NCBI GenBank assembly: GCA_030681195.1 | Contig: JAUXXJ010000008.1 | Coordinates: 186,001-250,000 of the forward strand | Reading direction: 5' to 3' | DNA length: 64,000 nt | Source: Rhodocyclaceae bacterium | Lineage (GTDB): Bacteria > Pseudomonadota > Gammaproteobacteria > Burkholderiales > Rhodocyclaceae | In this document: one piece after another, positions 1 through 64,000 of the stretch | How the letters are laid out: every line of letters starts with the position of its first letter | Numbering within the stretch: the stretch's first letter is position 1 | Made by a program: the position numbers and the translations under genes | Notes under the pieces: generated by a model | The model's input: the letters and a program-made list of their open reading frames with translations, nothing else | Database searches by the model: none | What the model was told of the DNA's origin: nothing

Positions 1-7
1 AGTCGAG

Positions 8-595
8 GTGCTGGTCGAGCAGACCGAATTTGTTCCGCCGCAGCCAGCACCTATCGCCGCGCCGCCCATCCCGTCAACCGTTTCGACTGCCGAGCAGGAC
101 AAGTCCATCCTCAACTACGCGTTGCTGGCCGGTGCGCTGGAGCTGTTGCCGCAGTCGTGGGCCTCGATGGCGATCATCCCGCTGCAGATTAAAATGGTCT
201 ACGGTATCGGCAAAGCACATGGTGTCGCCCTCGACCAGGGGCACATCAAAGAATTCATTGCCGCTGCCGGGGTTGGGCTGACTTCGCAGTATCTTGAGCA
301 ATTCGGTCGCAAACTGCTCGGCGGCCTGCTGGGCAAGGCGGCGGGCAAGACTGTCGGCAAAGTGGGTAGCGCGGCGACTGGCATGGCCTTCTCGTTCGCC
401 TCCACCTATGCGCTCGGTCAGGTTGCTCGGCGCTACTACGCCGGTGGACGGATGATGAACACGGCCTTGCTGCGCGAGACGTTTCAGGACCTGCTCGGCC
501 CCGCCAAACAGTTGCAGACGCAGTACCTGCCGCAAATTCAACAAAAAGCCGCGACTCTCGACGCTGGCCAGGTTATGGCGCTGATGCGCGCATGA
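8..595 (+). CDS. DUF697 / YcjF-like membrane-associated protein (5' end uncertain)
   Basis: The frame is open to the window edge, so the GTG at 8 may be internal and the protein may begin before the window. The visible 195 residues start with a Pro/Ala-rich stretch, followed by alternating hydrophobic and glycine-rich helices (about residues 35-80 and 95-145) and a terminal helical tail. The arrangement of an amphipathic segment around PLQIKMVYGIGKAHG and a Gly/Ala-rich helix before YYAGGRMM is typical of the DUF697 domain found in YcjF and GTPase-associated proteins. The molecular role of that family is poorly known, but membrane association is expected. It ends 10 bases before terC on the same strand, so the two may be cotranscribed. 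The family assignment is by eye. Confidence 0.6.
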   Translation: MLVEQTEFVPPQPAPIAAPPIPSTVSTAEQDKSILNYALLAGALELLPQSWASMAIIPLQIKMVYGIGKAHGVALDQGHIKEFIAAAGVGLTSQYLEQFGRKLLGGLLGKAAGKTVGKVGSAATGMAFSFASTYALGQVARRYYAGGRMMNTALLRETFQDLLGPAKQLQTQYLPQIQQKAATLDAGQVMALMRA

Positions 596-605
596 GGAAA
601 GATTC

Positions 606-1613
606 ATGAACGATGCCACTACCGCTACTACCGTCAGCTTCGCCACCGGCCCAATGTGGGCCGGTTTTATCGCCTTCGTGCTCGCCATGCTGGCGCTCGA
701 CCTGTTCGTCTTCGGCGGCCGCAAGGCGCACCGCGTGCATGTCAAGGAAGCGGCGGCCTGGGTCGCCGTGTGGGTGAGCCTTGCGCTCGCCTTTGCCGCC
801 CTGCTCTGGTGGTATCTGAATGACACCCAGGGCCCCGAGATTGCCCGAACGAAGACGTTGGAGTTCCTTGCCGGCTACCTGATTGAGCAGTCCTTGTCAG
901 TCGACAATATGTTCGTGTTCGTCATGATTTTCAGCTACTTCGCCGTGCCGCCGGAGCTGCAGCGGCGCGTGCTGCTGTACGGGGTGCTCGGTGCCATCGT
1001 CATGCGTGCCGGCATGATCCTCGCCGGTGTCTGGCTGGTGCAGCAGTTCGCCTGGATTCTCTATGTCTTCGGTGCCTTCCTCGTCATCACCGGCATCAAG
1101 ATGCTGATCTTCGCCGAATCCGAGCCCGATCTGGACAAAAACCCGCTTTTGCGCTGGGTGCGTGGGCACATGCGCATCACCCCGGAATTCCATGGCGAGA
1201 AGTTCTTCGTCCGCCAGAACGACATTCTCTGGGCGACGCCGATGTTCCTTGTGCTGATACTCATCGAGGCCAGCGACCTGGTATTTGCGGTGGACAGCAT
1301 CCCGGCGATCTTTGCGGTCACTACCGATCCCTTTATCGTGTTCACCTCGAACATCTTTGCCATCATGGGATTGCGCGCCCTTTACTTCCTGCTGGCGGAT
1401 ATGGCGGATCGCTTCCACCTGCTCAAGTATGGCCTGGCCATTGTGCTGGTGTTCATCGGCGGCAAGATGCTGGCAATGCCCTGGTTCCATATGCCGATTC
1501 AGTGGTCGTTGTCCATCGTCGCCAGCATCATCGTCATCTCGGTGGTAGCCAGTCTGGCACTCTCGAAACCAAAATTAACTCCGCAACCCGTCGCCGCAGG
1601 AGAAGAAGCATGA
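606..1613 (+). CDS. TerC/Alx-family integral membrane protein
   Basis: This 335-residue protein has about eight to nine membrane helices. It carries the two acidic TerC signatures: EQSLSVDNMFVF near residue 95 and EASDLVFAVDSIPAI near residue 221. TerC/Alx proteins are inner-membrane proteins linked to manganese and other metal homeostasis, to metalation of secreted enzymes, and in some operons to tellurite resistance. The start follows GAGGAAAG with good spacing. The stop overlaps the next gene as ATGA, so the universal stress protein is probably translationally coupled. No other tellurite genes are nearby, so a general metal role is more likely than tellurite resistance. Length is normal for the family. 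Confidence 0.88.
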   Translation: MNDATTATTVSFATGPMWAGFIAFVLAMLALDLFVFGGRKAHRVHVKEAAAWVAVWVSLALAFAALLWWYLNDTQGPEIARTKTLEFLAGYLIEQSLSVDNMFVFVMIFSYFAVPPELQRRVLLYGVLGAIVMRAGMILAGVWLVQQFAWILYVFGAFLVITGIKMLIFAESEPDLDKNPLLRWVRGHMRITPEFHGEKFFVRQNDILWATPMFLVLILIEASDLVFAVDSIPAIFAVTTDPFIVFTSNIFAIMGLRALYFLLADMADRFHLLKYGLAIVLVFIGGKMLAMPWFHMPIQWSLSIVASIIVISVVASLALSKPKLTPQPVAAGEEA

Positions 1614-2116
1614 ACCTTACCCATGTGACGCCAACGCTCGCCGGCACAGAGCACGACAGCGACGGCCGCCTGGTTGGCCTCGTCTACGACAGCACGCCGC
1701 CACTGCCTGCGGCAGAAACCAATCCCTGGCTGGTGGCAGTGGATAGCTCGGACAACGCGCTGCGCGCCGTCACCCATGCTGCCCGTGAAGCCGCTGCAAT
1801 GAACGCCTGTGCGCTGCATCTGGTCCATGTGCAGCACTGGTTATCGAAGGAGGCTGCCGAGGTGGAGCTTGCGCATCGTGCATTGGAAACCACCGCAAGG
1901 GCGCGGGCGATGCTCGACACCGCCGGTTTACCTTGGCGACTGCATGTGGTGATGGGTGATCCCGCTGAACGCATTATCGAAAGATCTGTCCAGTTAGGGG
2001 CTACCGGGATCATCATCGGCAGTCGTGGCCTCAATGTGGTCGAAAGCCTGCTGTTCGGCTCGGTCGCCTACAAGGTCATGCATCTTTCTTCCATGCCTGT
2101 CACGGTGGTGCCGTAA
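1610..2116 (+). CDS. Universal stress protein (UspA family)
   Basis: The protein has 168 residues and a single USP domain after a roughly 35-residue N-terminal extension. The nucleotide-binding signature G-x2-G-x9-G-S is visible near the C-terminus as GSRGLNVVESLLFGS, followed by the usual final strand PVTVVP. This predicts an ATP-binding, dimer-forming stress protein in the cytoplasm. The ATG at 1610 is chosen because it overlaps the terC stop (ATGA) and follows GGAGAAGAAG; longer readings would run through terC. The next gene starts 3 bases after the stop. USP, CBS and membrane-transport genes often cluster as energy- or stress-responsive modules, and that is the inference here. Confidence 0.85.
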   Translation: MNLTHVTPTLAGTEHDSDGRLVGLVYDSTPPLPAAETNPWLVAVDSSDNALRAVTHAAREAAAMNACALHLVHVQHWLSKEAAEVELAHRALETTARARAMLDTAGLPWRLHVVMGDPAERIIERSVQLGATGIIIGSRGLNVVESLLFGSVAYKVMHLSSMPVTVVP

Positions 2117-2119
2117 GCG

Positions 2120-2743
2120 ATGTTTTCCGTGTACGGCGTTACCGGGCAGGTATTCACTGGCACGCTGGAAGCGATGGATCGCGTGCACCGCCTGGCGCGC
2201 GCCCGTTCTGTGCGCGCGATCGACCAGGACGGCGATGAATTCGGGGTTGAGGCGGTCGTTGCCCATCCGTCGCAGGAAGCGGTGCGCGCCTATCGCAATA
2301 TGCTGCCGGAGGATCTGGAGCGTGGCCCACTGGTCCATGCTGGGCAGGTCATGAGTCGCCCGGTGGTTACGGTGCGTGACGATGCAACCGCCGCTGAAGC
2401 CTGGCGCATCTTGCATGAGCAGCATGTCCGCCAGGCACCCGTGCTTGACGCAGGGGGAAATCTTATCGGCATCGTCAGTGAGCGCGACCTGCTGACGGCT
2501 ATCGACGTGGATGGCGGCGAAGTCATCGAGAACCTGCGTCGCCGGGTGCGTGACGTCATGACGACGCCTGTCGTCGCCGCTGCGCCGGTCACCGATATCC
2601 GGCGGGTTGCGGCCGCGATGCTGACAGGTGGTGTTGACGGTGTTCCAGTTGTTGGCGAGGACGACCAGCTGCTGGGTTTCGTTTCGCGCAGCGACGTGCT
2701 GCGCGCCGTGATCCAGGATCCCCCGTTAAGTTTGTGGCGATGA
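2120..2743 (+). CDS. Tandem CBS-domain protein
   Basis: The protein has 207 residues. The first 70 form a distinct N-terminal segment starting MFSVYGVTGQVFTGT. Two CBS domains follow, at about 75-130 (VMSRPVVTVRDDATAAEAW, then IGIVSERDLL) and 140-197 (VMTTPVVAAAPVTDIRRV, then GFVSRSDVL). CBS pairs bind adenine nucleotides and act as energy or ligand sensors. It sits between a universal stress protein and a bicarbonate-transporter-like gene. It is probably in the same transcript as terC and usp, since spacing is only 3 bases. No enzymatic domain is attached, so it presumably works through a partner protein. Confidence 0.85.
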   Translation: MFSVYGVTGQVFTGTLEAMDRVHRLARARSVRAIDQDGDEFGVEAVVAHPSQEAVRAYRNMLPEDLERGPLVHAGQVMSRPVVTVRDDATAAEAWRILHEQHVRQAPVLDAGGNLIGIVSERDLLTAIDVDGGEVIENLRRRVRDVMTTPVVAAAPVTDIRRVAAAMLTGGVDGVPVVGEDDQLLGFVSRSDVLRAVIQDPPLSLWR

Positions 2744-2772
2744 TCGGCAACCCATAAGATTGGTAATTCCTC

Positions 2773-3720
2773 ATGACGGCCCTCGACCCTGTCATCCTGT
2801 TCTTCCTGTTCGGCCTTACCGCCGGCCTGCTACGCTCCGAACTCAAGCTGCCGGCCGCGTTGTATGAGTCTCTGTCGGTCTTCCTGCTGCTGGCCATCGG
2901 TCTCAAGGGCGGGCAGGGGCTGGCCACTCAGCCACTCGCTCCGTTGATTCCCCAGATCGGCGCGGTGATCCTGCTTGGCGCGGCGCAGACCCTGATCGGT
3001 TTTGTTGTCCTTCGCAGCATGGGCCGTTTCAGTCGGGCGGACGCGGCTGCCACTGCCGCCCACTATGGCTCGGTGAGCGTGGCCACCTTTGCGGTGGCTG
3101 TGGCATGGCTTGGCGCGCGGCACATCGACTTCGAGCCGCAGATGTCGATCCTGCTGGCGATCATGGAAATCCTGGCGATCCTCGTCGGCATCGTGCTGGC
3201 ACGTGGCGTGAGTCGCGACACAGACTGGCGCGCCCTGGGACACGAAGCCTTTCTCGGCAAGGGCGTCACGCTGCTGCTGGGCGGCATGGCCATCGGCTGG
3301 GCTGCCGGGCCGGAGGGGCTGGCGCCGGTGAAGGGGCTGTTCTTTGACCTGTTCAAGGGCGTGCTGGCGCTGTTCCTGCTGGAAATGGGGCTGATCGTCA
3401 GCCGCCAGGTCGGGGAACTGAAACGGCGCGGCATCTTCCTGATTGCCTTCGGACTCGGCATGCCACTGCTGTCGGCCCTGCTGGGACTGGGCACCGGCCT
3501 GCTGCTCGACCTTTCTGTCGGCGGACTGACGCTGCTGGCGACGCTGGCTGCCTCCGCTTCCTACATCGCCGTACCCGCCGCGATGCGTATCGCCGTGCCG
3601 GAAGCCAATCCGGCCATCTCGCTGGCGGGCGCGCTGGGCGTCACCTTTCCCTTCAATATTCTGGTCGGCATCCCGCTCTATCATGGGCTGGCCATGCAAC
3701 TTGCCGGAACCGCGCCATGA
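2773..3720 (+). CDS. SbtA-like sodium-dependent bicarbonate transporter
   Basis: The 315-residue protein has about ten hydrophobic helices in two inverted halves. The N-terminal part (ILFFLFGLTAGLLRSELKLP) and the conserved IGLKGG stretch are characteristic of the SbtA superfamily, which imports bicarbonate with sodium in cyanobacteria and many other bacteria. The middle, around HYGSVSVATFAVAVAWL, corresponds to the conserved glycine/serine transport core. It overlaps the following PII-like gene as ATGA, which is the classical sbtA-sbtB arrangement and strengthens the call. In a chemoheterotroph, bicarbonate could feed carboxylases (accD lies in this window) or pH homeostasis. The substrate is inferred from family only. 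Confidence 0.8.
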   Translation: MTALDPVILFFLFGLTAGLLRSELKLPAALYESLSVFLLLAIGLKGGQGLATQPLAPLIPQIGAVILLGAAQTLIGFVVLRSMGRFSRADAAATAAHYGSVSVATFAVAVAWLGARHIDFEPQMSILLAIMEILAILVGIVLARGVSRDTDWRALGHEAFLGKGVTLLLGGMAIGWAAGPEGLAPVKGLFFDLFKGVLALFLLEMGLIVSRQVGELKRRGIFLIAFGLGMPLLSALLGLGTGLLLDLSVGGLTLLATLAASASYIAVPAAMRIAVPEANPAISLAGALGVTFPFNILVGIPLYHGLAMQLAGTAP

Positions 3721-4025
3721 CCCTGCCCACCGAAAAACGCACCCTGTTGACGATCATCACCGAGGCCATTGTGGAACCCACCCTGCTGCGCGATCTCGAC
3801 CGTTTGGGGGTGCGTGGCTACACCGTATCCGACGCGCGCGGCAGGGGCAGTCGCGGCGTACGCGATGCGGCCTGGGACGAGGCGGCGAACATCCGCATTG
3901 AGGTGATCTGCCCACGCCCTCTGGCGGAGGAAGTGTTGCGCCATCTCCAGGCGCGCTATTACGCCAATTACGCGATGGTCACATTTCTCGCCGAAATTGA
4001 GGTCTTGCGGCCCGAGAAATTCTGA
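3717..4025 (+). CDS. SbtB-like PII-family regulator of the bicarbonate transporter
   Basis: The protein has 102 residues with the ferredoxin-like beta-alpha-beta layout of PII proteins. LLTIITEAIVEPTLLRDLDR is the first strand and helix, and RGYTVSDARGRGSRGVRD is the flexible T-loop region. A second strand and helix carries RIEVICPRPLAEEVLRHL. SbtB proteins trimerise, bind adenine nucleotides (cAMP, AMP, ADP; c-di-AMP in some) and control SbtA. The cysteine-containing C-terminal redox loop of some cyanobacterial SbtB proteins is absent; the protein ends EVLRPEKF. Overlap with the transporter gene implies coupled translation and a physical complex. Ligand specificity cannot be read from sequence alone. 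Confidence 0.78.
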   Translation: MTLPTEKRTLLTIITEAIVEPTLLRDLDRLGVRGYTVSDARGRGSRGVRDAAWDEAANIRIEVICPRPLAEEVLRHLQARYYANYAMVTFLAEIEVLRPEKF

Positions 4026-4077
4026 TCCCGCTCGCCTGTCTCTCACCTTGGCGTTTGCCTTGGTATAGTCGGGCCCG

Positions 4078-5055
4078 ATGCTTGCCTACCTGATCCGCCG
4101 CCTGCTGTATGCCCTGCCGATCCTGATCGGCGTGAATGTCATCACCTTTGCGTTGTTCTTCATCGTCAATACGCCGGACGACATGGCGCGCATGCAGTTG
4201 GGCGTGAAACGGGTGACGCCCGAGGCGATCGAGAAGTGGAAGGCCGAGCGCGGTTACGACAAACCGCTGTTCTGGAACACGCAGGCAAGCGGGGCCGGGC
4301 AGGTGGCCGAGACCATCTTCTTTGACAAGTCGGTGAAGATGTTCGCCCTTGATTTTGGCCGAGCCGACGATGGCCGCGACATCGCCCGCGAAATTACCCA
4401 GCGCATGGGGCCGAGTCTGGCCGTGGCGGTGCCGGTGTTCGCTTTAGGCTTGTTCACCGCGATTTCCTTTGCGCTGCTGCTGGTTTATTTTCGCGCCACC
4501 TATCTGGATTTTGCCGGCGTGGTGTTGTGCGTGGCGATGATGTCGGTGTCGGGCCTGTTCTACATCATCGGCGGCCAGTGGCTGGTGTCCAAGATCTGGC
4601 ATCTGGTGCCGATTTCTGGCTATGCCGAGGGACTGTCAGCCGCGAAGTTCATCATCCTGCCGGTGATCATCAGCGTGCTGGCCGGCATCGGCTCTTCGGC
4701 GCGCTGGTATCGCACCATCTTCCTTGAGGAATACACCCGCGACTATGTGCGCACCGCGCGCGCCAAGGGCCTGTCCGAACGCTTCGTGCTGTTTCGCCAT
4801 GTGCTGCGCAATGCGCTGATCCCGATCCTCACCGGCGCGGTGGTGGTGATCCCGACGCTGTTCATGGGCAGCCTGCTGATCGAAGCCTTTTTCGGTATTC
4901 CGGGGCTGGGCAGTTACACCATCGACGCCATCAACGCGCAGGACTTCGCGGTGGTGCGCGCCATGGTTTTCATCGGTTCGGCGCTCTACATCGTCGGCCT
5001 GTTGCTGACCGACATTTCCTACACGCTGGTCGATCCGCGCATCCGGCTGTCATGA
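4078..5055 (+). CDS. Oligopeptide-type ABC transporter permease (OppB/DppB/YejB family)
   Basis: The protein has 325 residues. It starts with the family's typical first helix (MLAYLIRRLLYALPILIGVN), then a long periplasmic loop, then five more helices. The cytoplasmic EAA loop is present near residues 218-250 (DYVRTARAKGLSERFVLFRH). A TATAGT hexamer lies 8 bases before the ATG, which could be a -10 box for a nearly leaderless message, but no convincing -35 box is seen. The gene overlaps the second permease as ATGA. The long loop after helix 1 and the YejB-like spacing resemble peptide or microcin C-type importers. No periplasmic binding protein gene is adjacent, so the substrate is open. Confidence 0.85.
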   Translation: MLAYLIRRLLYALPILIGVNVITFALFFIVNTPDDMARMQLGVKRVTPEAIEKWKAERGYDKPLFWNTQASGAGQVAETIFFDKSVKMFALDFGRADDGRDIAREITQRMGPSLAVAVPVFALGLFTAISFALLLVYFRATYLDFAGVVLCVAMMSVSGLFYIIGGQWLVSKIWHLVPISGYAEGLSAAKFIILPVIISVLAGIGSSARWYRTIFLEEYTRDYVRTARAKGLSERFVLFRHVLRNALIPILTGAVVVIPTLFMGSLLIEAFFGIPGLGSYTIDAINAQDFAVVRAMVFIGSALYIVGLLLTDISYTLVDPRIRLS

Positions 5056-6188
5056 CCTCGTTCAAGTTTGTCCTGCTCTGGTCCGATGCCCTGTTCTTCC
5101 TGCTGATTGCGGCGGTGATTGCCGGGGGTGTGTGGTCCCGCCGTCAGCCGCATTTGCGTGCCAACTGGCGAAAGGTTGGGCAAAACCGCGTGGCTATGGG
5201 CTCTGCGGCGGTGCTGGCGGTGTTTTTCGCCATCGCCTTCATCGATTCGCTGCACTATCGGCCGCAGCTGCCCAATGTCGATCAGGGGGAGGTGCGTTAC
5301 TCGACGGAGGTCTTGTCGGCGCTTGATGCGCTGCTGATGCCAATGCGTACGCAGACTGAGAAGACCTATTCCGCCCCGCTGGCAACGCACCTGTTTGCCA
5401 AGGAAACGCTGGACGATGCCGGCCGCGACTATCCGCCGCTGCGCTATCCCGGCACACACGTGTTCGGCACCGACAAGGTCGGACAGGATGTGCTCTACCT
5501 GACGCTGAAAAGCATTCGCACTGCCCTCCTGATCGGCACCCTGACCACGCTGATCATGCTGCCGGCGGCGATCGGGCTGGGCCTGCTGGCGGGGTATGTG
5601 GGGGGCTGGGTCGATGATGTGATCCAGTATCTCTACACCACCCTCAACTCGATCCCCGGCGTATTGCTGATTGCCGCGTCGGTGCTGATGATGCAGGTGG
5701 TGATCGACACCCATCCCGAGTGGTTCGCCACCAGCGCCGAACGGGCGGATGCGCGCTTGCTGGCGCTGTGCGCGATCCTCGGTATCACCAGTTGGACAGG
5801 GCTGTGCCGCCTGCTGCGCGGTGAGACGCTGAAGTTGCGCGAGCTGGAGTACGTGCAGGCGGCGCGGGCATTGGGCGTCTCCAGCGCCCGCATCCTCTGG
5901 CGCCATATCCTGCCGAACGTCATGCACATTGTGCTGATCGCGATGGTGATGGATTTTTCCGGGCTGGTGCTGGCCGAGGCGGTGCTTTCCTATGTGGGCA
6001 TCGGGGTTGATCCGAACACGATCAGCTTTGGCACCATGATCAACACGGCGCGCATGGAACTGGCGCGCGAGCCGATGGTGTGGTGGTCGCTGGCGGCGGC
6101 CTTCATCTTCATGTTCGTGCTGGTGCTGGCAGCCAATCTGTTTGCCGATGCGCTACGCGATGCGTTTGACCCGAGGGCATCGCGGTGA
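5052..6188 (+). CDS. Oligopeptide-type ABC transporter permease (OppC/DppC/YejE family)
   Basis: The 378-residue protein has an N-terminal membrane helix and a roughly 100-residue periplasmic segment. A core of five helices follows, with the EAA motif near residues 267-295 (YVQAARALGVSSARILWRHI). The conserved GTDKVGQDVL segment before the core is typical of OppC/DppC proteins. It pairs with the upstream OppB-like permease to form the membrane channel. It overlaps the ATPase gene by the GTGA junction at 6185-6188. The protein is longer than canonical OppC (about 300 residues) because of the periplasmic insert, which fits the YejE subgroup better. Substrate unknown. Confidence 0.85.
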   Translation: MTSFKFVLLWSDALFFLLIAAVIAGGVWSRRQPHLRANWRKVGQNRVAMGSAAVLAVFFAIAFIDSLHYRPQLPNVDQGEVRYSTEVLSALDALLMPMRTQTEKTYSAPLATHLFAKETLDDAGRDYPPLRYPGTHVFGTDKVGQDVLYLTLKSIRTALLIGTLTTLIMLPAAIGLGLLAGYVGGWVDDVIQYLYTTLNSIPGVLLIAASVLMMQVVIDTHPEWFATSAERADARLLALCAILGITSWTGLCRLLRGETLKLRELEYVQAARALGVSSARILWRHILPNVMHIVLIAMVMDFSGLVLAEAVLSYVGIGVDPNTISFGTMINTARMELAREPMVWWSLAAAFIFMFVLVLAANLFADALRDAFDPRASR

Positions 6189-8098
6189 GTCTCTTATCGG
6201 TGCGCGATCTGTCGGTGTCGATTGGCACTTTGTGTCCGGTCGACGGCGTGTCTTTCGAGATCGAGCGCGGCGAGACGCTGGCGCTGCTGGGCGAGTCGGG
6301 CTGTGGCAAGTCGATGACGGCGCTGGCGCTGATGCGCCTGCTGCCGCCCGGGGGGAGCATCGTGCAGGGCGCCATTCACTTCGCCGATGAGGATTTGTGC
6401 TGCCTGACCGAGGCGCAGATGCGCCATGTGCGCGGCGGCAAGCTGGGCATGATCTTTCAGGAGCCGGCGACCAGCCTCAATCCGGTGATGACGGTGGGCG
6501 AGCAGATTGCCGAAGCCTTGCGCTTCCATGCGGGGAATGAGACGCGTGTCATCGAACTGCTGGCGGCGGTGGGGATTCCCGATCCCGAGCGGCGCGCGCG
6601 TGAGTATCCCTTCCAGATGTCCGGCGGCATGAAGCAACGCGCGATGATCGCGATGGCGCTGGCGGGGGCGCCGGAACTGCTGATTGCGGATGAACCGACC
6701 ACGGCGCTGGATGTGACGATTCAGGCGCAGGTGCTCGACGTGCTCGATGGCCTGCGCCGCGCGCGGGGCATGGCGATCCTGCTGATCACGCATGACCTCG
6801 GCGTGGTGGCGCGCATGGCTGACCAGATCGGCCTAATGTATGCCGGACAACTGGTCGAGATGGCGCCCCGCGCGGCCTTCTTCGCCGCGCCGGGCCATCC
6901 TTATGCGCGACGTTTGTTCGAGGCGTTGCCGGAAATGGCCATGACAAATGAGGGTCAGCGGCGGCTGGCGACTATTCCCGGCAGCGTGCCGCCGCTGGGA
7001 ACAGTATTTACCGGCTGCCGTTTTGCCGACCGCTGCAGCGAGGTGCTGCCGGTGTGTCATCGCGAGCTACCGCCGTGGCGCGAGCATGGGCCCGCCCATC
7101 GGGTGCGTTGCCATCTTGAGGTGCGCGCCGAACAAAGTGTCCGAAAAGTCGGCGCTGGCGAGACGGCATCTGTTGATGTTTCTGCCCCGCCACAAGCCTT
7201 GCTGACGGTGCGCGAGCTGAAAGTTCATTTCCCGATTCGACGCGGCGTTCTGCAGCGCGCCGTCGGCTATGTGCGTGCCGTGGATGGCGTCGATTTGGCG
7301 CTGCCTGCCGGTCGCACGCTTGCGCTGGTGGGCGAGTCGGGGTGCGGCAAGACGACAGTGGGCAAGGCGATTCTTGGGCTGCAAGCGCCGACGGCGGGTG
7401 ATATCCATTGGCAGGCGGAAAAGCTCCAGGGGCTAGCGCCCGAGCGCATGCAGATGGTGTTCCAGGATCCCTTCGGATCGCTCAACCCGCGCATGCGCAT
7501 CTGCGAGATTGTGGCCGAAGGCCGCCCCGGCGCTGACGTGGCGCGCATCCTCGAACAGGTCAGCTTGTCCGCCAGCATGGCGGATCGCTATCCGCATGAG
7601 TTCTCCGGCGGGCAGCGCCAGCGCATCGCCATTGCGCGGGCGCTGGCAGTCGAACCGCAAGTGCTGATCTGCGACGAGCCGACCAGCGCGCTGGATGTTT
7701 CGGTGCAGGCGCAGATTCTCAACCTGCTGGCCGAGTTGCAGCAGACGCTGGGGCTGTCCTACCTGTTCATCACGCACAACATCGGTGTGGTGAATCATCT
7801 CGCCCATGAGGTCGCCGTGATGTATCTCGGCCGGATTGTCGAGCGGGGGACGGTCGATGAGGTACTGCGCGCGCCGCGCCATCCCTATACGCAAGCCTTG
7901 CTGGCGGCAGTGCCGCGCATCGACGGCCAGCGCATGGATGTCAAGGTGGCCGGTGATCCGCCATCGCCCTCGAATCCGCCGGCCGGCTGCCATTTCCATC
8001 CGCGCTGTCCGCGCGCCGAAGCGTGTTGTCGGGAGGCGTATCCCCCGGCGGTCAGCGTGAGCACGACCCAGACGGTGAACTGCTTCTTCGCAAACTGA
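6185..8098 (+). CDS. Fused double ATPase of an oligopeptide-type ABC transporter (OppD-OppF / YejF-like)
   Basis: The 637-residue protein carries two complete ABC ATPase domains. The first has Walker A GESGCGKS at 36-43, signature SGGMKQR near 145 and Walker [13 protein letters not shown]. The second has Walker A GESGCGKT near 382, signature SGGQRQR near 473 and [11 protein letters not shown]. Each domain ends with the cysteine-rich oligopeptide-transporter tail (GCRFADRC and [14 protein letters not shown]). It drives import through the two upstream permeases. The GTG start at 6185 overlaps the permease stop. The linker between the domains, around residue 320, contains one copy of the window's 25-bp dispersed motif, read as KVGAGETA. 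No binding protein follows; the next gene is convergent. Confidence 0.9.
7144..7168 (+). repeat. Dispersed 25-bp motif, copy 1 (inside ABC ATPase linker)
   Basis: This exact consensus copy (core GTCGGCGCTGGCGAGACGGC) lies between the two ATPase domains and is read as KVGAGETA. The linker tolerates variable sequence, so the copy is not expected to disturb catalysis. Confidence 0.85.
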
Positions 8099-8104
8099 GC
8101 GAGC

Positions 8105-9511
8105 TTATTGGTTGCGGGGCTTTTTCTTTGGCACGGGTTTTTTCTTGGCCTTCGCTACAGGCTTTTTCTTGGCCTTTGGTTTTTTGTTTGTGGCCTTGCT
8201 TTTGACGCTCGACTTCATTTTGGCTGTGGCTTTTTCCGGGCCGGGTCGGGGTAGGGCGTGTGCAATGGCATCCGGATTGGTCAGGCTGCCGGGGCGTGGC
8301 ACCAGCAGGTTGAATCCCGGTTTGATCTTCAGGCGCGGCGTGATGCCGTTGATTTGGCGCAGACGCCCTTCACTCAGTTTGTAACGTGCGGCGATTTTGG
8401 CCAGCGTGTCGCCCTTGGCCATGCGGTAGCTCTGCCAGTTCGACAGTGGTTTGTTCTCGGCGGCGTGTTGGGCCAGGTTGGCCAGGAAGGTGTCGACCTT
8501 GTCGGTCGGAATCAGCAGCGGTCCGGCCTGGTCTGCATTCATCACCGGGCGGTGGTAGGCCGGGTTCAGTAAGACGAACTCCTCGATGGTTATGCCTGCC
8601 AACTGGGCGGCAATCGAAACATCCATACGCTCGGGTTTTGTCACCGCTTCGAAATAGGGCTGGTTCGACAGCGGGGGGAGGGAAAAGTCAAAAAACTCGG
8701 GATGGGCGACGATGTTCTTGAGGGCTTGGAGCTTGGGTACGTAGTAGCGGGTCTCTGCAGGCATGGTCAGGCTGGCATAGTCTGTGGGCAAGTCCTTCGC
8801 CTGATTTTTGGCGATGGCGCGGGCCACCGCGTGTTCGCCCCAGTTGTAAGAAGCGAGGGCAAGGTGCCAGTCGCCGTGCATTTCGTAGATGTTCTTGAGG
8901 TAGGTGAGGGCGGCATCGGTGGAGGCGATGATGTCGCGGCGCTCATCCACCCACCAGTTCTGCGCCAGATCGTAGTTCTTGCCGGTTGATGGGATGAATT
9001 GCCACATGCCCATGGCGCGAGCAGGCGAGACGGCCTGCGGGTTGTAGGCGCTTTCCACCATCGGCAGCAGGGCCAGTTCGGTGGGCATGCCGCGCTTTTC
9101 GAGTTCTTCGACAATGTGGTGCAAATAACGACCACCGCGTTCGAAGATGCGCCGCAAGCCATCCGGCCGGTTGAGATACCAGGACTGGCGGTCAACCACC
9201 AGTGGGCCATGCAGGTCGGCCATGCCGAAGCCGTTGCGGATGCGTTGCCAGAGTTGGTCGGGCGGAACGGTCAGGTCGAGTAGCGGTGGTGCATGCTTCT
9301 CCGGCATGGCTTGCACCGGCAATGGCGCGGTGGGTAACGGGTCATGGAGCGCAGGGATAGCGGCGTTGGCGTGCGCTGGCGTGTGCAGGGCGGACGTTTC
9401 CGAGGTCGCTGGGTTTGCCGCCGGTTGTTGGGGGGCGATGGATGCGCAGCCGGTTAGCAGAAGCGCTCCCAACCAGATCAGGGCAGGGCGAAGTTGCAGC
9501 AGAGAATGCAT
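8105..9511 (-). CDS. mltD: Membrane-bound lytic murein transglycosylase D
   Basis: The 468-residue lipoprotein has a lipobox LLTGC with the acylated Cys at residue 22. A Pro/Ala-rich linker leads to an SLT catalytic domain containing LLPMVESAYNPQAVSP, where the Glu of VES is the expected catalytic acid, and AMGMWQFIPSTG. The GWGEHAV-like repeat of the MltD family follows. One LysM domain lies near residues 360-410 (KGDTLAKIAARYKLSEG to NLLVPRPG). It cleaves peptidoglycan glycan strands at the outer-membrane face. The last 45 residues are an extremely Lys/Pro/Ala-rich basic tail, which is unusual and could bind peptidoglycan acid groups or teichoic-like polymers. E. coli MltD has two LysM domains; only one is clear here. 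It is convergent with the ABC operon, 6 bases apart. Confidence 0.9.
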   Translation of the reverse strand: MHSLLQLRPALIWLGALLLTGCASIAPQQPAANPATSETSALHTPAHANAAIPALHDPLPTAPLPVQAMPEKHAPPLLDLTVPPDQLWQRIRNGFGMADLHGPLVVDRQSWYLNRPDGLRRIFERGGRYLHHIVEELEKRGMPTELALLPMVESAYNPQAVSPARAMGMWQFIPSTGKNYDLAQNWWVDERRDIIASTDAALTYLKNIYEMHGDWHLALASYNWGEHAVARAIAKNQAKDLPTDYASLTMPAETRYYVPKLQALKNIVAHPEFFDFSLPPLSNQPYFEAVTKPERMDVSIAAQLAGITIEEFVLLNPAYHRPVMNADQAGPLLIPTDKVDTFLANLAQHAAENKPLSNWQSYRMAKGDTLAKIAARYKLSEGRLRQINGITPRLKIKPGFNLLVPRPGSLTNPDAIAHALPRPGPEKATAKMKSSVKSKATNKKPKAKKKPVAKAKKKPVPKKKPRNQ

Positions 9512-9691
9512 GTGAGCTCACTTGAATCGCAAGCGGCGTAGTTTACACGCTAGGGGAAATGCAAACGGTCGCTTGTCGCTTTGACTTTTGGCGGACTTTC
9601 CCGTAAAAGTACAGTACGAAAGAAATATTGAATGCAGGCATGATTTAATGCGATGGCATTCAATCCGATAAAAAGACTTGAGGAGATACAG

Positions 9692-10696
9692 ATGAAATTA
9701 CGTTCACTTGTGATTGGTTTGACGGCAGCCACTTTTTCCCTCGCTGCTTTTGCCCAGCAGCCGATTGTTATTAAATTCAGTCACGTCGTTGCAGCCGATA
9801 CACCGAAAGGCAAGGGGGCTGACTTCTTCAAGCTGAAGGCGGAAGAACTGACCAAGGGCAAGGTCAAGGTCGAGGTTTATCACAACTCCACGCTCTACAA
9901 GGACAAGGAAGAGATGGAGGCGCTGCAACTGGGCGCCGTGCAGATGCTGGCGCCGTCGCTGGCCAAGTTCGGGCCGCTCGGCGTCAAGGAATTCGAAGTT
10001 TTCGATTTCCCTTTCATGTTCGACAACTACGAGCAACTGCGCAAGGTCACCAACGGCCCGATTGGCGCTTCGCTGCTGAAAAAGCTCGAAGGCCGGGGCA
10101 TCCTCGGCTTGGCGTATTGGGACAACGGTCTGAAGGTGATGAGCGCCAACAAGCCCTTGCGCAATCCCGAAGATTTTCGTGGCCTGAAGATGCGCATCCA
10201 GTCCTCCAACGTGCTTGATGCGCAAATGCGCGCCGTCAGCGCCCTGCCGCAGAAGATGGCCTTCTCCGAGGTCTATCAGGCGTTGCAGACCGGGGTGGTC
10301 GATGGTACCGAGAACCCGCCGTCCAACCTGTATACCCAGAAGATGCATGAGGTACAGAAGTATGTGACGCTTTCCGACCATGGCTATCTGGGCTATGCCG
10401 TCATCGTGAACAAGAAGTTCTGGGACGGCCTGCCGGCCGACATACGTCAGCAGCTGGATGTGGCGATGGAACAGTCGACGCGTTATGCCAATCAGATTGC
10501 ACAGGTGGAGAACGACACGGCGATGGAGAACGTGAAGAAGTCCGGCAAGAGCGAGATCATCACCCTGACGGCCGAGCAGAAGAAGGCCTGGAAGAAGGCC
10601 ATGTTCAAGGTGCATGATCAGATGTCCAGTCGCGTCGGCAAGGATTTGGTCGATGCGATCTACAAGGAAACTGGCTTCGACCCGAAGAAGCTCTGA
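9692..10696 (+). CDS. dctP: TRAP transporter periplasmic binding protein (DctP family)
   Basis: The protein has 334 residues with a Sec signal peptide ending near AAFAQQ. The mature DctP fold begins IKFSHVVAADTPKGKG. The conserved substrate-contact region MRIQSSNVLDAQMRA includes the arginine that normally grips the carboxylate, and GVVDGTENPPSN is also a family hallmark. It delivers C4-dicarboxylates or related organic acids to the DctQM permease encoded downstream. The ATG at 9692 is preferred over the upstream one at 9653 because GAGGAGA sits 5 to 6 bases before it and the signal peptide starts there. A strong hairpin follows the stop and probably raises DctP levels over DctQM. Confidence 0.9.
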   Translation: MKLRSLVIGLTAATFSLAAFAQQPIVIKFSHVVAADTPKGKGADFFKLKAEELTKGKVKVEVYHNSTLYKDKEEMEALQLGAVQMLAPSLAKFGPLGVKEFEVFDFPFMFDNYEQLRKVTNGPIGASLLKKLEGRGILGLAYWDNGLKVMSANKPLRNPEDFRGLKMRIQSSNVLDAQMRAVSALPQKMAFSEVYQALQTGVVDGTENPPSNLYTQKMHEVQKYVTLSDHGYLGYAVIVNKKFWDGLPADIRQQLDVAMEQSTRYANQIAQVENDTAMENVKKSGKSEIITLTAEQKKAWKKAMFKVHDQMSSRVGKDLVDAIYKETGFDPKKL

Positions 10697-10712
10697 TTCA
10701 AAGCCGATATTG

Positions 10713-10734
10713 ACGGGGCCCGCGTGGGCCCCGT
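10713..10734 (+). promoter_or_regulatory. Hairpin between dctP and dctQ (attenuator or mRNA stabiliser)
   Basis: A perfect 9-bp stem (ACGGGGCCC with GGGCCCCGT) closes a four-base GCGT loop and is followed by only two further T residues beyond the stem. It lies 16 bases after the dctP stop and just before the dctQ ribosome site. Such a structure either terminates part of the transcripts or protects the dctP message, giving more binding protein than permease. Confidence 0.75.
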
Positions 10735-10753
10735 TTCATATGGAGTGATGGCA

Positions 10754-11449
10754 ATGAAAATTCTCGACCATCTCGAGGAATGGATCGTGACCTTCCTCAT
10801 GGGCGCAGCGACGCTCATTATTTTTGTTTCCGTGATGCATCGCTATGCCTCCGGGATGGCGATTCCGGGCGTACAGGACTGGTTGATCGGTCTGAATGTT
10901 TCCTGGGCGCAGGAACTGTGCATCATCATGTTTGTCTGGATGGCCAAGTTCGGTGCGGCGTATGGCGTGCGCACCGGCATCCACGTCGGCGTGGATGTCG
11001 TGGTTAACCGCCTGGAAGATCGTATGCGCAGAAAGTTTATCGTCTTCGGCCTGCTGGCCGGCGCCTTGTTTACGGGCATCATCGGCTCACTGGGCGCGCA
11101 TTTCGTTTGGGAAAACGGCGCGCACTACAGTTTCTTCAAATTTTTCGGCATGGAAATGGGTGATCTCTACGAGGGACCGACCACCCCGGATCTGGAGTGG
11201 CCGACCTGGATCGTTTATTCCGCTATTCCGCTGGGTTCCTTCCTGATGTGCTTCCGTTTCCTGCAGGTGACGGTCAGTTTCATCCGCACCGGCGAGTTGC
11301 CGCATCACGACCATGGTCACGTTGACGGCATTGAGGAAGAAAATCTGCCGGTGGATGCCAACCCCTACGGGATGGACGACGATCTGCATATGCGTGATCT
11401 CAAGCACAAGCGCATGGCTGACAGGGCTGAGAAGGGAGAAGGCAAATGA
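10754..11449 (+). CDS. dctQ: TRAP transporter small permease subunit (DctQ family)
   Basis: The 231-residue protein has four membrane helices, starting with TFLMGAATLIIFVSVMHRY. The DctQ core WAQELCIIMFVWMAKFGAAY is followed by the usual RTGIHVGVD. The C-terminal 55 residues are hydrophilic and rich in His, Asp and Glu (HHDHGHVDG), longer than in most DctQ proteins. It pairs with DctM in the inner membrane. The ATG at 10754 is chosen because GGAG at 10742-10745 gives an 8-base spacing; the ATG at 10748 would leave only 2. The gene overlaps dctM as ATGA. Confidence 0.87.
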   Translation: MKILDHLEEWIVTFLMGAATLIIFVSVMHRYASGMAIPGVQDWLIGLNVSWAQELCIIMFVWMAKFGAAYGVRTGIHVGVDVVVNRLEDRMRRKFIVFGLLAGALFTGIIGSLGAHFVWENGAHYSFFKFFGMEMGDLYEGPTTPDLEWPTWIVYSAIPLGSFLMCFRFLQVTVSFIRTGELPHHDHGHVDGIEEENLPVDANPYGMDDDLHMRDLKHKRMADRAEKGEGK

Positions 11450-12729
11450 GCGCAGCTGTCATCTTCCTGATGCTGGCCTTGCTGATGCTCACCGGCATGC
11501 CGGTGTCGATCTCGCTGGGCCTGACGGTACTGACCTTCCTGTTCGCCTTTACCGATGTGCCGCTCGAAGCGGTGGCGTTGAAGCTGTTTACCGGCATCGA
11601 GAAGTTTGAAATCATGGCGATCCCGTTCTTCATTCTTGCCGGCAACTTCCTCACCCATGGCGGCGTGGCGCGGCGCATGATCAATTTCGCTACCTCGATG
11701 GTCGGCCACTTCCGCGGTGGCCTGGGCATGAGTTCGGTGTTTGCCTGCGCCTTGTTTGCGGCGGTTTCGGGGTCCAGCCCGGCCACCGTGGTGGCGATCG
11801 GCTCGATCATGTTGCCGGCGATGGTCAGGGCGGGTTATCCGAAGAAATTCGGGGTCGGCGTCATCGCTTCCGGTGGTGGATTGGGCATCCTGATCCCGCC
11901 CTCGATCGTCATGGTGATGTATGCAGTATCGACCAACAGCTCGATCGGTGCGCTGTTCATCGCCGGCGTGATTCCTGGCCTGCTGTTGGCCTTCATGCTG
12001 GGTTTTACCACCTGGTGGGTGGCGCGCAAGGGCAATTACCCGCGCGAGCCGGAGCATTCGTGGGGTGAGCGCTTTGTCGCCTTCCGCAAGGCGATCTGGG
12101 GTTTGCTGCTGATTGTCGTGGTCATCGGCGGCATCTACAGCGGCTTGTTCACGCCGACCGAAGCGGCGGCGATGAGCGCGGTTTACGCCTTCATCATCGC
12201 TGTGTTCGTGTACAAGGACCTGAAAATGTCCGATGTGCCGAAGGTGCTGCTGAACTCGGCGAACATGAGCGCGATGCTGCTCTACATCATCACCAACGCG
12301 GTCCTGTTCTCGTTCATCCTCACCAACGAACAGATTCCGCAGGGCATCGCCGAATGGATTCAGAATTCGGGCATGGGCGTGATCGGCTTCCTGATCGCTG
12401 TCAACATTCTGTTGCTGATCATGGGCAGCTTCATGGAACCCTCGTCGATCATTCTGATCACGGCGCCGATCCTGTTCCCGATCGCCATGAAGCTGGGCAT
12501 CGATCCGATCCACTTCGGCATCATGATCACGGTGAACATGGAGATTGGCATGATTACGCCGCCGGTCGGCCTCAATCTCTACGTGGCGAGCGGCATCGCG
12601 AAGATGGGACTGACCGACTGCTCGAAGGCGGTGTGGCCCTGGTTGCTGACGATGCTGATCTTCCTGATGATCATCACCTACGTGCCGGTTGTTACGACCT
12701 GGCTGCCGACAACGCTGGGCATGATGTAG
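11446..12729 (+). CDS. dctM: TRAP transporter large permease subunit (DctM family)
   Basis: The 427-residue protein has about twelve membrane helices. Recognisable DctM features include LTGMPVSISLGL near the start, the AVSGSSPATVVAIGSIMLPAM region, GGGLGILIPPSIVMVMYAV, and the late TPPVGLNLYVASG segment. It forms the sodium-driven channel with DctQ and takes substrate from DctP. The length is normal for the family. A terminator-like hairpin lies just downstream, so the operon is dctP-dctQ-dctM only. A long open frame on the opposite strand here is a codon-bias shadow. Confidence 0.92.
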   Translation: MSAAVIFLMLALLMLTGMPVSISLGLTVLTFLFAFTDVPLEAVALKLFTGIEKFEIMAIPFFILAGNFLTHGGVARRMINFATSMVGHFRGGLGMSSVFACALFAAVSGSSPATVVAIGSIMLPAMVRAGYPKKFGVGVIASGGGLGILIPPSIVMVMYAVSTNSSIGALFIAGVIPGLLLAFMLGFTTWWVARKGNYPREPEHSWGERFVAFRKAIWGLLLIVVVIGGIYSGLFTPTEAAAMSAVYAFIIAVFVYKDLKMSDVPKVLLNSANMSAMLLYIITNAVLFSFILTNEQIPQGIAEWIQNSGMGVIGFLIAVNILLLIMGSFMEPSSIILITAPILFPIAMKLGIDPIHFGIMITVNMEIGMITPPVGLNLYVASGIAKMGLTDCSKAVWPWLLTMLIFLMIITYVPVVTTWLPTTLGMM

Positions 12730-12748
12730 CGGCCCATCTTCTGCCCCA

Positions 12749-12774
12749 AGCTCGGTCCTGCGCCGGGCTTTTTT
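12749..12774 (+). terminator. Intrinsic terminator after dctM
   Basis: A 7-bp stem (AGCTCGG with CCGGGCT, one G-U pair) with a seven-base loop is followed by a run of six T residues. It lies 19 bases after the dctM stop and separates the TRAP operon from ndk. Confidence 0.7.
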
Positions 12775-12856
12775 CCGCCTGCTCGGCGGGTTGCGGGGCA
12801 ATCTGGGCTAAAATCCGCAGCCCTTTGTTTTACTTATCAATCTGCTGGAGAAAAGC

Positions 12857-13276
12857 ATGGCCGTTGAGCGCACCCTGTCGATTATCAAACCCGATGCCGT
12901 TGCCAAGAATGTAATTGGCAAAATTTATTCCCGTTTCGAAACCAACGGTCTGAAGATCGTGGCTTCCCGCATGGCCTGGCTGTCCGAGCGCGAAGCCGGC
13001 GGCTTTTACGCTGTTCACAAGGAACGCCCCTTCTTCAAGGATCTCGTTCAATTCATGATCTCCGGCCCGGTGATGATTCAGGTACTGGAAGGCGAAAACG
13101 CCATCGCCAAGAACCGTGATCTGATGGGCGCCACCGACCCGAAGAAGGCCGAGAAAGGCACGATCCGTGCCGATTTCGCCGAGAGCATCGACGCCAATGC
13201 CGTGCATGGTTCCGATGGCCCGGATACCGCCAAGGTCGAGATTGCCTACTTCTTCCCGGCACTGAATGTTTTCTGA
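12857..13276 (+). CDS. ndk: Nucleoside-diphosphate kinase
   Basis: The 139-residue enzyme balances nucleoside triphosphate pools by a ping-pong reaction through a phosphohistidine. It starts with the family signature [15 protein letters not shown], and the catalytic His117 is in NAVHGSDG. The length matches bacterial Ndk. A ribosome site CTGGAGAAAAG precedes the ATG. A TAAAAT hexamer at 12809-12814 is a possible -10 box, though no good -35 is seen at the right distance. It starts the conserved ndk-rlmN-pilW-rodZ-ispG-hisS block. Confidence 0.96.
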
Positions 13277-13289
13277 GTAATCATTGGAC

Positions 13290-14414
13290 ATGGTCAATCT
13301 GCTCGACTTCGATGCTGACAGCCTGACGGCCTGGTTCGCCGCGAGAGGGGAAAAGCCTTTTCGCGCGCGCCAGGTGTTGCGCTGGATACATCGCTTTGGC
13401 GTCGATAATTTCGAGCAGATGACCGATGTGGCCAAATCCCTGCGGGCCATTCTGGCGACCGATGCCGAGGTTCGCGGGCCGGTGCCGATCCGTGATAGCA
13501 CGGCGACCGATGGCACGCGCAAGTGGCTTTTGGACGTGGGCAGTACGAATGCCGTCGAGACGGTTTTCATCCCCGAGGCGAATCGTGGCACCTTGTGCAT
13601 TTCCAGCCAGGTGGGTTGTGCGCTGGAATGCTCGTTCTGTTCCACCGGCAAACAGGGGTTCAATCGCAACCTGTCGACGGCCGAGATCATCGGCCAGTTG
13701 TGGCATGCCAATCGTGTCCTGGGGGCCGTCAAGCAGCCGGGCGTGGGCGACAGTGGTGAGCGCGTCATCAGCAATGTCGTGATGATGGGCATGGGCGAGC
13801 CGCTGGCCAATTACGACAATACGGTGGCGGCGCTGCGCCTGATGCTGGACGACAATGCCTACGGCTTGTCGCGCCGGCGTGTGACGGTGTCGACGGCCGG
13901 CATGGTGCCCGCCATCGACCGTTTGCGCGAAGATGTGCCGGTGGCGCTGGCGGTATCGCTACATGCCCCGACCGATGCGCTGCGCGACGAACTGGTGCCG
14001 CTCAATCGCAAGTATCCACTCAAGGAATTACTGGCGGCCTGCCAGCGCTACCTCGACAAGGCACCGCGCGATTTCATCACCTTTGAATATGTGCTGATCG
14101 CAGGTGTCAATGACCGTGAGGCCGATGCACGCGCCTTGCTCAAGCTCGTTCGCGACGTGCCCTGCAAGTTCAATCTGATCCCGTTCAATCCATTCCCGGG
14201 TTCGGCTTATCGCAAGCCTGCGGCAGAGCAGGTACGGCGCTTTCAGGAAGCCCTCATGCAGGCCGATATCGTGACGACCGTGCGCAAGACGCGCGGGGAT
14301 GACATTGATGCGGCGTGTGGACAGTTGGCCGGGCAGGTGAAGGACCGGACGCGGCGTCACTCTGTTCAGGTCATTTCACGCCAAACGCCGCAAACCGAGG
14401 AGTTGAATGCATGA
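13290..14414 (+). CDS. rlmN: Dual-specificity 23S rRNA / tRNA m2A methyltransferase RlmN
   Basis: The 374-residue radical-SAM enzyme methylates C2 of A2503 in 23S rRNA and of A37 in some tRNAs. The 4Fe-4S cluster motif CxxxCxxC is at Cys110, Cys114 and Cys117 ([17 protein letters not shown]). [15 protein letters not shown] and STAGMVPAI are also family hallmarks. The C-terminal [17 protein letters not shown] carries the second catalytic cysteine. The ATG at 13290 is taken as the start; an in-frame TTG at 13284 is possible. It is 13 bases after ndk and overlaps pilW as ATGA. Confidence 0.95.
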
Positions 14415-15211
14415 CGATCCGAGTATTTTTGTCTGCGTTTGTGGTGTTTCTGGTGGGATGCGCAACGCCAGGGGCGCGCTCGCCCCACAGCGAGTCTGCC
14501 AGTGTGGAACTGCCTGTTTCGCGACAGGCGACAAGTAATGACCGGCAGCAGAGTGCCAAGGTTCATGCTGAATTGGGGCAGCTTTATCTGCAGCAGGGCA
14601 GTTATGAGGTGGCGCTTGATGAGGCCCGAATCGCCCTGGAGTCGGATGTCTCTTATGCGCCTGCGCATAACCTGCGCGGTTTGGCTTACATGGCCATAGG
14701 TAAAAATGCCTTGGCTGAGGAGAGCTTTCGCCGTGCATTGAGCCTGGCGCGCAACGATCCGGAAATCAACAATGATTTTGGTTGGTTCCTTTGCCAGACC
14801 GGGCGTCCGAAGGACTCGATTGAGATGTTCCAGGTCGCCATTGGCAATCCGCTTTATAACGCTCCTGTCAGAGCCTTGGCGAATGCCGGGATTTGTTCAT
14901 TGCGTTATCAGGCTGACCGTGAGGCAGAGAGCTACTTTCTGCGTGTCATTCGCTTGGACCGTAAGCATATAACCGCCCTTTACTGGCTTGCCGACATTGC
15001 CTACCGGGGCAATCGCTATGCGGATGCGCAGATGCGCCTCAAGGAGCTTCATGTGGCCATTGAACCGCTGGCGCAGTCGGCTTGGCTGGCCTTGCGCCTG
15101 GCACGCAAGATGGGCGACCGCGATGAAGAGGCCCGCATGCTGGGCATCATGCGACGCAAATATCGCGATTCGCCCGAACACCAAAAGTTGTCGCGTGGAG
15201 AGTTTGATTGA
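14411..15211 (+). CDS. pilW: Type IV pilus biogenesis lipoprotein PilW/PilF (TPR protein)
   Basis: The 266-residue lipoprotein has a lipobox FLVGC with Cys17 as the acylation site. At least four TPR-like repeats run from about residue 55, for example [20 protein letters not shown] and [19 protein letters not shown]. PilF/PilW proteins guide secretin PilQ to the outer membrane. The position between rlmN and rodZ is the standard betaproteobacterial location. The ATG overlaps the rlmN stop. FimV, another pilus-related protein, is encoded at 27.7 kb in this window. Confidence 0.88.
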
Positions 15212-16044
15212 GCGATAGCAATAACATGGCAGAAGCGTTACCAGAGGAAATCTTGGTTGAAGCGGTTGCTGATGCGCCGGTCGTCCAGCAAGCCTCCGTC
15301 GGGCAGCAACTGCGTGCCGCGCGACTGGAAGCAAAGCTGTCCATTACCGATGTGGCCCAGACGCTGAAGTTCAGTCCTCGTCAGATTGAGCTGCTTGAGC
15401 TGGATGACCATGCCGCCTTGCCGGGCATGACGATTGTTCGTGGCTTTGTGCGCAGCTATTCACGCTTGCTCAAGCTGGATACGGATGCACTGTTGAAAAT
15501 GTTGGATGCCGCTTCACCGGTAGTGATGGCCGATGTTCGCCCACCTGATAATATGGGCTTGGCGGGTGTTGAGGGCGACCGGCAACAAGTTGGCCCTTTG
15601 GCGTCGCTGGCCATTGTGGTTTTGTTGGCCGCACTGATGTTGGCAGGGTGGCATTTCTTTGGCCCCAAGCCCGTGACGTCCAATCATCCTGTGGCCGCTT
15701 CTGCGCCTGCGACGATTACGCCCATGCCGGTGGTTTCACCACAGCCTGCGCAACCCGATGCGGCGCTGGGCGTTGCGCCGTCCACAGCATCTGAGCAAGC
15801 AGTCGCTGCCCCTGTGTTGGCATTTGTGTTTGAAGGCCGTTCCTGGCTTGAGGTCGTTGATGCCGATGCAAAGGTTGTGCATAGTGCTGAAAATCAGCCG
15901 GGCACACAGCTTTCTTTGGCAGGCAAGCCACCTTTCGAACTCGTGGTGGGCAACGCCACCAAGGTGAAACTGACGTATGGTGAGCGTGTGATCGACCTGC
16001 TGCCCTACACCCGTGCGGATGTTGCCCGGCTGAAAGTCGAGTGA
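15208..16044 (+). CDS. RodZ-like helix-turn-helix membrane protein
   Basis: The 278-residue bitopic protein has an HTH_25 domain at about 29-95 ([20 protein letters not shown] to [12 protein letters not shown]). A single membrane helix lies at about 131-151 ([20 protein letters not shown]). A Pro/Ala-rich periplasmic linker leads to a DUF4115 domain at about 205-277, beginning [15 protein letters not shown]. RodZ links MreB filaments to the cell-wall elongation machinery. The TTG start at 15208 overlaps the pilW stop as TTGA and has GGAG 8 bases upstream; the ATG at 15226 is an alternative. Confidence 0.85.
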
Positions 16045-17273
16045 TGACGGCAGGATGCCCTGTGCGCCGCGCAACGCGCCGCGTGATGGTTGGAAATGTC
16101 GGCGTTGGCGGGACGGCACCCGTGGTTATTCAGTCGATGACCAACACGGACACGGCTGATGTATTTGGTACGGCGCAGCAGGTGGCCGAGTTGTATCGTG
16201 CCGGCTCCGAGATCGTGCGCATTACCGTGAATACCCGCGAAGCCGCAGCGGCTGTGCCCAAGATCAAGGAGCGGCTGGCGCAACTGAATCTGGATGTGCC
16301 GCTGGTCGGCGATTTTCACTTCAACGGCCACAAATTGCTGACCGAGGTGCCGGAGTGCGCGGCTGCGCTCGACAAGCTGCGCATCAATCCCGGCAACGTC
16401 GGCAAGGGCGCACGCCGCGATGAGCAGTTCGCCAGCCTGATCGAGATTGCTTGCAAATACCAAAAGCCGGTGCGCATCGGGGTGAACTGGGGCAGCCTTG
16501 ACCAGAGCCTGCTGGCGCGCCTGATGGACGAGAATGCCAAGCGCGCTGAACCGAAAGACGCCACCGGCCTGATGCGCGAGGCGATGGTGACGTCGGCGCT
16601 CGAATCGGCGGCACAGGCCGAATCGTTGGGCCTGCCGGGCGATGCCATCATCCTGTCCTGCAAGGTCTCGGGCGTGCAGGATCTGATCGCCATCTATCGC
16701 GATCTGTCAGTGCGCAGCGACTATCCCTTGCACCTCGGTCTGACCGAAGCCGGCATGGGCAGCAAGGGCATCGTCGCCTCGACGGCGGCGCTGGCCGTGC
16801 TGCTGCAGGAAGGCATCGGCGACACCATTCGCATTTCGTTGACGCCTGAGCCGGGCGGCGATCGCACGCGCGAAGTGGTGGTAGCGCAGGAAATTTTGCA
16901 GACCATGGGCCTGCGGGCCTTTGTGCCGATGGTCGTGGCTTGTCCCGGTTGCGGTCGCACCACCAGCACCGTGTTTCAGGAACTGGCGCAGGACATCCAG
17001 ACCTACGTGCGGGCGCGCATGCCCGAGTGGCAGCTGCGCCACCAGGGCGTGGAGAACATGACGCTGGCCGTGATGGGCTGTGTGGTGAATGGCCCTGGCG
17101 AGAGCAAGCATGCCAATCTTGGCATTTCCCTGCCCGGCACCGGTGAGGAGCCGGTTGCACCGGTCTATGCCGATGGCGAACGCATCACTACCCTGCGCGG
17201 TGAAAATATCGCTGCCGAATTCCGCAACATGATCGACGCTTACGTCGAGAAGACTTACGCAAAATATTCATGA
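16044..17273 (+). CDS. ispG: 4-hydroxy-3-methylbut-2-en-1-yl diphosphate synthase (flavodoxin)
   Basis: The 409-residue enzyme of the MEP isoprenoid pathway converts ME-cPP to HMBPP with a 4Fe-4S cluster. It has the N-terminal signature [11 protein letters not shown], the TIM-barrel core, and the C-terminal cluster cysteines in [15 protein letters not shown] and [10 protein letters not shown]. It is about 40 residues longer than E. coli IspG because of inserts typical of beta- and deltaproteobacteria. A GTG at 16041 overlapping the previous stop is an equally possible start. It overlaps hisS as ATGA. Confidence 0.95.
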
Positions 17274-18574
17274 GTCAGACATTGCAAGCCATCCGCGGGA
17301 TGAACGACATCCTGCCCAATGATGCCGAACGCTGGGAAGCCTTCGAAGAACTGGTGCGCGACTGGCTGGCCGCCTATGGTTACCGGCCGATCCGCATGCC
17401 GCTGGTCGAACCGACGCCGCTGTTCGCCCGCGCCATCGGTGCCGTCACCGATATTGTCGAGAAGGAAATGTATTCCTTCACCGACAGCCTCAACGGTGAA
17501 CAACTGACGCTACGCCCCGAAGGCACCGCTTCCTGCGTGCGCGCCGTACTGCAACACAATCTGCTTTACGATGGCCCGAAGCGTTTGTGGTACGCGGGCC
17601 CGATGTTTCGTCATGAGCGTCCGCAGAAGGGCCGCTACCGCCAGTTCCATCAGTTCGGCATCGAGGCGCTTGGCCTGCCGGGGCCGGACATCGACGCCGA
17701 GCAAATCATCATGTGCGCCCGTCTGTGGGACGATCTGGGGCTAAATGGTGACGGAGGCATCAAGCTGGAGATCAACTCGCTCGGCGAGGCCGAGGAGCGC
17801 GCGAAGCATCGTGCCGACCTGATTGCCTACCTTGAAAAGCATGTCGATCAACTGGACGAGGACGGCAAGCGGCGCTTGCATACCAATCCGCTGCGCATCC
17901 TCGATACCAAGAATCCGGCGCTGCAACCTATCGTTGAAGCAGCGCCGAAGCTGATTGATTATCTCGGCGAAGCCTCGCTCAAGCATTTCGAGGGCGTGCA
18001 GCAGTTGCTGAAGGATGCGGCGATTCCCTACCGCATCAACCCGCGGCTGGTACGCGGGCTCGACTATTACAACCTGACCGTGTTTGAATGGGTGACGGAG
18101 GCGCTGGGTGCCCAGGGTACCGTCTGTGCCGGTGGCCGCTATGATGGTCTCGTCGCCCAGTTGGGCGGCAAGCCGGCGCCGGCCTGCGGTTTTGCCATGG
18201 GCATTGAGCGTCTGATGGCGCTGCTGGAAGCGCAGGGTGGGCTGCTCGAAGGCATGGCGCCCGATGTGTATGTGGTACATCTGGGCGAGGCAGCGGGGCG
18301 TCTGGCTTTCCGTGCGGCCGAGATGTTGCGCGATACGGGTTGCCGGGTGGTGACGCACATGGGCGGTGGCAGTTTCAAGTCGCAGTTCAAGCGGGCGGAT
18401 GCGTCCGGTGCGCAACTGGCGCTGATTGTCGGCGATGACGAAGCTGCCAAGAATGAGGTGACGATTAAGCCGCTGCGCGTCGAAGCCGAACAGCAACGTG
18501 TGTCGCTGGATGAAATGGCCGACCGGGTAAGCGATTGGCTCTACGGTGCGGATGAAAATTTTGAAGAGGATTGA
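17270..18574 (+). CDS. hisS: Histidyl-tRNA synthetase
   Basis: The 434-residue class II aminoacyl-tRNA synthetase charges tRNA-His. It starts [11 protein letters not shown], has motif 2 in [17 protein letters not shown], and the histidine-specific HisA loop [13 protein letters not shown]. Motif 3 is in [10 protein letters not shown], and the anticodon-binding domain occupies the last 100 residues. Length is normal. It sits in the conserved order ispG-hisS-yfgM-bamB-der. Confidence 0.97.
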
Positions 18575-18576
18575 AC

Positions 18577-19239
18577 ATGGCAACGTATGACCTGGAAGAG
18601 CAGGAACAGCTGGAAGAACTGAAAACCTGGTGGCAGCTGCACGGCGCCATTGTGACCGCCGTGATTGCCGCTTTGGCTATTGCGATGGTCAGTTGGCAGG
18701 GTTGGCAATGGTGGCAGAAAAGCCAGACGACGCAGGCGGCGCAGTTGTTCGGCAACCTGCAACAGGCACTGGTGCAGCAGGACATTAAACGGGTACGCGT
18801 CATGGCCGGAGAACTGATCGACAAGTATTCCGGCACAGCCTATGCCGGTATGGCGGCCATGCTGTCGGGCAAGGTGCTGGCCGAGTCGGGCGACCTCAAA
18901 TCTGCGCAGGCGCAATTCGGCTGGGCGGCCGAGAAGGCCAAGGATGCCGGCCTGCGCGATCTGGCGCGCCTGCGTCAGGCGATCGTGCTCGTCGAAGACA
19001 AGCAACTGGACGAGGCGCTCAAGCTGCTTGCCGTCTCGCCAGCGCCGACTTTTGTGGCGCGCTATCAGGAAGTGCGTGGCGATATTCTGGTGGCGAAAGG
19101 CAAGACGGCCGACGCACGCCAGGCATATGAAACCGCGCTCAAGGCACTGGCCGATGCCAAGAAGGGTGATGATCAATCGTCCGGGCCTTATCGCGAGATC
19201 CTGCAGACCAAGCGGGATAGCGTTGGGGCGCTTTCGTGA
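18577..19239 (+). CDS. yfgM: YfgM-family TPR membrane protein
   Basis: The 220-residue protein has a short cytoplasmic start, one membrane helix at about 25-45 and a periplasmic TPR_21 domain. In E. coli YfgM works with PpiD at the SecYEG translocon as a periplasmic chaperone ancillary factor. The ATG at 18577 has GAAGAGGA 6 bases upstream. Around residue 151 the normal TPR segment is overwritten by a minus-oriented copy of the 25-bp dispersed motif, read as AVSPAPTF. The overall length stays normal. It overlaps bamB (GTGA). Confidence 0.87.
   Translation: MATYDLEEQEQLEELKTWWQLHGAIVTAVIAALAIAMVSWQGWQWWQKSQTTQAAQLFGNLQQALVQQDIKRVRVMAGELIDKYSGTAYAGMAAMLSGKVLAESGDLKSAQAQFGWAAEKAKDAGLRDLARLRQAIVLVEDKQLDEALKLLAVSPAPTFVARYQEVRGDILVAKGKTADARQAYETALKALADAKKGDDQSSGPYREILQTKRDSVGALS
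19029..19053 (-). repeat. Dispersed 25-bp motif, copy 2 (inside yfgM)
   Basis: This exact consensus copy in reverse orientation is read in the yfgM frame as AVSPAPTF within a loop between TPR helices. Confidence 0.85.
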
Positions 19240-20387
19240 AGCGAGTCCTCTATGGCTTGATCTTTGCGATGGCGGGTTGCTCGACCGTCAGTTCGACGCT
19301 GGATACGCTGAATCCGTTCAGCAAGTCTGCCCCCAAGATCAAGCCCGCCGAACTCTCGCCGCTTCAGGTGAGTGTGGACATCAAGTCTCAATGGCAGGCC
19401 AGTATCGGAGCTGCAGGTGCGTTTGTGTTTACGCCAGCGGTGGTGGGCAACGCAGTTTTTGCTGCGGCCCAAGATGGTTCGCTGGCGCGTTTCGAGGGTG
19501 GCCGCCAGGTCTGGCGCATCAATGCCGGACAAAAGCTGTCCGGCGGTGTCGGGGCCGACGACAAGCTGGTCGTGGTGGGCACCTCTAAGGGCGAAGTGCT
19601 GGCCTTCAAGGCCACCGATGGCAGCCCGGCCTGGCAGGCGCGCGTCAGTTCCGAAATTCTGGCGGCACCCGCTGTGGCCGGTGATCTGGTCGTGATGCGC
19701 AGTGGTGATGCGCGCATTTTTGGGTTTGAAGCGACAGACGGCAAGCGGCGCTGGGTCTATCAGCGCAGCACGCCGGCACTGGCACTGCGTTCGAACGTCG
19801 GTGTGACGCTGACGTCCAAGGCACTGTATGCCGGCTTTCCCGGCGGCAAGCTGACGGCGATTGCCCTCAACAATGGCGCGGCGCTATGGGAGGCCACCGT
19901 AGCGCTGCCGCGCGGCGCGACCGAACTGGAACGCATTGCCGATGTGGCGAGTGACCCGGTGGTGGATGGCGGCAGCGTTTGTGCCGTCGCCTACCAAGGG
20001 CGCGTTGCCTGTTTCGATGTGGATAACGGGCGGCAGCAATGGGCGCGCGATGTGTCGTCGATCAGCGGTCTCGATATCGGCACACGTGCTTTGTTCGTGG
20101 CAGATGAAAAAGGCGCGGTGCATGCCTTTGATCGCCACAGTGGCGCCAGCCTGTGGAAGCAGGACAAGCTCTTCATGCGCAGCCTAGCGCGCCCGATTGC
20201 GCTGGGCAGCCGTGTTGCCGTCGCCGACTTTCAGGGCTTCGTACATCTGCTGGCTGGTGAGGACGGCGCCTTCGTTGGCCGCTATGCTACCGATGGTTCG
20301 GCAATTTCAGCGGCACCGCAGCGCATCCCCGGCGGGTTTGTCGTGCAGACGCGCAATGGCGCGCTGCATGGCCTCAGTGCTCAATGA
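19236..20387 (+). CDS. bamB: Outer membrane assembly lipoprotein BamB
   Basis: The 383-residue lipoprotein has Cys15 in MAGCSTV as the lipid site. An eight-bladed beta-propeller of PQQ-like repeats includes [20 protein letters not shown] and [18 protein letters not shown]. It is an accessory subunit of the BAM complex that inserts outer-membrane proteins, such as the porin encoded at 61.6 kb. The GTG start overlaps the yfgM stop. It is 13 bases upstream of der. Confidence 0.93.
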
Positions 20388-20400
20388 GTACTCAATAAAT

Positions 20401-21726
20401 ATGCTCCCTACCTTGGTCATTGTTGGCCGGCCGAACGTCGGCAAATCCACCCTGTTCAATCGCCTGACCAAGTCGCGCGATGCGCTGGTGGCCGATCAGC
20501 CCGGCTTGACGCGGGATCGCCACTACGGTCATGGCAGGCTCGGCAACCGGCCCTTTCTGGTCGTCGATACCGGCGGTTTCGAACCGCAGGCGAAAGAGGG
20601 CATCGTCCATGAAATGGCCCGTCAGGCCGAGGCCGCGATTGCCGAGGCGGATGTCCTGCTGTTCCTCGTCGATTGCCGCACCGGCTTGGCACCGCAGGAT
20701 AAAGTGATCGCCGAACGGCTGCGCAAGAGCGGACGCCCGCTGCATCTGGTGGTGAACAAAGCCGAGGGCATGAATCGCGATGTGGTGGCGGCCGAGTTCC
20801 ATGAACTGGGCTGCGGCGAACCGCGCGTGATTTCCTCCGCGCATGGTGAGGGTGTGCGTGAGTTGCTGGAATTCGCCCTGGCCGATTTTGCGGAAGCGCC
20901 GGAAGATAGCGATGCCGAAAGTGGGCCGCGCGTGGCCGTAGTGGGCCGTCCCAACGTTGGCAAGAGCACGCTGATCAACACCCTGCTCGGCGAGGAGCGC
21001 ATGATCGCCTTCGACATGCCGGGTACGACGCGCGATGCGATTTCCACCCCCTTCGAGCGCAATGGCAAGCACTACACCCTGATCGACACCGCCGGTCTGC
21101 GCCGCAAAGGCAAGGTCTTCGAGACGATTGAGAAGTTCTCGGTGATCAAGACCCTGCAGGCGGTTGAGGCGGCGAACGTGGTGGTGCTGATGGTCGATGC
21201 CAGCCAGGACATTTCCGATCAGGATGCCCACATTGCCGGTTTCTGCATCGAGGCCGGACGCGCGCTGGTGCTGGCGGTGAACAAGTGGGATGCCGTCGAT
21301 CAGTATCGACGTGACCAGATCAAGCAGGACATCATGCGCAAGCTGAACTTCCTCGGCTTTGCACGCGTGCATTACATCTCGGCCCTGAAAGGGCAGGGCG
21401 TGGCCAGTGTGCTGCAATCGGTCGACAAGGCCTATGTGGCGGCGATGGTCAAACTGACCACGCCGAAGCTGACGCGCGTGCTGCTCGACGCGGTGCAAAA
21501 ACAAGCGCCGCCGCGCCATGGTAACGTGCGGCCCAAGCTGCGCTACGCCCACCAGGGCGGCAGCAATCCGCCCATCGTCGTGGTGCATGGCAATGCGCTG
21601 GAACATGTGCCGCCGGCCTACATACGCTATCTGGAGCATGTGTTTCTGGAAACCTTCAAGCTACAGGGCACGCCTTTGCGCATCCAGTTCAAGATCACCA
21701 AGAACCCTTACGTCAATAAGGATTGA
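20401..21726 (+). CDS. der: Ribosome-associated GTPase Der (EngA)
   Basis: The 441-residue protein has two tandem G domains and a C-terminal KH-like domain. The two P-loops are both GRPNVGKS, at residues 9-16 and about 182-189. Each domain has DTxG ([18 protein letters not shown]) and NKxE/D (VNKAEG, VNKWDA) motifs. Der is needed for 50S subunit maturation. The ATG at 20401 is the family start; the open frame extends upstream only as an artefact inside bamB. A dispersed-motif copy begins in the stop codon. The hfq-hflX genes that often follow der are absent here. Confidence 0.96.
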
Positions 21727-21750
21727 AAAGTCGGTGCTGGCGGGACGGCA
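21726..21750 (+). repeat. Dispersed 25-bp motif, copy 3 (der-fdxA intergenic)
   Basis: The copy has two mismatches to consensus (T for C at position 10, G for A at position 18). It starts on the last base of the der stop codon and is intergenic. Confidence 0.75.
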
Positions 21751-21793
21751 CGGCAAAGTTATACTCGGCAGACAGCAAGCGAGGAGCGAAGCG

Positions 21794-22117
21794 ATGACTT
21801 ACGTGGTGACCGAGAACTGCATCAAGTGCAAGTACACCGATTGCGTGGATGTATGCCCGGTCGACTGCTTTCGCGAAGGCCCCAATTTTCTCGTGATTGA
21901 TCCGGATGAGTGTATTGATTGCACCTTGTGCGTGCCTGAGTGCCCGGCAGAAGCGATTTATGCCGAGGATGACGTGCCGCTCGAACAACGTGAGATGATC
22001 GCGCTGAATGCCGAGTTGGCCAAGCAGTGGCCGGCGATTATCGAGCGTAAGGAGCCATCGGCGGATGCTGATGCGTGGCGGGGTAAACCCGGCAAGCGTG
22101 GATTGCTGGAACGATAA
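21794..22117 (+). CDS. fdxA: 7Fe ferredoxin (FdxA family)
   Basis: The 107-residue ferredoxin has two cluster-binding motifs. The first, [17 protein letters not shown], fits the 3Fe-4S plus 4Fe-4S pattern of FdxA. The second is [14 protein letters not shown]-terminal helical extension of about 45 residues is also typical. It carries electrons at low potential; the partner is not evident from the neighbourhood. The ATG at 21794 follows GAGGAG with 7-base spacing. The CBS gene downstream is 18 bases away and probably cotranscribed. Confidence 0.92.
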
Positions 22118-22135
22118 ACCGGAGAAGGGAAAAAC

Positions 22136-22609
22136 ATGCAAGTCAGGCAGATTCTCGATATCAAGGGGACAGTGCTCTACACCATTGCGCCCGACAAGAA
22201 GTTGTCCGAAGCCATCGCCATCATGAGCGAACAGGATGTCGGCTCGCTGGTCTGCTTCGAGGGCGGACGCATGGTCGGCATGCTGACTTTTCGCGAGGTG
22301 ATGCGGGCCTTGCACGGCCATGGCGCTGCCTGGGGTGGCCTGACGATTCGCGAAGTGATGCATACCCATCCGCGCACCGCCGATCCGTTCATGGATGTCG
22401 ATCAGTTGCGCGCTCTGATGGTCAGCGAGCACATGCGCTACCTGCCGGTGATGGACGGCTATACGCTGTTGGGCGTGATCTCCTTCCACGATGTGGCCAA
22501 GGCGGTGCTTGAAGAGCAGAACTTCGAGAATCGCATGCTCAAGGCTTATATCCGCGACTGGCCCGATGGTCAGGAACCCGATGGGGCCAATCAGGGAGCC
22601 AAGGCGTAA
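22136..22609 (+). CDS. CBS-domain pair protein
   Basis: The 157-residue protein is almost entirely two CBS domains. The first begins TVLYTIAPDKKLSEAIAIM and the second starts near REVMHTHPRTADPFMDVDQL, ending LLGVISFHDVAKAVLEEQ. CBS pairs bind adenosyl ligands. A short C-terminal helix follows with DGQEPDGANQ. GGAGAAGGG precedes the ATG. Its stop is immediately followed by the aroC start, implying coupling. The biological target is unknown. Confidence 0.88.
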   Translation: MQVRQILDIKGTVLYTIAPDKKLSEAIAIMSEQDVGSLVCFEGGRMVGMLTFREVMRALHGHGAAWGGLTIREVMHTHPRTADPFMDVDQLRALMVSEHMRYLPVMDGYTLLGVISFHDVAKAVLEEQNFENRMLKAYIRDWPDGQEPDGANQGAKA

Positions 22610-23716
22610 ATGTCCGGTAGCAGTTTCGGCACCCTGTTCCGGGTGTCTTCGTTTGGTGAGTCGCACGGCCCGGCGATCGGCTGTGTGGTCGATGGTTGTC
22701 CTCCCGGGTTGTCGATTAGCGAGGCGGAGATTCAGCTTGAACTCGATCGACGCAAGCCCGGCACGTCGCGCCATGTCACGCAACGGCGCGAGGACGACAC
22801 GGTCGAAATTCTCTCGGGCGTGTTCGAGGGCAAGACAACGGGGACGCCGATTGCCCTGCTGATCCGTAATACTGACCAGCGCAGCAAGGACTACGGCAAC
22901 ATCGCCCAGAGTTTCCGTCCGGGCCATGCCGATTACACCTACTGGCAGAAATATGGCATTCGCGACTATCGCGGTGGTGGACGTTCTTCGGCGCGCGAGA
23001 CGGCCGTACGAGTTGCCGCCGGGGCAATTGCCCGCAAGTGGTTGCATCAACGCTATGGCGTGACGATTCGTGGCTGGATGCGCCAGTTGGGACCGATCGA
23101 AATTCCCTTCGTCGACGCGGCAGCCATCGACGCCAATCCGTTCTTTGCACCTAATGCCGATATCGTGCCAGAACTCGAAGCCTACATGGACAGCTTGCGC
23201 AAGGACGGCGATTCGGTTGGCGCGCGCATCGACGTCATGGCCAGCGGTTTGCCACCCGGCTGGGGAGATCCTGTGTATGAACGCCTGGATGCGAAGATCG
23301 CCCATGCCATGATGGGCATCAATGCTGTGAAAGGGGTAGAGATCGGCGCTGGTTTTGACTGTGTGGCGCAGCGTGGCAGCGTGCATGGCGACGAACTGAC
23401 ACCGCAAGGTTTCTTGAGCAATCATGCCGGCGGCGTTCTTGGCGGGATTTCATCGGGTCAGGACGTGACCGTGTCGATTGCCATCAAGCCGACATCGAGC
23501 ATTCGCATTCCACGCCGCTCCATCGATCTGGCGGGACAGCCGACCATTGTGTCGACCGAAGGGCGTCATGATCCCTGTGTCGGCATTCGCGCCACGCCGA
23601 TTGCCGAGGCGATGCTGGCGCTGGTGCTGATGGATGCGGCCTTGCTGTATCGCGCTCAATGCGCTGATGTTTCGTGCCCCACACCGATCATTCCCGCCCG
23701 GGCATCCGGCGCGTAG
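22610..23716 (+). CDS. aroC: Chorismate synthase
   Basis: The 368-residue enzyme makes chorismate from EPSP using reduced FMN, the last shared step of aromatic biosynthesis and the source of anthranilate for the trp genes at 32-34 kb. Signatures are [18 protein letters not shown] near the start, [14 protein letters not shown], and [13 protein letters not shown]. The stop is close to the next small gene but the gap (45 bases) holds a ribosome site only. Length is normal. Confidence 0.97.
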
Positions 23717-23761
23717 AATTTACAAAGCCATCCAATAACAAACCAAACTAGGGAATCCATC

Positions 23762-24025
23762 ATGCAAGTCGAACACCACGATCTCTATACCGAATTTACG
23801 GATATGCGCGACGCCATCGATACCCTGAAGGCCGGCAATAGCTATTTTGCGGGTCTGTTCGCCCGCTATAACCGCCTGACCGGCAAGGTGGAAGATCTGG
23901 AGGAGCACGACATGCCGGTCGCAGATTTCACGCTGGAAGATATGAAGAAGGCACGCGTGAAACTCAAGGACGAGATTTATCACCTGCTGATGGCGTTCCG
24001 TCTCGGCCAGAAAAGCCCGGCTTGA
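23762..24025 (+). CDS. YdcH-family (DUF465) small protein
   Basis: The 87-residue protein is predicted to be mostly helical, with charged heptad-like segments (LFARYNRLTGKVEDLEEHD and KKARVKLKDEIYHLL) as in the DUF465/YdcH family. Function is unknown. It overlaps the downstream transporter start (TTGA), and the ribosome site AGGGAATC precedes its ATG. Confidence 0.75.
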   Translation: MQVEHHDLYTEFTDMRDAIDTLKAGNSYFAGLFARYNRLTGKVEDLEEHDMPVADFTLEDMKKARVKLKDEIYHLLMAFRLGQKSPA

Positions 24026-25191
24026 GCCAGACGGCCAGCGGTTCGGCCCCGGCTGCTTCTGGCATCCTGGGCCGGCTGGCTGGCTGGTATTTCTTCTACT
24101 TCGCCTTCGTCGGCGCCTTCGCGCCGTATTTCACCCTCTATCTGCAGGATATAGGCCAGACCCCTTGGGAAATCGGGGTGCTGATGTCCGTGCCGCAGGT
24201 GATGCGGCTGCTGGCGCCAAATTTGTGGGGATGGCTGGCAGATCATCTGGGACGGCCCGCACTGATTGTGCGCTTTGCGGCCCTGTTTTCCGCATTGGGT
24301 TTTGTCGGTTTCCTGTTATCCCGTGACTATGTCTGGATGCTGGTGTCGATGGCGCTCGTCTGGTTTTTCTGGAGTGCCGCTCTGCCGCTGGTCGAGACGA
24401 TGACGCTGAACCAGTTGGCCGGCAAAACCGAGCGCTACGGGCGGGTCCGCGTGTGGGGGTCGGTCGGCTTCATCGTTAGCGTGTTGGGGCTGGGTGTGAT
24501 TCTTGACCACTGGCCCATCGCGGCGGTGCTGTGGGCCTGCATCGCCATCCTCGGCTGTGTGTTTGCCAGTGCGCTGACGCTGCCGGAAGCAAAAGTCGGC
24601 GCTGGCGAGACGGCAGAACCGCTCGGCCCAATGCTGCGGCGCCCGGCGGTGCTGGCCTTGCTGGCCTCGTGCTTCTTCATGTCGGTCGCCCACGGGCCCT
24701 TGTACGTGTTTTTCTCGATTCATCTGGTCGAGCACGGTTATGGCAAGACAGCGATTGGCCTTTACTGGTCGCTTGGCGTCGTCGCGGAAATCGTGGTGTT
24801 CCTCGTCATGGCGCGACTGATGCGCCACTTCAGCTTGCGCAATATTTTGCTGGCCAGTTTTGCCTTGGCGGTGTTGCGCTTCCTGATGATCGGCTGGCTG
24901 GCTGATTCGCCCGTACTACTGGTCATCGCCCAGATACTGCATGGCGCAACCTTTGGCGCCCACCACGCAGCCGCAGTGGCGGTGCTGACGCATTGGTTCG
25001 CACTGCGCCAGCAGGCGCGCATGCAAGGCTTGTATGGCAGCCTTTCCTTCGGGGCGGGCGGACTGGTCGGTGGACTCCTGAGCGGTCAAACCTGGGGCAG
25101 TTTGGGTGGGGGGGTGACTTACACACTGGCCGCCCTGTTTGCGGCAGTGGGTGGCCTGCTGCTGTGGCGCTGGTTACCTGCAGCGCGTTGA
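24022..25191 (+). CDS. MFS transporter (HcaT / 3-phenylpropionate permease-like)
   Basis: The 389-residue protein has twelve hydrophobic helices. The N-terminal half begins WYFFYFAFVGAFAPYFTLYL, which is typical of the MFS_1-like HcaT group, and GRVRVWGSVGFIVSVLGLG is the conserved inter-helix region. It probably exports or imports an organic acid or nucleoside; substrate is not predictable. The TTG start overlaps the previous gene and no ATG occurs until well inside helix 2. The central cytoplasmic loop, near residue 190, contains a copy of the 25-bp dispersed motif, read as KVGAGETA. Confidence 0.82.
   Translation: MSQTASGSAPAASGILGRLAGWYFFYFAFVGAFAPYFTLYLQDIGQTPWEIGVLMSVPQVMRLLAPNLWGWLADHLGRPALIVRFAALFSALGFVGFLLSRDYVWMLVSMALVWFFWSAALPLVETMTLNQLAGKTERYGRVRVWGSVGFIVSVLGLGVILDHWPIAAVLWACIAILGCVFASALTLPEAKVGAGETAEPLGPMLRRPAVLALLASCFFMSVAHGPLYVFFSIHLVEHGYGKTAIGLYWSLGVVAEIVVFLVMARLMRHFSLRNILLASFALAVLRFLMIGWLADSPVLLVIAQILHGATFGAHHAAAVAVLTHWFALRQQARMQGLYGSLSFGAGGLVGGLLSGQTWGSLGGGVTYTLAALFAAVGGLLLWRWLPAAR
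24591..24615 (+). repeat. Dispersed 25-bp motif, copy 4 (inside MFS central loop)
   Basis: An exact consensus copy, read as KVGAGETA in the loop joining the two six-helix halves. Confidence 0.85.
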
Positions 25192-25243
25192 TGCTATGCG
25201 ATAATCCTGGTTTTTCTAGGCCATTTTTAACGAGGAGACATCC

Positions 25244-25372
25244 ATGAGAAAAATTCTGTTCTTGATGGTCGCTGCGGCTACTTCGGTCGCACTGTTTGGT
25301 TGCAATACCGTGCAGGGTGTGGGCAAGGATATCGAGAAGGGTGGCGAAGCCATCCAGAAGGCTGTGAAGTAA
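25244..25372 (+). CDS. Entericidin A/B-family small lipoprotein
   Basis: The 42-residue peptide begins [12 protein letters not shown], has a lipobox ALFGC with Cys20, and a mature part containing [18 protein letters not shown], the entericidin signature. Such lipoproteins sit in the cell envelope and are linked to stress-related lysis in E. coli. GAGGAGA precedes the ATG by 7 bases. A GATAAT hexamer at 25200-25205 may be its -10 box. In many Betaproteobacteria this gene lies among leuC, leuD and leuB; here only leuB follows. Confidence 0.9.
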
Positions 25373-25394
25373 TTCTGATTGCATAGGAATGATC

Positions 25395-26447
25395 ATGAAG
25401 ATTTGTGTGTTGCCCGGTGATGGCATCGGTCCCGAAATTACCGCCGAAGCGGTACGTGTCCTGCAGGCGCTCGATCTCAAGTTCGAGATGGAAGAAGCGT
25501 TGCTGGGTGGTTGTGCGGTCGACGCGACCGGTAACCCGTATCCCGAGGCAACGCAGAAACTGGCGCGTGTGGCCGATGCCGTCCTGCTCGGCGCCGTCGG
25601 CGGGCCGCAATACGACACGCTACCGCGCGAGCAGCGTCCCGAGCGCGGTCTGCTCGGTATTCGCAAGGATCTTGGCCTGTTCGCCAATCTGCGCCCGGCG
25701 ATTCTTTATGCTGAACTGGCGAATGCCTCGACGCTGAAGCCTGAAGTCGTTTCCGGCCTCGACATCCTGATTATTCGCGAGTTGACCGGCGACATCTATT
25801 TCGGCCAGCCGCGCGGCATCGAAACTCGTGAGGGTGAGCGCGTCGGCTTCAACACCATGATCTACAGCGAGAGCGAGATTCGTCGTATCGGCCGTGTCGC
25901 CTTCGAGTCGGCCCGCAAGCGCAGCAAGAAGGTCTGCTCCGTCGACAAGATGAACGTATTGGAGTGCACCCAGCTTTGGCGCGATGTCATCATCGAAGTC
26001 GCCAAGGATTACCCGGATGTCGAACTATCGCACATGCTGGTCGACAACGCAGCGATGCAACTGGTGCGCAACCCCAAGCAGTTCGACGTGATGGTCACCG
26101 GCAACATGTTCGGCGACATTCTATCGGACGAAGCTTCGATGCTGACCGGTTCGATCGGCATGCTGCCCTCGGCATCCCTCGACGAAAAGAACAAGGGCCT
26201 GTACGAACCCTGTCATGGTTCGGCGCCGGATATCGCTGGCAAGGGTGTGGCCAATCCGCTGGCAACGATCCTTTCTGCGGCGATGATGCTGCGCTATACG
26301 TTCGCTAATGAAGCGGCCGCAACGCGTATCGAAAATGCTGTCAAGAAGGTGTTGGCACAAGGCTTCCGCACCGGTGATATCTACGAGGCGGGGACGAAGA
26401 AGGTCGGTACGAAGGAAATGGGCGACGCGGTTTTGGCGGCGCTGTAA
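25395..26447 (+). CDS. leuB: 3-isopropylmalate dehydrogenase
   Basis: The 350-residue NAD-dependent enzyme carries out the third step of leucine biosynthesis. It starts [16 protein letters not shown]. Substrate and metal residues are in [19 protein letters not shown], in VDKMNVL and in [11 protein letters not shown], with [15 protein letters not shown] after that. The ATG at 25395 is preferred over that at 25389 because AGGA lies 6 bases upstream. leuC and leuD are not in the window. asd follows 22 bases later. Confidence 0.95.
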
Positions 26448-26469
26448 TCAATCGATAGGAAAACGAAAA

Positions 26470-27591
26470 ATGAAGAAGGTTGGTCTGGTCGGATGGCGCG
26501 GTATGGTCGGGTCGGTGCTGATGCAGCGCATGCGCGACGAAGGCGATTTCAAGCTGATCGAGCCGGTGTTCTTCACCACGTCGAATGCGGGTGGAAAAGG
26601 CCCCGCCGAAGGCGGCAGTGCGCCACTCAAGGATGCGATGGATATCGACGCGCTGAAGGCGCTCGACATCATCATTACCTGCCAGGGTGGTGATTACACC
26701 AAGGAAGTATTCCCCAAGCTGCGTGGTGCCGGCTGGAGCGGTTACTGGATCGATGCAGCGTCCAGCCTGCGTATGGCTGACGACGCCATCATCATTCTCG
26801 ATCCGGTTAACCTGGATGTGATAAAGGCTGGTTTGTCGAAAGGCATCAAGAATTACATTGGTGGCAACTGTACGGTTTCGCTGATGCTGATGGGCCTCGG
26901 TGGTCTGTTTCGTGCCGATCTCGTCGACTGGGTGTCGGCGATGACCTATCAAGCGGCCTCGGGCGCTGGCGCGCAGAACATGCGCGAGCTGCTGGCTCAG
27001 ATGGGTGTGTTGCATGATGCGGTGAAGGCCGAACTGGCCGATCCGTCCTCAGCGATCCTGGATATTGACCGTAAGGTAGCCGAGACGATGCGTGCGTCGT
27101 CATTCCCGACCAAGAACTTCCGTGGTATGCCGCTCGCCGGTAGCGTGATTCCCTGGATTGACGTGCCGGTCGAGCACGGCCAGTCCAAGGAGGAGTGGAA
27201 GGGCGGCGCCGAATGCAACAAAATTCTCGGCAAGCCGACGTTCCGTTCGCTGGGCAGCATCCCGATCGATGGCATCTGCGTGCGCGTCGGTGCCATGCGT
27301 TGCCATTCGCAGGGGCTGACCATCAAGCTGAAGAAAGATGTGCCCCTGGACGAGGTTAGCGACATCATTGCCAAAGCCAATGACTGGGTGAAGGTGGTGC
27401 CGAACGAGCGTGAGATTTCGGAGCGTGAATTGACACCGGCAGCCATTACCGGGACTTTGACCGTTCCAGTCGGTCGTCTGCACAAGCTGGCGATGGGGCC
27501 GGAATACCTCGGTGCCTTTACTTGTGGTGATCAGCTCCTTTGGGGTGCGGCGGAACCTTTGCGTAGGATGTTGCGGATTTTGCTCGGATAA
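26470..27591 (+). CDS. asd: Aspartate-semialdehyde dehydrogenase
   Basis: The 373-residue NADPH enzyme makes aspartate semialdehyde, the branch point to lysine, threonine and methionine (metZ lies at 39.6 kb). It starts [20 protein letters not shown], which is the dinucleotide-binding fold. The catalytic cysteine near residue 136 is in [10 protein letters not shown], and [15 protein letters not shown] is typical of the Gram-negative Asd branch. The ATG at 26470 follows an A-rich leader. The frame extends upstream through leuB only as an artefact. Confidence 0.96.
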
Positions 27592-27687
27592 GTGGATTTA
27601 TGAGATAAGACAAAGGTTGAGCTTGCGCCTTTAACCTCATGATGTTATTTTGATTACCGTCTAACAAATCCCCGGCGGGGTGTCATT

Positions 27688-30663
27688 GTGAATAAAGCGG
27701 ATAAATCTTTCCTGTTCAAGTCATCATTGATGGCGGCATTCCTCGTTGGTGCCTTGGGTGCCGGTGGCGCCCATGCGGCTGGACTCGGCAAGCTCACGGT
27801 GTATTCCGCTATTGGACAGCCCCTGAATGCCGAGGTGGCAGTGACGGCGACGCCGGAAGAGCTGATTTCGCTCGCTGCGCGGATTGCCTCGCATGATGCC
27901 TTCAAAGATGCCGGGATCGAGTTCATGCCGGCACTGACCGGGCTGCGTTTCAGCGTGGTTAAGTCGGCGAGTGGTCAGCCGATGTTGCGCCTGACTACCG
28001 ACGCGCCCCTCAATGAGCCCTTCCTGCACTTCCTTGTCGAACTGAACTGGACGTCCGGGCGTATGGTGCGTGAGTACACCTTCCTGCTCGACCCGCCCGA
28101 GATGCTCAAGGTTGCCAAGCCTGCGGCGGTGGTGACGCCTGCCATGACTGAACCCGCGGACATGCCTGCGGCGAGGCCAGATACCCCGCCGCCCGTCCCT
28201 GCGCGGGTTGAGGCACCGGTGCCTTCCGCAGCGGCCCCGGTCCAGGCGGCTGCGCCTGCCGCCAAGGAACCGACGGCGAGCGAAGTGCACGTCAAACGAG
28301 GGGATACGCTTAGCAAAATTGCGCGCGAAAATCTGCCGGCCAAGATCGGTCTCGATCAGATGCTCGTGTCTCTGTTTAACAAGAACCGCGACGCCTTCGA
28401 TGGCGACAACATGAACCGCCTTCGCGCCGGCAAGATTCTGCGCGTGCCGGATGCCGACGAGGCAGCCAAGGCGACGCCGAGCGAAGCGCGCAAAGTGGTG
28501 CTGAGTCAGGGGGCGGATTTCAACGCTTACCGCCGTCGTTTGGCTGAGGCGGCCGGAAGTGCTGCGCCAAGTGATACGACTGCCGGACAGCAGGTGGCCG
28601 GCAAGATTAAGCCGCAGGTTGAGGAAAAGGTGGCGCCTGCACCGCAGGCCGACAAGCTGGAAGTTTCGCGTACCGAGACCGGCAAGGCGCCCAAGGCGGA
28701 TGGCAAGGATGGTGCCGTTGCTAAGGCACGACTGGAAGAGGAATTGGTCGCGCGCGACAAGTCTTTGCGTGAAGCCTCGGAGCGTATTGCGCAGCTTGAA
28801 AAGAACCTCGAAAATCTCAAGAAGTTGGTTGAGCTGAAGAGTCAGGCTGGTGCGCAATTGCAGCAACAAGCGGCGGCACCCGCAAAGCCCGAGCCAGTGC
28901 CAGTTAAGCCTGCAGCGGCGCCACCCGTAGTGTCAGCACAGGAACCCAAGGCCGAGTCGGCTGCCGCTCCTGTGGCTGCAACGCCTGCCGCCAGCGCCGA
29001 ACCCGCACCACCCCCTGCAGTTGAATCTCCTAAAACCGCTGTGAAGCCGCCGCCGGTTGCACCGCCCCCGCCGCCCGCGCCGGAGCCGAGCTTTGTCGAG
29101 GATAATCCCGAACTCGTGTTTGGTGGTGGTGGCCTGATTGCACTCTTGCTCGGCTATCTGGGTTTCTCTGCATGGCGTAAGAAGAAGCAGGCCAAGGAAC
29201 AGTCCGCCGATTTCGCCGAGACACCGAGCGCAATGGCTGAGGTAACGCCGGCGCCAGTCGCGGCGGCACCTGCCCTGTTGGCGGATGACGTGTCGATTTT
29301 GGGTGACTTCAGCGAAAGCGGTGCGCTGACCAGCGAGGAAAGTGTCGACCCGGTTGCTGAGGCAGATGTCCTGATGGCCTACGGTCGTGATAGCCAGGCT
29401 GAAGAAATCCTGCTTGAGGGTTTGAAGGGTGATCCCGAGCGCAGTGCCATCCATCTCAAGTTGCTTGAGTTGTATGCCAATCGCAAGGATGCTGAACGAT
29501 TCGAAGCCGTTGCGATTGATGTCCGTAAGTTGAGTGGTCAAACCGGCCAGGATTGGGACAAGACCCTTGCGCTGGCCGCAGGACTGGGCGTTAGTCTAGT
29601 CGAAGATACTGTGTCGCCTGCTCGTGAGGTGGCTGCCGTGATGGTTGAAGAGGCTGACTTGCCTGTTGCAGTGGAGGAGGATGATTCGAACAAGACGGTG
29701 ATCCTCTCGGCTTCTCCTGTGGCCGAGATGCCTGCTCAGGCGCCTGTTCCTGCACCAGCTGCAGGCGATTCGCTCGACTTCGATCTTGATCTCGGCACAA
29801 CGAGCGGTCCTGCCCAGGCCGCAGCTGAACAGACCGCTGCTGCAGAGCCTGCGGCTGAAGAAGTGATGAGCTTGGACTTTGATTTTGATCTTGGCTCACC
29901 CGAAACGGAAGCTGCGGCCGAAGTGTCGGCTGAAGCGCCGGCTGCCGAAATCGAAGCAGCGCCCGCGCCGGCCGATGACAACGCGATTGATTTTGCTTTT
30001 GACCTTGATGCACCTGCGGCAGAGACCGCAGCAGCAGAAACGCCGGCTGCACCTGTCGAGGAGGCATCTGCCGCCGTCGCTCCCGCGGATGCGATCGACT
30101 TTGATATCGATCTGGGTGAGCCCGAGATGGCCGCTGCGCCTGCACCGGTTGGCAGTGCACCAGCGGGCGGTGCATTGTCCGACTTGAATCTTGATTTTGA
30201 TCTGGATCTGGATGCAGGTACGCCAGCAGTTGAGGCCGAGGTTGCTGCCGATACCGCAGTGGGTGCGCTCGAAATTGACCTACCTGTTGCCGAAGCAGTG
30301 GTTGATGTCGCACCTTCAGAAGCTGCGGGCAGCGATCTGGATCTGGATTTGTCGCTGGATACCGACGACTTGTCCGTGCCTGAGGTTTCAGCTAACTCAG
30401 TCGAGGCACTTCCTGTTGCCGGGGATATTGGCGAGATTGAGTTGTCGGATGTTGAGGGGTTGCCGGATGTGGTAGCCACTGATGCCGATTCCGCCGATGT
30501 TCCGGATGACCCAGAAGTAGCGACCAAGCTTGAATTGGCCCAGGCGTACGAAGAAATGGGTGATCGCGAAGGAGCTCGCGAGTTGCTCAACGAAGTGCTG
30601 ACCGAGGGCAGTGCCGCCCAGCAAGCAGCGGCACGCACCCGTCTGGATCAACTCGACGCATGA
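27688..30663 (+). CDS. fimV: FimV-family peptidoglycan-binding pilus assembly protein
   Basis: The 991-residue protein starts with a signal peptide and the FimV N-terminal domain (LGKLTVYSAIGQPLNAEV). A LysM-like domain lies at about 198-253 (VKRGDTLSKIARENL). A coiled coil at about 348-395 is followed by a Pro/Ala linker and one membrane helix at about 478-497. Next comes a long acidic cytoplasmic region, and last the FimV C-terminal TPR motif (ATKLELAQAYEEMGDREGAR). FimV organises polar type IV pilus and twitching machinery and controls adenylate cyclase in Pseudomonas. The acidic region has degenerate repeats of DFDLDLG. GTG is the only sensible start. A 96-base gap precedes it. Confidence 0.9.
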   Translation: MNKADKSFLFKSSLMAAFLVGALGAGGAHAAGLGKLTVYSAIGQPLNAEVAVTATPEELISLAARIASHDAFKDAGIEFMPALTGLRFSVVKSASGQPMLRLTTDAPLNEPFLHFLVELNWTSGRMVREYTFLLDPPEMLKVAKPAAVVTPAMTEPADMPAARPDTPPPVPARVEAPVPSAAAPVQAAAPAAKEPTASEVHVKRGDTLSKIARENLPAKIGLDQMLVSLFNKNRDAFDGDNMNRLRAGKILRVPDADEAAKATPSEARKVVLSQGADFNAYRRRLAEAAGSAAPSDTTAGQQVAGKIKPQVEEKVAPAPQADKLEVSRTETGKAPKADGKDGAVAKARLEEELVARDKSLREASERIAQLEKNLENLKKLVELKSQAGAQLQQQAAAPAKPEPVPVKPAAAPPVVSAQEPKAESAAAPVAATPAASAEPAPPPAVESPKTAVKPPPVAPPPPPAPEPSFVEDNPELVFGGGGLIALLLGYLGFSAWRKKKQAKEQSADFAETPSAMAEVTPAPVAAAPALLADDVSILGDFSESGALTSEESVDPVAEADVLMAYGRDSQAEEILLEGLKGDPERSAIHLKLLELYANRKDAERFEAVAIDVRKLSGQTGQDWDKTLALAAGLGVSLVEDTVSPAREVAAVMVEEADLPVAVEEDDSNKTVILSASPVAEMPAQAPVPAPAAGDSLDFDLDLGTTSGPAQAAAEQTAAAEPAAEEVMSLDFDFDLGSPETEAAAEVSAEAPAAEIEAAPAPADDNAIDFAFDLDAPAAETAAAETPAAPVEEASAAVAPADAIDFDIDLGEPEMAAAPAPVGSAPAGGALSDLNLDFDLDLDAGTPAVEAEVAADTAVGALEIDLPVAEAVVDVAPSEAAGSDLDLDLSLDTDDLSVPEVSANSVEALPVAGDIGEIELSDVEGLPDVVATDADSADVPDDPEVATKLELAQAYEEMGDREGARELLNEVLTEGSAAQQAAARTRLDQLDA

Positions 30664-30721
30664 TCGACGCGCTACGACACCTGTCGTGGCCGTCGTCGCA
30701 GCTTGCTCGTATTGCCGATCC

Positions 30722-31324
30722 ATGTTTCACCCGGCCTCGCTTCTGCTGACTTGGACCGGGGTTGCCATCGGCCTCCAGTGGAGTCCTTGGCAGTGGCTGT
30801 TGCCCTTGCTGCTGATGGCTTCCTTGCTGGCCTTTCGGTTGGCCGCCCGACGTAGCCGGCAACTGCTCTGGCGTACCCGCTGGTTGTTGCTCTCCCTGTT
30901 GCTGCTTTTCCTGTTTGCCACCCCGGGGGAGTATTTGCCGGGGCTGGTCGGTCAGTTGGGGATTACCCGCGAGGGGTTGGCGCAAGGAGGCGAACAGATC
31001 GGGCGTCTGCTGATCCTGTTGTTGAGCCTTGCCCTGCTGCATGAGCATCTGGGCAATCAAGGACTGATGACCGGACTTTACTGGCTGCTGCAGCCGTTTT
31101 CCTGGCGCGACGTCACGGTGGTGCGCCTCATGCTGGTGCTGGAATATGTCGAGCAAAAGTCGTCGGTATCGGCGTGGCGCAACTGGTTTGCTGATGAGGC
31201 CAACTTGCCTGACGTCGTGGATGGGGCCACTTGCCGCCTGGTACAACAGCCGATTGCCTGGCAGGACAGACTGTTGATCCTGCTGCTGGGTGCCGGCATG
31301 CTCGTTCTATGGGGCGGTGCATGA
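30722..31324 (+). CDS. CbiQ/EcfT-like transmembrane protein
   Basis: The 200-residue protein has four or five membrane helices (LLLTWTGVAIGLQ, LLLMASLLAFRLA, LLLSLLLLFLFA). The middle segment GITREGLAQGGEQIGRLLIL resembles the T-component signature of energy-coupling factor transporters. No ECF ATPase or S component is adjacent, so transport function is uncertain. The ATG at 30722 is chosen over an upstream GTG or longer reading that would overlap fimV. It overlaps truA as ATGA. Confidence 0.6.
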   Translation: MFHPASLLLTWTGVAIGLQWSPWQWLLPLLLMASLLAFRLAARRSRQLLWRTRWLLLSLLLLFLFATPGEYLPGLVGQLGITREGLAQGGEQIGRLLILLLSLALLHEHLGNQGLMTGLYWLLQPFSWRDVTVVRLMLVLEYVEQKSSVSAWRNWFADEANLPDVVDGATCRLVQQPIAWQDRLLILLLGAGMLVLWGGA

Positions 31325-32115
31325 GGATTGCGCTGGGTCTTGAATACGATGGCAAGGCATTTTCCGGCTGGCAATCACAGCCAGACTGTCCGACCGTACA
31401 GGATGCGCTGGAATCAGCCTTGAAGCAGATTGCCTGTGGCCCTGTGCGCACACATTGTGCTGGACGGACGGATGCCGGCGTGCATGCCTTGGCGCAGGTG
31501 GTGCATTTCGATGTGGCGGTACAGCGTCCGCTGTCGGCGTGGGTGCGTGGTGTCAATGCGTTGTTACCTCCCGCTGTTGCGGTGAGATGGGCCACGGAAG
31601 TTCCCACTGAATTCCATGCCCGTTTTTCTGCCCAGGCACGGCGTTATCGTTACATCCTGTTGAACCGGTGTGAGCGTCCGGGCATTTTGGCTGGGAAAGT
31701 GGGTTGGTGCCATCAACCGCTGGATGAGGGCGCCATGCAAGTCGCGGCAGACTGCCTGCTCGGCGAGCATGATTTTTCCTCCTTCCGCGACGCCCAGTGC
31801 CAAGCGAAATCACCCGTCAAGACCCTGTACGAATTGAATCTGATCCGTGAGGGCGATTGTTTCCTGTTCGATTTTCATGCCAATGCCTTTCTGCATCATA
31901 TGGTACGGAATATCGTCGGGGCGCTGGTGTATGTGGGCATGGGCCGGCAAACGCCGGAATGGCTCCCGGAATTGCTGGCTGCATGTGACCGTCGTCGTGC
32001 CGCGCCGACCTTCGCGCCGGATGGTCTGTATCTGTCCGGGGTGGACTATGGCGCCCATTGGGGATTGCCTGCTGCCACAGGTATGATGCTGGTTCCCCGC
32101 AACATACCCGCCTGA
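31321..32115 (+). CDS. truA: tRNA pseudouridine(38-40) synthase
   Basis: The 264-residue enzyme modifies U38-U40 in the anticodon stem of many tRNAs. The catalytic aspartate is Asp51 in CAGRTDAGVHA. FSGWQSQPDCPTVQD at the start and FLHHMVRNIVGALVYVG near the end are family signatures. Its ATG overlaps the previous stop. trpF starts 3 bases after the stop. Length is normal. Confidence 0.96.
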   Translation: MRIALGLEYDGKAFSGWQSQPDCPTVQDALESALKQIACGPVRTHCAGRTDAGVHALAQVVHFDVAVQRPLSAWVRGVNALLPPAVAVRWATEVPTEFHARFSAQARRYRYILLNRCERPGILAGKVGWCHQPLDEGAMQVAADCLLGEHDFSSFRDAQCQAKSPVKTLYELNLIREGDCFLFDFHANAFLHHMVRNIVGALVYVGMGRQTPEWLPELLAACDRRRAAPTFAPDGLYLSGVDYGAHWGLPAATGMMLVPRNIPA

Positions 32116-32118
32116 CCT

Positions 32119-32745
32119 ATGCCGCGTACCCGTATCAAGATTTGTGGCCTGACGCGCCCGCAGGACCTGGAAGCCGCCATACGCTTGGGCGCGGACGCGG
32201 TTGGTTTCGTGTTTTATCCGCCAAGCCCACGTTATCTGAATCTGGATCTGGCGCACGAACTGGCACTGTGCGTGCCCCCTTTTGTGACTCGCGTCGGTTT
32301 GTTTGTGAATGCCGATCCGCAGCAGGTTCGGCACACATTGGCCGAAGTTAAGCTTGATTTGCTGCAGTTTCATGGGGAGGAGGATGCCGGTTATTGTGCC
32401 CAGTTTGGCTTGCCTTACCTCAAGGCGGCCCGGGTGCGGCCCGGGGTCGATCTGTTAGAATTCGCCCGCACTTACGCGACTGCTCAAGGAATATTGCTCG
32501 ATGCCTGGGTGGAGGCTTACGGCGGTGTGGGGCAATCGTTCGACTGGTCGTTGATTCCCTCGGATTTGCCCGTTCCCATGATCCTGTCTGGCGGGTTAGA
32601 TGCTGATAACGTCGGTGAAGCTGTCATGAACATCAAGCCATGGGCGGTGGATGTGAGCAGTGGCGTCGAGATCGCAAAGGGCATCAAAGATGCCGACAAG
32701 ATCGCCGCCTTTATTGCGGCAGTGAGGATTGCTGATGCCTGTTGA
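32119..32745 (+). CDS. trpF: Phosphoribosylanthranilate isomerase
   Basis: The 208-residue TIM-barrel enzyme converts phosphoribosylanthranilate to CdRP in tryptophan biosynthesis. It starts [18 protein letters not shown] with the catalytic cysteine in ICGLT; the catalytic Asp is in [11 protein letters not shown]. The phosphate-binding GGLDADNV and DVSSGVE ends are intact. It overlaps trpB by 11 bases. trpC, trpD and trpE are not in the window. Confidence 0.96.
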
Positions 32746-33940
32746 TCAATACAATTTGCCAGATGATCGTGGTCATTTCGGCCAGTTTGGCGGTATTTTT
32801 GTTGCCGAAACGCTGATTCCGGCGCTAGCGGAACTGAAAGCGGCCTACGAGGCGGCGCAGAACGATCCCGAGTTTCGCGCGGAGTTTGAATATGAACTGG
32901 CGCACTATGTCGGGCGGCCAAGCCCGATTTATCACGCCAAACGTTGGTCCAATTTGTTAGGCGGCGCGCAGATCTACCTCAAGCGCGAAGATCTCAACCA
33001 TACCGGCGCGCACAAGATTAACAACTGCATCGGTCAGGCGATGCTGGCACGGCGCATGAGCAAGCCGCGCGTGATTGCCGAGACTGGGGCTGGCCAGCAT
33101 GGCGTGGCAACCGCGACGGTCGCCGCGCGCTATGGCATGGAATGCGTGGTTTACATGGGCAGCGAGGACGTCAAGCGCCAGGCGGCCAACGTCTATCGCA
33201 TGAAGCTCCTTGGCGCCACCGTCATCCCCGTCGAATCCGGTTCCAAGACGCTCAAGGACGCCCTCAACGAAGCGATGCGCGACTGGGTGACGAATGTCGG
33301 CAATACCTTCTATATCATCGGCACGGTGGCCGGACCGCATCCTTATCCGATGATGGTGCGCGACTTCCAGTCGGTGATTGGGCGCGAGTGCATTCCTCAA
33401 ATGTCGGCGCTGGCAGGACGGCAACCGGATCAGGTGATTGCCTGTGTCGGCGGCGGTTCGAACGCCATGGGTATCTTCTACGACTACATCCCGCATACCG
33501 AGGTGAAGCTGGTCGGCGTTGAAGCCGCCGGGCACGGCATCGACAGTGGCAAGCACGCGGCGTCACTGACGGCCGGGCGTCCCGGCGTGCTGCACGGCAA
33601 TCGTACCTATCTGCTGCAGGATGCCAACGGCCAGATCATCGAGACGCACTCGATTTCCGCCGGCCTGGATTATCCCGGTGTCGGCCCAGAACATGCGTGG
33701 CTCAAGGATTCGGGACGGGCCGAGTATGTGACGGTGACCGACGACGAAGCGTTGGCTGCCTTCCATGATCTGTGCCGCTATGAAGGCATCATCCCGGCAC
33801 TCGAGTCGAGTCATGCGCTGGCCTATGCGGCGCGTCTGGCGCCGACACTGGCCAAAGACACAATCCTGCTCGTCAGTCTTTCCGGGCGGGGCGACAAGGA
33901 CATGCATACCGTCGCCGAAAAATCCGGCATCCAGTTCTAA
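32735..33940 (+). CDS. trpB: Tryptophan synthase beta chain
   Basis: The 401-residue PLP enzyme joins indole and serine. The Schiff-base lysine is Lys94 in HTGAHKINN. It starts [18 protein letters not shown], and [10 protein letters not shown] binds the PLP phosphate. The ATG at 32735 has GTGAGGA 6 bases upstream and overlaps trpF. It forms the alpha2-beta2 complex with TrpA, encoded 2 bases downstream. Confidence 0.97.
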
Positions 33941-33942
33941 TC

Positions 33943-34752
33943 ATGAGCAGAATTGCAGCCAAGTTCGCCGAACTTAAGTCCCAGCAACGCAAGGCGTTGA
34001 TTCCCTTCATTACCGCCGGTGATCCAGAACCGGGCCAAACGCTGCCGCTGATGCGCGCGCTGGTCGATGGCGGAGCTGACATCATCGAACTGGGTGTGCC
34101 ATTTTCCGATCCGATGGCGGATGGCCCGACCATCCAGCGCGCCTCGGAGCGGGCATTAGCTTACGGTATCAGTCTGAAAATTGTGATGGGCATGGTGCGC
34201 GAGTTTCGCAAGGGGGATGCGACGACGCCGGTGGTGCTGATGGGTTATGCCAATCCGGTCGAGGCCTATGGCGTTGAAGCATTTGCCGCCGATGCCGCAG
34301 CCGCTGGCGTGGATGGTGTGTTGATCGTCGATTACCCGCCGGAAGAGTGTGGCGAGTTTTCTCGCGTCATGAAGGCCGCAGGCATCGATCCAATCTTCCT
34401 GCTGGCACCTACCTCGGTGGAGTCACGCTTTACCGACGTGGCGCAGCTCGGTAGCGGTTATATCTACTACGTATCGCTAAAAGGCGTGACCGGTGCCGCG
34501 ACCATTGATACCGACGAAGTTGCGCAACGCATCCCGTCGATTCGTGCCAAGGTCGGCATGCCGGTGGGCGTCGGTTTTGGCATCCGCGATGCGGCCAGCG
34601 CGGCGCGGATCGCCCGTGTGGCCGATGCCGTGGTGATTGGCAGCAAGATCATTGAAACCATCGAACAGGCACCCGCAGGGACGGCCGCAGAGCGCGTGAC
34701 GGCCTTCCTGCGCCAGGTGCGCACTGCCATGGATAAGGAGACCCGATCGTGA
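33943..34752 (+). CDS. trpA: Tryptophan synthase alpha chain
   Basis: The 269-residue TIM-barrel enzyme cleaves indole-3-glycerol phosphate and channels indole to Trp[13 protein letters not shown] and [17 protein letters not shown] contain the catalytic residues (Glu and Asp). [11 protein letters not shown] and GVGFGIRD bind phosphate. It ends by overlapping accD (GTGA), a conserved betaproteobacterial junction. Confidence 0.97.
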
Positions 34753-35609
34753 GTTGGCTCCAGAAACTTTTGCCGCCGAAGATCAAGCGTGCCGAAGGCA
34801 CCCGCAAGTCTGTTCCCGAGGGTCTGTGGTCGAAGTGCCCGTCCTGCGAAGCGGTGTTGTATGCCACCGACTTGGCGCAGAATTTGAATGTCTGCCCGAA
34901 ATGCGGACATCATCATCGTCTCAAGGCGCGTGAGCGTCTGGATTTTCTGCTCGACCCCGAAGGGCGTGACGAAATCGGGGCGGAAGTGGTGCCGATGGAT
35001 GCACTCAAGTTCAAGGACAGCCGACGCTATCCGGAACGCTTGGCTGCAGCGAATGAAGAATCCGGCGAGACCGATGCGATGGTCGTCATGCAGGGGGCCA
35101 TCAAAACACTGCCCGTGGTGGTGGCCTGTTTCGAGTTCGACTTCATGGCCGGATCAATGGGCTCGGTGGTGGGCGAGCGCTTTGTGCGCGGGGTCAATGC
35201 CGCCGTCGAACACCAGTTGCCCTTCATCTGTTTCACCGCCTCGGGCGGGGCGCGCATGCAGGAAGGCCTGCTGTCGCTGATGCAGATGAGCAAGACCACC
35301 GCAGCGACGACGCGCTTGGCTCGTCACAAGTTGCCGTTCATCACCGTGCTGACCGACCCGACCATGGGCGGCGTATCGGCATCCTTCGCTTTTGTGGGCG
35401 ACGTGGTGATGGCCGAACCGGGCGCACTGATCGGTTTTGCCGGCCCGCGCGTGATCGAGCAAACCGTGCGCGAGACCCTGCCGGAAGGCTTCCAGCGTTC
35501 CGAATTCCTGCTGGAAAAAGGTGCGATCGACATGATCGTCGACCGGCGCGAGATGCGTGATCGCCTTGCCTCAGTATTGACCCTCCTGTTGCGCCTGCCT
35601 GCCGTTTGA
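34749..35609 (+). CDS. accD: Acetyl-CoA carboxylase carboxyltransferase subunit beta
   Basis: The 286-residue subunit transfers carboxyl from biotin to acetyl-CoA, making malonyl-CoA. The N-terminal zinc finger is CPSCEAVLY and CPKCGHHHR, about 19 residues apart. The carboxyltransferase core contains [20 protein letters not shown] and [12 protein letters not shown]. It works with AccA, not in this window. The GTG start overlaps the trpA stop. Bicarbonate for this reaction could be supplied by the SbtA-like transporter, but no link is shown. Confidence 0.96.
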
Positions 35610-36901
35610 TGGCGTGCCCGGCGGTGAGAGGGCTTAACGACTGGCTCGCCCACCTCGAAAGCTTGCACCCTCGCGGGCAGGCGGGCATCGAACTGGGGCT
35701 CGATCGCATTCTGACCGTCAAGCAGCGACTCGGACAGCGGCAGGATGCCGTGGTGGTTACTGTCGGCGGCACCAATGGCAAGGGTTCCACCAGTGCCATG
35801 CTGGAGCGCATCCTGCATAGCGCAGGCTATCGCACCGGCCTCTATACCTCGCCGCATCTGCTGCATTACAACGAGCGCGTTCGCATCGATGGCCAGTCGG
35901 TTGTCGATGAGCGACTGTGCGAAGCCTTTGCGTGCGTGGAAGCTGCCCGGGGCGATGAGGCGCTGACCTATTTCGAGTTCGGTACACTTGCGGCCTGGGA
36001 GGTATTCGCGGCAGCGGCTGTCGATGCCGTCATTCTCGAAGTCGGGCTGGGTGGAAGGCTCGATGCGACGAATAGCTACGATGCTGATTGCGCGGTCGTG
36101 ACGACGATTGATCTTGATCACATGGACCACCTCGGGCCGACGCGCGAGCATATCGGCCGGGAAAAGGCGGGTATTTGTCGTGCGGGGCGACCGCTGATCT
36201 GCGGCGATGCGGATCCGCCGGCCAGTCTGGTCGAGGTATGCCGTCTCGCCAGCGCCGACTTTTTGCAAATCGGCCGCGACTTCGGTTTTCTGCGTCAGGA
36301 AGGGCAATGGCAGTGGTGGCATGGCATTGATCGCAAGCTGGGCGGGCTGGCGTTTCCGGCCTTGCGCGGCGATTACCAGTTGCACAATGCCAGTTGCGCC
36401 TTGATGGCGCTCGACGTCTTGCGTGACCGCTTGCCGGTGGCTGCGCAGGATATTCGCCGTGGGCTGGCCGAAGTCGATGTGGCGGGGCGTTGTCAGGTAT
36501 TGCCCGGCCAGCCGCAGATCGTGCTGGATGTCGCGCATAACCCACAGGCCGCGCTGGCGATGGCGAGCAGTCTGGGCGGCATGGGCTTTGCGCGAACGAC
36601 GTGGGCGGTGTTCGGCATGATGGCTGATAAGGATATTGAGGCAGTGGTAACGGCGCTCAAGCACCGAGTGGACCGCTGGTTGTGCTGTGATTTGCCAGGG
36701 GCACGCGCGGCCTCGGCAGAAACATTGCGAGGCGTGCTCGAAAAAGTCGGCGTTGGCGAGACGGCAACCACTTTTGCTTCCCCTGCAGCAGCGCTCGCAT
36801 ACGCACAAGAGAACGCGAGTGGCGATGATAGAATTCTGGCCTTCGGATCGTTCCTGACAGTAGCGGATGTGATGCGTTCGCTGGGCTGCAAAACAGGCTG
36901 A
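35609..36901 (+). CDS. folC: Dihydrofolate / folylpolyglutamate synthase
   Basis: The 430-residue Mur-ligase-type enzyme adds glutamate to folates. P-loop-like GTNGKGSTSAMLE, the YTSPHLLHYNERVRIDG segment and LDVAHNPQA are present. It contains two copies of the 25-bp dispersed motif in opposite orientations: one near residue 210 (CRLASADF, just before the central-domain GRDFGF) and one near residue 378 (KVGVGETA, in the C-terminal domain). Neither changes expected length or breaks the frame. ATG 35609 overlaps the accD stop by one base; TTG 35606 is the alternative. Confidence 0.92.
   Translation: MACPAVRGLNDWLAHLESLHPRGQAGIELGLDRILTVKQRLGQRQDAVVVTVGGTNGKGSTSAMLERILHSAGYRTGLYTSPHLLHYNERVRIDGQSVVDERLCEAFACVEAARGDEALTYFEFGTLAAWEVFAAAAVDAVILEVGLGGRLDATNSYDADCAVVTTIDLDHMDHLGPTREHIGREKAGICRAGRPLICGDADPPASLVEVCRLASADFLQIGRDFGFLRQEGQWQWWHGIDRKLGGLAFPALRGDYQLHNASCALMALDVLRDRLPVAAQDIRRGLAEVDVAGRCQVLPGQPQIVLDVAHNPQAALAMASSLGGMGFARTTWAVFGMMADKDIEAVVTALKHRVDRWLCCDLPGARAASAETLRGVLEKVGVGETATTFASPAAALAYAQENASGDDRILAFGSFLTVADVMRSLGCKTG
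36239..36263 (-). repeat. Dispersed 25-bp motif, copy 5 (inside folC)
   Basis: An exact consensus copy in reverse orientation, read as CRLASADF just before a conserved strand of the central domain. Confidence 0.85.
36742..36766 (+). repeat. Dispersed 25-bp motif, copy 6 (inside folC)
   Basis: A one-mismatch copy (T for C at position 12), read as KVGVGETA in the C-terminal domain of FolC, about 500 bases from copy 5 and in the opposite orientation. Confidence 0.85.
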
Positions 36902-36911
36902 TGGGCGTGAC

Positions 36912-37544
36912 ATGGCACAAGAAAACAAGCACGACGAAACGCGGAATGATGATCTGACAGGCGAAGCGGCGCTGCTGTTGAAAAAGCGTGCCCGTCGTCG
37001 CCTGATTGGTGCGGCTGCGCTGGCCTTGTTTGCGGCCATCGTGTTGCCGATGGTGATGGATCACCAGCCTGCGCCACCGCTCAAGGATATCCAGGTACGC
37101 ATCCCTAGCCCCGACGAGGGGGTTACCCAGCGGGTGGTATCACCGGTTGAAGCAAAACCGGCGCGTGAAGTGACCAAGCCCATTGCCAAGGCTGAGCCGC
37201 CGGCTGAAATCAAGCCGGAACCGCAGCCTGAACCAAAACCCGAACCCAAGGTAGCTGAAAAGCCGGCGGTAGAGAAGACGACTGCACCCGCGCAAGAAAA
37301 ATCCGATAAGGCCGAAGCCTGGGAAGTCCAGTTGGGTGCTTATCAGGAGCCCGGGCGCGTCAAGCTGCTGACGGGCAAGATCAAGGAGCTCGGCATCCCG
37401 GTTTACACCGAGAAAGTCGATACACCGAATGGCCCGCGCACCCGCGTGCGAGCCGGCCCATTCCCGACGCAGGAAGCGGCCGAGAAGGCGCGTGTGCGCG
37501 TCAAGATCGTCGGGGTGGATGGGCCGGTGGCCAAGAAGCCATGA
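36912..37544 (+). CDS. SPOR-domain protein (DedD-like)
   Basis: The 210-residue bitopic protein has a basic cytoplasmic start, one membrane helix at about 34-52 (LIGAAALALFAAIVLPMVM), and a Pro/Lys/Glu-rich periplasmic linker. A SPOR domain lies at about 136-210 (WEVQLGAYQEPGRVKLL to TRVRAGPFPTQEAAEKAR). SPOR domains bind denuded glycan at the septum, so a division role is expected. It lies 10 bases after folC and before cvpA, the same order as in other Betaproteobacteria. Confidence 0.87.
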   Translation: MAQENKHDETRNDDLTGEAALLLKKRARRRLIGAAALALFAAIVLPMVMDHQPAPPLKDIQVRIPSPDEGVTQRVVSPVEAKPAREVTKPIAKAEPPAEIKPEPQPEPKPEPKVAEKPAVEKTTAPAQEKSDKAEAWEVQLGAYQEPGRVKLLTGKIKELGIPVYTEKVDTPNGPRTRVRAGPFPTQEAAEKARVRVKIVGVDGPVAKKP

Positions 37545-37583
37545 CGGCTGGCCTGATCATGACATGCAAGCAAGGATATCGGG

Positions 37584-38075
37584 GTGACCCCATTCGATTA
37601 CGTGGTACTGGCGGTGATTGCGCTTTCGTTGCTGATCGGTGTCTGGCGCGGCGTGGTCAGCGAGATTCTGGCACTACTGGCCTGGATCGCCGCCTTTCTG
37701 TGCGCGCGCCTGTGGGCCGGGCAAGTGGGGGACATGCTGATGGCCAGCGATATGGCCCCGCACTGGCGGCAAGTGGCCGGTTTTCTGGCCGTGTTTGCTG
37801 GCGTACTGGTGGGGTTTTCGCTGGCGCGCTGGCTGATCTCGCGTTTTCTCAAGGCGGTTGGGCTGGGCACACTCGACCGTTTGCTCGGCGCGCTGTTCGG
37901 CATTGCGCGCGGGGTGTTGGTGGTCTGGGTGGGCGTGCTGCTCGCGGGTCTGACCGCCTTGCCTTCCCAACCCTGGTGGCAGGCTGCCACGCTGGCGCCA
38001 CCTTTCGAAACGGCGGTACTGGCGAGCAAACCCTGGTTGCCACCCGATTTGGCAAAACGAATTCGCTACCGATAG
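37584..38075 (+). CDS. cvpA: CvpA-family membrane protein
   Basis: The 163-residue protein has four membrane helices (FDYVVLAVIALSLLIGVWRG first). The conserved small-residue glycine pattern around LGTLDRLLGALFGIARGVL identifies CvpA. The family was named for colicin V production and is linked to envelope homeostasis. The GTG at 37584 is taken as the start; a 39-base gap follows dedD. purF follows 26 bases later, the usual cvpA-purF pair. Confidence 0.87.
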   Translation: MTPFDYVVLAVIALSLLIGVWRGVVSEILALLAWIAAFLCARLWAGQVGDMLMASDMAPHWRQVAGFLAVFAGVLVGFSLARWLISRFLKAVGLGTLDRLLGALFGIARGVLVVWVGVLLAGLTALPSQPWWQAATLAPPFETAVLASKPWLPPDLAKRIRYR

Positions 38076-38101
38076 ATGTCAATGAGAGGATGAATTAAAC
38101 A

Positions 38102-39616
38102 ATGTGCGGCATTCTCGGTGTGGTCGCTACGACCGCGGTTAATCAGTTGCTCTACGATGGCCTGCAGGTGCTGCAGCATCGTGGCCAGGATGCCGCCGGC
38201 ATTGCCACGGCCGAGGGCGGACGTTTCCACATGCACAAAGGGCCGGGCCTGGTGCGCGATGTCTTCCGCACCCGCAACATGCGCGATCTGGTCGGTAACT
38301 GGGGCATCGCTCATTGCCGCTACCCAACAGCTGGTTCGGCCACTAACGCGGCCGAAGCGCAGCCGTTCTACGTCAACTCCCCTTTCGGCTTGATGCTGGC
38401 GCATAACGGCAACCTGACCAACTCCGAGCAGTTGAAGCGCGACATGTTCCTGCAGGATTTGCGGCACATGAACACCAACTCGGATTCCGAGGTGCTGCTG
38501 AATGTGCTGGCTCATGAACTGCAGGCCGCTTCGTCCAAATATCAGGTCGAGGCTGAAACCATTTTCAAGGCGGTGGCTGGTGTGCATAAGCGCATCAAGG
38601 GCGCCTATGCCGTGGTGGCGATGATCGCCGGCTATGGGCTGCTGGCCTTCCGCGATCCTTATGGCATTCGCCCGCTGGTGATCGGCAAGAACGAAACACC
38701 GCTGGGCACGGAATATCTTGTGGCCTCGGAAAGTGTCGCGGTCGACACGCTGGGCTTCCAGTTTCTGCGCGATGTCGAGCCCGGCGAGGCGGTGCTGATT
38801 GATATGCGCGGCCAGTTGGTGAGCCGCCAGTGCGCAGAAAAGACGCTACATGCACCGTGCATGTTCGAGTATGTCTATCTGGCCCGTCCGGATTCCCTGA
38901 TCGACGGCGTGTCGGTCTATGCGGCGCGCGTCAAGATGGGCGAATTCCTTGCCGAGAAGATTCGCCATACCCTGCCGCATCTGCAGATTGATGCAGTGAT
39001 TCCGATCCCAGATTCCAGCCGCCCCTCGGCGCTGGAGTTGGCAAATCGACTCGGTGTGCCGTTCCGCGAAGGCTTCGTCAAGAATCGCTATATCGGCCGC
39101 ACCTTCATCATGCCGGGGCAAGCCTCGCGCCGCAAATCAGTCCGTCAGAAACTGAACGCGATTACCCAGGAGTTCAAGGGCAAGAATGTGATGCTGGTGG
39201 ATGACTCGATTGTGCGCGGGACGACCAGCCGCGAGATCATCATGATGGCGCGTGAAGCCGGTGCCAAAAAGGTTTACTTCGCCTCGGCCAGCCCCCCCGT
39301 GCGGCACGCCAACGTGTATGGCATCGACATGCCGACACGTGACGAACTAATCGCCGCCTATCGTAACGATGAGGAAATCTGTCGCGAGATCGGTGCCGAT
39401 GCCTTGGTCTATCAGGATCTTCCTGCTCTTAAGCAAGCGGTGCGAGATCTCAACCCTGCCCTGACGCAATTCGACACTTCGTGCTTCGATGGTAAATACA
39501 TCACCGGCGATATCAGTGCCGATTACCTGGCCAGTGTCGAGGACGCGCGCGGCAAGAGCTCGCGTGAGGAGCCCGACGCAGGGCAGCTGGATCTCAATTT
39601 GGTGTCGTCCGAATGA
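38102..39616 (+). CDS. purF: Amidophosphoribosyltransferase
   Basis: The 504-residue enzyme commits PRPP to purine synthesis. After Met removal Cys2 (MCGILGVV) becomes the glutaminase nucleophile. The PRPP motif is in [17 protein letters not shown]. The glutaminase domain fills the first 250 residues. Length matches E. coli PurF. It overlaps metZ as ATGA. No purine operator can be recognised by eye upstream. Confidence 0.97.
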
Positions 39617-40794
39617 AGATGGATCCTGACTGGCAACTCGATACCCTGGCGGTTAGGGCAGGGCAGGAGCGCAGTCAATTTGGCGAGCATGCCGAAGCGC
39701 TTTACCTGACCTCAAGCTTCGTGTTTGAAAGCGCGGCCCAGGCGGCTGCGCGTTTTTCCGGTGCGGAAGCCGGCAATGTTTATTCGCGCTTTACCAACCC
39801 GACCGTCACCATGCTGCAGGAACGGCTGGCGGCTTTGGAGGGGGCCGAGGCTTGTGTGGCGACCGCCAGCGGCATGGCAGCGATCATGGCCACGATCATG
39901 GCCTTGCTCAAGTCGGGCGATCACATCGTTGCTGCGCGTGGCATTTTCGGTGCGACACAGCAAATGCTCGGCACCATCATGCCGCGTTTTTCTGTCGAAA
40001 CAACTTTCGTGGTGGGCAATGATCCCGCAGCATATCGTGCCGCCTTGAAGCCGAATACCAAGCTGTTGTTTATCGAAACACCATCGAACCCCTTGACCGA
40101 GGTGTATGACATTGCAGCGCTGGCCGAGGTTGCCCATGCCGCAGGTGTCTTGCTAGTCGTCGACAACTGTTTCTGTTCGCCCGCCTTGCAGCAGCCGTTG
40201 GCGCTAGGGGCCGATCTGGTCATCCATTCCGCAACGAAGTATCTCGACGGCCAAGGGCGAGTTCTGGGTGGTGCCGTATGCGGCAGCAAAGAGTTGGTCG
40301 AAGAAGTCTTCAAATATTTGCGTACGGCAGGGCCTACCTTATCGCCCTTTAATGCCTGGGTGATTCTCAAGGGACTCGAAACCCTCAAGATTCGCATGCA
40401 GGCTCAGTCGGCAAATGCGCTTGATCTGGCTCGCCGCCTCGAAGCTCACCCAATGGTGGCGCGTGTGTTCTATCCGGGGCAGCCCTCTCATCCTCAGCAT
40501 GCGCTGGCGATGCGCCAGCAACTGACGGGCGGTGCCATTGTGGCGTTTGAGGTCAAGGGCGGGCGGGCTGAAGCCTGGCGTGTGGTGGATCATTGCAAAC
40601 TGCTCTCGATCACCGCCAACCTGGGCGATACGAAAACCACTATTACGCATCCAGCGAGCACAACACACGGCCGCGTGTCACCGGAGGCGAGGGCAGAGGC
40701 AGGTATCGGCGAAGGGCTTTTGCGCATCGCCGTCGGCCTTGAGGCCGTGGATGACATTGAGGCCGACCTGCGGCGTGGACTCGACGCCACATAA
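39613..40794 (+). CDS. metZ: O-succinylhomoserine sulfhydrylase
   Basis: The 393-residue Cys/Met-metabolism PLP enzyme makes homocysteine directly from O-succinylhomoserine and sulfide. The PLP lysine is Lys209 in [16 protein letters not shown]. It starts [17 protein letters not shown], and [17 protein letters not shown] is typical for the MetZ branch rather than MetB. It follows purF in the conserved purF-metZ pair. Substrate acyl type is inferred from the family branch. Confidence 0.92.
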
Positions 40795-41131
40795 TCTGCC
40801 TCCCGGCTTTGTGGTTTGTCCTTTGACAGAGATGCCGGATGGTCGGGGCCGCATGTTTGCTTTTCCGCTTGAACGGGGAGAGTTTCATCTGCTGGTGTTG
40901 CGCAGTGGCGAGACCTGTCTGGGCTACGAAAACCGTTGTCCGCACTTTGGTATTCCTTTGGCGGCACGTGATGATCAGTTGATTCTTGAGTCGCACCAGA
41001 GTGTCAGTTGCAACACGCACTATGCGCGATTCCGATGGGCAGACGGATATTGTGAGCGCGGTGATTGCGAGGGCGAGTCACTTGTGCCTGTGGTACTTGT
41101 CGTTAGGGACGGGCTGGTCTGTCTGGGGTAA
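40775..41131 (+). CDS. Small Rieske-type 2Fe-2S protein
   Basis: The 118-residue protein has Rieske ligands in CPH (ENRCPHFGIPLA) and CxxH (SVSCNTHYARFRW), binding a 2Fe-2S cluster. This class of soluble Rieske ferredoxins often serves oxygenases or as stand-alone carriers. The start is uncertain: GTG at 40775 overlaps metZ by 20 bases; ATG at 40832 would shorten it by 19 residues. No oxygenase is adjacent, so the partner is unknown. Confidence 0.75.
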   Translation: MDSTPHNLPPGFVVCPLTEMPDGRGRMFAFPLERGEFHLLVLRSGETCLGYENRCPHFGIPLAARDDQLILESHQSVSCNTHYARFRWADGYCERGDCEGESLVPVVLVVRDGLVCLG

Positions 41132-41206
41132 TCCGGCAGGGGGGTGGCCTGCTGTTAAAATTACCTCCCAAGTTGTTACTGACCTGCTTTGAATAGCTCC
41201 CCCCTC

Positions 41207-42388
41207 ATGAAACGTTCGCGCTTTTCCCGTCGTACCAAGCAAACCCCCGATACCGAAGAGTTGATCAATCTTGCCACGGACCTCAGTCTGTCAGGCAATC
41301 GCCTCGAAGATGCTTTCTGGGAGCGACGTTTGGCGGAATTGGTGGATCGTTTGCTGGATGCCAATGACGAGGCCGCGATGAACGCTGCGCTGGATCATTT
41401 GTATGGTGCGGGCGGACGCGCCTATGACGAATTGGCCGACATGATTGAATATCGTGCTGAGGCGCACAAGCATGAGAATGGCGCGAGCGGTACCACACAG
41501 GATGTGCTGTTGTTTGCCGCCCCGGTATTGGCCTGGTCGCGTTATGCGATTCCATCCGGTCCCATTACCGGCGATGCGCTGACCAGCCTGCGTGTCCAGT
41601 TGCAGGCGCATGTGTTGGCGGCAGATATCCGTTTTGGTCTGTGCGATTTTCTTTTCAGTCCGGATCAGTTGCCGCAAAGCTATTGTGAAACAGCAGCGCT
41701 GTCTGACAAGCTGGCCAAAGCAGCGCTGCATGGCCGTGATCTCAAAATTGATGTGGGCCAGATGCCGGAAACGATGAATTTTCTGTCCGACACCCGCTAT
41801 CTGATTGGGGTGGTCTGCGCACCGGCAGGGACCCCCCTGTTTCGCTGGCAGGAAGCGGATGGTAGTCGCAACGAAGCACTCAAACAGTGGCGTGCGCAAG
41901 GTGGTGAAGTGTTGCGCTCCATTCTGCCCGCTTGTGCCATGGAACCGCTGTTGCCGCAATCCTTCCATGCGGCCGTACGCGAGGCCGACCGTGCTTCGCG
42001 CCCGTATTCTTTGCGCTCGGCGGTGGCTTTCCTGCAGACGACACTAAACGTTTCTGCAGGGAATCTGCGCGCGGTGGTCGCACCTTATTATGATCGCCAG
42101 CTCGAAGAGTTCCGTGTCGGATTCACAGTGGGTGATGCCGTTGAGGTGGTGCATGGTGTGGTTTGGCCTTTGCTCGAAAACGAGGAGGAGGCGAGTGAGA
42201 TGCCGAGTCAGATCGAGGGCGTGTTGCGCGAGGCAGGTCTGCGCGAGGTAATTGTCCTTGAGCATCGTTTCCCTTTGGAATACTGCGACGATTGCGGTGC
42301 GCCGCTGTATCCAAATCCGGAAGGTGAGCCGGTGCATGCCGAACTGCCTGAACCGGAAGAAGAGGCTTTGCCTCGTCATCTGCACTGA
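41207..42388 (+). CDS. DUF2863 family protein
   Basis: The 393-residue soluble protein matches my memory of DUF2863, a Betaproteobacteria-restricted family of unknown function. It starts [20 protein letters not shown] CxxC pair near the end ([15 protein letters not shown]) looks like a zinc or redox motif, and the tail is acidic. The ATG at 41207 is chosen over a TTG at 41189. A short 11-base gap to recR suggests coexpression. Confidence 0.72.
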
Positions 42389-42399
42389 AGGATGGGACG

Positions 42400-42996
42400 G
42401 TGGCAACGCCATCAAGCCTCGATGCGCTAGTTGCCGCGTTGCGCTGTCTGCCAGGGGTCGGACCGAAATCGGCGCAACGCATGGTGTATCACCTGTTGCA
42501 GCACGATCCGCGCGGCGCGGAACGCTTGGCCAAAGCGCTTGAAACGGCGCTGCGTACGTTGCGCCATTGCGACCGTTGTAACAACTTTACCGAAGCTGAA
42601 GTTTGTGATCGCTGCCTGTCGTCGAAGCGCGATCCTTCGCAGTTGTGCGTGGTCGAAATGCCGGCTGATCTCAATATAATGGAACAGACGCATGCTTTTC
42701 AGGGCTTGTACTACGTCCTGATGGGACGGCTCTCTCCTCTGGATGGCATCGGGCCGCGTGAGCTGGCTTTTGATCGGCTTCTGGCGCGCGCGTCTGATGG
42801 TGTGGTCAAGGAGGTCATTCTGGCAACCAACCTGACCAACGAAGGAGAGGCTACCGCCCACTACCTCTCGGAGATGCTGCATGCCCGAGGCGTTAAGGTC
42901 AGTCGTATCGCGCGTGGCTTGCCGTTAGGCAGTGAACTCGAGTATTCAGATGCAGCCAGTGTGGCTCAGGCCTTTATCGAGCGGCGTGATTACTGA
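42400..42996 (+). CDS. recR: Recombination mediator RecR
   Basis: The 198-residue protein acts with RecF and RecO to load RecA at gaps. The N-terminal helix-hairpin-helix is in [12 protein letters not shown]. The zinc finger is [16 protein letters not shown], and the Toprim domain begins [13 protein letters not shown]. The GTG start has AAGGAT 8 bases upstream. The usual dnaX-ybaB neighbours are missing; DUF2863 lies upstream instead. Confidence 0.94.
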
Positions 42997-43054
42997 TCGC
43001 ACCGTACTTGGGGCTTTTAAGCTTCATGGACTATAAGATTGAGCTAATTTGCTC

Positions 43055-43083
43055 TTTAATATCGAGACGGAGTCCGCTATAAT
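43055..43083 (+). promoter_or_regulatory. Candidate sigma-70 promoter of petABC
   Basis: A perfect TATAAT lies at 43078-43083, with a weak -35 (TTTAAT, 43055-43060) at 17-base spacing, about 48 bases before the petA ATG. The position in the 134-base gap after recR fits an operon promoter. Confidence 0.5.
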
Positions 43084-43130
43084 CGCGCGGTTTTTCGTAT
43101 TTGCATTCTCACTTTTCAGGAAACCCCACC

Positions 43131-43727
43131 ATGAGTTGTGACGAGACAGTGGATTGTGGCAGGCGTCGTTTACTGGTTGCGACGTCCGTTGCCGGGGGCG
43201 TGGCCGGTGTTGCAGTGGCCATACCCTTCGTGAGCACCTTTGCCCCTTCAGAGCGCGCCAAATCGGCCGGTGCTCCGGTCGAAGTGGATATCAGCAAGCT
43301 GAATCCGGGCGAGATGATGACCGTCGAGTGGCGCGGTAAGCCGGTCTGGATCATCCATCGCACCAAGGAAATGCTGGACGATCTGACCAAGATCGCCGAC
43401 AAAATGGCCGATCCGCAATCCAATCGGACGATGCAGCCCGAATACGCCAAAAATGAACACCGCTCAATCAAGCCGGAATATTTGGTGGCCATTGGTATTT
43501 GCACCCACTTGGGCTGCTCGCCGAGCGAGAAGTTCAAGACGGGCGCTGAGTCGGGTGTCAGCCCCGAATGGACGGGTGGCTTTTTGTGTCCCTGTCACGG
43601 TTCGCTGTTCGATCTCGCCGGGCGTGTTTACAAGAGCATGCCGGCCCCGGACAACCTCGAAGTTCCGCCGCACTATTACCTGTCCGATGCCAAGATTCTG
43701 ATTGGCGAAGAAAAGAAGGGAGCATAA
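43131..43727 (+). CDS. petA: Ubiquinol-cytochrome c reductase iron-sulfur subunit (Rieske)
   Basis: The 198-residue bc1 subunit has an N-terminal Tat-type signal anchor (CGRRRLLVATSVAGGVAGVA). Rieske cluster motifs are CTHLGCSP and CPCHGSLFD. It passes electrons from quinol to cytochrome c1. The ATG at 43131 gives the usual length; the frame opens 30 bases earlier but lacks a ribosome site there. It begins the petA-petB-petC operon, 3 bases before petB. Confidence 0.96.
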   Translation: MSCDETVDCGRRRLLVATSVAGGVAGVAVAIPFVSTFAPSERAKSAGAPVEVDISKLNPGEMMTVEWRGKPVWIIHRTKEMLDDLTKIADKMADPQSNRTMQPEYAKNEHRSIKPEYLVAIGICTHLGCSPSEKFKTGAESGVSPEWTGGFLCPCHGSLFDLAGRVYKSMPAPDNLEVPPHYYLSDAKILIGEEKKGA

Positions 43728-43730
43728 GGC

Positions 43731-45029
43731 ATGGGTGCCGCCAACGTAGATAAGTACAAGTCCAATGGGTCAACCGCAGGTGACCTTCTGGAGTGGGTGG
43801 ATGCGCGCTTCCCCCTGATGGCGTTGTGGAACGAACATCTGGCGAAGTATTACGCACCAAAGAACTTCAACTTCTGGTATTTCTTTGGTTCCCTGGCACT
43901 GCTGGTGCTGGTGATCCAGATCGTGACCGGCATCTTCTTGGTGATGCACTACAAGCCGGATGCCTCGTTGAATGCTTCTGGCGTGCCAGTGGCCTTTGCG
44001 AGCGTCGAGTACATCATGCGTGATGTGCCGTGGGGCTGGTTGATTCGCTACCTGCATTCGACCGGTGCGTCGGCCTTCTTCGTCGTCGTCTATCTGCATA
44101 TGTATCGCGGCCTGATCTATGGCTCGTACCGTAAGCCGCGTGAGTTGGTCTGGATCTTCGGCGTCATGATTTTCCTTGCGCTGATGGGGGAAGCCTTCAT
44201 GGGCTACCTGCTCCCGTGGGGCCAGATGTCCTACTGGGGCGCACAGGTGATTCTCAACCTGTTTTCGGCCATTCCCCTTGTCGGTAACGAGTTGACGCTG
44301 TGGATTCGGGGTGACTACGTGATCGGTGATGCGACCCTTAACCGGATGTTCTCGCTGCATGTCATTGCCGTGCCGCTGGTGTTGATTGGTCTCGTGGCTG
44401 CGCACATCATTGCACTACACGAAGTGGGTTCCAATAACCCCGATGGCGTCGAGATCAAGAAGAAGAAAGACGAGCATGGCATTCCGCTCGATGGTATCCC
44501 CTTCCACCCGTACTACACGGTGAAGGATATTGTCGGTGTGGTGGTTTTCCTCATGGCCTTCTCGGTAATTGTGTTCTTCATGCCTGAAGGCGGCGGGTAC
44601 TTCCTGGAGTACAACAACTTCTTCCCCGCCGATCCGCTGGTGACCCCCCCGCACATAGCACCGGTCTGGTATTTCACGCCTTACTACTCGATCCTGCGTG
44701 CCAATACGGTGAACTTCTTCTGGATCGATGCCAAGCTGTGGGGCGTTATTTTCATGGGCCTCGGCGTGATGATATTTTTCTTCCTGCCCTGGTTGGATCG
44801 TAGCCCGGTGAAGTCGATTCGCTATCGTGGCCCCTTGTTCAAGGGGGCGCTTGGCATCTTCCTCGTTAGCTTCTTCATCCTGGGTTATCTGGGCATGCTG
44901 GCACCAACCCCCGGACGCACGTTGGTGTCGCAGATTTGCACGATTCTCTACTTTGCTTTCTTCCTGTTGATGCCGATTTATACGGCGCTAGATAAGTGCA
45001 AGCCTGAACCAGAAAGGGTGACGGGATAA
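43731..45029 (+). CDS. petB: Ubiquinol-cytochrome c reductase cytochrome b subunit
   Basis: The 432-residue membrane protein has eight helices and two hemes. Heme-ligand histidines are in HSTGASAFFVVVYLHMYRG and in the second pair around LHVIAVPLVLIGLVAAHIIA. The Qo-site loop has the PEGGGYF and PADPLVTPPHIAPVWYF (PEWY-like PVWYF) segments. The central protein of the bc1 complex, it contains about 30 extra C-terminal residues typical of Betaproteobacteria. It ends overlapping petC. Confidence 0.97.
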   Translation: MGAANVDKYKSNGSTAGDLLEWVDARFPLMALWNEHLAKYYAPKNFNFWYFFGSLALLVLVIQIVTGIFLVMHYKPDASLNASGVPVAFASVEYIMRDVPWGWLIRYLHSTGASAFFVVVYLHMYRGLIYGSYRKPRELVWIFGVMIFLALMGEAFMGYLLPWGQMSYWGAQVILNLFSAIPLVGNELTLWIRGDYVIGDATLNRMFSLHVIAVPLVLIGLVAAHIIALHEVGSNNPDGVEIKKKKDEHGIPLDGIPFHPYYTVKDIVGVVVFLMAFSVIVFFMPEGGGYFLEYNNFFPADPLVTPPHIAPVWYFTPYYSILRANTVNFFWIDAKLWGVIFMGLGVMIFFFLPWLDRSPVKSIRYRGPLFKGALGIFLVSFFILGYLGMLAPTPGRTLVSQICTILYFAFFLLMPIYTALDKCKPEPERVTG

Positions 45030-45739
45030 TGAAAAAACTGCTGATTGCCCTGCTGTGGGTGCCGCTCATGGCTTTTGCTGCCGGTGTCGAACTCCATCCT
45101 GATAAGGCGCCAGATCGTTCCCGCGATAATGCTGCCTTGCAGAATGGTGCCAAGCTGTTCATCAACTACTGTTTGAACTGCCACTCGGCCTCGTATTTTC
45201 GCTACAACCGTTTGACGGACATCGGTCTGACCGAGGCGCAGATCAAGGATAACCTGCTGTTCACCGCAGACAAGATCGGCGAGACGATGACGATTGCCAT
45301 GCGTCGTGCCGAAGCCAAACAGTGGTTTGGCGCGGCCCCCCCCGACTTGACGGTGATAGCGCGCGCACGTTCAACTGTGTCCTATTCTGGTGCTGACTGG
45401 CTCTATACCTACATGCGCAGCTTCTACCGCGACGACTCCCGCCCGACCGGTTGGAATAACACGGTTTTCCCGAACGTTGGTATGCCGCACGTGCTTTGGG
45501 AGCTGCAGGGTGAGCAGGTCATGGGTGCCGATCACAAGCTGAGCCTTGCCAAGCCTGGTCTGGTCAAGCCGGAAGAGTTTGATGTGATGGTCGGCGATCT
45601 GGTGGGTTTTCTGACCCACATAGGCGAGCCGATGGCCAACTTCCGCAAGCAGTTGGGTGTGATCGTACTGATCTTCCTGGCTGTTCTGTTCGTCTTCTCG
45701 TATGCGCTCAAGCGTGAATACTGGAAAGACATTCACTGA
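45029..45739 (+). CDS. petC: Ubiquinol-cytochrome c reductase cytochrome c1 subunit
   Basis: The 236-residue subunit has a signal peptide, a heme c motif CLNCH (NYCLNCHSASYF) and a C-terminal membrane anchor (VIVLIFLAVLFVFSYAL). The methionine ligand is probably in the AGxx-like region around TMTIAMRR or later. It receives electrons from the Rieske subunit and reduces soluble cytochrome c. The ATG overlaps the petB stop. Confidence 0.95.
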   Translation: MKKLLIALLWVPLMAFAAGVELHPDKAPDRSRDNAALQNGAKLFINYCLNCHSASYFRYNRLTDIGLTEAQIKDNLLFTADKIGETMTIAMRRAEAKQWFGAAPPDLTVIARARSTVSYSGADWLYTYMRSFYRDDSRPTGWNNTVFPNVGMPHVLWELQGEQVMGADHKLSLAKPGLVKPEEFDVMVGDLVGFLTHIGEPMANFRKQLGVIVLIFLAVLFVFSYALKREYWKDIH

Positions 45740-45833
45740 TTACCGTGAGTAGACTCACATGGGACATCGAGACATGAATCCACCCGTCCGTCGCGTGGTG
45801 CGAGATTCCGACTATTCCTGGGGTACGAGTGCC

Positions 45834-46430
45834 ATGATGAACTTGTATTCGGGAACCACCTGTCCGTTCAGCCATCGCTGCCGCATCGTACTTTACGAGA
45901 AGCAGATGGACTTTCAGGTGATTGATGTCGATCTCTTCAACAAACCCGAAGACATCGCCGTCATCAACCCGTACAACCGTGTCCCTGTGCTGGTTGATCG
46001 TGATCTCGTCCTGTACGAATCGAACATCATCAACGAGTACATCGACGAGCGATTCCCGCATCCGCAGTTGATGCCGCCAGATCCGCAGACGCGTGCAAAG
46101 GCGCGTCAGCTTCTGCATACGATGGAACTGGAGCTTTTCAGCCATATCGATGCACTCGAGCGCAACCTTAAGTCTGCCGACAAGTCCCGGGCGCATATCC
46201 GGGATCGCCTGGCCGAACTGGTGCCGTTGTTTGCCAAGCAGAAATTCTTGCTGGGCGATGACTTCTCGATGCTTGATGTGGCGATTGCCCCGTTGCTCTG
46301 GCGTCTTGACCATTACGGTATCGAGTTGCCAAAGACGGCTGCGCCCGTCATGAAGTTTGCCGAGCGCATCTTTTCTCGCCAGGGTTTCATCGACGCACTG
46401 ACGCCGTCCGAAAAGGTGATGCGCCGCTGA
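45834..46430 (+). CDS. sspA: Stringent starvation protein A
   Basis: The 198-residue GST-fold protein starts MMNLYSGTTCPFSHRCRI and has the NPYNRVPVLVDRDLVLYES thioredoxin-like core. SspA binds RNA polymerase and affects stress and virulence genes; it lacks GST activity. The start at 45834 gives the usual length; the frame opens upstream at 45759 but no strong ribosome site supports it. It follows petC and precedes sspB, the standard order. Confidence 0.93.
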   Translation: MMNLYSGTTCPFSHRCRIVLYEKQMDFQVIDVDLFNKPEDIAVINPYNRVPVLVDRDLVLYESNIINEYIDERFPHPQLMPPDPQTRAKARQLLHTMELELFSHIDALERNLKSADKSRAHIRDRLAELVPLFAKQKFLLGDDFSMLDVAIAPLLWRLDHYGIELPKTAAPVMKFAERIFSRQGFIDALTPSEKVMRR

Positions 46431-46454
46431 TTTTCAGCAGCGCATCCGCTTTCC

Positions 46455-46889
46455 ATGACCTCCACGAAGCCGTATTTCATCCGGGCCATCCATGAGTGGT
46501 GCTCGGATGAAGGCTTTACCCCGTATCTCGCGGTGCAGGTATCCGCGCGTACGCGAGTGCCGCGCGAATTCGTCAGTGATGGCCAGATCGTCCTCAATGT
46601 CAGTCTTGATGCCACGCATCAGCTACAGATCGGCAATGAGGAGATCAGCTTTCAAACCCGTTTCAATGGTGCGTCATTTCCCGTGCTTGTGCCCGTGGTT
46701 GATGTCGTTGCGATCTATGCGCGTGAAAATGGCCAAGGCATGGCTTTTGAAGCGGGTGATGTGGGCGCGCTTGGTGACGAGGGAAAAGTCGGCGCTGGCG
46801 AGACGGCAGTTGCTGGCGATGCGAGCGATGTCAGCGAGCCTGTTGATTCAGCGACCCGCAAAAGCAGTCATCTGACGCGCATCAAGTAA
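46455..46889 (+). CDS. sspB: ClpXP adaptor SspB
   Basis: The 144-residue adaptor delivers ssrA-tagged proteins to ClpXP. The folded domain covers about residues 1-105 (KPYFIRAIHEWCSDEGFTP, then the FNGASFPVLVPVVDVVAIYA core). A flexible acidic tail follows and ends HLTRIK, similar to the ClpX-binding end of SspB. The tail near residue 110 holds a dispersed-motif copy, read as KVGAGETA, which should not disturb the domain. Confidence 0.9.
   Translation: MTSTKPYFIRAIHEWCSDEGFTPYLAVQVSARTRVPREFVSDGQIVLNVSLDATHQLQIGNEEISFQTRFNGASFPVLVPVVDVVAIYARENGQGMAFEAGDVGALGDEGKVGAGETAVAGDASDVSEPVDSATRKSSHLTRIK
46784..46808 (+). repeat. Dispersed 25-bp motif, copy 7 (inside sspB tail)
   Basis: An exact consensus copy in the disordered linker of SspB, read as KVGAGETA. 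Confidence 0.85.
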
Positions 46890-46914
46890 AGCCCGCCTGC
46901 TTAGCTGGCGCAGG

Positions 46915-49212
46915 TTACTTCGACTCCATTACCCAAACGCCGTCCCATTCTGCACCGGGTGGGTTTGCGGCGAAGTGTTCGCAGCGTTCGATGTAGAGTT
47001 TCGCTCCCTTGTCCTTGGGATTTAGGCCCAAGACTTCATTGAATTCCGTCATGGCAGCTTTCCAGTCCTGCTTGCGGTATTTACTGATGCCCGTTTTGAA
47101 AAGTCGCAGTGCATCGGTCAGGTGCGGGTAACTGTCGTCGCTGTGGAAGTCGAGGATTTCGTAGATGGCGACCGGTTTTGTTTTTCCCTTGACGATCACG
47201 AGATCCAGTTCACGACTGAAATAAGTGCCCCGCAGCACCTTGTGGGTGAATTCGCTGATGAGAATGTGGGCGCCATACTGCTTGCAGGCAGACTCGAGGC
47301 GTGCGGCCAGATTCACGCCATCGCCGATGATGGTGTAGTCCATGCGCTTCTTGGACCCGATATTGCCGGACACGACGTTGTCGGTATTCAGGCCGATGCC
47401 GATATCGACGGCCATCTTGCCTTCATTGACGCGCACCCGGTTCCATGCGGCGAGTTCGCGCATCATCGCAATGGCCGTGCGCACTGCACGATCGGCATCG
47501 TCGTCGTGGCCAACCGGGATGCCGAAGGCCGCCATGATCGCGTCGCCAATAAACTTGTCGAGCATACCTTCTTCACGCTGGATGCAATCCACCATCAGCG
47601 TGAAGTATTCGTTCAGCAGGGCGACCGTACCCTGCGCACCGAGTTGCTCGGTGATCGTGGTGAAGCTGCGTATATCGGAGAACAGGATCGTGGCATTGAC
47701 GCTCTTGCCGCCGAGCGCTTCGGCACCCGATGCGAGCATTTGAGCCGCAATGCCCGGATCCATGTAGCGCGACATGGTGGTCTTCAGGCGTTTCTCGTTG
47801 GAGATGTTTTCGAGCAGCAGCATCAAGCCGATACGCTTACCTTCAGCCGACAGGAGGGGTTGTAGCGTCAGGTTGACTGACAGCCTGTCTTCACCCAGCA
47901 CAATTTCGGCATCCATCAGCAGTTCGGAACCCTGTGTTTCGGCGACACGCTTGAGCTTTTCGATAATCCATGCGTTGTTGCCGCTAAAGAATTCCGCAGC
48001 AGGCTTGTGCAGAATTTGCGAGGGATGAAGCTTGAGCAGGCGCAGGCCGGCGGCATTGCAGGTGGCGATGCGCTCGGCTTCGTCGAGAGTGATGACCCCG
48101 TTCGACATCGATTCGAGCATCGCTTCGTTGTAGTTCTTCATGGCCTGGACATCGGCAAACAGCTTGGCGTTTTCCAAGGCGATGGAGATTTGCGCCGTAA
48201 ATGCCCGCAAACGCGATTCATCTTCACTGGTGAAGGGGCCGCCGCGCCGGTTTAGTACCTGCGTGACACCGATCACCTTGCCGTGTTTGTTGACAATCGG
48301 CACGCACAGGATCGAGCGCGTGAAGAAGCCGGTCTTCTTGTCGAAAGCCGGATTGAAGCGCAGGTCGGCATAGGCGTAGGGAATGTTGATCGCCTTGCCT
48401 GAGGTGAATACCGCGCCGGCAATGCCGAGATGGTTGGGCAGGCGGATTTGGACCGACTCCAGCCCCTGGCCCACTTCCGACCACAACTCGTTGGTTTTCT
48501 CGTCGTTGAGGAAGAGCGTCGAACGTTCGGCATTGAGCAGGCGCGTCGCTTCGCCCATGACCTTCTGGAGCAGTGATCCAAGCTTGATATCCGCCGTGAC
48601 TTCGGAGACGACGTCGATGAATTCCATTTCCTGCCGGCGAATGGCCTGCATGCGCTCGATGAACTGTGCACTTTGCAGCGCCAGCGTGCCCTGGCTGGTC
48701 ATCGCTTCGAGCAGATGCAAGTCCTGTTTGGTGAACTTGCCGGTGCGCTTGTTGAGCGTCTGTGCGACGCCAATGATCTCGCCCTTAACGGTCTTGATTG
48801 GAACGCACAGGATGCTGCGCGTTGAGAATCCGGTTTGTTCGTCGATCGACCGATTGAAACGTCCATCGGCGTAGGCGTCATGAATGATCAGCGCTTCGCC
48901 GGCGGTGAAGACGTGACCGGCGACGCCGCTGGTGTTGAGGATGCGAATCTCGCGCTGGATATTGCCCTGGGCGACGCGTGAGTAGAGCTCGTTGGTGTCC
49001 GGGTCATTGAGAAACAGGGAGCCGCGTTCCGCATTGAGCTCCGTGGTCGTTATGTCGACCAGTGCGTTCAGAACCTCGTCGAGCGTGCCATAGCCGGCCA
49101 TGCGCCGCGTAACTTCGAGCAACAGTTCGGCGTGACGCAAGCGGCGCTTGGTGTCGACGCTTTGTTCGAGTACTTTTGCTTTGGCAGATGTGGGAGGAGG
49201 GGAGGCTTCCAT
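46915..49212 (-). CDS. GAF-GAF-PAS adenylate/guanylate cyclase
   Basis: The 765-residue protein has two similar GAF domains, at about 25-190 (GSLFLNDPDTNELYSRVAQG) and 200-370 (STLFLNDEKTNELWSEVGQG). A PAS domain follows at about 375-480, then a class III cyclase domain at about 500-690. Metal-binding Asp residues are in ILFSDIRSFT and FIGDAIMAAFG; YTIIGDGVNLAARLES is the second signature. The last 75 residues form a TPR-like helix pair. It probably makes cAMP in response to small ligands or redox cues. ATG 49212 is chosen; a TTG at 49221 overlaps the previous stop. Coexpressed with the coiled-coil gene. Confidence 0.92.
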   Translation of the reverse strand: MEASPPPTSAKAKVLEQSVDTKRRLRHAELLLEVTRRMAGYGTLDEVLNALVDITTTELNAERGSLFLNDPDTNELYSRVAQGNIQREIRILNTSGVAGHVFTAGEALIIHDAYADGRFNRSIDEQTGFSTRSILCVPIKTVKGEIIGVAQTLNKRTGKFTKQDLHLLEAMTSQGTLALQSAQFIERMQAIRRQEMEFIDVVSEVTADIKLGSLLQKVMGEATRLLNAERSTLFLNDEKTNELWSEVGQGLESVQIRLPNHLGIAGAVFTSGKAINIPYAYADLRFNPAFDKKTGFFTRSILCVPIVNKHGKVIGVTQVLNRRGGPFTSEDESRLRAFTAQISIALENAKLFADVQAMKNYNEAMLESMSNGVITLDEAERIATCNAAGLRLLKLHPSQILHKPAAEFFSGNNAWIIEKLKRVAETQGSELLMDAEIVLGEDRLSVNLTLQPLLSAEGKRIGLMLLLENISNEKRLKTTMSRYMDPGIAAQMLASGAEALGGKSVNATILFSDIRSFTTITEQLGAQGTVALLNEYFTLMVDCIQREEGMLDKFIGDAIMAAFGIPVGHDDDADRAVRTAIAMMRELAAWNRVRVNEGKMAVDIGIGLNTDNVVSGNIGSKKRMDYTIIGDGVNLAARLESACKQYGAHILISEFTHKVLRGTYFSRELDLVIVKGKTKPVAIYEILDFHSDDSYPHLTDALRLFKTGISKYRKQDWKAAMTEFNEVLGLNPKDKGAKLYIERCEHFAANPPGAEWDGVWVMESK

Positions 49213-49217
49213 GACAT

Positions 49218-49775
49218 TCAACCGTTCGCAGAGGGATGTTCGAGTTGTGTACGCAACGCCTGGATGGTGGCGTGCAATTGAGCTGTTTCGTCGCTGAACA
49301 GCGTATGTTCGCGGCGTACGGCATTGTCCTTGTCGATCTGCAGCAGTTCCAGTGTGTCCCGCAGCGAACTGACGGTTTCGCGCAGTTGCGCGATTTCGCC
49401 TTGCTGGGTAGACATCGCCGCTCTTACGGCATTGTCCTTTTCAGCGCGCAGATGTTCCAGCCCTTCCCGCAGTTCGCCTACCGTTGCCTTGAGCATCTGC
49501 ATTTCATTGTGCCCCACAGCCCGTTCCTGCTGTATCAGGCGATCACGTTCAATCCGTGCATGCTCCAGTTCGGCGCGCAGGGCACTCACGGTGGTTTTGA
49601 GTTGAGCAATTTCAGCTGCGCTGGCCTGGCCGGCCTGGCGTACCTCGTTTTGCCGGATCATTTCGGCGTGCTCCAACTCCGTACGCAGGGCGACAACGGT
49701 GCGCTTGAGGTCGCGCACCTCCGCCTGTGCCAATGCCAACGTTTCCTCTATGGTGAGTTCTTCTGTCGTTGTCAT
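49218..49775 (-). CDS. Coiled-coil protein with 36-residue repeats
   Basis: The 185-residue protein contains four full repeats of exactly 36 residues and a half repeat. Each begins E-x3-L-x2-T-V/I-x2-L-R-x2-L-E, for example EIAQLKTTVSALRAELEH and EIAQLRETVSSLRDTLEL. The pattern predicts a continuous coiled coil. The start at 49775 is 9 bases after the tRNA-Arg CCA end, so the two are likely cotranscribed and no Shine-Dalgarno site is seen. The stop overlaps the cyclase start region, suggesting that this protein scaffolds or tethers the cyclase. No family recognised. Confidence 0.8.
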   Translation of the reverse strand: MTTTEELTIEETLALAQAEVRDLKRTVVALRTELEHAEMIRQNEVRQAGQASAAEIAQLKTTVSALRAELEHARIERDRLIQQERAVGHNEMQMLKATVGELREGLEHLRAEKDNAVRAAMSTQQGEIAQLRETVSSLRDTLELLQIDKDNAVRREHTLFSDETAQLHATIQALRTQLEHPSANG

Positions 49776-49784
49776 GTACGATAG

Positions 49785-49860
49785 TGGCGCCCTCAGCACG
49801 AATCGAACGTGCGACCCCCTTCTTAGGAGGAAGGTGCTCTATCCACTGAGCTATGAGGGC
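49785..49860 (-). tRNA. tRNA-Arg (anticodon CCT)
   Basis: The 76-base cloverleaf has acceptor GCCCTCA pairing with TGAGGGC, D arm GCTCAGTGGATAGAGC, anticodon loop CTCCTAA between CCTTC and GAAGG, and T arm with GTTCGATTC. Discriminator G and CCA are encoded. The anticodon CCT decodes AGG. A coiled-coil gene begins 9 bases after the CCA. Confidence 0.96.
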
Positions 49861-49888
49861 AAGGGGTGTTAAGCTGCTAACTGTGTTG

Positions 49889-49894
49889 ATTATA
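49889..49894 (-). promoter_or_regulatory. Candidate -10 box of tRNA-Arg operon
   Basis: A perfect TATAAT on the minus strand lies 28 bases upstream of the tRNA 5' end in an AT-rich leader. The -35 region is not recognisable, so the promoter is tentative. Confidence 0.4.
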
Positions 49895-50131
49895 TTGATT
49901 AATATTTATTAGACTTCCATATTTTCCCTGTATTACTGCAAAATCAAACCGTCCAGAAACGGGTGAAAATTGATTTTACTGTTTCTGATGTCATTAAGGA
50001 ATATCGAGAACTTCGCGAAAATGGCAATGGGGCGATTGTTAAAGGCTCCGAGCGAGCAGGGTTGGTACCCGGACCCCCCCGCAGTATCCATCTGAATGCC
50101 ATCTTCCGTGGTTGGACTTGTATGGACAAGC

Positions 50132-50156
50132 TGCCGTCTCGCCAGCGCCGACTTCT
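50132..50156 (-). repeat. Dispersed 25-bp motif, copy 8 (intergenic, hairpin half)
   Basis: A one-mismatch copy in reverse orientation upstream of the deoxyribosyltransferase-like gene. It forms the left arm of a 15-bp inverted repeat. Confidence 0.85.
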
Positions 50157-50175
50157 TACCAAGTTGGCGCTGGCG
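50140..50175 (+). repeat. 15-bp inverted repeat (hairpin) before the deoxyribosyltransferase-like gene
   Basis: The left arm CGCCAGCGCCGACTT and right arm AAGTTGGCGCTGGCG differ only by one base that allows a G-U pair, with a six-base loop. It lies 46 bases before the ATG at 50222. The left arm is a dispersed-motif copy. It could act as a REP-like element, a transcription pause or a regulatory stem. Confidence 0.8.
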
Positions 50176-50221
50176 ACCAGTCCCGGCATGCATACAAAGC
50201 CAATAAGAACAACAAGAACCC

Positions 50222-50884
50222 ATGAAAATCTACCTTGCCGGTCCCGACGTCTTCCGCCCCGATGTGCTGACATGGGCAGAATCCGCTCGTGAAACCTGCT
50301 GCCAATATGGCTACGAACCCCTGATTCCCATTGATCACGGTGAAACCGACGCATCGAAAATCTTTCAGGCCAACCTCGACCTGATCCGCAAGGCGCAGAT
50401 CGTCGTTGCCAACCTCAACCCGTTCCGTGGTGCCGAACCGGACTCGGGAACTTGTTTCGAGTTGGGCTACGCTTTGGCGCTGGGCAAAAAAACCTGCGGC
50501 TACGTTGAGAACGTCGACCTGCCGCTGAATCTGATGCTGGCTGTGCCATCCTTGATCGTCGAGGGTGGCTTGGCGGAGTGTCTCAAGCAACTTCGTAGCG
50601 GAATCAAAGAAACGTCCGCGCCGGCGGCAACCCTTCCAGAGAATCCCTTGATCAGGAAAACCATCGAGGCAGCGATCCGCTATCTGCACTGGGTGGCCGA
50701 CGGAAAAGTCACGGATGGCCATGCGGTTGCCACCGTGGCCGAGCAATACAAAGTCAGGGAAGAGACCGTGCGCGCGTGGATCGATGCCTGGTCAGGCATT
50801 TCATTGGCATCGAACGCCGATTACCAGCCTGACGACATTATTCGTCAAATGAAAATCAGCGGCCGGCAGTACAGGAGCTTGTAG
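50222..50884 (+). CDS. Nucleoside 2-deoxyribosyltransferase-like protein with C-terminal HTH-like region
   Basis: The 220-residue protein starts MKIYLAGPDVFRPDV and contains the NDT signature DSGTCFELGYALALGK, where the Glu is the expected nucleophile. NDT enzymes swap bases on deoxyribosides. A C-terminal region beginning about residue 160 (VTDGHAVATVAEQYKVREET) resembles a helix-turn-helix and is not part of classical NDT. The gene stands alone with its own leader. Substrate unknown; related folds also occur in nucleotide-sensing immunity proteins. Confidence 0.75.
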   Translation: MKIYLAGPDVFRPDVLTWAESARETCCQYGYEPLIPIDHGETDASKIFQANLDLIRKAQIVVANLNPFRGAEPDSGTCFELGYALALGKKTCGYVENVDLPLNLMLAVPSLIVEGGLAECLKQLRSGIKETSAPAATLPENPLIRKTIEAAIRYLHWVADGKVTDGHAVATVAEQYKVREETVRAWIDAWSGISLASNADYQPDDIIRQMKISGRQYRSL

Positions 50885-50954
50885 AGGGAAGAGCTCAACA
50901 TCAAGTGCTCGCCAAATAAAATTTGCGGTTTTCACTTATCAGATTGGGGCAACC

Positions 50955-51995
50955 ATGAAGTGGCTAATCTTCATTGCTGTAATGTGCAGCACGCTTGCGC
51001 AGGCTGCTTCACCTTTGCCGCAGCTGGCCGCCAACCGTGAATCTTTGACGGTATCCGGTTTGTCTTCCGGCGCCTATATGGCGGTCCAGTATCAGGTGGC
51101 GCACTCTCAAAATGTGCAGGGGGCGGGAATCATCGCCGGTGGCCCTTATTACTGCGCCAAAGGCCAAGTGGCACGCGCGTTGTCCCATTGCATGACACCG
51201 ACGCCAGCAGCCCAGCCACCATCTCTCGACCAGCAGGAGCGCATGATCGATCAGCTTGCCAGAGAAGGGCGGATCGACAACCCTGAGCACCTGCGCAGGC
51301 AACGCGTATGGATGTTCTCAGGCGGCAGTGACCAAACCGTCCAGCGTTCGGTGATGGATGCGTTGGCCGGCTTCTATCGAGCGCGCATGCCTGAAACCGC
51401 GATCCGTTACGTTCAGCACCCCGCTGCCGGACACGCGATGCCATCGGTTGAACCAGGTTCGACCGGTGCCTGCGAACACTCAGAATCGCCTTTCATCAAT
51501 CGTTGCGAGCAACTCGATGCGGCTGGGGAACTGCTTGCCCATTTGCTTGGACCCCTCAAGGCAAAGCGCACGAAACCGGAGGGTCAGTTGATGCGCTTCG
51601 ATCAAGGCCCGTTTCTTTCGGGCAAACCGGTTGATGCCAGCATGGCCGAGGAAGGCTACGTCTATATTCCCAAAGACTGCCCGTCTGGCGGTTGCCGTAT
51701 TCACGTCGTCTTCCATGGTTGCCGCCAAAGCACCGAGGAGATCGGCATCCGTTTCGTGACCGATGCTGGTTATAACGGCTGGGCCGATTCGAACAGGATT
51801 ATCGTTCTGTATCCGCAAATCCGGTCGCGAAACGGCCCGGCATTGGGCTCATGGAAGTACGTCATGAACCCCAAAGGGTGTTGGGACTGGTGGGGCTATA
51901 GTGGCGCCAACTACCACACCAAGGCGGGGGTACAGATCAAGGCCGTCGCTGGAATGATCGAGCAACTGGCGAAACCGGTGTTGAAGTCACCGTGA
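50955..51995 (+). CDS. Secreted short-chain PHA depolymerase / esterase-like alpha/beta hydrolase
   Basis: The 346-residue protein has a Sec signal peptide (cleaved after AQA), a lipase-type GLSSGAYM with Ser37 as nucleophile, and an Asp in SGGSDQTV. A His in AAGHAMP completes the triad order seen in PHB depolymerase-like esterases. Several cysteines suggest disulfides. It may degrade extracellular polyhydroxyalkanoate or other esters. The gene is separated from the previous one by 70 bases with a ribosome site GGGGCAACC. Confidence 0.78.
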   Translation: MKWLIFIAVMCSTLAQAASPLPQLAANRESLTVSGLSSGAYMAVQYQVAHSQNVQGAGIIAGGPYYCAKGQVARALSHCMTPTPAAQPPSLDQQERMIDQLAREGRIDNPEHLRRQRVWMFSGGSDQTVQRSVMDALAGFYRARMPETAIRYVQHPAAGHAMPSVEPGSTGACEHSESPFINRCEQLDAAGELLAHLLGPLKAKRTKPEGQLMRFDQGPFLSGKPVDASMAEEGYVYIPKDCPSGGCRIHVVFHGCRQSTEEIGIRFVTDAGYNGWADSNRIIVLYPQIRSRNGPALGSWKYVMNPKGCWDWWGYSGANYHTKAGVQIKAVAGMIEQLAKPVLKSP

Positions 51996-52053
51996 TCGAC
52001 GAGATCGAGTGATCTGATTTTTAACTGTTCTACCTTTTCTTGTTGGAGATCCC

Positions 52054-52827
52054 TTGTTCAAGCTGATCGGATTTATCTCTGGGTACTACTTTTTCGGGCT
52101 GTTCGGGGCGCTGTTTGGCTTGCTTATTGGGACATTGATCGACCGCCTGAGAGCCTATGGTGCTGGCGGGGTCAACCCGCTTCAAAATCCGCTTCGCCAG
52201 ACTGTCTTTCTCGAAACCTTGTTCATTTCGATGGGCAAGTTGGCCAAAGCCGATGGGCAAATCTCTGCCGAGGAAATCGCACACGCCGAGGCGTTCATGC
52301 AAAAGTTGGGCATGACCGCAGATCACCGCTTGCGAGCGATTGATTTATTCAAGCAAGGTGCCGCGCCAGCATTTGATATAGGACCGACCTACGACAAATT
52401 CATGGCGATTTGCGGTCACACGAGTCAGCTCAAACAAGTGCTACTGGTCTACTTGATTGTGATGGCCCTCACGGATGGGCACTTCCATCCTGAGGAGGAA
52501 GTCTTGCTGACCAATATTGCCCGTCGTCTTGGTTACGATGAAGCGGCGTTTAAGCACCTGATGGAAATGGTGCTGAATCAATCACACTTCGGCGGAGGAA
52601 ACCCCAATACCGCCGCTGCACTGGATGACGCCTACAAAGCCTTGGGTGTTACGAAAGAAAATACCGATCAGGAAATCAAACGCGCCTACCGCAAACTGAT
52701 GAGCCAATATCACCCTGACAAGCTCATTGGACAAGGGCTTCCAAAAGATATGATTGATGTGGCGACAGAGAAGGCAAAAGAGATTCAACTCGCGCACGAC
52801 TTAATTCAGAAGACCAGGAATATTTGA
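52054..52827 (+). CDS. djlA: DjlA-like membrane DnaJ cochaperone
   Basis: The 257-residue protein has an N-terminal membrane segment (FISGYYFFGLFGALFGLLIG) and a TerB-like helical domain at about 45-165. A J domain at the end contains the HPD motif in SQYHPDKLIGQG. DjlA stimulates DnaK at the inner membrane. The start is TTG at 52054 with GGAG about 7 bases upstream. Length and order match the family. Confidence 0.9.
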   Translation: MFKLIGFISGYYFFGLFGALFGLLIGTLIDRLRAYGAGGVNPLQNPLRQTVFLETLFISMGKLAKADGQISAEEIAHAEAFMQKLGMTADHRLRAIDLFKQGAAPAFDIGPTYDKFMAICGHTSQLKQVLLVYLIVMALTDGHFHPEEEVLLTNIARRLGYDEAAFKHLMEMVLNQSHFGGGNPNTAAALDDAYKALGVTKENTDQEIKRAYRKLMSQYHPDKLIGQGLPKDMIDVATEKAKEIQLAHDLIQKTRNI

Positions 52828-52869
52828 GGGCGAGATTGATCCCATTCGGTTTTTGCAGGTCGGCGCAGA

Positions 52870-53256
52870 TCAAGATTTCTTGCCGATTAACTCAATGTAA
52901 TAGCCATCAGGGTCGGCGACGAAGGCGATGATCGTAGCGCCGGCATTCATCGGCCCCGCATCGCGGATGATCTTGCCGCCTTTCTGACGAATGGCTTCGC
53001 AAGCAGCATAAACGTCATCGACTTCGAGGGCGATGTGACCATAGCCGGTGCCGATGTCGTACTTATCGACGCCCCAGTTGTAGGTGAGTTCGATGACGCT
53101 GTTGTCCTGCTCATTACCATAGCCGACGAAAGCTAGCGTGAATTTGCCTTCGGGGTAGTCCTGGCGACGCAGAAGCTTCATGCCAAGGATCAGGGTGTAG
53201 AAATCGATCGACCGGTCTAGATTGCCGGTTCGGAGCATAGTGTGGAGGATGCGCAT
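52870..53256 (-). CDS. gloA: Lactoylglutathione lyase (glyoxalase I)
   Basis: The 128-residue enzyme converts the methylglyoxal-glutathione hemithioacetal to S-lactoylglutathione. The metal ligands are His5 (RILHTMLR), Glu near 56 (VIELTYNWG), His near 74 (GHIALEVDD) and Glu near 122 (YYIELIGKK). It is a normal single-domain Ni-type enzyme. Upstream, 12 bases away, lies the 3' stub of another gene. Confidence 0.96.
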
Positions 53257-53268
53257 GGAGATTAGTCC

Positions 53269-53460
53269 TTATTGTCGAGCATTCCCAATATAAAGGTTCA
53301 TGGAATGGATAGGCAGAGTCGGTCGATAAAAAGCAGAACGAATAGCGGACTCCCGCCTCTCTTCGTGCTTAGAACCTTTCATCAGGCGAGCGAGCATATT
53401 GGCCAGTGAAGTTTCATCTTCAGGAGACTCTGGCGGAACGGCGTATTTATAGTGTGACAG
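53269..53460 (-). pseudogene. Truncated 3' stub of a gene upstream of gloA
   Basis: An open frame of about 63 codons ends TAA 12 bases before the gloA ATG, with protein-like composition (ESPEDETSLANMLARLMKG, then ERRESAIRSAFYRPTLP). It has no start of its own and its 5' end runs into the stop of the ybhB-like gene. It looks like the remains of an operon partner of gloA cut by insertion of the GC-rich segment upstream. Confidence 0.55.
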
Positions 53461-54076
53461 CGGGATTGAGACTGTAGACCCCGGTTAAACCGGCCTGGGC
53501 CAGGATGTGGCCCTGCATCGCCGTACGTACCTGCGCGCCGGTGAATTTTCCTTCGAGCGGCAAGCGCTCGATGTCGAGGGCAAACACGGTGAAGACGTAG
53601 CGGTGGCGCAGTTCGTCGTTCCAGGGTGGGCAGGGGCCGTCGTAGCCGTAATAGTCCCCGCTCATGTCGTGGTCAGCGGCAAACCAGTTGGTGTAGTCGT
53701 TGATGCCCTGGCGTGCGTCATTGGCGGCGGCTGGCCCTGACTTGCCGCGCGGTACGACGCCGTTGGCAAACTCGCCCGCCGCGATGTGCTGCTTGCTGGC
53801 CGACAGGTCGATCAACACCCAGTGGAAGAAGTCGACGCGCGGCAGGCTGGCCGGCACGCTGCGGCCTTCCTGATTGACGTCGTTGCCACGGCTGGGCACG
53901 TCCGGGTCGTGGCAGATCAGCGCGAAGGAGCGGGTGCCGGCGGGGACGTCCTGCCAGGCAAGTTGCGGGTTTTGGTTGCTGCCGAGGCAGACGTGGCTGG
54001 CGGCATCTGGAATGCAGAACGAGAATTCGCCGGGGATGCGTTGGCCGTCGGTAAAACTGTTGCTGGTCAGTTGCAT
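53447..54076 (-). CDS. YbhB/YbcL Raf kinase inhibitor-like (PEBP) protein
   Basis: The 209-residue phosphatidylethanolamine-binding-type protein has the PEBP core: ICHDPDVP, DFFHWVLIDL and GPCPPWNDELRHRY. Function in bacteria is unknown. The ATG at 54076 has GAGGAGAC 5 bases upstream. It is at one edge of a GC-rich three-gene segment and divergent from the aldo/keto reductase. Its stop abuts the truncated stub of another gene. Confidence 0.88.
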   Translation of the reverse strand: MQLTSNSFTDGQRIPGEFSFCIPDAASHVCLGSNQNPQLAWQDVPAGTRSFALICHDPDVPSRGNDVNQEGRSVPASLPRVDFFHWVLIDLSASKQHIAAGEFANGVVPRGKSGPAAANDARQGINDYTNWFAADHDMSGDYYGYDGPCPPWNDELRHRYVFTVFALDIERLPLEGKFTGAQVRTAMQGHILAQAGLTGVYSLNPAVTL

Positions 54077-54320
54077 GGCGGTCTCCTCTTGATCGACTGT
54101 GCGGGCGGTGTGTTGGCGAAAGGATAGGAAATCCAACGCGGTATCCGGAAGTATCTTCGACCCTGGTCGCCGAAGTCAATTGCCAATTTCGCGCAGGAAG
54201 CCCCCGTGCTGACCTGAGTCGGGCACGACCAGCGCGGGCGCTCGGCTATCATTGTCGCGTCGGTCCGGAACCCCGGCCCGGCGCCGTGGTCAGGAACATC
54301 ATGATTCGGAGGTCCACGCG

Positions 54321-55241
54321 ATGAAACCCAATTTCACCCGCCGCCGCCTGCTCGGTGCGCTCGCCGCCGCACCGCTGCTCGGCCCGGCCGCCGGTCTCGC
54401 GCAACCGCTCCGACCCACCACCCGCGCCATTCCGTCCAGCGGAGAGGCGATTCCCCTGGTGGGACTGGGCACCTGGATCACCTTTAACGTTGGCAACGAC
54501 CGCGCCGCGCGCGACGCCAGCGCCGACGTGCTGCGCGCCTTCTTCGCGGCCGGCGGCCGGCTCATCGACAGCTCGCCGATGTACGGCTCGGCGCAGGAGG
54601 TTATCGGCTATGGCCTCGCCAAGCTGGGCCGCCCGGCCGCCGTGTTTTCTGCCGACAAGGTGTGGATTTCCGACGGCGACCAGAGCCGCCCCCAGATGGA
54701 CACCTCGCGCCGGCTGTGGGGCGTGCCACGCTTCGATCTGATGCAGGTGCACAACCTGCTGTCGTGGGAGGAGCACCTGCCGACCCTGTTCGCCATGAAG
54801 GCGGCGGGCCAATTGCGCTACGTCGGCATCACCACCTCGCACGGACGCCGTCACGGCGACATGGAGCGCATCATGGCGAGCCAGCCGCTCGACTTCGTGC
54901 AACTCACGTACAACCTCGTCGACCGCGAAGTCGAGCAGCGCCTGCTGCCGCTGGCGCTGGAACGGGGCATCGCCGTGCTCGTCAATCGGCCGTTCCAGCA
55001 GGGCGCGCTGCTCGAACGCCTTGCTCCCCGCCCGCTACCGGCGTGGGCGGCCGAAATCGACTGTGCGAGCTGGGCGCAGTTTGCGCTCAAGTTCGTCATC
55101 TCGCACCCCGCCGTCACCTGCGCGATTCCCGCCACCACCCGCGTCGACCACGTGCGCGAGAATCTCGCCGCCGCCGGCCGCCGGATGCCTGACGCGGCGA
55201 TGCGCGCACGCATGGCCAGCTTCGTCGCGGGACGCGGATGA
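54321..55241 (+). CDS. Tat-exported aldo/keto reductase
   Basis: The 306-residue protein has a twin-arginine signal (TRRRLLGAL) followed by an AKR TIM barrel. The AKR residues are seen as LIDSSPMYGSAQEV (Asp and Tyr), FSADKVWI (Lys) and MQVHNLL (His). Periplasmic NAD(P)H enzymes are rare, so substrate and cofactor use are uncertain. GGAGG lies 8 bases before the ATG. It overlaps the DUF6064 gene (ATGA). Third-codon GC is visibly higher than in surrounding genes. Confidence 0.88.
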   Translation: MKPNFTRRRLLGALAAAPLLGPAAGLAQPLRPTTRAIPSSGEAIPLVGLGTWITFNVGNDRAARDASADVLRAFFAAGGRLIDSSPMYGSAQEVIGYGLAKLGRPAAVFSADKVWISDGDQSRPQMDTSRRLWGVPRFDLMQVHNLLSWEEHLPTLFAMKAAGQLRYVGITTSHGRRHGDMERIMASQPLDFVQLTYNLVDREVEQRLLPLALERGIAVLVNRPFQQGALLERLAPRPLPAWAAEIDCASWAQFALKFVISHPAVTCAIPATTRVDHVRENLAAAGRRMPDAAMRARMASFVAGRG

Positions 55242-55921
55242 GCGAGTGGTGGACCTACAGCCTGCGCGACCTGTTGCTGTTTTCGTCGCGCACCTACACC
55301 CGGCAGTTCGAACTGCATAATCAGGAATGGTGGCCCTTGCCGCTGTTCGCACTTGCACTGGGTGCCGCGCTGTTCGCGTTGGCTTGGCGCGGTGGCGAGC
55401 GGGCAGGGCGGGCGCAGCTCCTCGTTCTGGCCACCTGCTGGCTGTGGGTGGCGTGGGCCTGGCACGTGCAGCGTTACGCCCCGATCAATTGGGCCGCCGG
55501 GTATTTCGCGTGGGCGTGGGGCGTCCAGGCGGTGCTGCTGGGCGTGGTGGCATGGCGGGGCAGTTTCGATGCGGCGCCGGCGGCCGCGCTGCGGCGCGGG
55601 TTCGGCTTGTTCCTGCTGGGGGCCGCATGGGTGATTTACCCGCTGCTGGCCCCGCTGCTGGGCCGCGGTTGGACCCCGGCCGAACTGTTCGGCATGGCGC
55701 CCGATCCCACTGCGCTGGCCACCCTTGGTGTGCTGCTCACAATCAAGGTGCGGCAAGCGGGCTGGCTGTTGGTGATTCCGGCCGCCTGGAGCCTGATCAG
55801 CGGGGCGACACTGTGGGCGATGGACGCGCCTGAGTTCTGGATCGCACCGCTGGCGTCACTGCTGGCGGTCGGCCTTGTCGCAATGGGATTCGTAGATCAG
55901 CCGAGTTCCGCCGGCAAATAA
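55238..55921 (+). CDS. DUF6064 family membrane protein
   Basis: The 227-residue protein has six or so membrane helices. The N-terminal part MSEWWTYSLRDLLLFSSRTY, with Trp and Arg-Thr-Tyr, is typical of DUF6064. The family's function is unknown. It overlaps the aldo/keto reductase start region and its end overlaps a convergent small gene by 25 bases. High GC, like its partner. Confidence 0.75.
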   Translation: MSEWWTYSLRDLLLFSSRTYTRQFELHNQEWWPLPLFALALGAALFALAWRGGERAGRAQLLVLATCWLWVAWAWHVQRYAPINWAAGYFAWAWGVQAVLLGVVAWRGSFDAAPAAALRRGFGLFLLGAAWVIYPLLAPLLGRGWTPAELFGMAPDPTALATLGVLLTIKVRQAGWLLVIPAAWSLISGATLWAMDAPEFWIAPLASLLAVGLVAMGFVDQPSSAGK

Positions 55922-56208
55922 TGCGTGGGTGTCCCTTTTGGGCCGCTTGTATCAATAAAGATCCGTCCCTGCGATGCCAGGTCTTCAAGATCTTTCAGCA
56001 GATGCTGCTGTGAAAGATGAAAGGGCAGGTGGCTCTGGATCGAATGTTTGTTGTGACATCCTGCCCGTACGATGGCGAGAATCTCGTGATGGCGGACTTC
56101 CGTCGCCGGGATTTCGTCATCGTCACAAGTGTGAATTCTTCCCTGACCGAGTACCGGGGTGGGCATCTGGTGGGTGCCCAGCAGTTGGGCAACAAACAAA
56201 CTGTTCAT
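55897..56208 (-). CDS. Hypothetical protein, possibly winged-helix-like
   Basis: The 103-residue protein is not recognised. The second half (SQQHLLKDLEDLASQGRIFI) looks like a helix-recognition helix and wing of a small DNA-binding protein. It is convergent with DUF6064 and overlaps its end by 25 bases. No cotranscribed neighbour. Start ATG at 56208 has no strong ribosome site, so confidence is limited. Confidence 0.45.
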   Translation of the reverse strand: MNSLFVAQLLGTHQMPTPVLGQGRIHTCDDDEIPATEVRHHEILAIVRAGCHNKHSIQSHLPFHLSQQHLLKDLEDLASQGRIFIDTSGPKGTPTHYLPAELG

Positions 56209-56774
56209 GGTGGTTGGGTGTCAGTGATTGGAAATGATCGCAAACATTCTGACACCCAGCGGGGATACGATAAGTCCTGATACAAGGCCGATATCCACCC
56301 AATTCCAAAACGCCCCCCTCTAAAAACCCAGTGACCTCACTCGGAGGCCACCAGGCTTGCAATTCAGCGGATAGGTTCCCTGCGATGCCACCCGACTTCA
56401 CCGGGTTATAACGTGGCCCGATTCCTGTCGCTTCAGGTGCGTTCGACAGGGAACGCTCACAACGGCGACATACAAGTTGCAGGCCTCAGATATTGCGATT
56501 TCGTTGAGGCGGGCACCGCAGGTATTTCTGTTGGCACGATCGCTGTTTGATTCTGGTGATGCGTTCGTGCCCTGTTGACTCATTTAACGTCGCTGCCTGA
56601 AGAAGATTAATGTCGATAGCGACAAAAATTCTAGGCCGATCGGAATGATCAGAACTAGAACCGGCAAAGAGTTGTGGGGGCGCGATCTCACCATGATGGG
56701 CGTGGCGTATGCTCCCGGTCACCATTCGTCTGGGTTGCAATCGTGACGGCAGTGCCAAACAAAAGGATTGACTT
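56209..56774. other. 566-base gene-poor region
   Basis: No convincing coding frame. Short minus-strand frames have no family. One terminator-like minus-strand hairpin is present at 56322-56351. The region follows the GC-rich insert and may be leftover DNA from rearrangement, or hold an unrecognised small RNA. Confidence 0.5.
56322..56351 (-). terminator. Terminator-like hairpin, minus strand
   Basis: On the minus strand, GTGGCCTC pairs with GAGGTCAC over a five-base loop, followed by TGGG and five T residues. It is upstream of the small gene at 55897-56208 and would end a transcript from within the gap. Confidence 0.4.
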
Positions 56775-57359
56775 ATGAACCCCGCAAAAATAAATCAGCT
56801 CTTCGACACCCTGCGTGCGGCATGTTCCCGGCAGTTTGGCTTTAATCCTCGACGGATTACGGCGGAAATGCGCTATATCGGAACAGAAGGGCATGGCAAA
56901 GATCTCATGCACATTTTTCGGGCGGCAGGTAGCCATTCTCAGATCGCGTTAAAGGGCACCTATGTGTCCCTGCGTGAACTCCAGGGTGACAAGCCACACT
57001 GGACCGAAACCGAAAAAGCGCATTTCAAAAATACGGATGCAGAAATCGATGCAGAGATAGAGGCCAAACACGCCGAGCTTGAATACATCCGCCATTGCCC
57101 CCTCTACCAAGCGCACCGTGAGCCGTTGTTGTCACACTACAAGGATTGGCCGGGCTATCAAGCCGCTGGACCCCATCCTCGGGAAGCCGCAAGGGCGCTG
57201 ATCCAATCCCTCTCCGATGCGCACGATGTCCAACTGGCCGATTTTGCGGAACACCTGCGGACGAATGATCCAGAACAGCTAGCGCATTTGCTGTTATCAC
57301 CTTGCCACCTTGAAATCGAAGCCATCAGGGATGTGGCTAACGTAACTCGACTCGATTAG
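56775..57359 (+). CDS. Hypothetical protein
   Basis: The 194-residue protein has no recognised family. It is charged and mostly helical with an acidic middle (TDAEIDAEIEAKHAEL), so an intracellular protein is expected. It is the first of four small genes on the same strand with short spacing (3 bases to the next). GATTGACTT precedes the ATG, a weak site. Confidence 0.6.
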   Translation: MNPAKINQLFDTLRAACSRQFGFNPRRITAEMRYIGTEGHGKDLMHIFRAAGSHSQIALKGTYVSLRELQGDKPHWTETEKAHFKNTDAEIDAEIEAKHAELEYIRHCPLYQAHREPLLSHYKDWPGYQAAGPHPREAARALIQSLSDAHDVQLADFAEHLRTNDPEQLAHLLLSPCHLEIEAIRDVANVTRLD

Positions 57360-57362
57360 GCT

Positions 57363-57749
57363 GTGAATCAACCGCCTTCTGATTCTTTCGACTACTTTCC
57401 GGTCATCCTCTGTATCGTTTGTGACTCACCGATCGATGCACTGGTCGCCCTGTGTGTGCGTCGTGGTGAGGCGATGGATCTGGTCGCGGCAGCCTGGTTG
57501 CGCGGAGAGACGGGATGTATTGTCGCCACCCTGCATGGTGGCCGGCAGATTGCTGTAATACCTACGCCGGATGGACGCTGGGCAGCTTGCAATGCGTTTT
57601 TGGACGAGGTGTTTGCCACCCCACAGGAAGCCACCTGGAAGCTGAATACGCTGCTCAAGCGTGGACGAAAAGGCTATGTGGGTTATGTTCACCGGTACCA
57701 GGTTCCAATCTCAAGGGACGGCCAACGAAACGGTCATGCCCATCGATAA
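57363..57749 (+). CDS. Hypothetical protein
   Basis: The 128-residue protein is unrecognised. It begins with a hydrophobic strand-like segment (FPVILCIVCDSPIDALVALC) and has a compact middle (TPDGRWAACNAFLDEVF). GTG start 3 bases after the previous stop, end overlapping the next gene's start by 14 bases. Probably cotranscribed. Confidence 0.55.
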   Translation: MNQPPSDSFDYFPVILCIVCDSPIDALVALCVRRGEAMDLVAAAWLRGETGCIVATLHGGRQIAVIPTPDGRWAACNAFLDEVFATPQEATWKLNTLLKRGRKGYVGYVHRYQVPISRDGQRNGHAHR

Positions 57750-58056
57750 CCAGATTGAACCTCCGCAGTCCTTCATGGCGCTGTACGTCAAGCCAGGACA
57801 AACGAGACCCAGCGCGTCTCTGGATGTCGTGCTGGCCCGCTATGAACAGTGCGAGGACATGGCCTGCATTCTGGCCGAGCAAGCCCAGACGCTGGCGTTC
57901 AAGGAAAACCTCTCCGAGAAGGAGGTTCTGGAACGTTGCTACCGGGGGTTGCAAACTGGTGATGCCCAATTCACCGAGAGCGAGGCGGTGTGGGTGATTT
58001 TCCGGCTGGCGGAACTTCTCGGATGGGAAATGACCGAATTCAATTTGTCACCGTAA
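57736..58056 (+). CDS. Small conserved-type protein of unknown function
   Basis: The 106-residue protein starts MPIDNQIEPPQSFMALYVKP and has a helical core (ARYEQCEDMACILAEQAQTL) and a tail around ESEAVWVIFRLAELLGWE. I have seen similar sequences in Rhodocyclales labelled vaguely as chaperone-like ATPase fragments, but no P-loop is visible, so that label is not accepted. Overlaps the preceding gene. Confidence 0.6.
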   Translation: MPIDNQIEPPQSFMALYVKPGQTRPSASLDVVLARYEQCEDMACILAEQAQTLAFKENLSEKEVLERCYRGLQTGDAQFTESEAVWVIFRLAELLGWEMTEFNLSP

Positions 58057-58068
58057 CATCCTTCAAAC

Positions 58069-58275
58069 ATGAAAACTTTGCCTATCTTGAAAACGCTCTT
58101 CATCTTCTCCTTGGTGATGGCAACAAGTGTTGCCAAAGCCGAAACCCGCATCGTGCGCCTATGGGACGAGGCCAACCAAACCCTCGTTTATGTTGCGATC
58201 AGTCGCAAGCTCATCGAAGGCGCTCCCGCGAACAGCATTTCCACGGTTCCGGTCATGCCGTGGGGTGGCCGATAG
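58069..58275 (+). CDS. Small secreted protein of unknown function
   Basis: The 68-residue protein begins with a clear signal peptide (MKTLPILKTLFIFSLVMA, cleaved after AKA) and leaves a mature part of about 45 residues (ETRIVRLWDEANQTLVYVAI). No family recognised. It follows the previous gene by 12 bases and precedes arfB. Confidence 0.6.
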   Translation: MKTLPILKTLFIFSLVMATSVAKAETRIVRLWDEANQTLVYVAISRKLIEGAPANSISTVPVMPWGGR

Positions 58276-58349
58276 TCGTCGTACGCTATCCAAGCCTGAA
58301 TCGAATTCGATGTCATCGCTGCCGAACTGCCTCTCCAAAATGTATTGTG

Positions 58350-58754
58350 ATGAGTTCCCGCTTCACGATTCCCGATAACGAAGTCGAGATTTCGCCGATC
58401 TGTGCCCAGGGTTCCGGCGGTCAGAACGTCAACAAGGTTTCGAACGCCGTGCATCTGCGTTTCGACATCCGTGCGTCCTCCCTGCCTGAAGATGTCCGCG
58501 AGCGTCTCCTGACATTGAGTGATCAGCGTATCAGCAAGGACGGTGTCGTCATCATCAAGGCGCAGGAATTCCGTAGCCTTGAAGGCAATCGCGCGGAAGC
58601 CATGCGACGCCTCCATGAGTTGATCGACAGCGTGGCTGTCTTGCCCAAACGCCGCCGGCCCACTAAGCCCACCTGGAACTCGGTCAAGAAGCGCTTGGAC
58701 ACCAAGACCCGACGTGCCTCGATCAAGGCCGGCCGTGCTCGGCAGCTAGAATGA
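58350..58754 (+). CDS. arfB: Alternative ribosome-rescue factor ArfB
   Basis: The 134-residue peptidyl-tRNA hydrolase frees stalled ribosomes. The catalytic GGQ is at residues 23-25 in AQGSGGQNVNKVSNAV. The basic C-terminal tail (KRRRPTKPTWNSVKKRLD) enters the empty mRNA channel. The ATG at 58350 gives the usual length; the frame opens far upstream only by chance. It overlaps the dsbB-like gene (ATGA). Confidence 0.94.
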   Translation: MSSRFTIPDNEVEISPICAQGSGGQNVNKVSNAVHLRFDIRASSLPEDVRERLLTLSDQRISKDGVVIIKAQEFRSLEGNRAEAMRRLHELIDSVAVLPKRRRPTKPTWNSVKKRLDTKTRRASIKAGRARQLE

Positions 58755-59206
58755 GAACCAAGATGAATACCTTAACCGACAACCCGCCTTCCGCCGCCTG
58801 GCTACTGCTCTTCCTCGCTTGGTTGGTCGCCGCCACCGCCACTCTTTCAGCACTCTTTCTCGGCGAAATCGTCGGGCTACCGATCTGCTCCATGTGCTGG
58901 TATCAGCGCATCGTCATGTTTCCGCTTGCCATCATCCTGCCCATCGGACTGTTTCCGGACCTTGACCGGCGCCTGATCCGCGCCGGTCTGGCGCTGGCAG
59001 TGCCGGGCCTGCTACTGGCCCTCTACCATCAGGGCATCGTCAGCGGCATCGTGCCGGAGCGCATCCAGCCCTGCCGGCAGGGCGTCCCCTGTTCGGAAAC
59101 AGTCGTCAGCTGGTTTGGCTTCGTCACCATCCCGCTGCTATCCATCGTCGCTTTCACCACCCTCGTCGTGCTGCTCGGCGCGGCGCTTTACCGGAGTCGA
59201 TCATGA
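58751..59206 (+). CDS. dsbB: DsbB-family disulfide bond formation protein
   Basis: The 151-residue membrane protein has four helices. Cysteines 46 and 49 form CSMC in the first periplasmic loop (LPICSMCWYQR), and the second pair is in CRQGVPCSE. It reoxidises a DsbA partner through quinone. The form with SMCW is like the BdbC branch. It overlaps the DsbA-like gene, confirming the pair. ATG 58763 is another start. Confidence 0.92.
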   Translation: MRTKMNTLTDNPPSAAWLLLFLAWLVAATATLSALFLGEIVGLPICSMCWYQRIVMFPLAIILPIGLFPDLDRRLIRAGLALAVPGLLLALYHQGIVSGIVPERIQPCRQGVPCSETVVSWFGFVTIPLLSIVAFTTLVVLLGAALYRSRS

Positions 59207-59850
59207 TCAAACCAAAAACCCTGTTCGTCGGCGCGATCGCGCTCTTGCTGTTCGGTTTCTTCCTGGCCGTCCTGATCCAGACCGCCGAACGGGAAAGCCA
59301 GAGCAGCGGCAAGGCCACTCACCCCGAAGCGCTGGTGCGCATGCATGCGCCGGCACTCGGCCGACCGGATGCGCAGGTCACCATCGTCGAGTTCATCGAT
59401 CCTGCTTGCGGCACTTGCGCGGCCCTCTACCCAGCGGTGAAGGAAATACTCGCGCAGCATCCGGACCAGCTGCGTCTCGTGCTGCGCTATGCGCCCTTTC
59501 ATCCCGGCGTTGACCAGGTGATCGCACTGGTCGAAGCGGCGCGGCGCCAGGACCGGCTCTGGCCGGCGCTTGAGGTTCTGCTGGCGACCCAGGAGCGATG
59601 GACGCCCAATCACCGCCCCGATGTCGAACAGGCGCGGCGCGTTCTTGCCGGCATCGGCCTCGACATGGTGCGCCTCGCTGCCGATGCTGCCGATCCGGCC
59701 ATTGCCGCGCTCATCGCACAGGATGCGGCGGATGCCCGTCTGCTCGGTGTGGAGAAGACACCGGAATTCTTCGTGAACGGCCGGCCCTTGCCGAGCTTCG
59801 GATTGAAACAGTTGCAAATGTTGGTGGCAGAAGAACTGGCGCGTCGCTAA
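59203..59850 (+). CDS. DsbA-like membrane-anchored thiol oxidase
   Basis: The 215-residue protein has an N-terminal signal anchor (LFVGAIALLLFGFFLAVLI) and a thioredoxin fold with the active site CGTC at Cys69-Cys72 (FIDPACGTCAALYP). The cis-proline region is GVEKTPEFFVNG. It introduces disulfides in exported proteins and is recharged by the adjacent DsbB. Overlap ATGA with dsbB. Confidence 0.9.
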   Translation: MIKPKTLFVGAIALLLFGFFLAVLIQTAERESQSSGKATHPEALVRMHAPALGRPDAQVTIVEFIDPACGTCAALYPAVKEILAQHPDQLRLVLRYAPFHPGVDQVIALVEAARRQDRLWPALEVLLATQERWTPNHRPDVEQARRVLAGIGLDMVRLAADAADPAIAALIAQDAADARLLGVEKTPEFFVNGRPLPSFGLKQLQMLVAEELARR

Positions 59851-59906
59851 TGATGGCAGATGACACCAACCCAGTTTGGTATGGGCCACTTTGGCACCGG
59901 CCTGCG

Positions 59907-60770
59907 TTATTGCGGTTGAGGATCAGCCGGGGAGTCTTCCGTAGGAGACTGCAGGGGTTCAACACCCAGGCGACGTAATGTGGCCTCTTCGTTCAGGTGC
60001 AGAAGTTCGCCAATCGCCTTGTAGTCATCGGGCAGTGCCGCATCATCCCAGCCATTGGCTGAGTGCCGTGCCAGGTCAACGGCCAGCTTGACGTTCCTGA
60101 CCCGGGGGTGTTCGGCATGTTCGGGATCCATCAGTGACTTGAGCAACTGGGGCAGGTGCCAGGCTTCGGCCAAGGCGGCCTTGATTTGGTACAGCGGAAC
60201 GTTGTAGATCGCTTCCTGAATGGCGACGGAACGGAGCGTTCGGTCGGCCTTTTGGCGTTCCACGATTTTTAGGGACAGTTGCGGCGCAAAACACCACATC
60301 AGAATTTCCGGGAAATCGTAGAGCAGCGTGGCAACGGTCACCTCATCGACATCCAGATCGTGGCGATACAGCGCCCAGTCGCGTGCCCAATCGACGGCCT
60401 TGCGGGTGCGATTGACCACTCTAAGTAAACCGAGCAGTGCACGAGGGTAGGGCTTGAGACATTCCTCGACGATTGGAAGATCCTTGAAATCATTGAAGAA
60501 CGGCTTCATGCCGATCATCATCAATGCGCGCTCGATAGTGGTGATGTCTGTCTGGCGTGTTTTGCTGCGCTTGACTTCGATATAGCCGAGGACGCGCAAG
60601 GTCAACATCGGATCATGCAGGATGACCGATGAGATCCGCCGTGCATTCGTGCGTTCGGCGTTTTCTCGCAACTCGTCAAGTTGCGCCATCGTGTGCCGCA
60701 ACACGGGAATATCTGCTTGGCCAAAATAGCTGACCCAAGCATCGAGATCGGGTAAGGGAGTGTCAATCAT
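59907..60770 (-). CDS. HDOD-domain protein
   Basis: The 287-residue protein consists mostly of an HDOD domain, an HD-like fold lacking the HD metal ligands. VILHDPMLTLRVLGYIEV and ALMMIGMKPFFNDF are typical. HDOD proteins take part in signalling and chemotaxis networks without known catalysis. The N-terminal 45 residues are helical; the tail is acidic and Pro-rich. Single gene; convergent with the DsbA gene, divergent from a small fragment on the plus strand. Confidence 0.85.
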   Translation of the reverse strand: MIDTPLPDLDAWVSYFGQADIPVLRHTMAQLDELRENAERTNARRISSVILHDPMLTLRVLGYIEVKRSKTRQTDITTIERALMMIGMKPFFNDFKDLPIVEECLKPYPRALLGLLRVVNRTRKAVDWARDWALYRHDLDVDEVTVATLLYDFPEILMWCFAPQLSLKIVERQKADRTLRSVAIQEAIYNVPLYQIKAALAEAWHLPQLLKSLMDPEHAEHPRVRNVKLAVDLARHSANGWDDAALPDDYKAIGELLHLNEEATLRRLGVEPLQSPTEDSPADPQPQ

Positions 60771-60900
60771 GCGCCTTATTATCAGCGAGTTGCTGCGAGA
60801 ACGTGAACTTGAACAGCGGGGAATTTACGTGTTTGCCAATGTCACTGCCATCGCCGACATTTATGACGGTATGAGCGGTGCTAGGCCGAAGCGTTCGAGC
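60769..60900 (+). pseudogene. Possible HD-GYP gene fragment
   Basis: An open frame starting ATG 60769 reads VTAIADIYDGMSGARPKR near its end. This resembles the conserved ADIYDAMTSxRPYR segment of HD-GYP phosphodiesterases. The rest of such a domain is missing, and the frame runs into the truC 3' end. It may be a relic or chance similarity. Confidence 0.3.
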
Positions 60901-61583
60901 AGCGCCTCGAATTGCTCCCCCGCCGTCCCATCAACGCCGACTTTTTCACCACTGACCGGGTGCCGGAAGCCCAGGTGAATGCAGGCCAGCAACAGGCGAT
61001 GACAGCCGAACGCCTGCTGGAAATAACGGTTGTGAATGCCTTTGCCGTGGGTGGCATCGCCAATGATCGGGTGGCCAATGTGCTTCATGTGGCGGCGCAA
61101 CTGGTGCTGGCGACCGCTCTGTGGTTTGAGTTCCATTAGCGCATAGCGGCTGGTCGGGTAGCGATCCACCGCGACCGGCAGCTCAATGGTGGCGAGTCGC
61201 CGGTAATGGGTCACGGCCGGCTGGGCTTCGGCGTTGGGGAGTTGACGGCCATAGTCATCGAATTTGCGCGCCAGCGCATGGTCGATGGTGCCGGCCTCCG
61301 GCGGCCAGCCGCGCACCACGGCGCGATAGGTTTTCTCGACCGTGCCGCTCTCGAACTGTTGGGCCAGCGCCTTGACGATCGCAGGCTCGAAGGCAAACAG
61401 CAAGACGCCCGAGGTGCCCTTGTCGAGTCGGTGAGCCGGATAAACGCGGCGCCCCAGTTGATCGCGCAGGAGTTGCACGGCAAAACGTGTCTCGTGGCGG
61501 TCAATGTCGCTGCGATGCACGAGTAGCCCCGGCGGCTTGTCGATGGCGACGAGATGGTCATCCAGAAATAAGACAGGTAGCAT
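60861..61583 (-). CDS. truC: tRNA pseudouridine(65) synthase TruC (RluA family)
   Basis: The 240-residue enzyme has the RluA motif AHRLDKGTSGVLL with catalytic Asp54. It also has the TruC-type end (HIGHPIIGDATHGKGIHNRY). The ATG at 61583 gives MLPVLFLDDHLVAI as in other TruC proteins. A diverged dispersed-motif copy lies near residue 213 (KVGVDGTAG). The start is 10 bases from the divergent porin start, so promoters must overlap coding sequence. Confidence 0.9.
   Translation of the reverse strand: MLPVLFLDDHLVAIDKPPGLLVHRSDIDRHETRFAVQLLRDQLGRRVYPAHRLDKGTSGVLLFAFEPAIVKALAQQFESGTVEKTYRAVVRGWPPEAGTIDHALARKFDDYGRQLPNAEAQPAVTHYRRLATIELPVAVDRYPTSRYALMELKPQSGRQHQLRRHMKHIGHPIIGDATHGKGIHNRYFQQAFGCHRLLLACIHLGFRHPVSGEKVGVDGTAGEQFEALLERFGLAPLIPS
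60921..60945 (-). repeat. Diverged 25-bp motif copy (inside truC)
   Basis: 20 of 25 positions match the consensus. The truC frame reads KVGVDGTA, similar to the KVGAGETA of other copies. A decayed copy is likely but chance cannot be excluded. Confidence 0.4.
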
Positions 61584-61593
61584 ATGGACCATT

Positions 61594-62856
61594 ATGGCTT
61601 GCCACACCCTCGTTTTTCGAATCACGCTACTGCTATTGCTGGCGAGCAGTTGGCCTGCACAGGCGAATGATCGGCTGCGCGTCAGCGGCTTCGGTACCCT
61701 CGGCTATACCGCCGACAACAACCGCGACATCTACGCCACCCGCGACATTTCCCAGTTGCCCAATGACGACTATCGCACCGGTGCCAACTGGCTGATGGAT
61801 ACACGTGTCGGCCTGCAACTCGAATACAAGCCGCACGAACAACTTGATCTGGTTGCACAAGTGGTTGCGCGCGATCATTTCAAGGCCGATCTCGACAGCA
61901 CGACCGAACTGGCCTACCTGGCCTGGCACCCCCGTCCACAACTTGATCTGCGTCTGGGGCGAATTCCCTACGATGCGTTCCTGATGTCCGATCACCGCAA
62001 TGTTGGTTATGCCTACACTTGGGTGCGACCGCCGATGGAGTTCTATGGCTGGATTCCGATCTTCTCCCTGGATGGCGCGGATGCGAACTATCAGTGGCGT
62101 AGCGGCGATGCCAGCTGGGATGTCAAGGCGCAGCTGGGTAAAAGCCAGTTATGGGTACCGGTCAATAGCGGACGTGACGGCGGCTATCTGTTCAAGGCGA
62201 ACAATCTCGCGGCACTCTCGCTGACACGGCAGACCTCGCTCTGGCGGGTAAAGCTGGCGCATTCGCGCTTTACCAGCGGCAATCCGCTGGCTGCGCTGGC
62301 ACCGTTGCATGCCGGACTCGATGCGGTGGCCGCTGCGGCCATCCCGGGTGTCAGCGCCGAAGCTGCCGAATTGCGCGAAGAGGTGGACTTCTACAAGGCA
62401 AAGATCAGCTACACCACCTTCGGTGCCGTCTACGACGACAATACCTGGGTGGTCCAGGCGGAGTTGGGCGTATCGACGTCGACCAAGGAGATTGTGCCGA
62501 GCAACCGCATGGCCTACGCCAGTGTGGCGCGTCGTTTTGGCGATTGGACGCCGTTCGTGGTCTGGAGTGTGTCGCGGCCCCAAGCCGGCGTTCGCCAGGC
62601 GGCCAATAACTGGGGGGGATCGAATGCCACCGTGCGCGATCCGGCGATTTTCCTTGCGAATTCGATGCGCATCAACCAGGAAACCGTGTCCTTGGGAGTT
62701 CGTTGGGATTTACACACGCAGGCTGCGTTGAAGCTGCAACTCGACAGTACCCGTGCCGAACCGCCAGGGGCTGGCCTCTGGCTGCGGGCACCCCAGTACC
62801 GAGGCCAAAGTTCCCGGCTGAATCAGCTGACGGCGACACTGGACTTCGTCTTCTGA
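61594..62856 (+). CDS. Outer membrane beta-barrel porin-like protein
   Basis: The 420-residue protein has a Sec signal peptide (LLLLLASSWPAQA). Many alternating beta strands follow, ending in a terminal phenylalanine (TATLDFVF), the usual signal for Bam-mediated insertion. It starts RLRVSGFGTLGYTADN, as in porin-like families next to periplasmic-binding and sensor genes. It is 10 bases from truC in the opposite direction and followed by the periplasmic protein gene. The solute passed is unknown. Confidence 0.82.
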   Translation: MACHTLVFRITLLLLLASSWPAQANDRLRVSGFGTLGYTADNNRDIYATRDISQLPNDDYRTGANWLMDTRVGLQLEYKPHEQLDLVAQVVARDHFKADLDSTTELAYLAWHPRPQLDLRLGRIPYDAFLMSDHRNVGYAYTWVRPPMEFYGWIPIFSLDGADANYQWRSGDASWDVKAQLGKSQLWVPVNSGRDGGYLFKANNLAALSLTRQTSLWRVKLAHSRFTSGNPLAALAPLHAGLDAVAAAAIPGVSAEAAELREEVDFYKAKISYTTFGAVYDDNTWVVQAELGVSTSTKEIVPSNRMAYASVARRFGDWTPFVVWSVSRPQAGVRQAANNWGGSNATVRDPAIFLANSMRINQETVSLGVRWDLHTQAALKLQLDSTRAEPPGAGLWLRAPQYRGQSSRLNQLTATLDFVF

Positions 62857-62858
62857 TC

Positions 62859-63344
62859 ATGCGCCACCTCCAACTCATTTTCTTGTTGCTCTGCCTCTCG
62901 GGTGTGAGCATTCCTGCCGTGGCGACGGGCGAGATTGCCATCATTGCGCACCGTGACAGTCCTTTGCGAAGCCTGACGCCGCGCGAGGTTTCCGACCTGT
63001 ATCTGGGGCGTTTGCGTAGCCTGAGCGCCGGTCCAGCTTACCTGATAGCCCTATACGATCATCCATCCGACCATGAATTGCGTGCGCAATTTTTCCACCG
63101 GCTCAATGGGATGAACCTCAAACAGCTGAATGCCTACTGGGCGCGTTTGCGTTTTTCCGGTGCGGTACTGCCGCCTGACACTTTGCCCAATAGTCGTGCC
63201 GTGGTTGAGGCCGTCGGCAAAAATCGTGTGGCGCTTGGTTATGTCGACGCCAGTGCCGTCGACAACTCCGTCAAGGTGTTGCTGCGCCTGCCAGTTGGCG
63301 CGCTGAGCGAGAAATCTTCCCCGTCAGATCCCACCCTGCCATGA
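62859..63344 (+). CDS. Periplasmic phosphate-binding-like (PBP-like) protein
   Basis: The 161-residue protein has a signal peptide (LIFLLLCLSGVSIPAVA). A mature domain begins IAIIAHRDSPLRSLTPREV with LYLGRLRSLSAG, similar to short PstS-like domains. Such small PBP-like proteins occur with porin and sensor genes; they may detect ligand for the sensor encoded next. It starts 2 bases after the porin stop and overlaps the sensor gene as ATGA. Confidence 0.75.
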   Translation: MRHLQLIFLLLCLSGVSIPAVATGEIAIIAHRDSPLRSLTPREVSDLYLGRLRSLSAGPAYLIALYDHPSDHELRAQFFHRLNGMNLKQLNAYWARLRFSGAVLPPDTLPNSRAVVEAVGKNRVALGYVDASAVDNSVKVLLRLPVGALSEKSSPSDPTLP

Positions 63345-64000
63345 AAATCGCCCTGGCCAAGCGCCTTGAAACCCGACTGATTGTTGCTGTGGGCCTGGGT
63401 CTCCTGGTGTTCTCATTTGTCGCCGGCTTGTTCACCTTCAATTACAGTTACCAGCAGCAGCTTGAACAGAGCGCAGCCCAGCAGCGTCAGTTGGTAAAGA
63501 CGGTTCAGGCCCAGGCCGAGGTGGCGCTCTTCGCCGCCAATGCCGAGATTGCCAATGGCGTTCTTCAAGGGCTGCTGGCTAATCCGGTGATTCTGGCCGC
63601 GCGCATTGAGGCCGTCGCTGGCGCGAATGGTTTTGTCGCAGAATTGGGCTCGCGTAGTGAGGTGGACTTCAGTCGTGCGGCGCTCTATCCGCTCTATTCT
63701 CCAGTCAATCATATCGAACTGATCGGTTCACTGCGGGTGGTACAGAACACCGCCGAGGTGAATGGTGCGGCAGCGCGCAGTGCGCTGTACCAGACCAGCC
63801 TGATGCTCGTCCAGGTGCTGGCGGCGGTGTTGATCATGGTAGTCATGCTGCGGATCCGCTTCATCAATCCCATCATCCAGATGGCAGAGGCGTTGAACAC
63901 GATCCAGCCGGGTAGTTCGATGCGCTTGCCGGTTGCGGTCAAACATGCCGATGACGAAATCGGTTTGCTGACCCAGGGGGCCAACACGCTCCTGACTGCT
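63341..64000 (+). CDS. Membrane sensor protein, N-terminal part (cut by window end)
   Basis: The visible 220 codons begin MKIALAKRLETRLIVAVGLG. They have a first membrane helix at about 13-33, a periplasmic sensing domain to about 150, and a second helix (LMLVQVLAAVLIMVVMLRI). A HAMP-like segment (FINPIIQMAEALNTIQPGSS) follows. The output domain lies beyond the window; GGDEF or histidine kinase are typical. Its overlap with the PBP-like gene suggests that the latter is its periplasmic ligand partner. Confidence 0.8.
   Translation, partial: MKIALAKRLETRLIVAVGLGLLVFSFVAGLFTFNYSYQQQLEQSAAQQRQLVKTVQAQAEVALFAANAEIANGVLQGLLANPVILAARIEAVAGANGFVAELGSRSEVDFSRAALYPLYSPVNHIELIGSLRVVQNTAEVNGAAARSALYQTSLMLVQVLAAVLIMVVMLRIRFINPIIQMAEALNTIQPGSSMRLPVAVKHADDEIGLLTQGANTLLTA

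Follow-up and report, generated by a model that had tools for sequence, protein, structure and literature searches.

Does the gene directly upstream of a class III cyclase in a Rhodocyclaceae genome encode a dedicated partner of that enzyme? The question was raised by a window of 64,000 nucleotides, the whole stretch of DNA analyzed here (assembly GCA_030681195.1, contig JAUXXJ010000008.1, positions 186,001 to 250,000), which comes from a 3.66-Mb genome in 58 contigs. An initial annotation had described a protein made of exact 36-residue coiled-coil repeats, whose gene overlaps that of a GAF-GAF-PAS cyclase, and had suggested a dedicated scaffold. We refer to the repeat protein as the rod, and positions are those of the window unless another locus is named.

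The minus-strand frame at 49218-49775, which starts at an ATG at 49773-49775, encodes a protein of 185 residues with no cysteine and a single proline close to the C terminus. A scan for an 18-residue core found core starts at residues 19, 55, 91, 127, and 163; the scan itself numbers residues from the open frame, which begins 21 residues before the ATG. The gene, delimited by its translation, codon-position differences, and homologs, and the units found by the core scan are as follows.

49218 to 49775, minus strand: repeat (rod) gene, stop codon at 49218-49220, ATG at 49773-49775, 185 residues
49614 to 49721, minus strand: unit 1, residues 19-54 (core 19-36, linker 37-54)
49506 to 49613, minus strand: unit 2, residues 55-90
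49398 to 49505, minus strand: unit 3, residues 91-126
49290 to 49397, minus strand: unit 4, residues 127-162
49236 to 49289, minus strand: final half unit, core only, residues 163-180

The scan recovered the four full 36-residue units and the half unit of 18 residues that had been described initially, and the units of the window show the fixed positions that had been proposed (E1, L5, T8, L12, R13, L16, and E17). The description of the repeats as exact held for their length and failed for their sequence, as the mean mutual identity of the four full units is 38% for protein and 47% for DNA. Residues 36 positions apart are identical in 53 of 149 pairs (mean of 12.5 and maximum of 26 in 5,000 shuffles), compared with 12 of 150 at lag 35 and 5 of 148 at lag 37. 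These shuffles, together with the spacing in the wider family described below, rule out chance periodicity. An exact DNA repeat is ruled out by the low identity of the units as DNA and by Tandem Repeats Finder, which did not report the rod array in the window. The sole tandem repeat that it reported there lies at 12270-12328, where a unit of roughly 30 bases occurs 2.1 times. The rod gene behaves as a translated gene, because its differences from the nearest relative (L017) number 10, 3, and 40 at the three codon positions. The unit is better seen as two halves, a conserved core of 18 residues and a linker kept at 18 residues, and the term exact sequence repeat fits it less well.

To see how far this plan extends, we compared 133 loci, which encode 128 distinct rod proteins. 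This set includes loci reached from the cyclase side, where the best 80 of 227 were kept; rods from the class sample described below are not counted in it, and its locus numbers count some places twice (e.g., L019/L168, L020/L174, and L093/L183). One locus without a cyclase (L022, in genome G012) was dropped before most counts. Its rod gene, at 303-879 on the minus strand of a contig end, has a broken frame with stops in matched stretches, which could be decay or an assembly error. A natural fusion protein (L162) was left out of the spectrum, core/linker identity, junction, tRNA, and tail-length tallies.

By the core scan, the 128 proteins hold 628 cores and 500 spacings between successive cores, of which 497 are 36 residues, two are 72, and one is 38. 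Both 72-residue spacings have a decayed core in between, and the spacing of 38 belongs to the fusion. Proteins with 3, 4, 5, 6, 7, 10, 11, and 12 cores number 17, 49, 26, 27, 2, 3, 3, and 1, respectively, and a FastTree tree of 125 cyclases requires at least 31 changes of core number, although part of these changes may stem from decayed units that the scan can miss. Four such cores, all with the arginine at position 13, were missed, two inside the 72-residue gaps and two at C termini; L200 has a further C-terminal tail that is not core-like. After the last core, the open frame runs on for no more than 12 residues in 122 of 127 proteins, so the general plan is core-(linker-core)n. When each locus was tested for lags separately, lag 72 outscored lag 36 at some loci, and L138 and L162 gave no peak at lag 36; for L138 a different open reading frame (ORF) had been tested, and its own three cores lie 36 residues apart in the core scan. 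At L094 and L118, two adjacent units are 80 to 81% identical as DNA. These are probably recent duplications of whole units, which would show how the core number may change.

Among the 497 full units, the core consensus is E1 (86%), L5 (86%), T8 (85%), L12 (88%), R13 (100%), L16 (87%), and E17 (86%). Position 13 is arginine in 627 of the 628 cores, the exception being a histidine in the fusion protein, and no other position is as fixed. All six arginine codons are used there, and lysine never occurs. The scan itself rewards arginine at position 13, but few cores can have been missed for this reason, because gaps of 72 residues are nearly absent. Between random pairs of units, identity is 0.485 to 0.513 for cores and 0.177 to 0.259 for linkers, and the length of the linker is almost constant although its sequence drifts. 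Strict spacing combined with free linker sequence argues that distance is what is selected, and the invariant Arg13 speaks for a single kind of contact made again in each unit, perhaps with a carboxylate or a phosphate. First, last, and interior cores are conserved to nearly the same degree (0.513, 0.499, and 0.485), so special conservation of an end core, as an end-on mode of binding would have it, is unsupported.

We then considered what kind of structure such a unit could form. Hydrophobic residues occupy positions 2, 5, 9, 12, 16, 19, (23), 27, 30, and 34 of the unit, with position 23 mostly polar and positions 19, 30, and 34 mostly alanine; the charged positions of the unit include glutamate at 1 and 15 and lysine or arginine at 6, 13, and 20. 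Read from these hydrophobic columns, the unit is an array of 7+7+11+11 residues in ten helical turns. When hydrophobicity spectra were averaged over 127 proteins, the maximum fell at 3.60 residues per turn. In spectra of single proteins, the peak lies at 3.57 to 3.61 in 114, at 3.27 to 3.28 in 13, and at 3.5 in none. As a period of 3.60 equals the pitch of a plain alpha-helix, the coil should be almost straight, and by our arithmetic like nodes would recur every 36 residues, or 54 Å (about 5.4 nm), on about the same face. AlphaFold2 predicted a single helix for residues 3 to 179 of the rod in the window, with a mean pLDDT of 94.3, in a model of one chain from a 27-row alignment, for which any coiled coil would give one long helix. 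On this model we reject a helical-hairpin repeat of the TPR or PPR type, the unit of which also has about 36 residues but forms two antiparallel helices. The columns, the period, and the model all agree with the regular, nonheptad coil that had been proposed from the length of the unit.

The oligomeric state can be judged from the a and d positions of the core: two a positions (2 and 9) carry Ile/Val, the third (16) carries Leu, and both d positions (5 and 12) carry Leu. Ile/Val at a together with Leu at d is a known signature of the parallel dimer, and the charged positions given above point the same way. The rule is met only in part, because the third a position is Leu rather than Ile/Val, and we consider a parallel dimer the most likely form of the rod. 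The coiled-coil trimer motif, R-h-x-x-h-E, places arginine just before a core residue and five residues before glutamate. This motif does not fit the unit, which reads L12-R13-x-x-L16-E17, with the arginine after a core residue and four before the glutamate. A very regular, nearly straight coiled coil that varies by whole steps of 36 residues may also be of use in coiled-coil design.

The neighboring gene encodes a multidomain cyclase. Its features, numbered from an upstream TTG codon, are listed below with the matches that define them.

46915 to 49212, minus strand: cyclase gene, ATG at 49212, 765 residues; a TTG at 49221 adds 3 residues (768); Pfam
48673 to 49086, minus strand: GAF-A, residues 46-183 (Pfam GAF_2)
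48175 to 48579, minus strand: GAF-B, residues 215-349 (Pfam GAF; aligns with the CyaB2 tandem GAF structure 1ykd)
47788 to 48126, minus strand: PAS, residues 366-478 (Pfam PAS 366-471, PAS_4 369-478)
47173 to 47697, minus strand: class III adenylate/guanylate cyclase domain, residues 509-683 (Pfam Guanylate_cyc; CyaB structure 3r5g)
47014 to 47103, minus strand: weak TPR-like stretch in the C-terminal tail, residues 707-736 (Pfam TPR_6, E value of 0.23, under its cutoff)

Six residues, D516, D560, K556, T630, N637, and R641, are invariant across 21 aligned cyclases, and we take them to be the class III catalytic residues (two metal-binding Asp, the adenine-recognizing Lys and Thr, and the Asn and Arg). 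Among solved structures, its closest relatives are the tandem GAF domains of CyaB2 (1ykd, E value of 2.4e-43) and the catalytic domain 3r5g (E value of 1.8e-32), presumably that of Pseudomonas aeruginosa CyaB, which aligns over residues 509 to 695. The available text of PMC4411481 gives Arg291, Thr293, Ile308, Asp356, and Asn359 as the cAMP contacts of CyaB2 GAF-B; read from the alignment, three of these five are identical here (R233, T235, and D294), Ile308 is conservatively replaced by V250, and Asn359 is changed to T297. Because the catalytic residues are invariant and three of the five contacts given there are identical, the protein is likely an adenylate cyclase able to sense a cyclic nucleotide. 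GAF-B is the best conserved of the sensory domains, with 72 columns conserved at 95% or more, followed by GAF-A with 41 and PAS with 17. The genome contains nine matches over cutoff to class III cyclases and 22 to cyclic nucleotide-binding domains, so cAMP signaling is probably rich in this host. In a full-length model, which is poor in the catalytic domain (mean pLDDT of 63.9), helices of the tail span residues 701 to 716, 720 to 733, and 738 to 752.

Compared with only three unpaired relatives, the cyclases that have a rod gene beside them share 33 special residues, 17 in the catalytic domain and 9 in GAF-B, and no complementary rod-docking site was found among these clade-specific residues. 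Phe300 of GAF-B is fixed in the paired cyclases and is replaced by Arg, His, and Arg in the three unpaired ones, so paired cyclases may have a ligand pocket unlike that of their relatives.

If the rod is a dedicated partner, it should be inherited with this cyclase. The rod protein was found in 9 of 61 near-relative genomes (E value of ≤0.01), including 5 of 19 from the genus of the window. Samples of the order, the phylum, and the class contained it in 25 of 399 (≤1e-10), 24 of 398 (≤1e-10), and 7 of 274 genomes (≤1e-8), respectively. The family is thus widespread yet patchy in these Pseudomonadota samples; named strains that carry the pair belong to Sulfurisoma, Duganella, and Massilia. The unit is dispensable, because it is missing from most sampled genomes and from 14 of the 19 of the window's own genus.

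Where the rod occurs, the cyclase almost always follows. Among 55 loci found through the rod, 54 have the cyclase directly downstream on the same strand and the remaining one lies at a contig end, which bears out the proposed association and speaks against a rod that is widespread without a cyclase. Conversely, searching with the cyclase gave 227 relatives, of which the best 80 were kept. A rod ORF is present upstream in 77 of these 80 loci, and in the other three the cyclase starts at base 116, 66, or 1 of its contig; because of the cut at 80, this tally covers close relatives, at 71% identity or more. In the near-relative set of 61, a cyclase of at least 64% identity occurs in 8 genomes, each of which has the rod, and a ninth genome has a rod at a contig end. 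In the phylum sample, for which up to two candidates per genome were scored, the cyclase was found at an E value of ≤1e-180 in 25 of 398 genomes, all 25 of which have a rod protein: 23 are in the phylum rod list, one (G560/L163) has a weaker rod (E value of 2.8e-11), and one (G465/L162) has the fusion. The only genome of that rod list without a cyclase over the limit (G656) has one truncated by a contig end.

The class sample, scored for up to three cyclase candidates per genome, indicates where the association ends. Its seven rod-bearing genomes coincide exactly with the genomes whose best cyclase match reaches at least 57% identity, and the two genes are side by side in all seven. Five further matches, at 42 to 49% identity, have no adjacent rod in the genome search; three of the genomes concerned lack any rod, and the fourth has one beside its other cyclase. 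Around three cyclases from the near-relative search, at 46 to 48% identity, inspection of the surroundings found no rod, which brings the cyclase matches without a rod at 42 to 49% identity to eight. One genome (G756) has the pair with a cyclase at 55% identity. Absence at 42 to 49% and presence from 55% point to a border somewhere between 49% and 55% identity, and the pair looks like a property of one cyclase clade. Two MAG records named Klebsiella pneumoniae (L198) and Bordetella parapertussis (L243), with cyclases of 77% and 72% identity, are probably mislabeled or mixed bins; in the cyclase tree, both fall in a clade of 36 rows, most of them Rhodocyclales or betaproteobacterial.

The reading that we favor, to which we give roughly even odds (about 0.5), is that the rod is a dedicated, parallel-dimeric partner that binds cyclase dimers and gathers or positions them in a two-gene signaling unit. 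Alternatively, the rod might mainly assemble with itself into filaments or sheets in a 36-residue register, with the cyclase as cargo or reporter. The strict period, free linker sequence, and variable length are what lateral registry would select, and SF-assemblin, which may assemble in this way with motifs of 29 residues, forms 2-nm protofilaments according to the available text of PMC8435291. If the rod were a cytoskeletal protein of general use, it would be expected in places that lack the cyclase too, yet at none of the 55 loci is this clearly so, and we regard self-assembly as the main role of the rod as improbable.

Joint action of the two proteins can be judged from the fusion. At L162, in draft genome G465, a single plus-strand frame of 903 residues (5225-7933) encodes three core-like units, then a Pro-rich stretch, and then GAF-GAF-PAS-cyclase. 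The third core is degraded, with the histidine mentioned above and a start 38 residues past that of the second core, and the frame could hold an assembly error. This arrangement supports the idea that the two proteins act together, with the rod placed at the cyclase N terminus. As evidence for an organizer, a single fusion among 128 distinct proteins, with its third unit degraded, is thin.

The same N-terminal placement would suit a rod that acts as an allosteric regulator or sensor, stacking on the N-terminal helix of a GAF-A dimer and relaying a signal, conformational or mechanical, through its own stiff helix. Long interdomain helices are the usual signal path in such enzymes, and the cyclase model has two of them (residues 165 to 206 and 332 to 373); the rod, for its part, is predicted to be a continuous helix, and close gene order and co-inheritance would fit a nonscaffolding regulator too. 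Such a lever would not need 3 to 12 like nodes that each carry an invariant arginine, and it should not tolerate the length changes counted on the cyclase tree. Nor are the end cores conserved much beyond interior ones. We consider a lever possible if unlikely; it ranks first among the alternatives, ahead of the self-assembling filament.

Finally, the rod might have no physical link to the cyclase and merely be coexpressed with it, for example, to set its translation or stability. The gene junctions could be taken in this sense. Among 127 pairs, the cyclase has an ATG at −4 in 51, a GTG or TTG at −4 in 8, and an ATG between −30 and +20 in 54. In the window, the overlap noted initially (4 bases) arises only from the TTG start. 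The ATG at 49212, in our view the likelier start, lies five bases past the rod stop, so an overlap of the two genes is improbable here. Against mere coexpression, the remaining 14 pairs have no close start and still keep the pair (at L224, the cyclase frame opens 309 bases downstream of the rod), conservation at the protein level is extreme, as seen at Arg13, and one genome carries both proteins in one frame. We think this explanation quite improbable and place it last.

No third gene was found to travel with the pair: the largest neighbor cluster, among the 30 largest listed, covers 20 of 128 loci, in a clustering that used greedy ORF picking and includes some wrong-frame ORFs. On this basis we reject a larger operon. 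A tRNA-Arg gene (CCT anticodon; 49785-49860, minus strand) ends 9 bases upstream of the rod ATG, and the rod gene may therefore be read from the tRNA transcript in this lineage. This tRNA lies within 700 bases upstream of the rod in 16 of 117 loci (counting loci that have at least 600 bases ahead of the first core), the named ones being bins called Rhodocyclales, Rhodocyclaceae, Sulfuritalea, Nitricoxidireducens (L096, the same as L188), and beta proteobacterium. It looks local to one lineage and is ruled out as part of the unit. On the other side, genes at 43731-46889 that we take from their sequences to encode cytochrome b and cytochrome c1, followed by sspA-like and sspB-like genes, converge on the cyclase, an arrangement common to a minority of loci. 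The pair does not appear to belong to a mobile element, as no plasmid record matched the cyclase at an E value of ≤1e-100, and the eight phage records that did match show 27 to 32% identity over the catalytic domain in the five listed. A cyclase catalytic domain, 27% identical over residues 476 to 768, is annotated in the Methylophilales phages MZ577095 to MZ577098.

The dedicated-partner reading leads to the following proposal. The upstream gene would produce a long, nearly straight coiled-coil rod that presents 18-residue nodes every 36 residues on about the same face, and the downstream gene a soluble adenylate cyclase of the CyaB1/CyaB2 type. Class III enzymes of this type work as dimers. 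We propose that the rod, probably a parallel dimer that would be nearly straight in the real molecule as well, binds the cyclase, with the Arg13 of each node forming part of a contact either with the enzyme or with a neighboring rod. The rod would thereby cluster cyclase dimers or position them at one place in the cell, where the cAMP that one enzyme produces could reach neighboring enzymes and act on their GAF domains in a local feedback. A more specific version, which we hold to be doubtful, is a cAMP signaling array on a molecular ruler, with a docking node bearing the same arginine at every 5.4-nm step and adjacent cAMP-responsive cyclase dimers that coactivate each other through local cAMP. 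Rod length, from 3 to 12 nodes, would then set the size of the array and hence the sharpness of the response. With one arginine per unit and countable units, whether array size sets the response is directly testable.

How does this pair compare with known systems? In animal cells, AKAPs are well-known dedicated scaffolds for cyclic nucleotide signaling. We know of none for bacterial adenylate cyclases, and the rod-cyclase pair is a small, genetically clean candidate for such a role. In the Pycsar antiphage system, the cyclase PycC adjoins an effector that senses a cyclic nucleotide. The catalytic domain studied here resembles PycC profiles (E value of 1.3e-28), as class III cyclases may, but the pair does not fit the Pycsar plan, because no third gene beside it is conserved. 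For the Anabaena cyclases CyaB1 and CyaB2, we know of no coiled-coil partner gene. Their domain order, tandem GAF, PAS, and class III cyclase, is the order that Pfam gives here (that of CyaB2 being taken from the available text of PMC4411481). CyaB, represented by 3r5g, has a catalytic domain like that of the window cyclase. P. aeruginosa CyaB is membrane bound and has a MASE2 domain, in place of which the window cyclase has GAF and PAS domains.

The rod itself is not covered along most of its length by any curated family in Pfam, in NCBIfam (matches far below cutoffs), or in PADLOC (no match). Among the 25 of 37 Pfam families listed, only DUF6779 exceeded its cutoff, at 28.6 versus 28.1 bits over 34 residues, and no solved chain matched at an E value of ≤0.01. 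A search of the open-licence literature found, among the matches listed, neither such a pair nor a bacterial 36-residue coiled-coil repeat, which is weak evidence of absence. Heptad coiled coils such as the myosin rod, tropomyosin, and SMC proteins resemble the rod in being continuous amphipathic helices, and the weak Pfam and NCBIfam matches of the rod are to assorted coiled coils. Their period is 3.5, whereas that of the rod is 3.60, although the core alone holds two heptads. Coiled coils without marked winding are already known, according to the available text of PMC9369452. The nearest structural analog known to us is SF-assemblin, a striated rootlet protein of algae that, according to the available text of PMC8435291, is a coiled-coil rod that forms 2-nm protofilaments and fibers and whose 29-residue motifs each consist of four heptads and a skip residue. 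The likeness, a rod of short repeats made of heptads and one further residue, is structural and implies no sequence relationship. SF-assemblin is eukaryotic, has a nonhelical head, and has no cyclase, and the spacing of 36 residues in the rod family sets it apart from a 29-residue repeat. What emerges from these comparisons, alongside a mechanism that is proposed only, is an enzyme of known type joined to a new and constant partner family.
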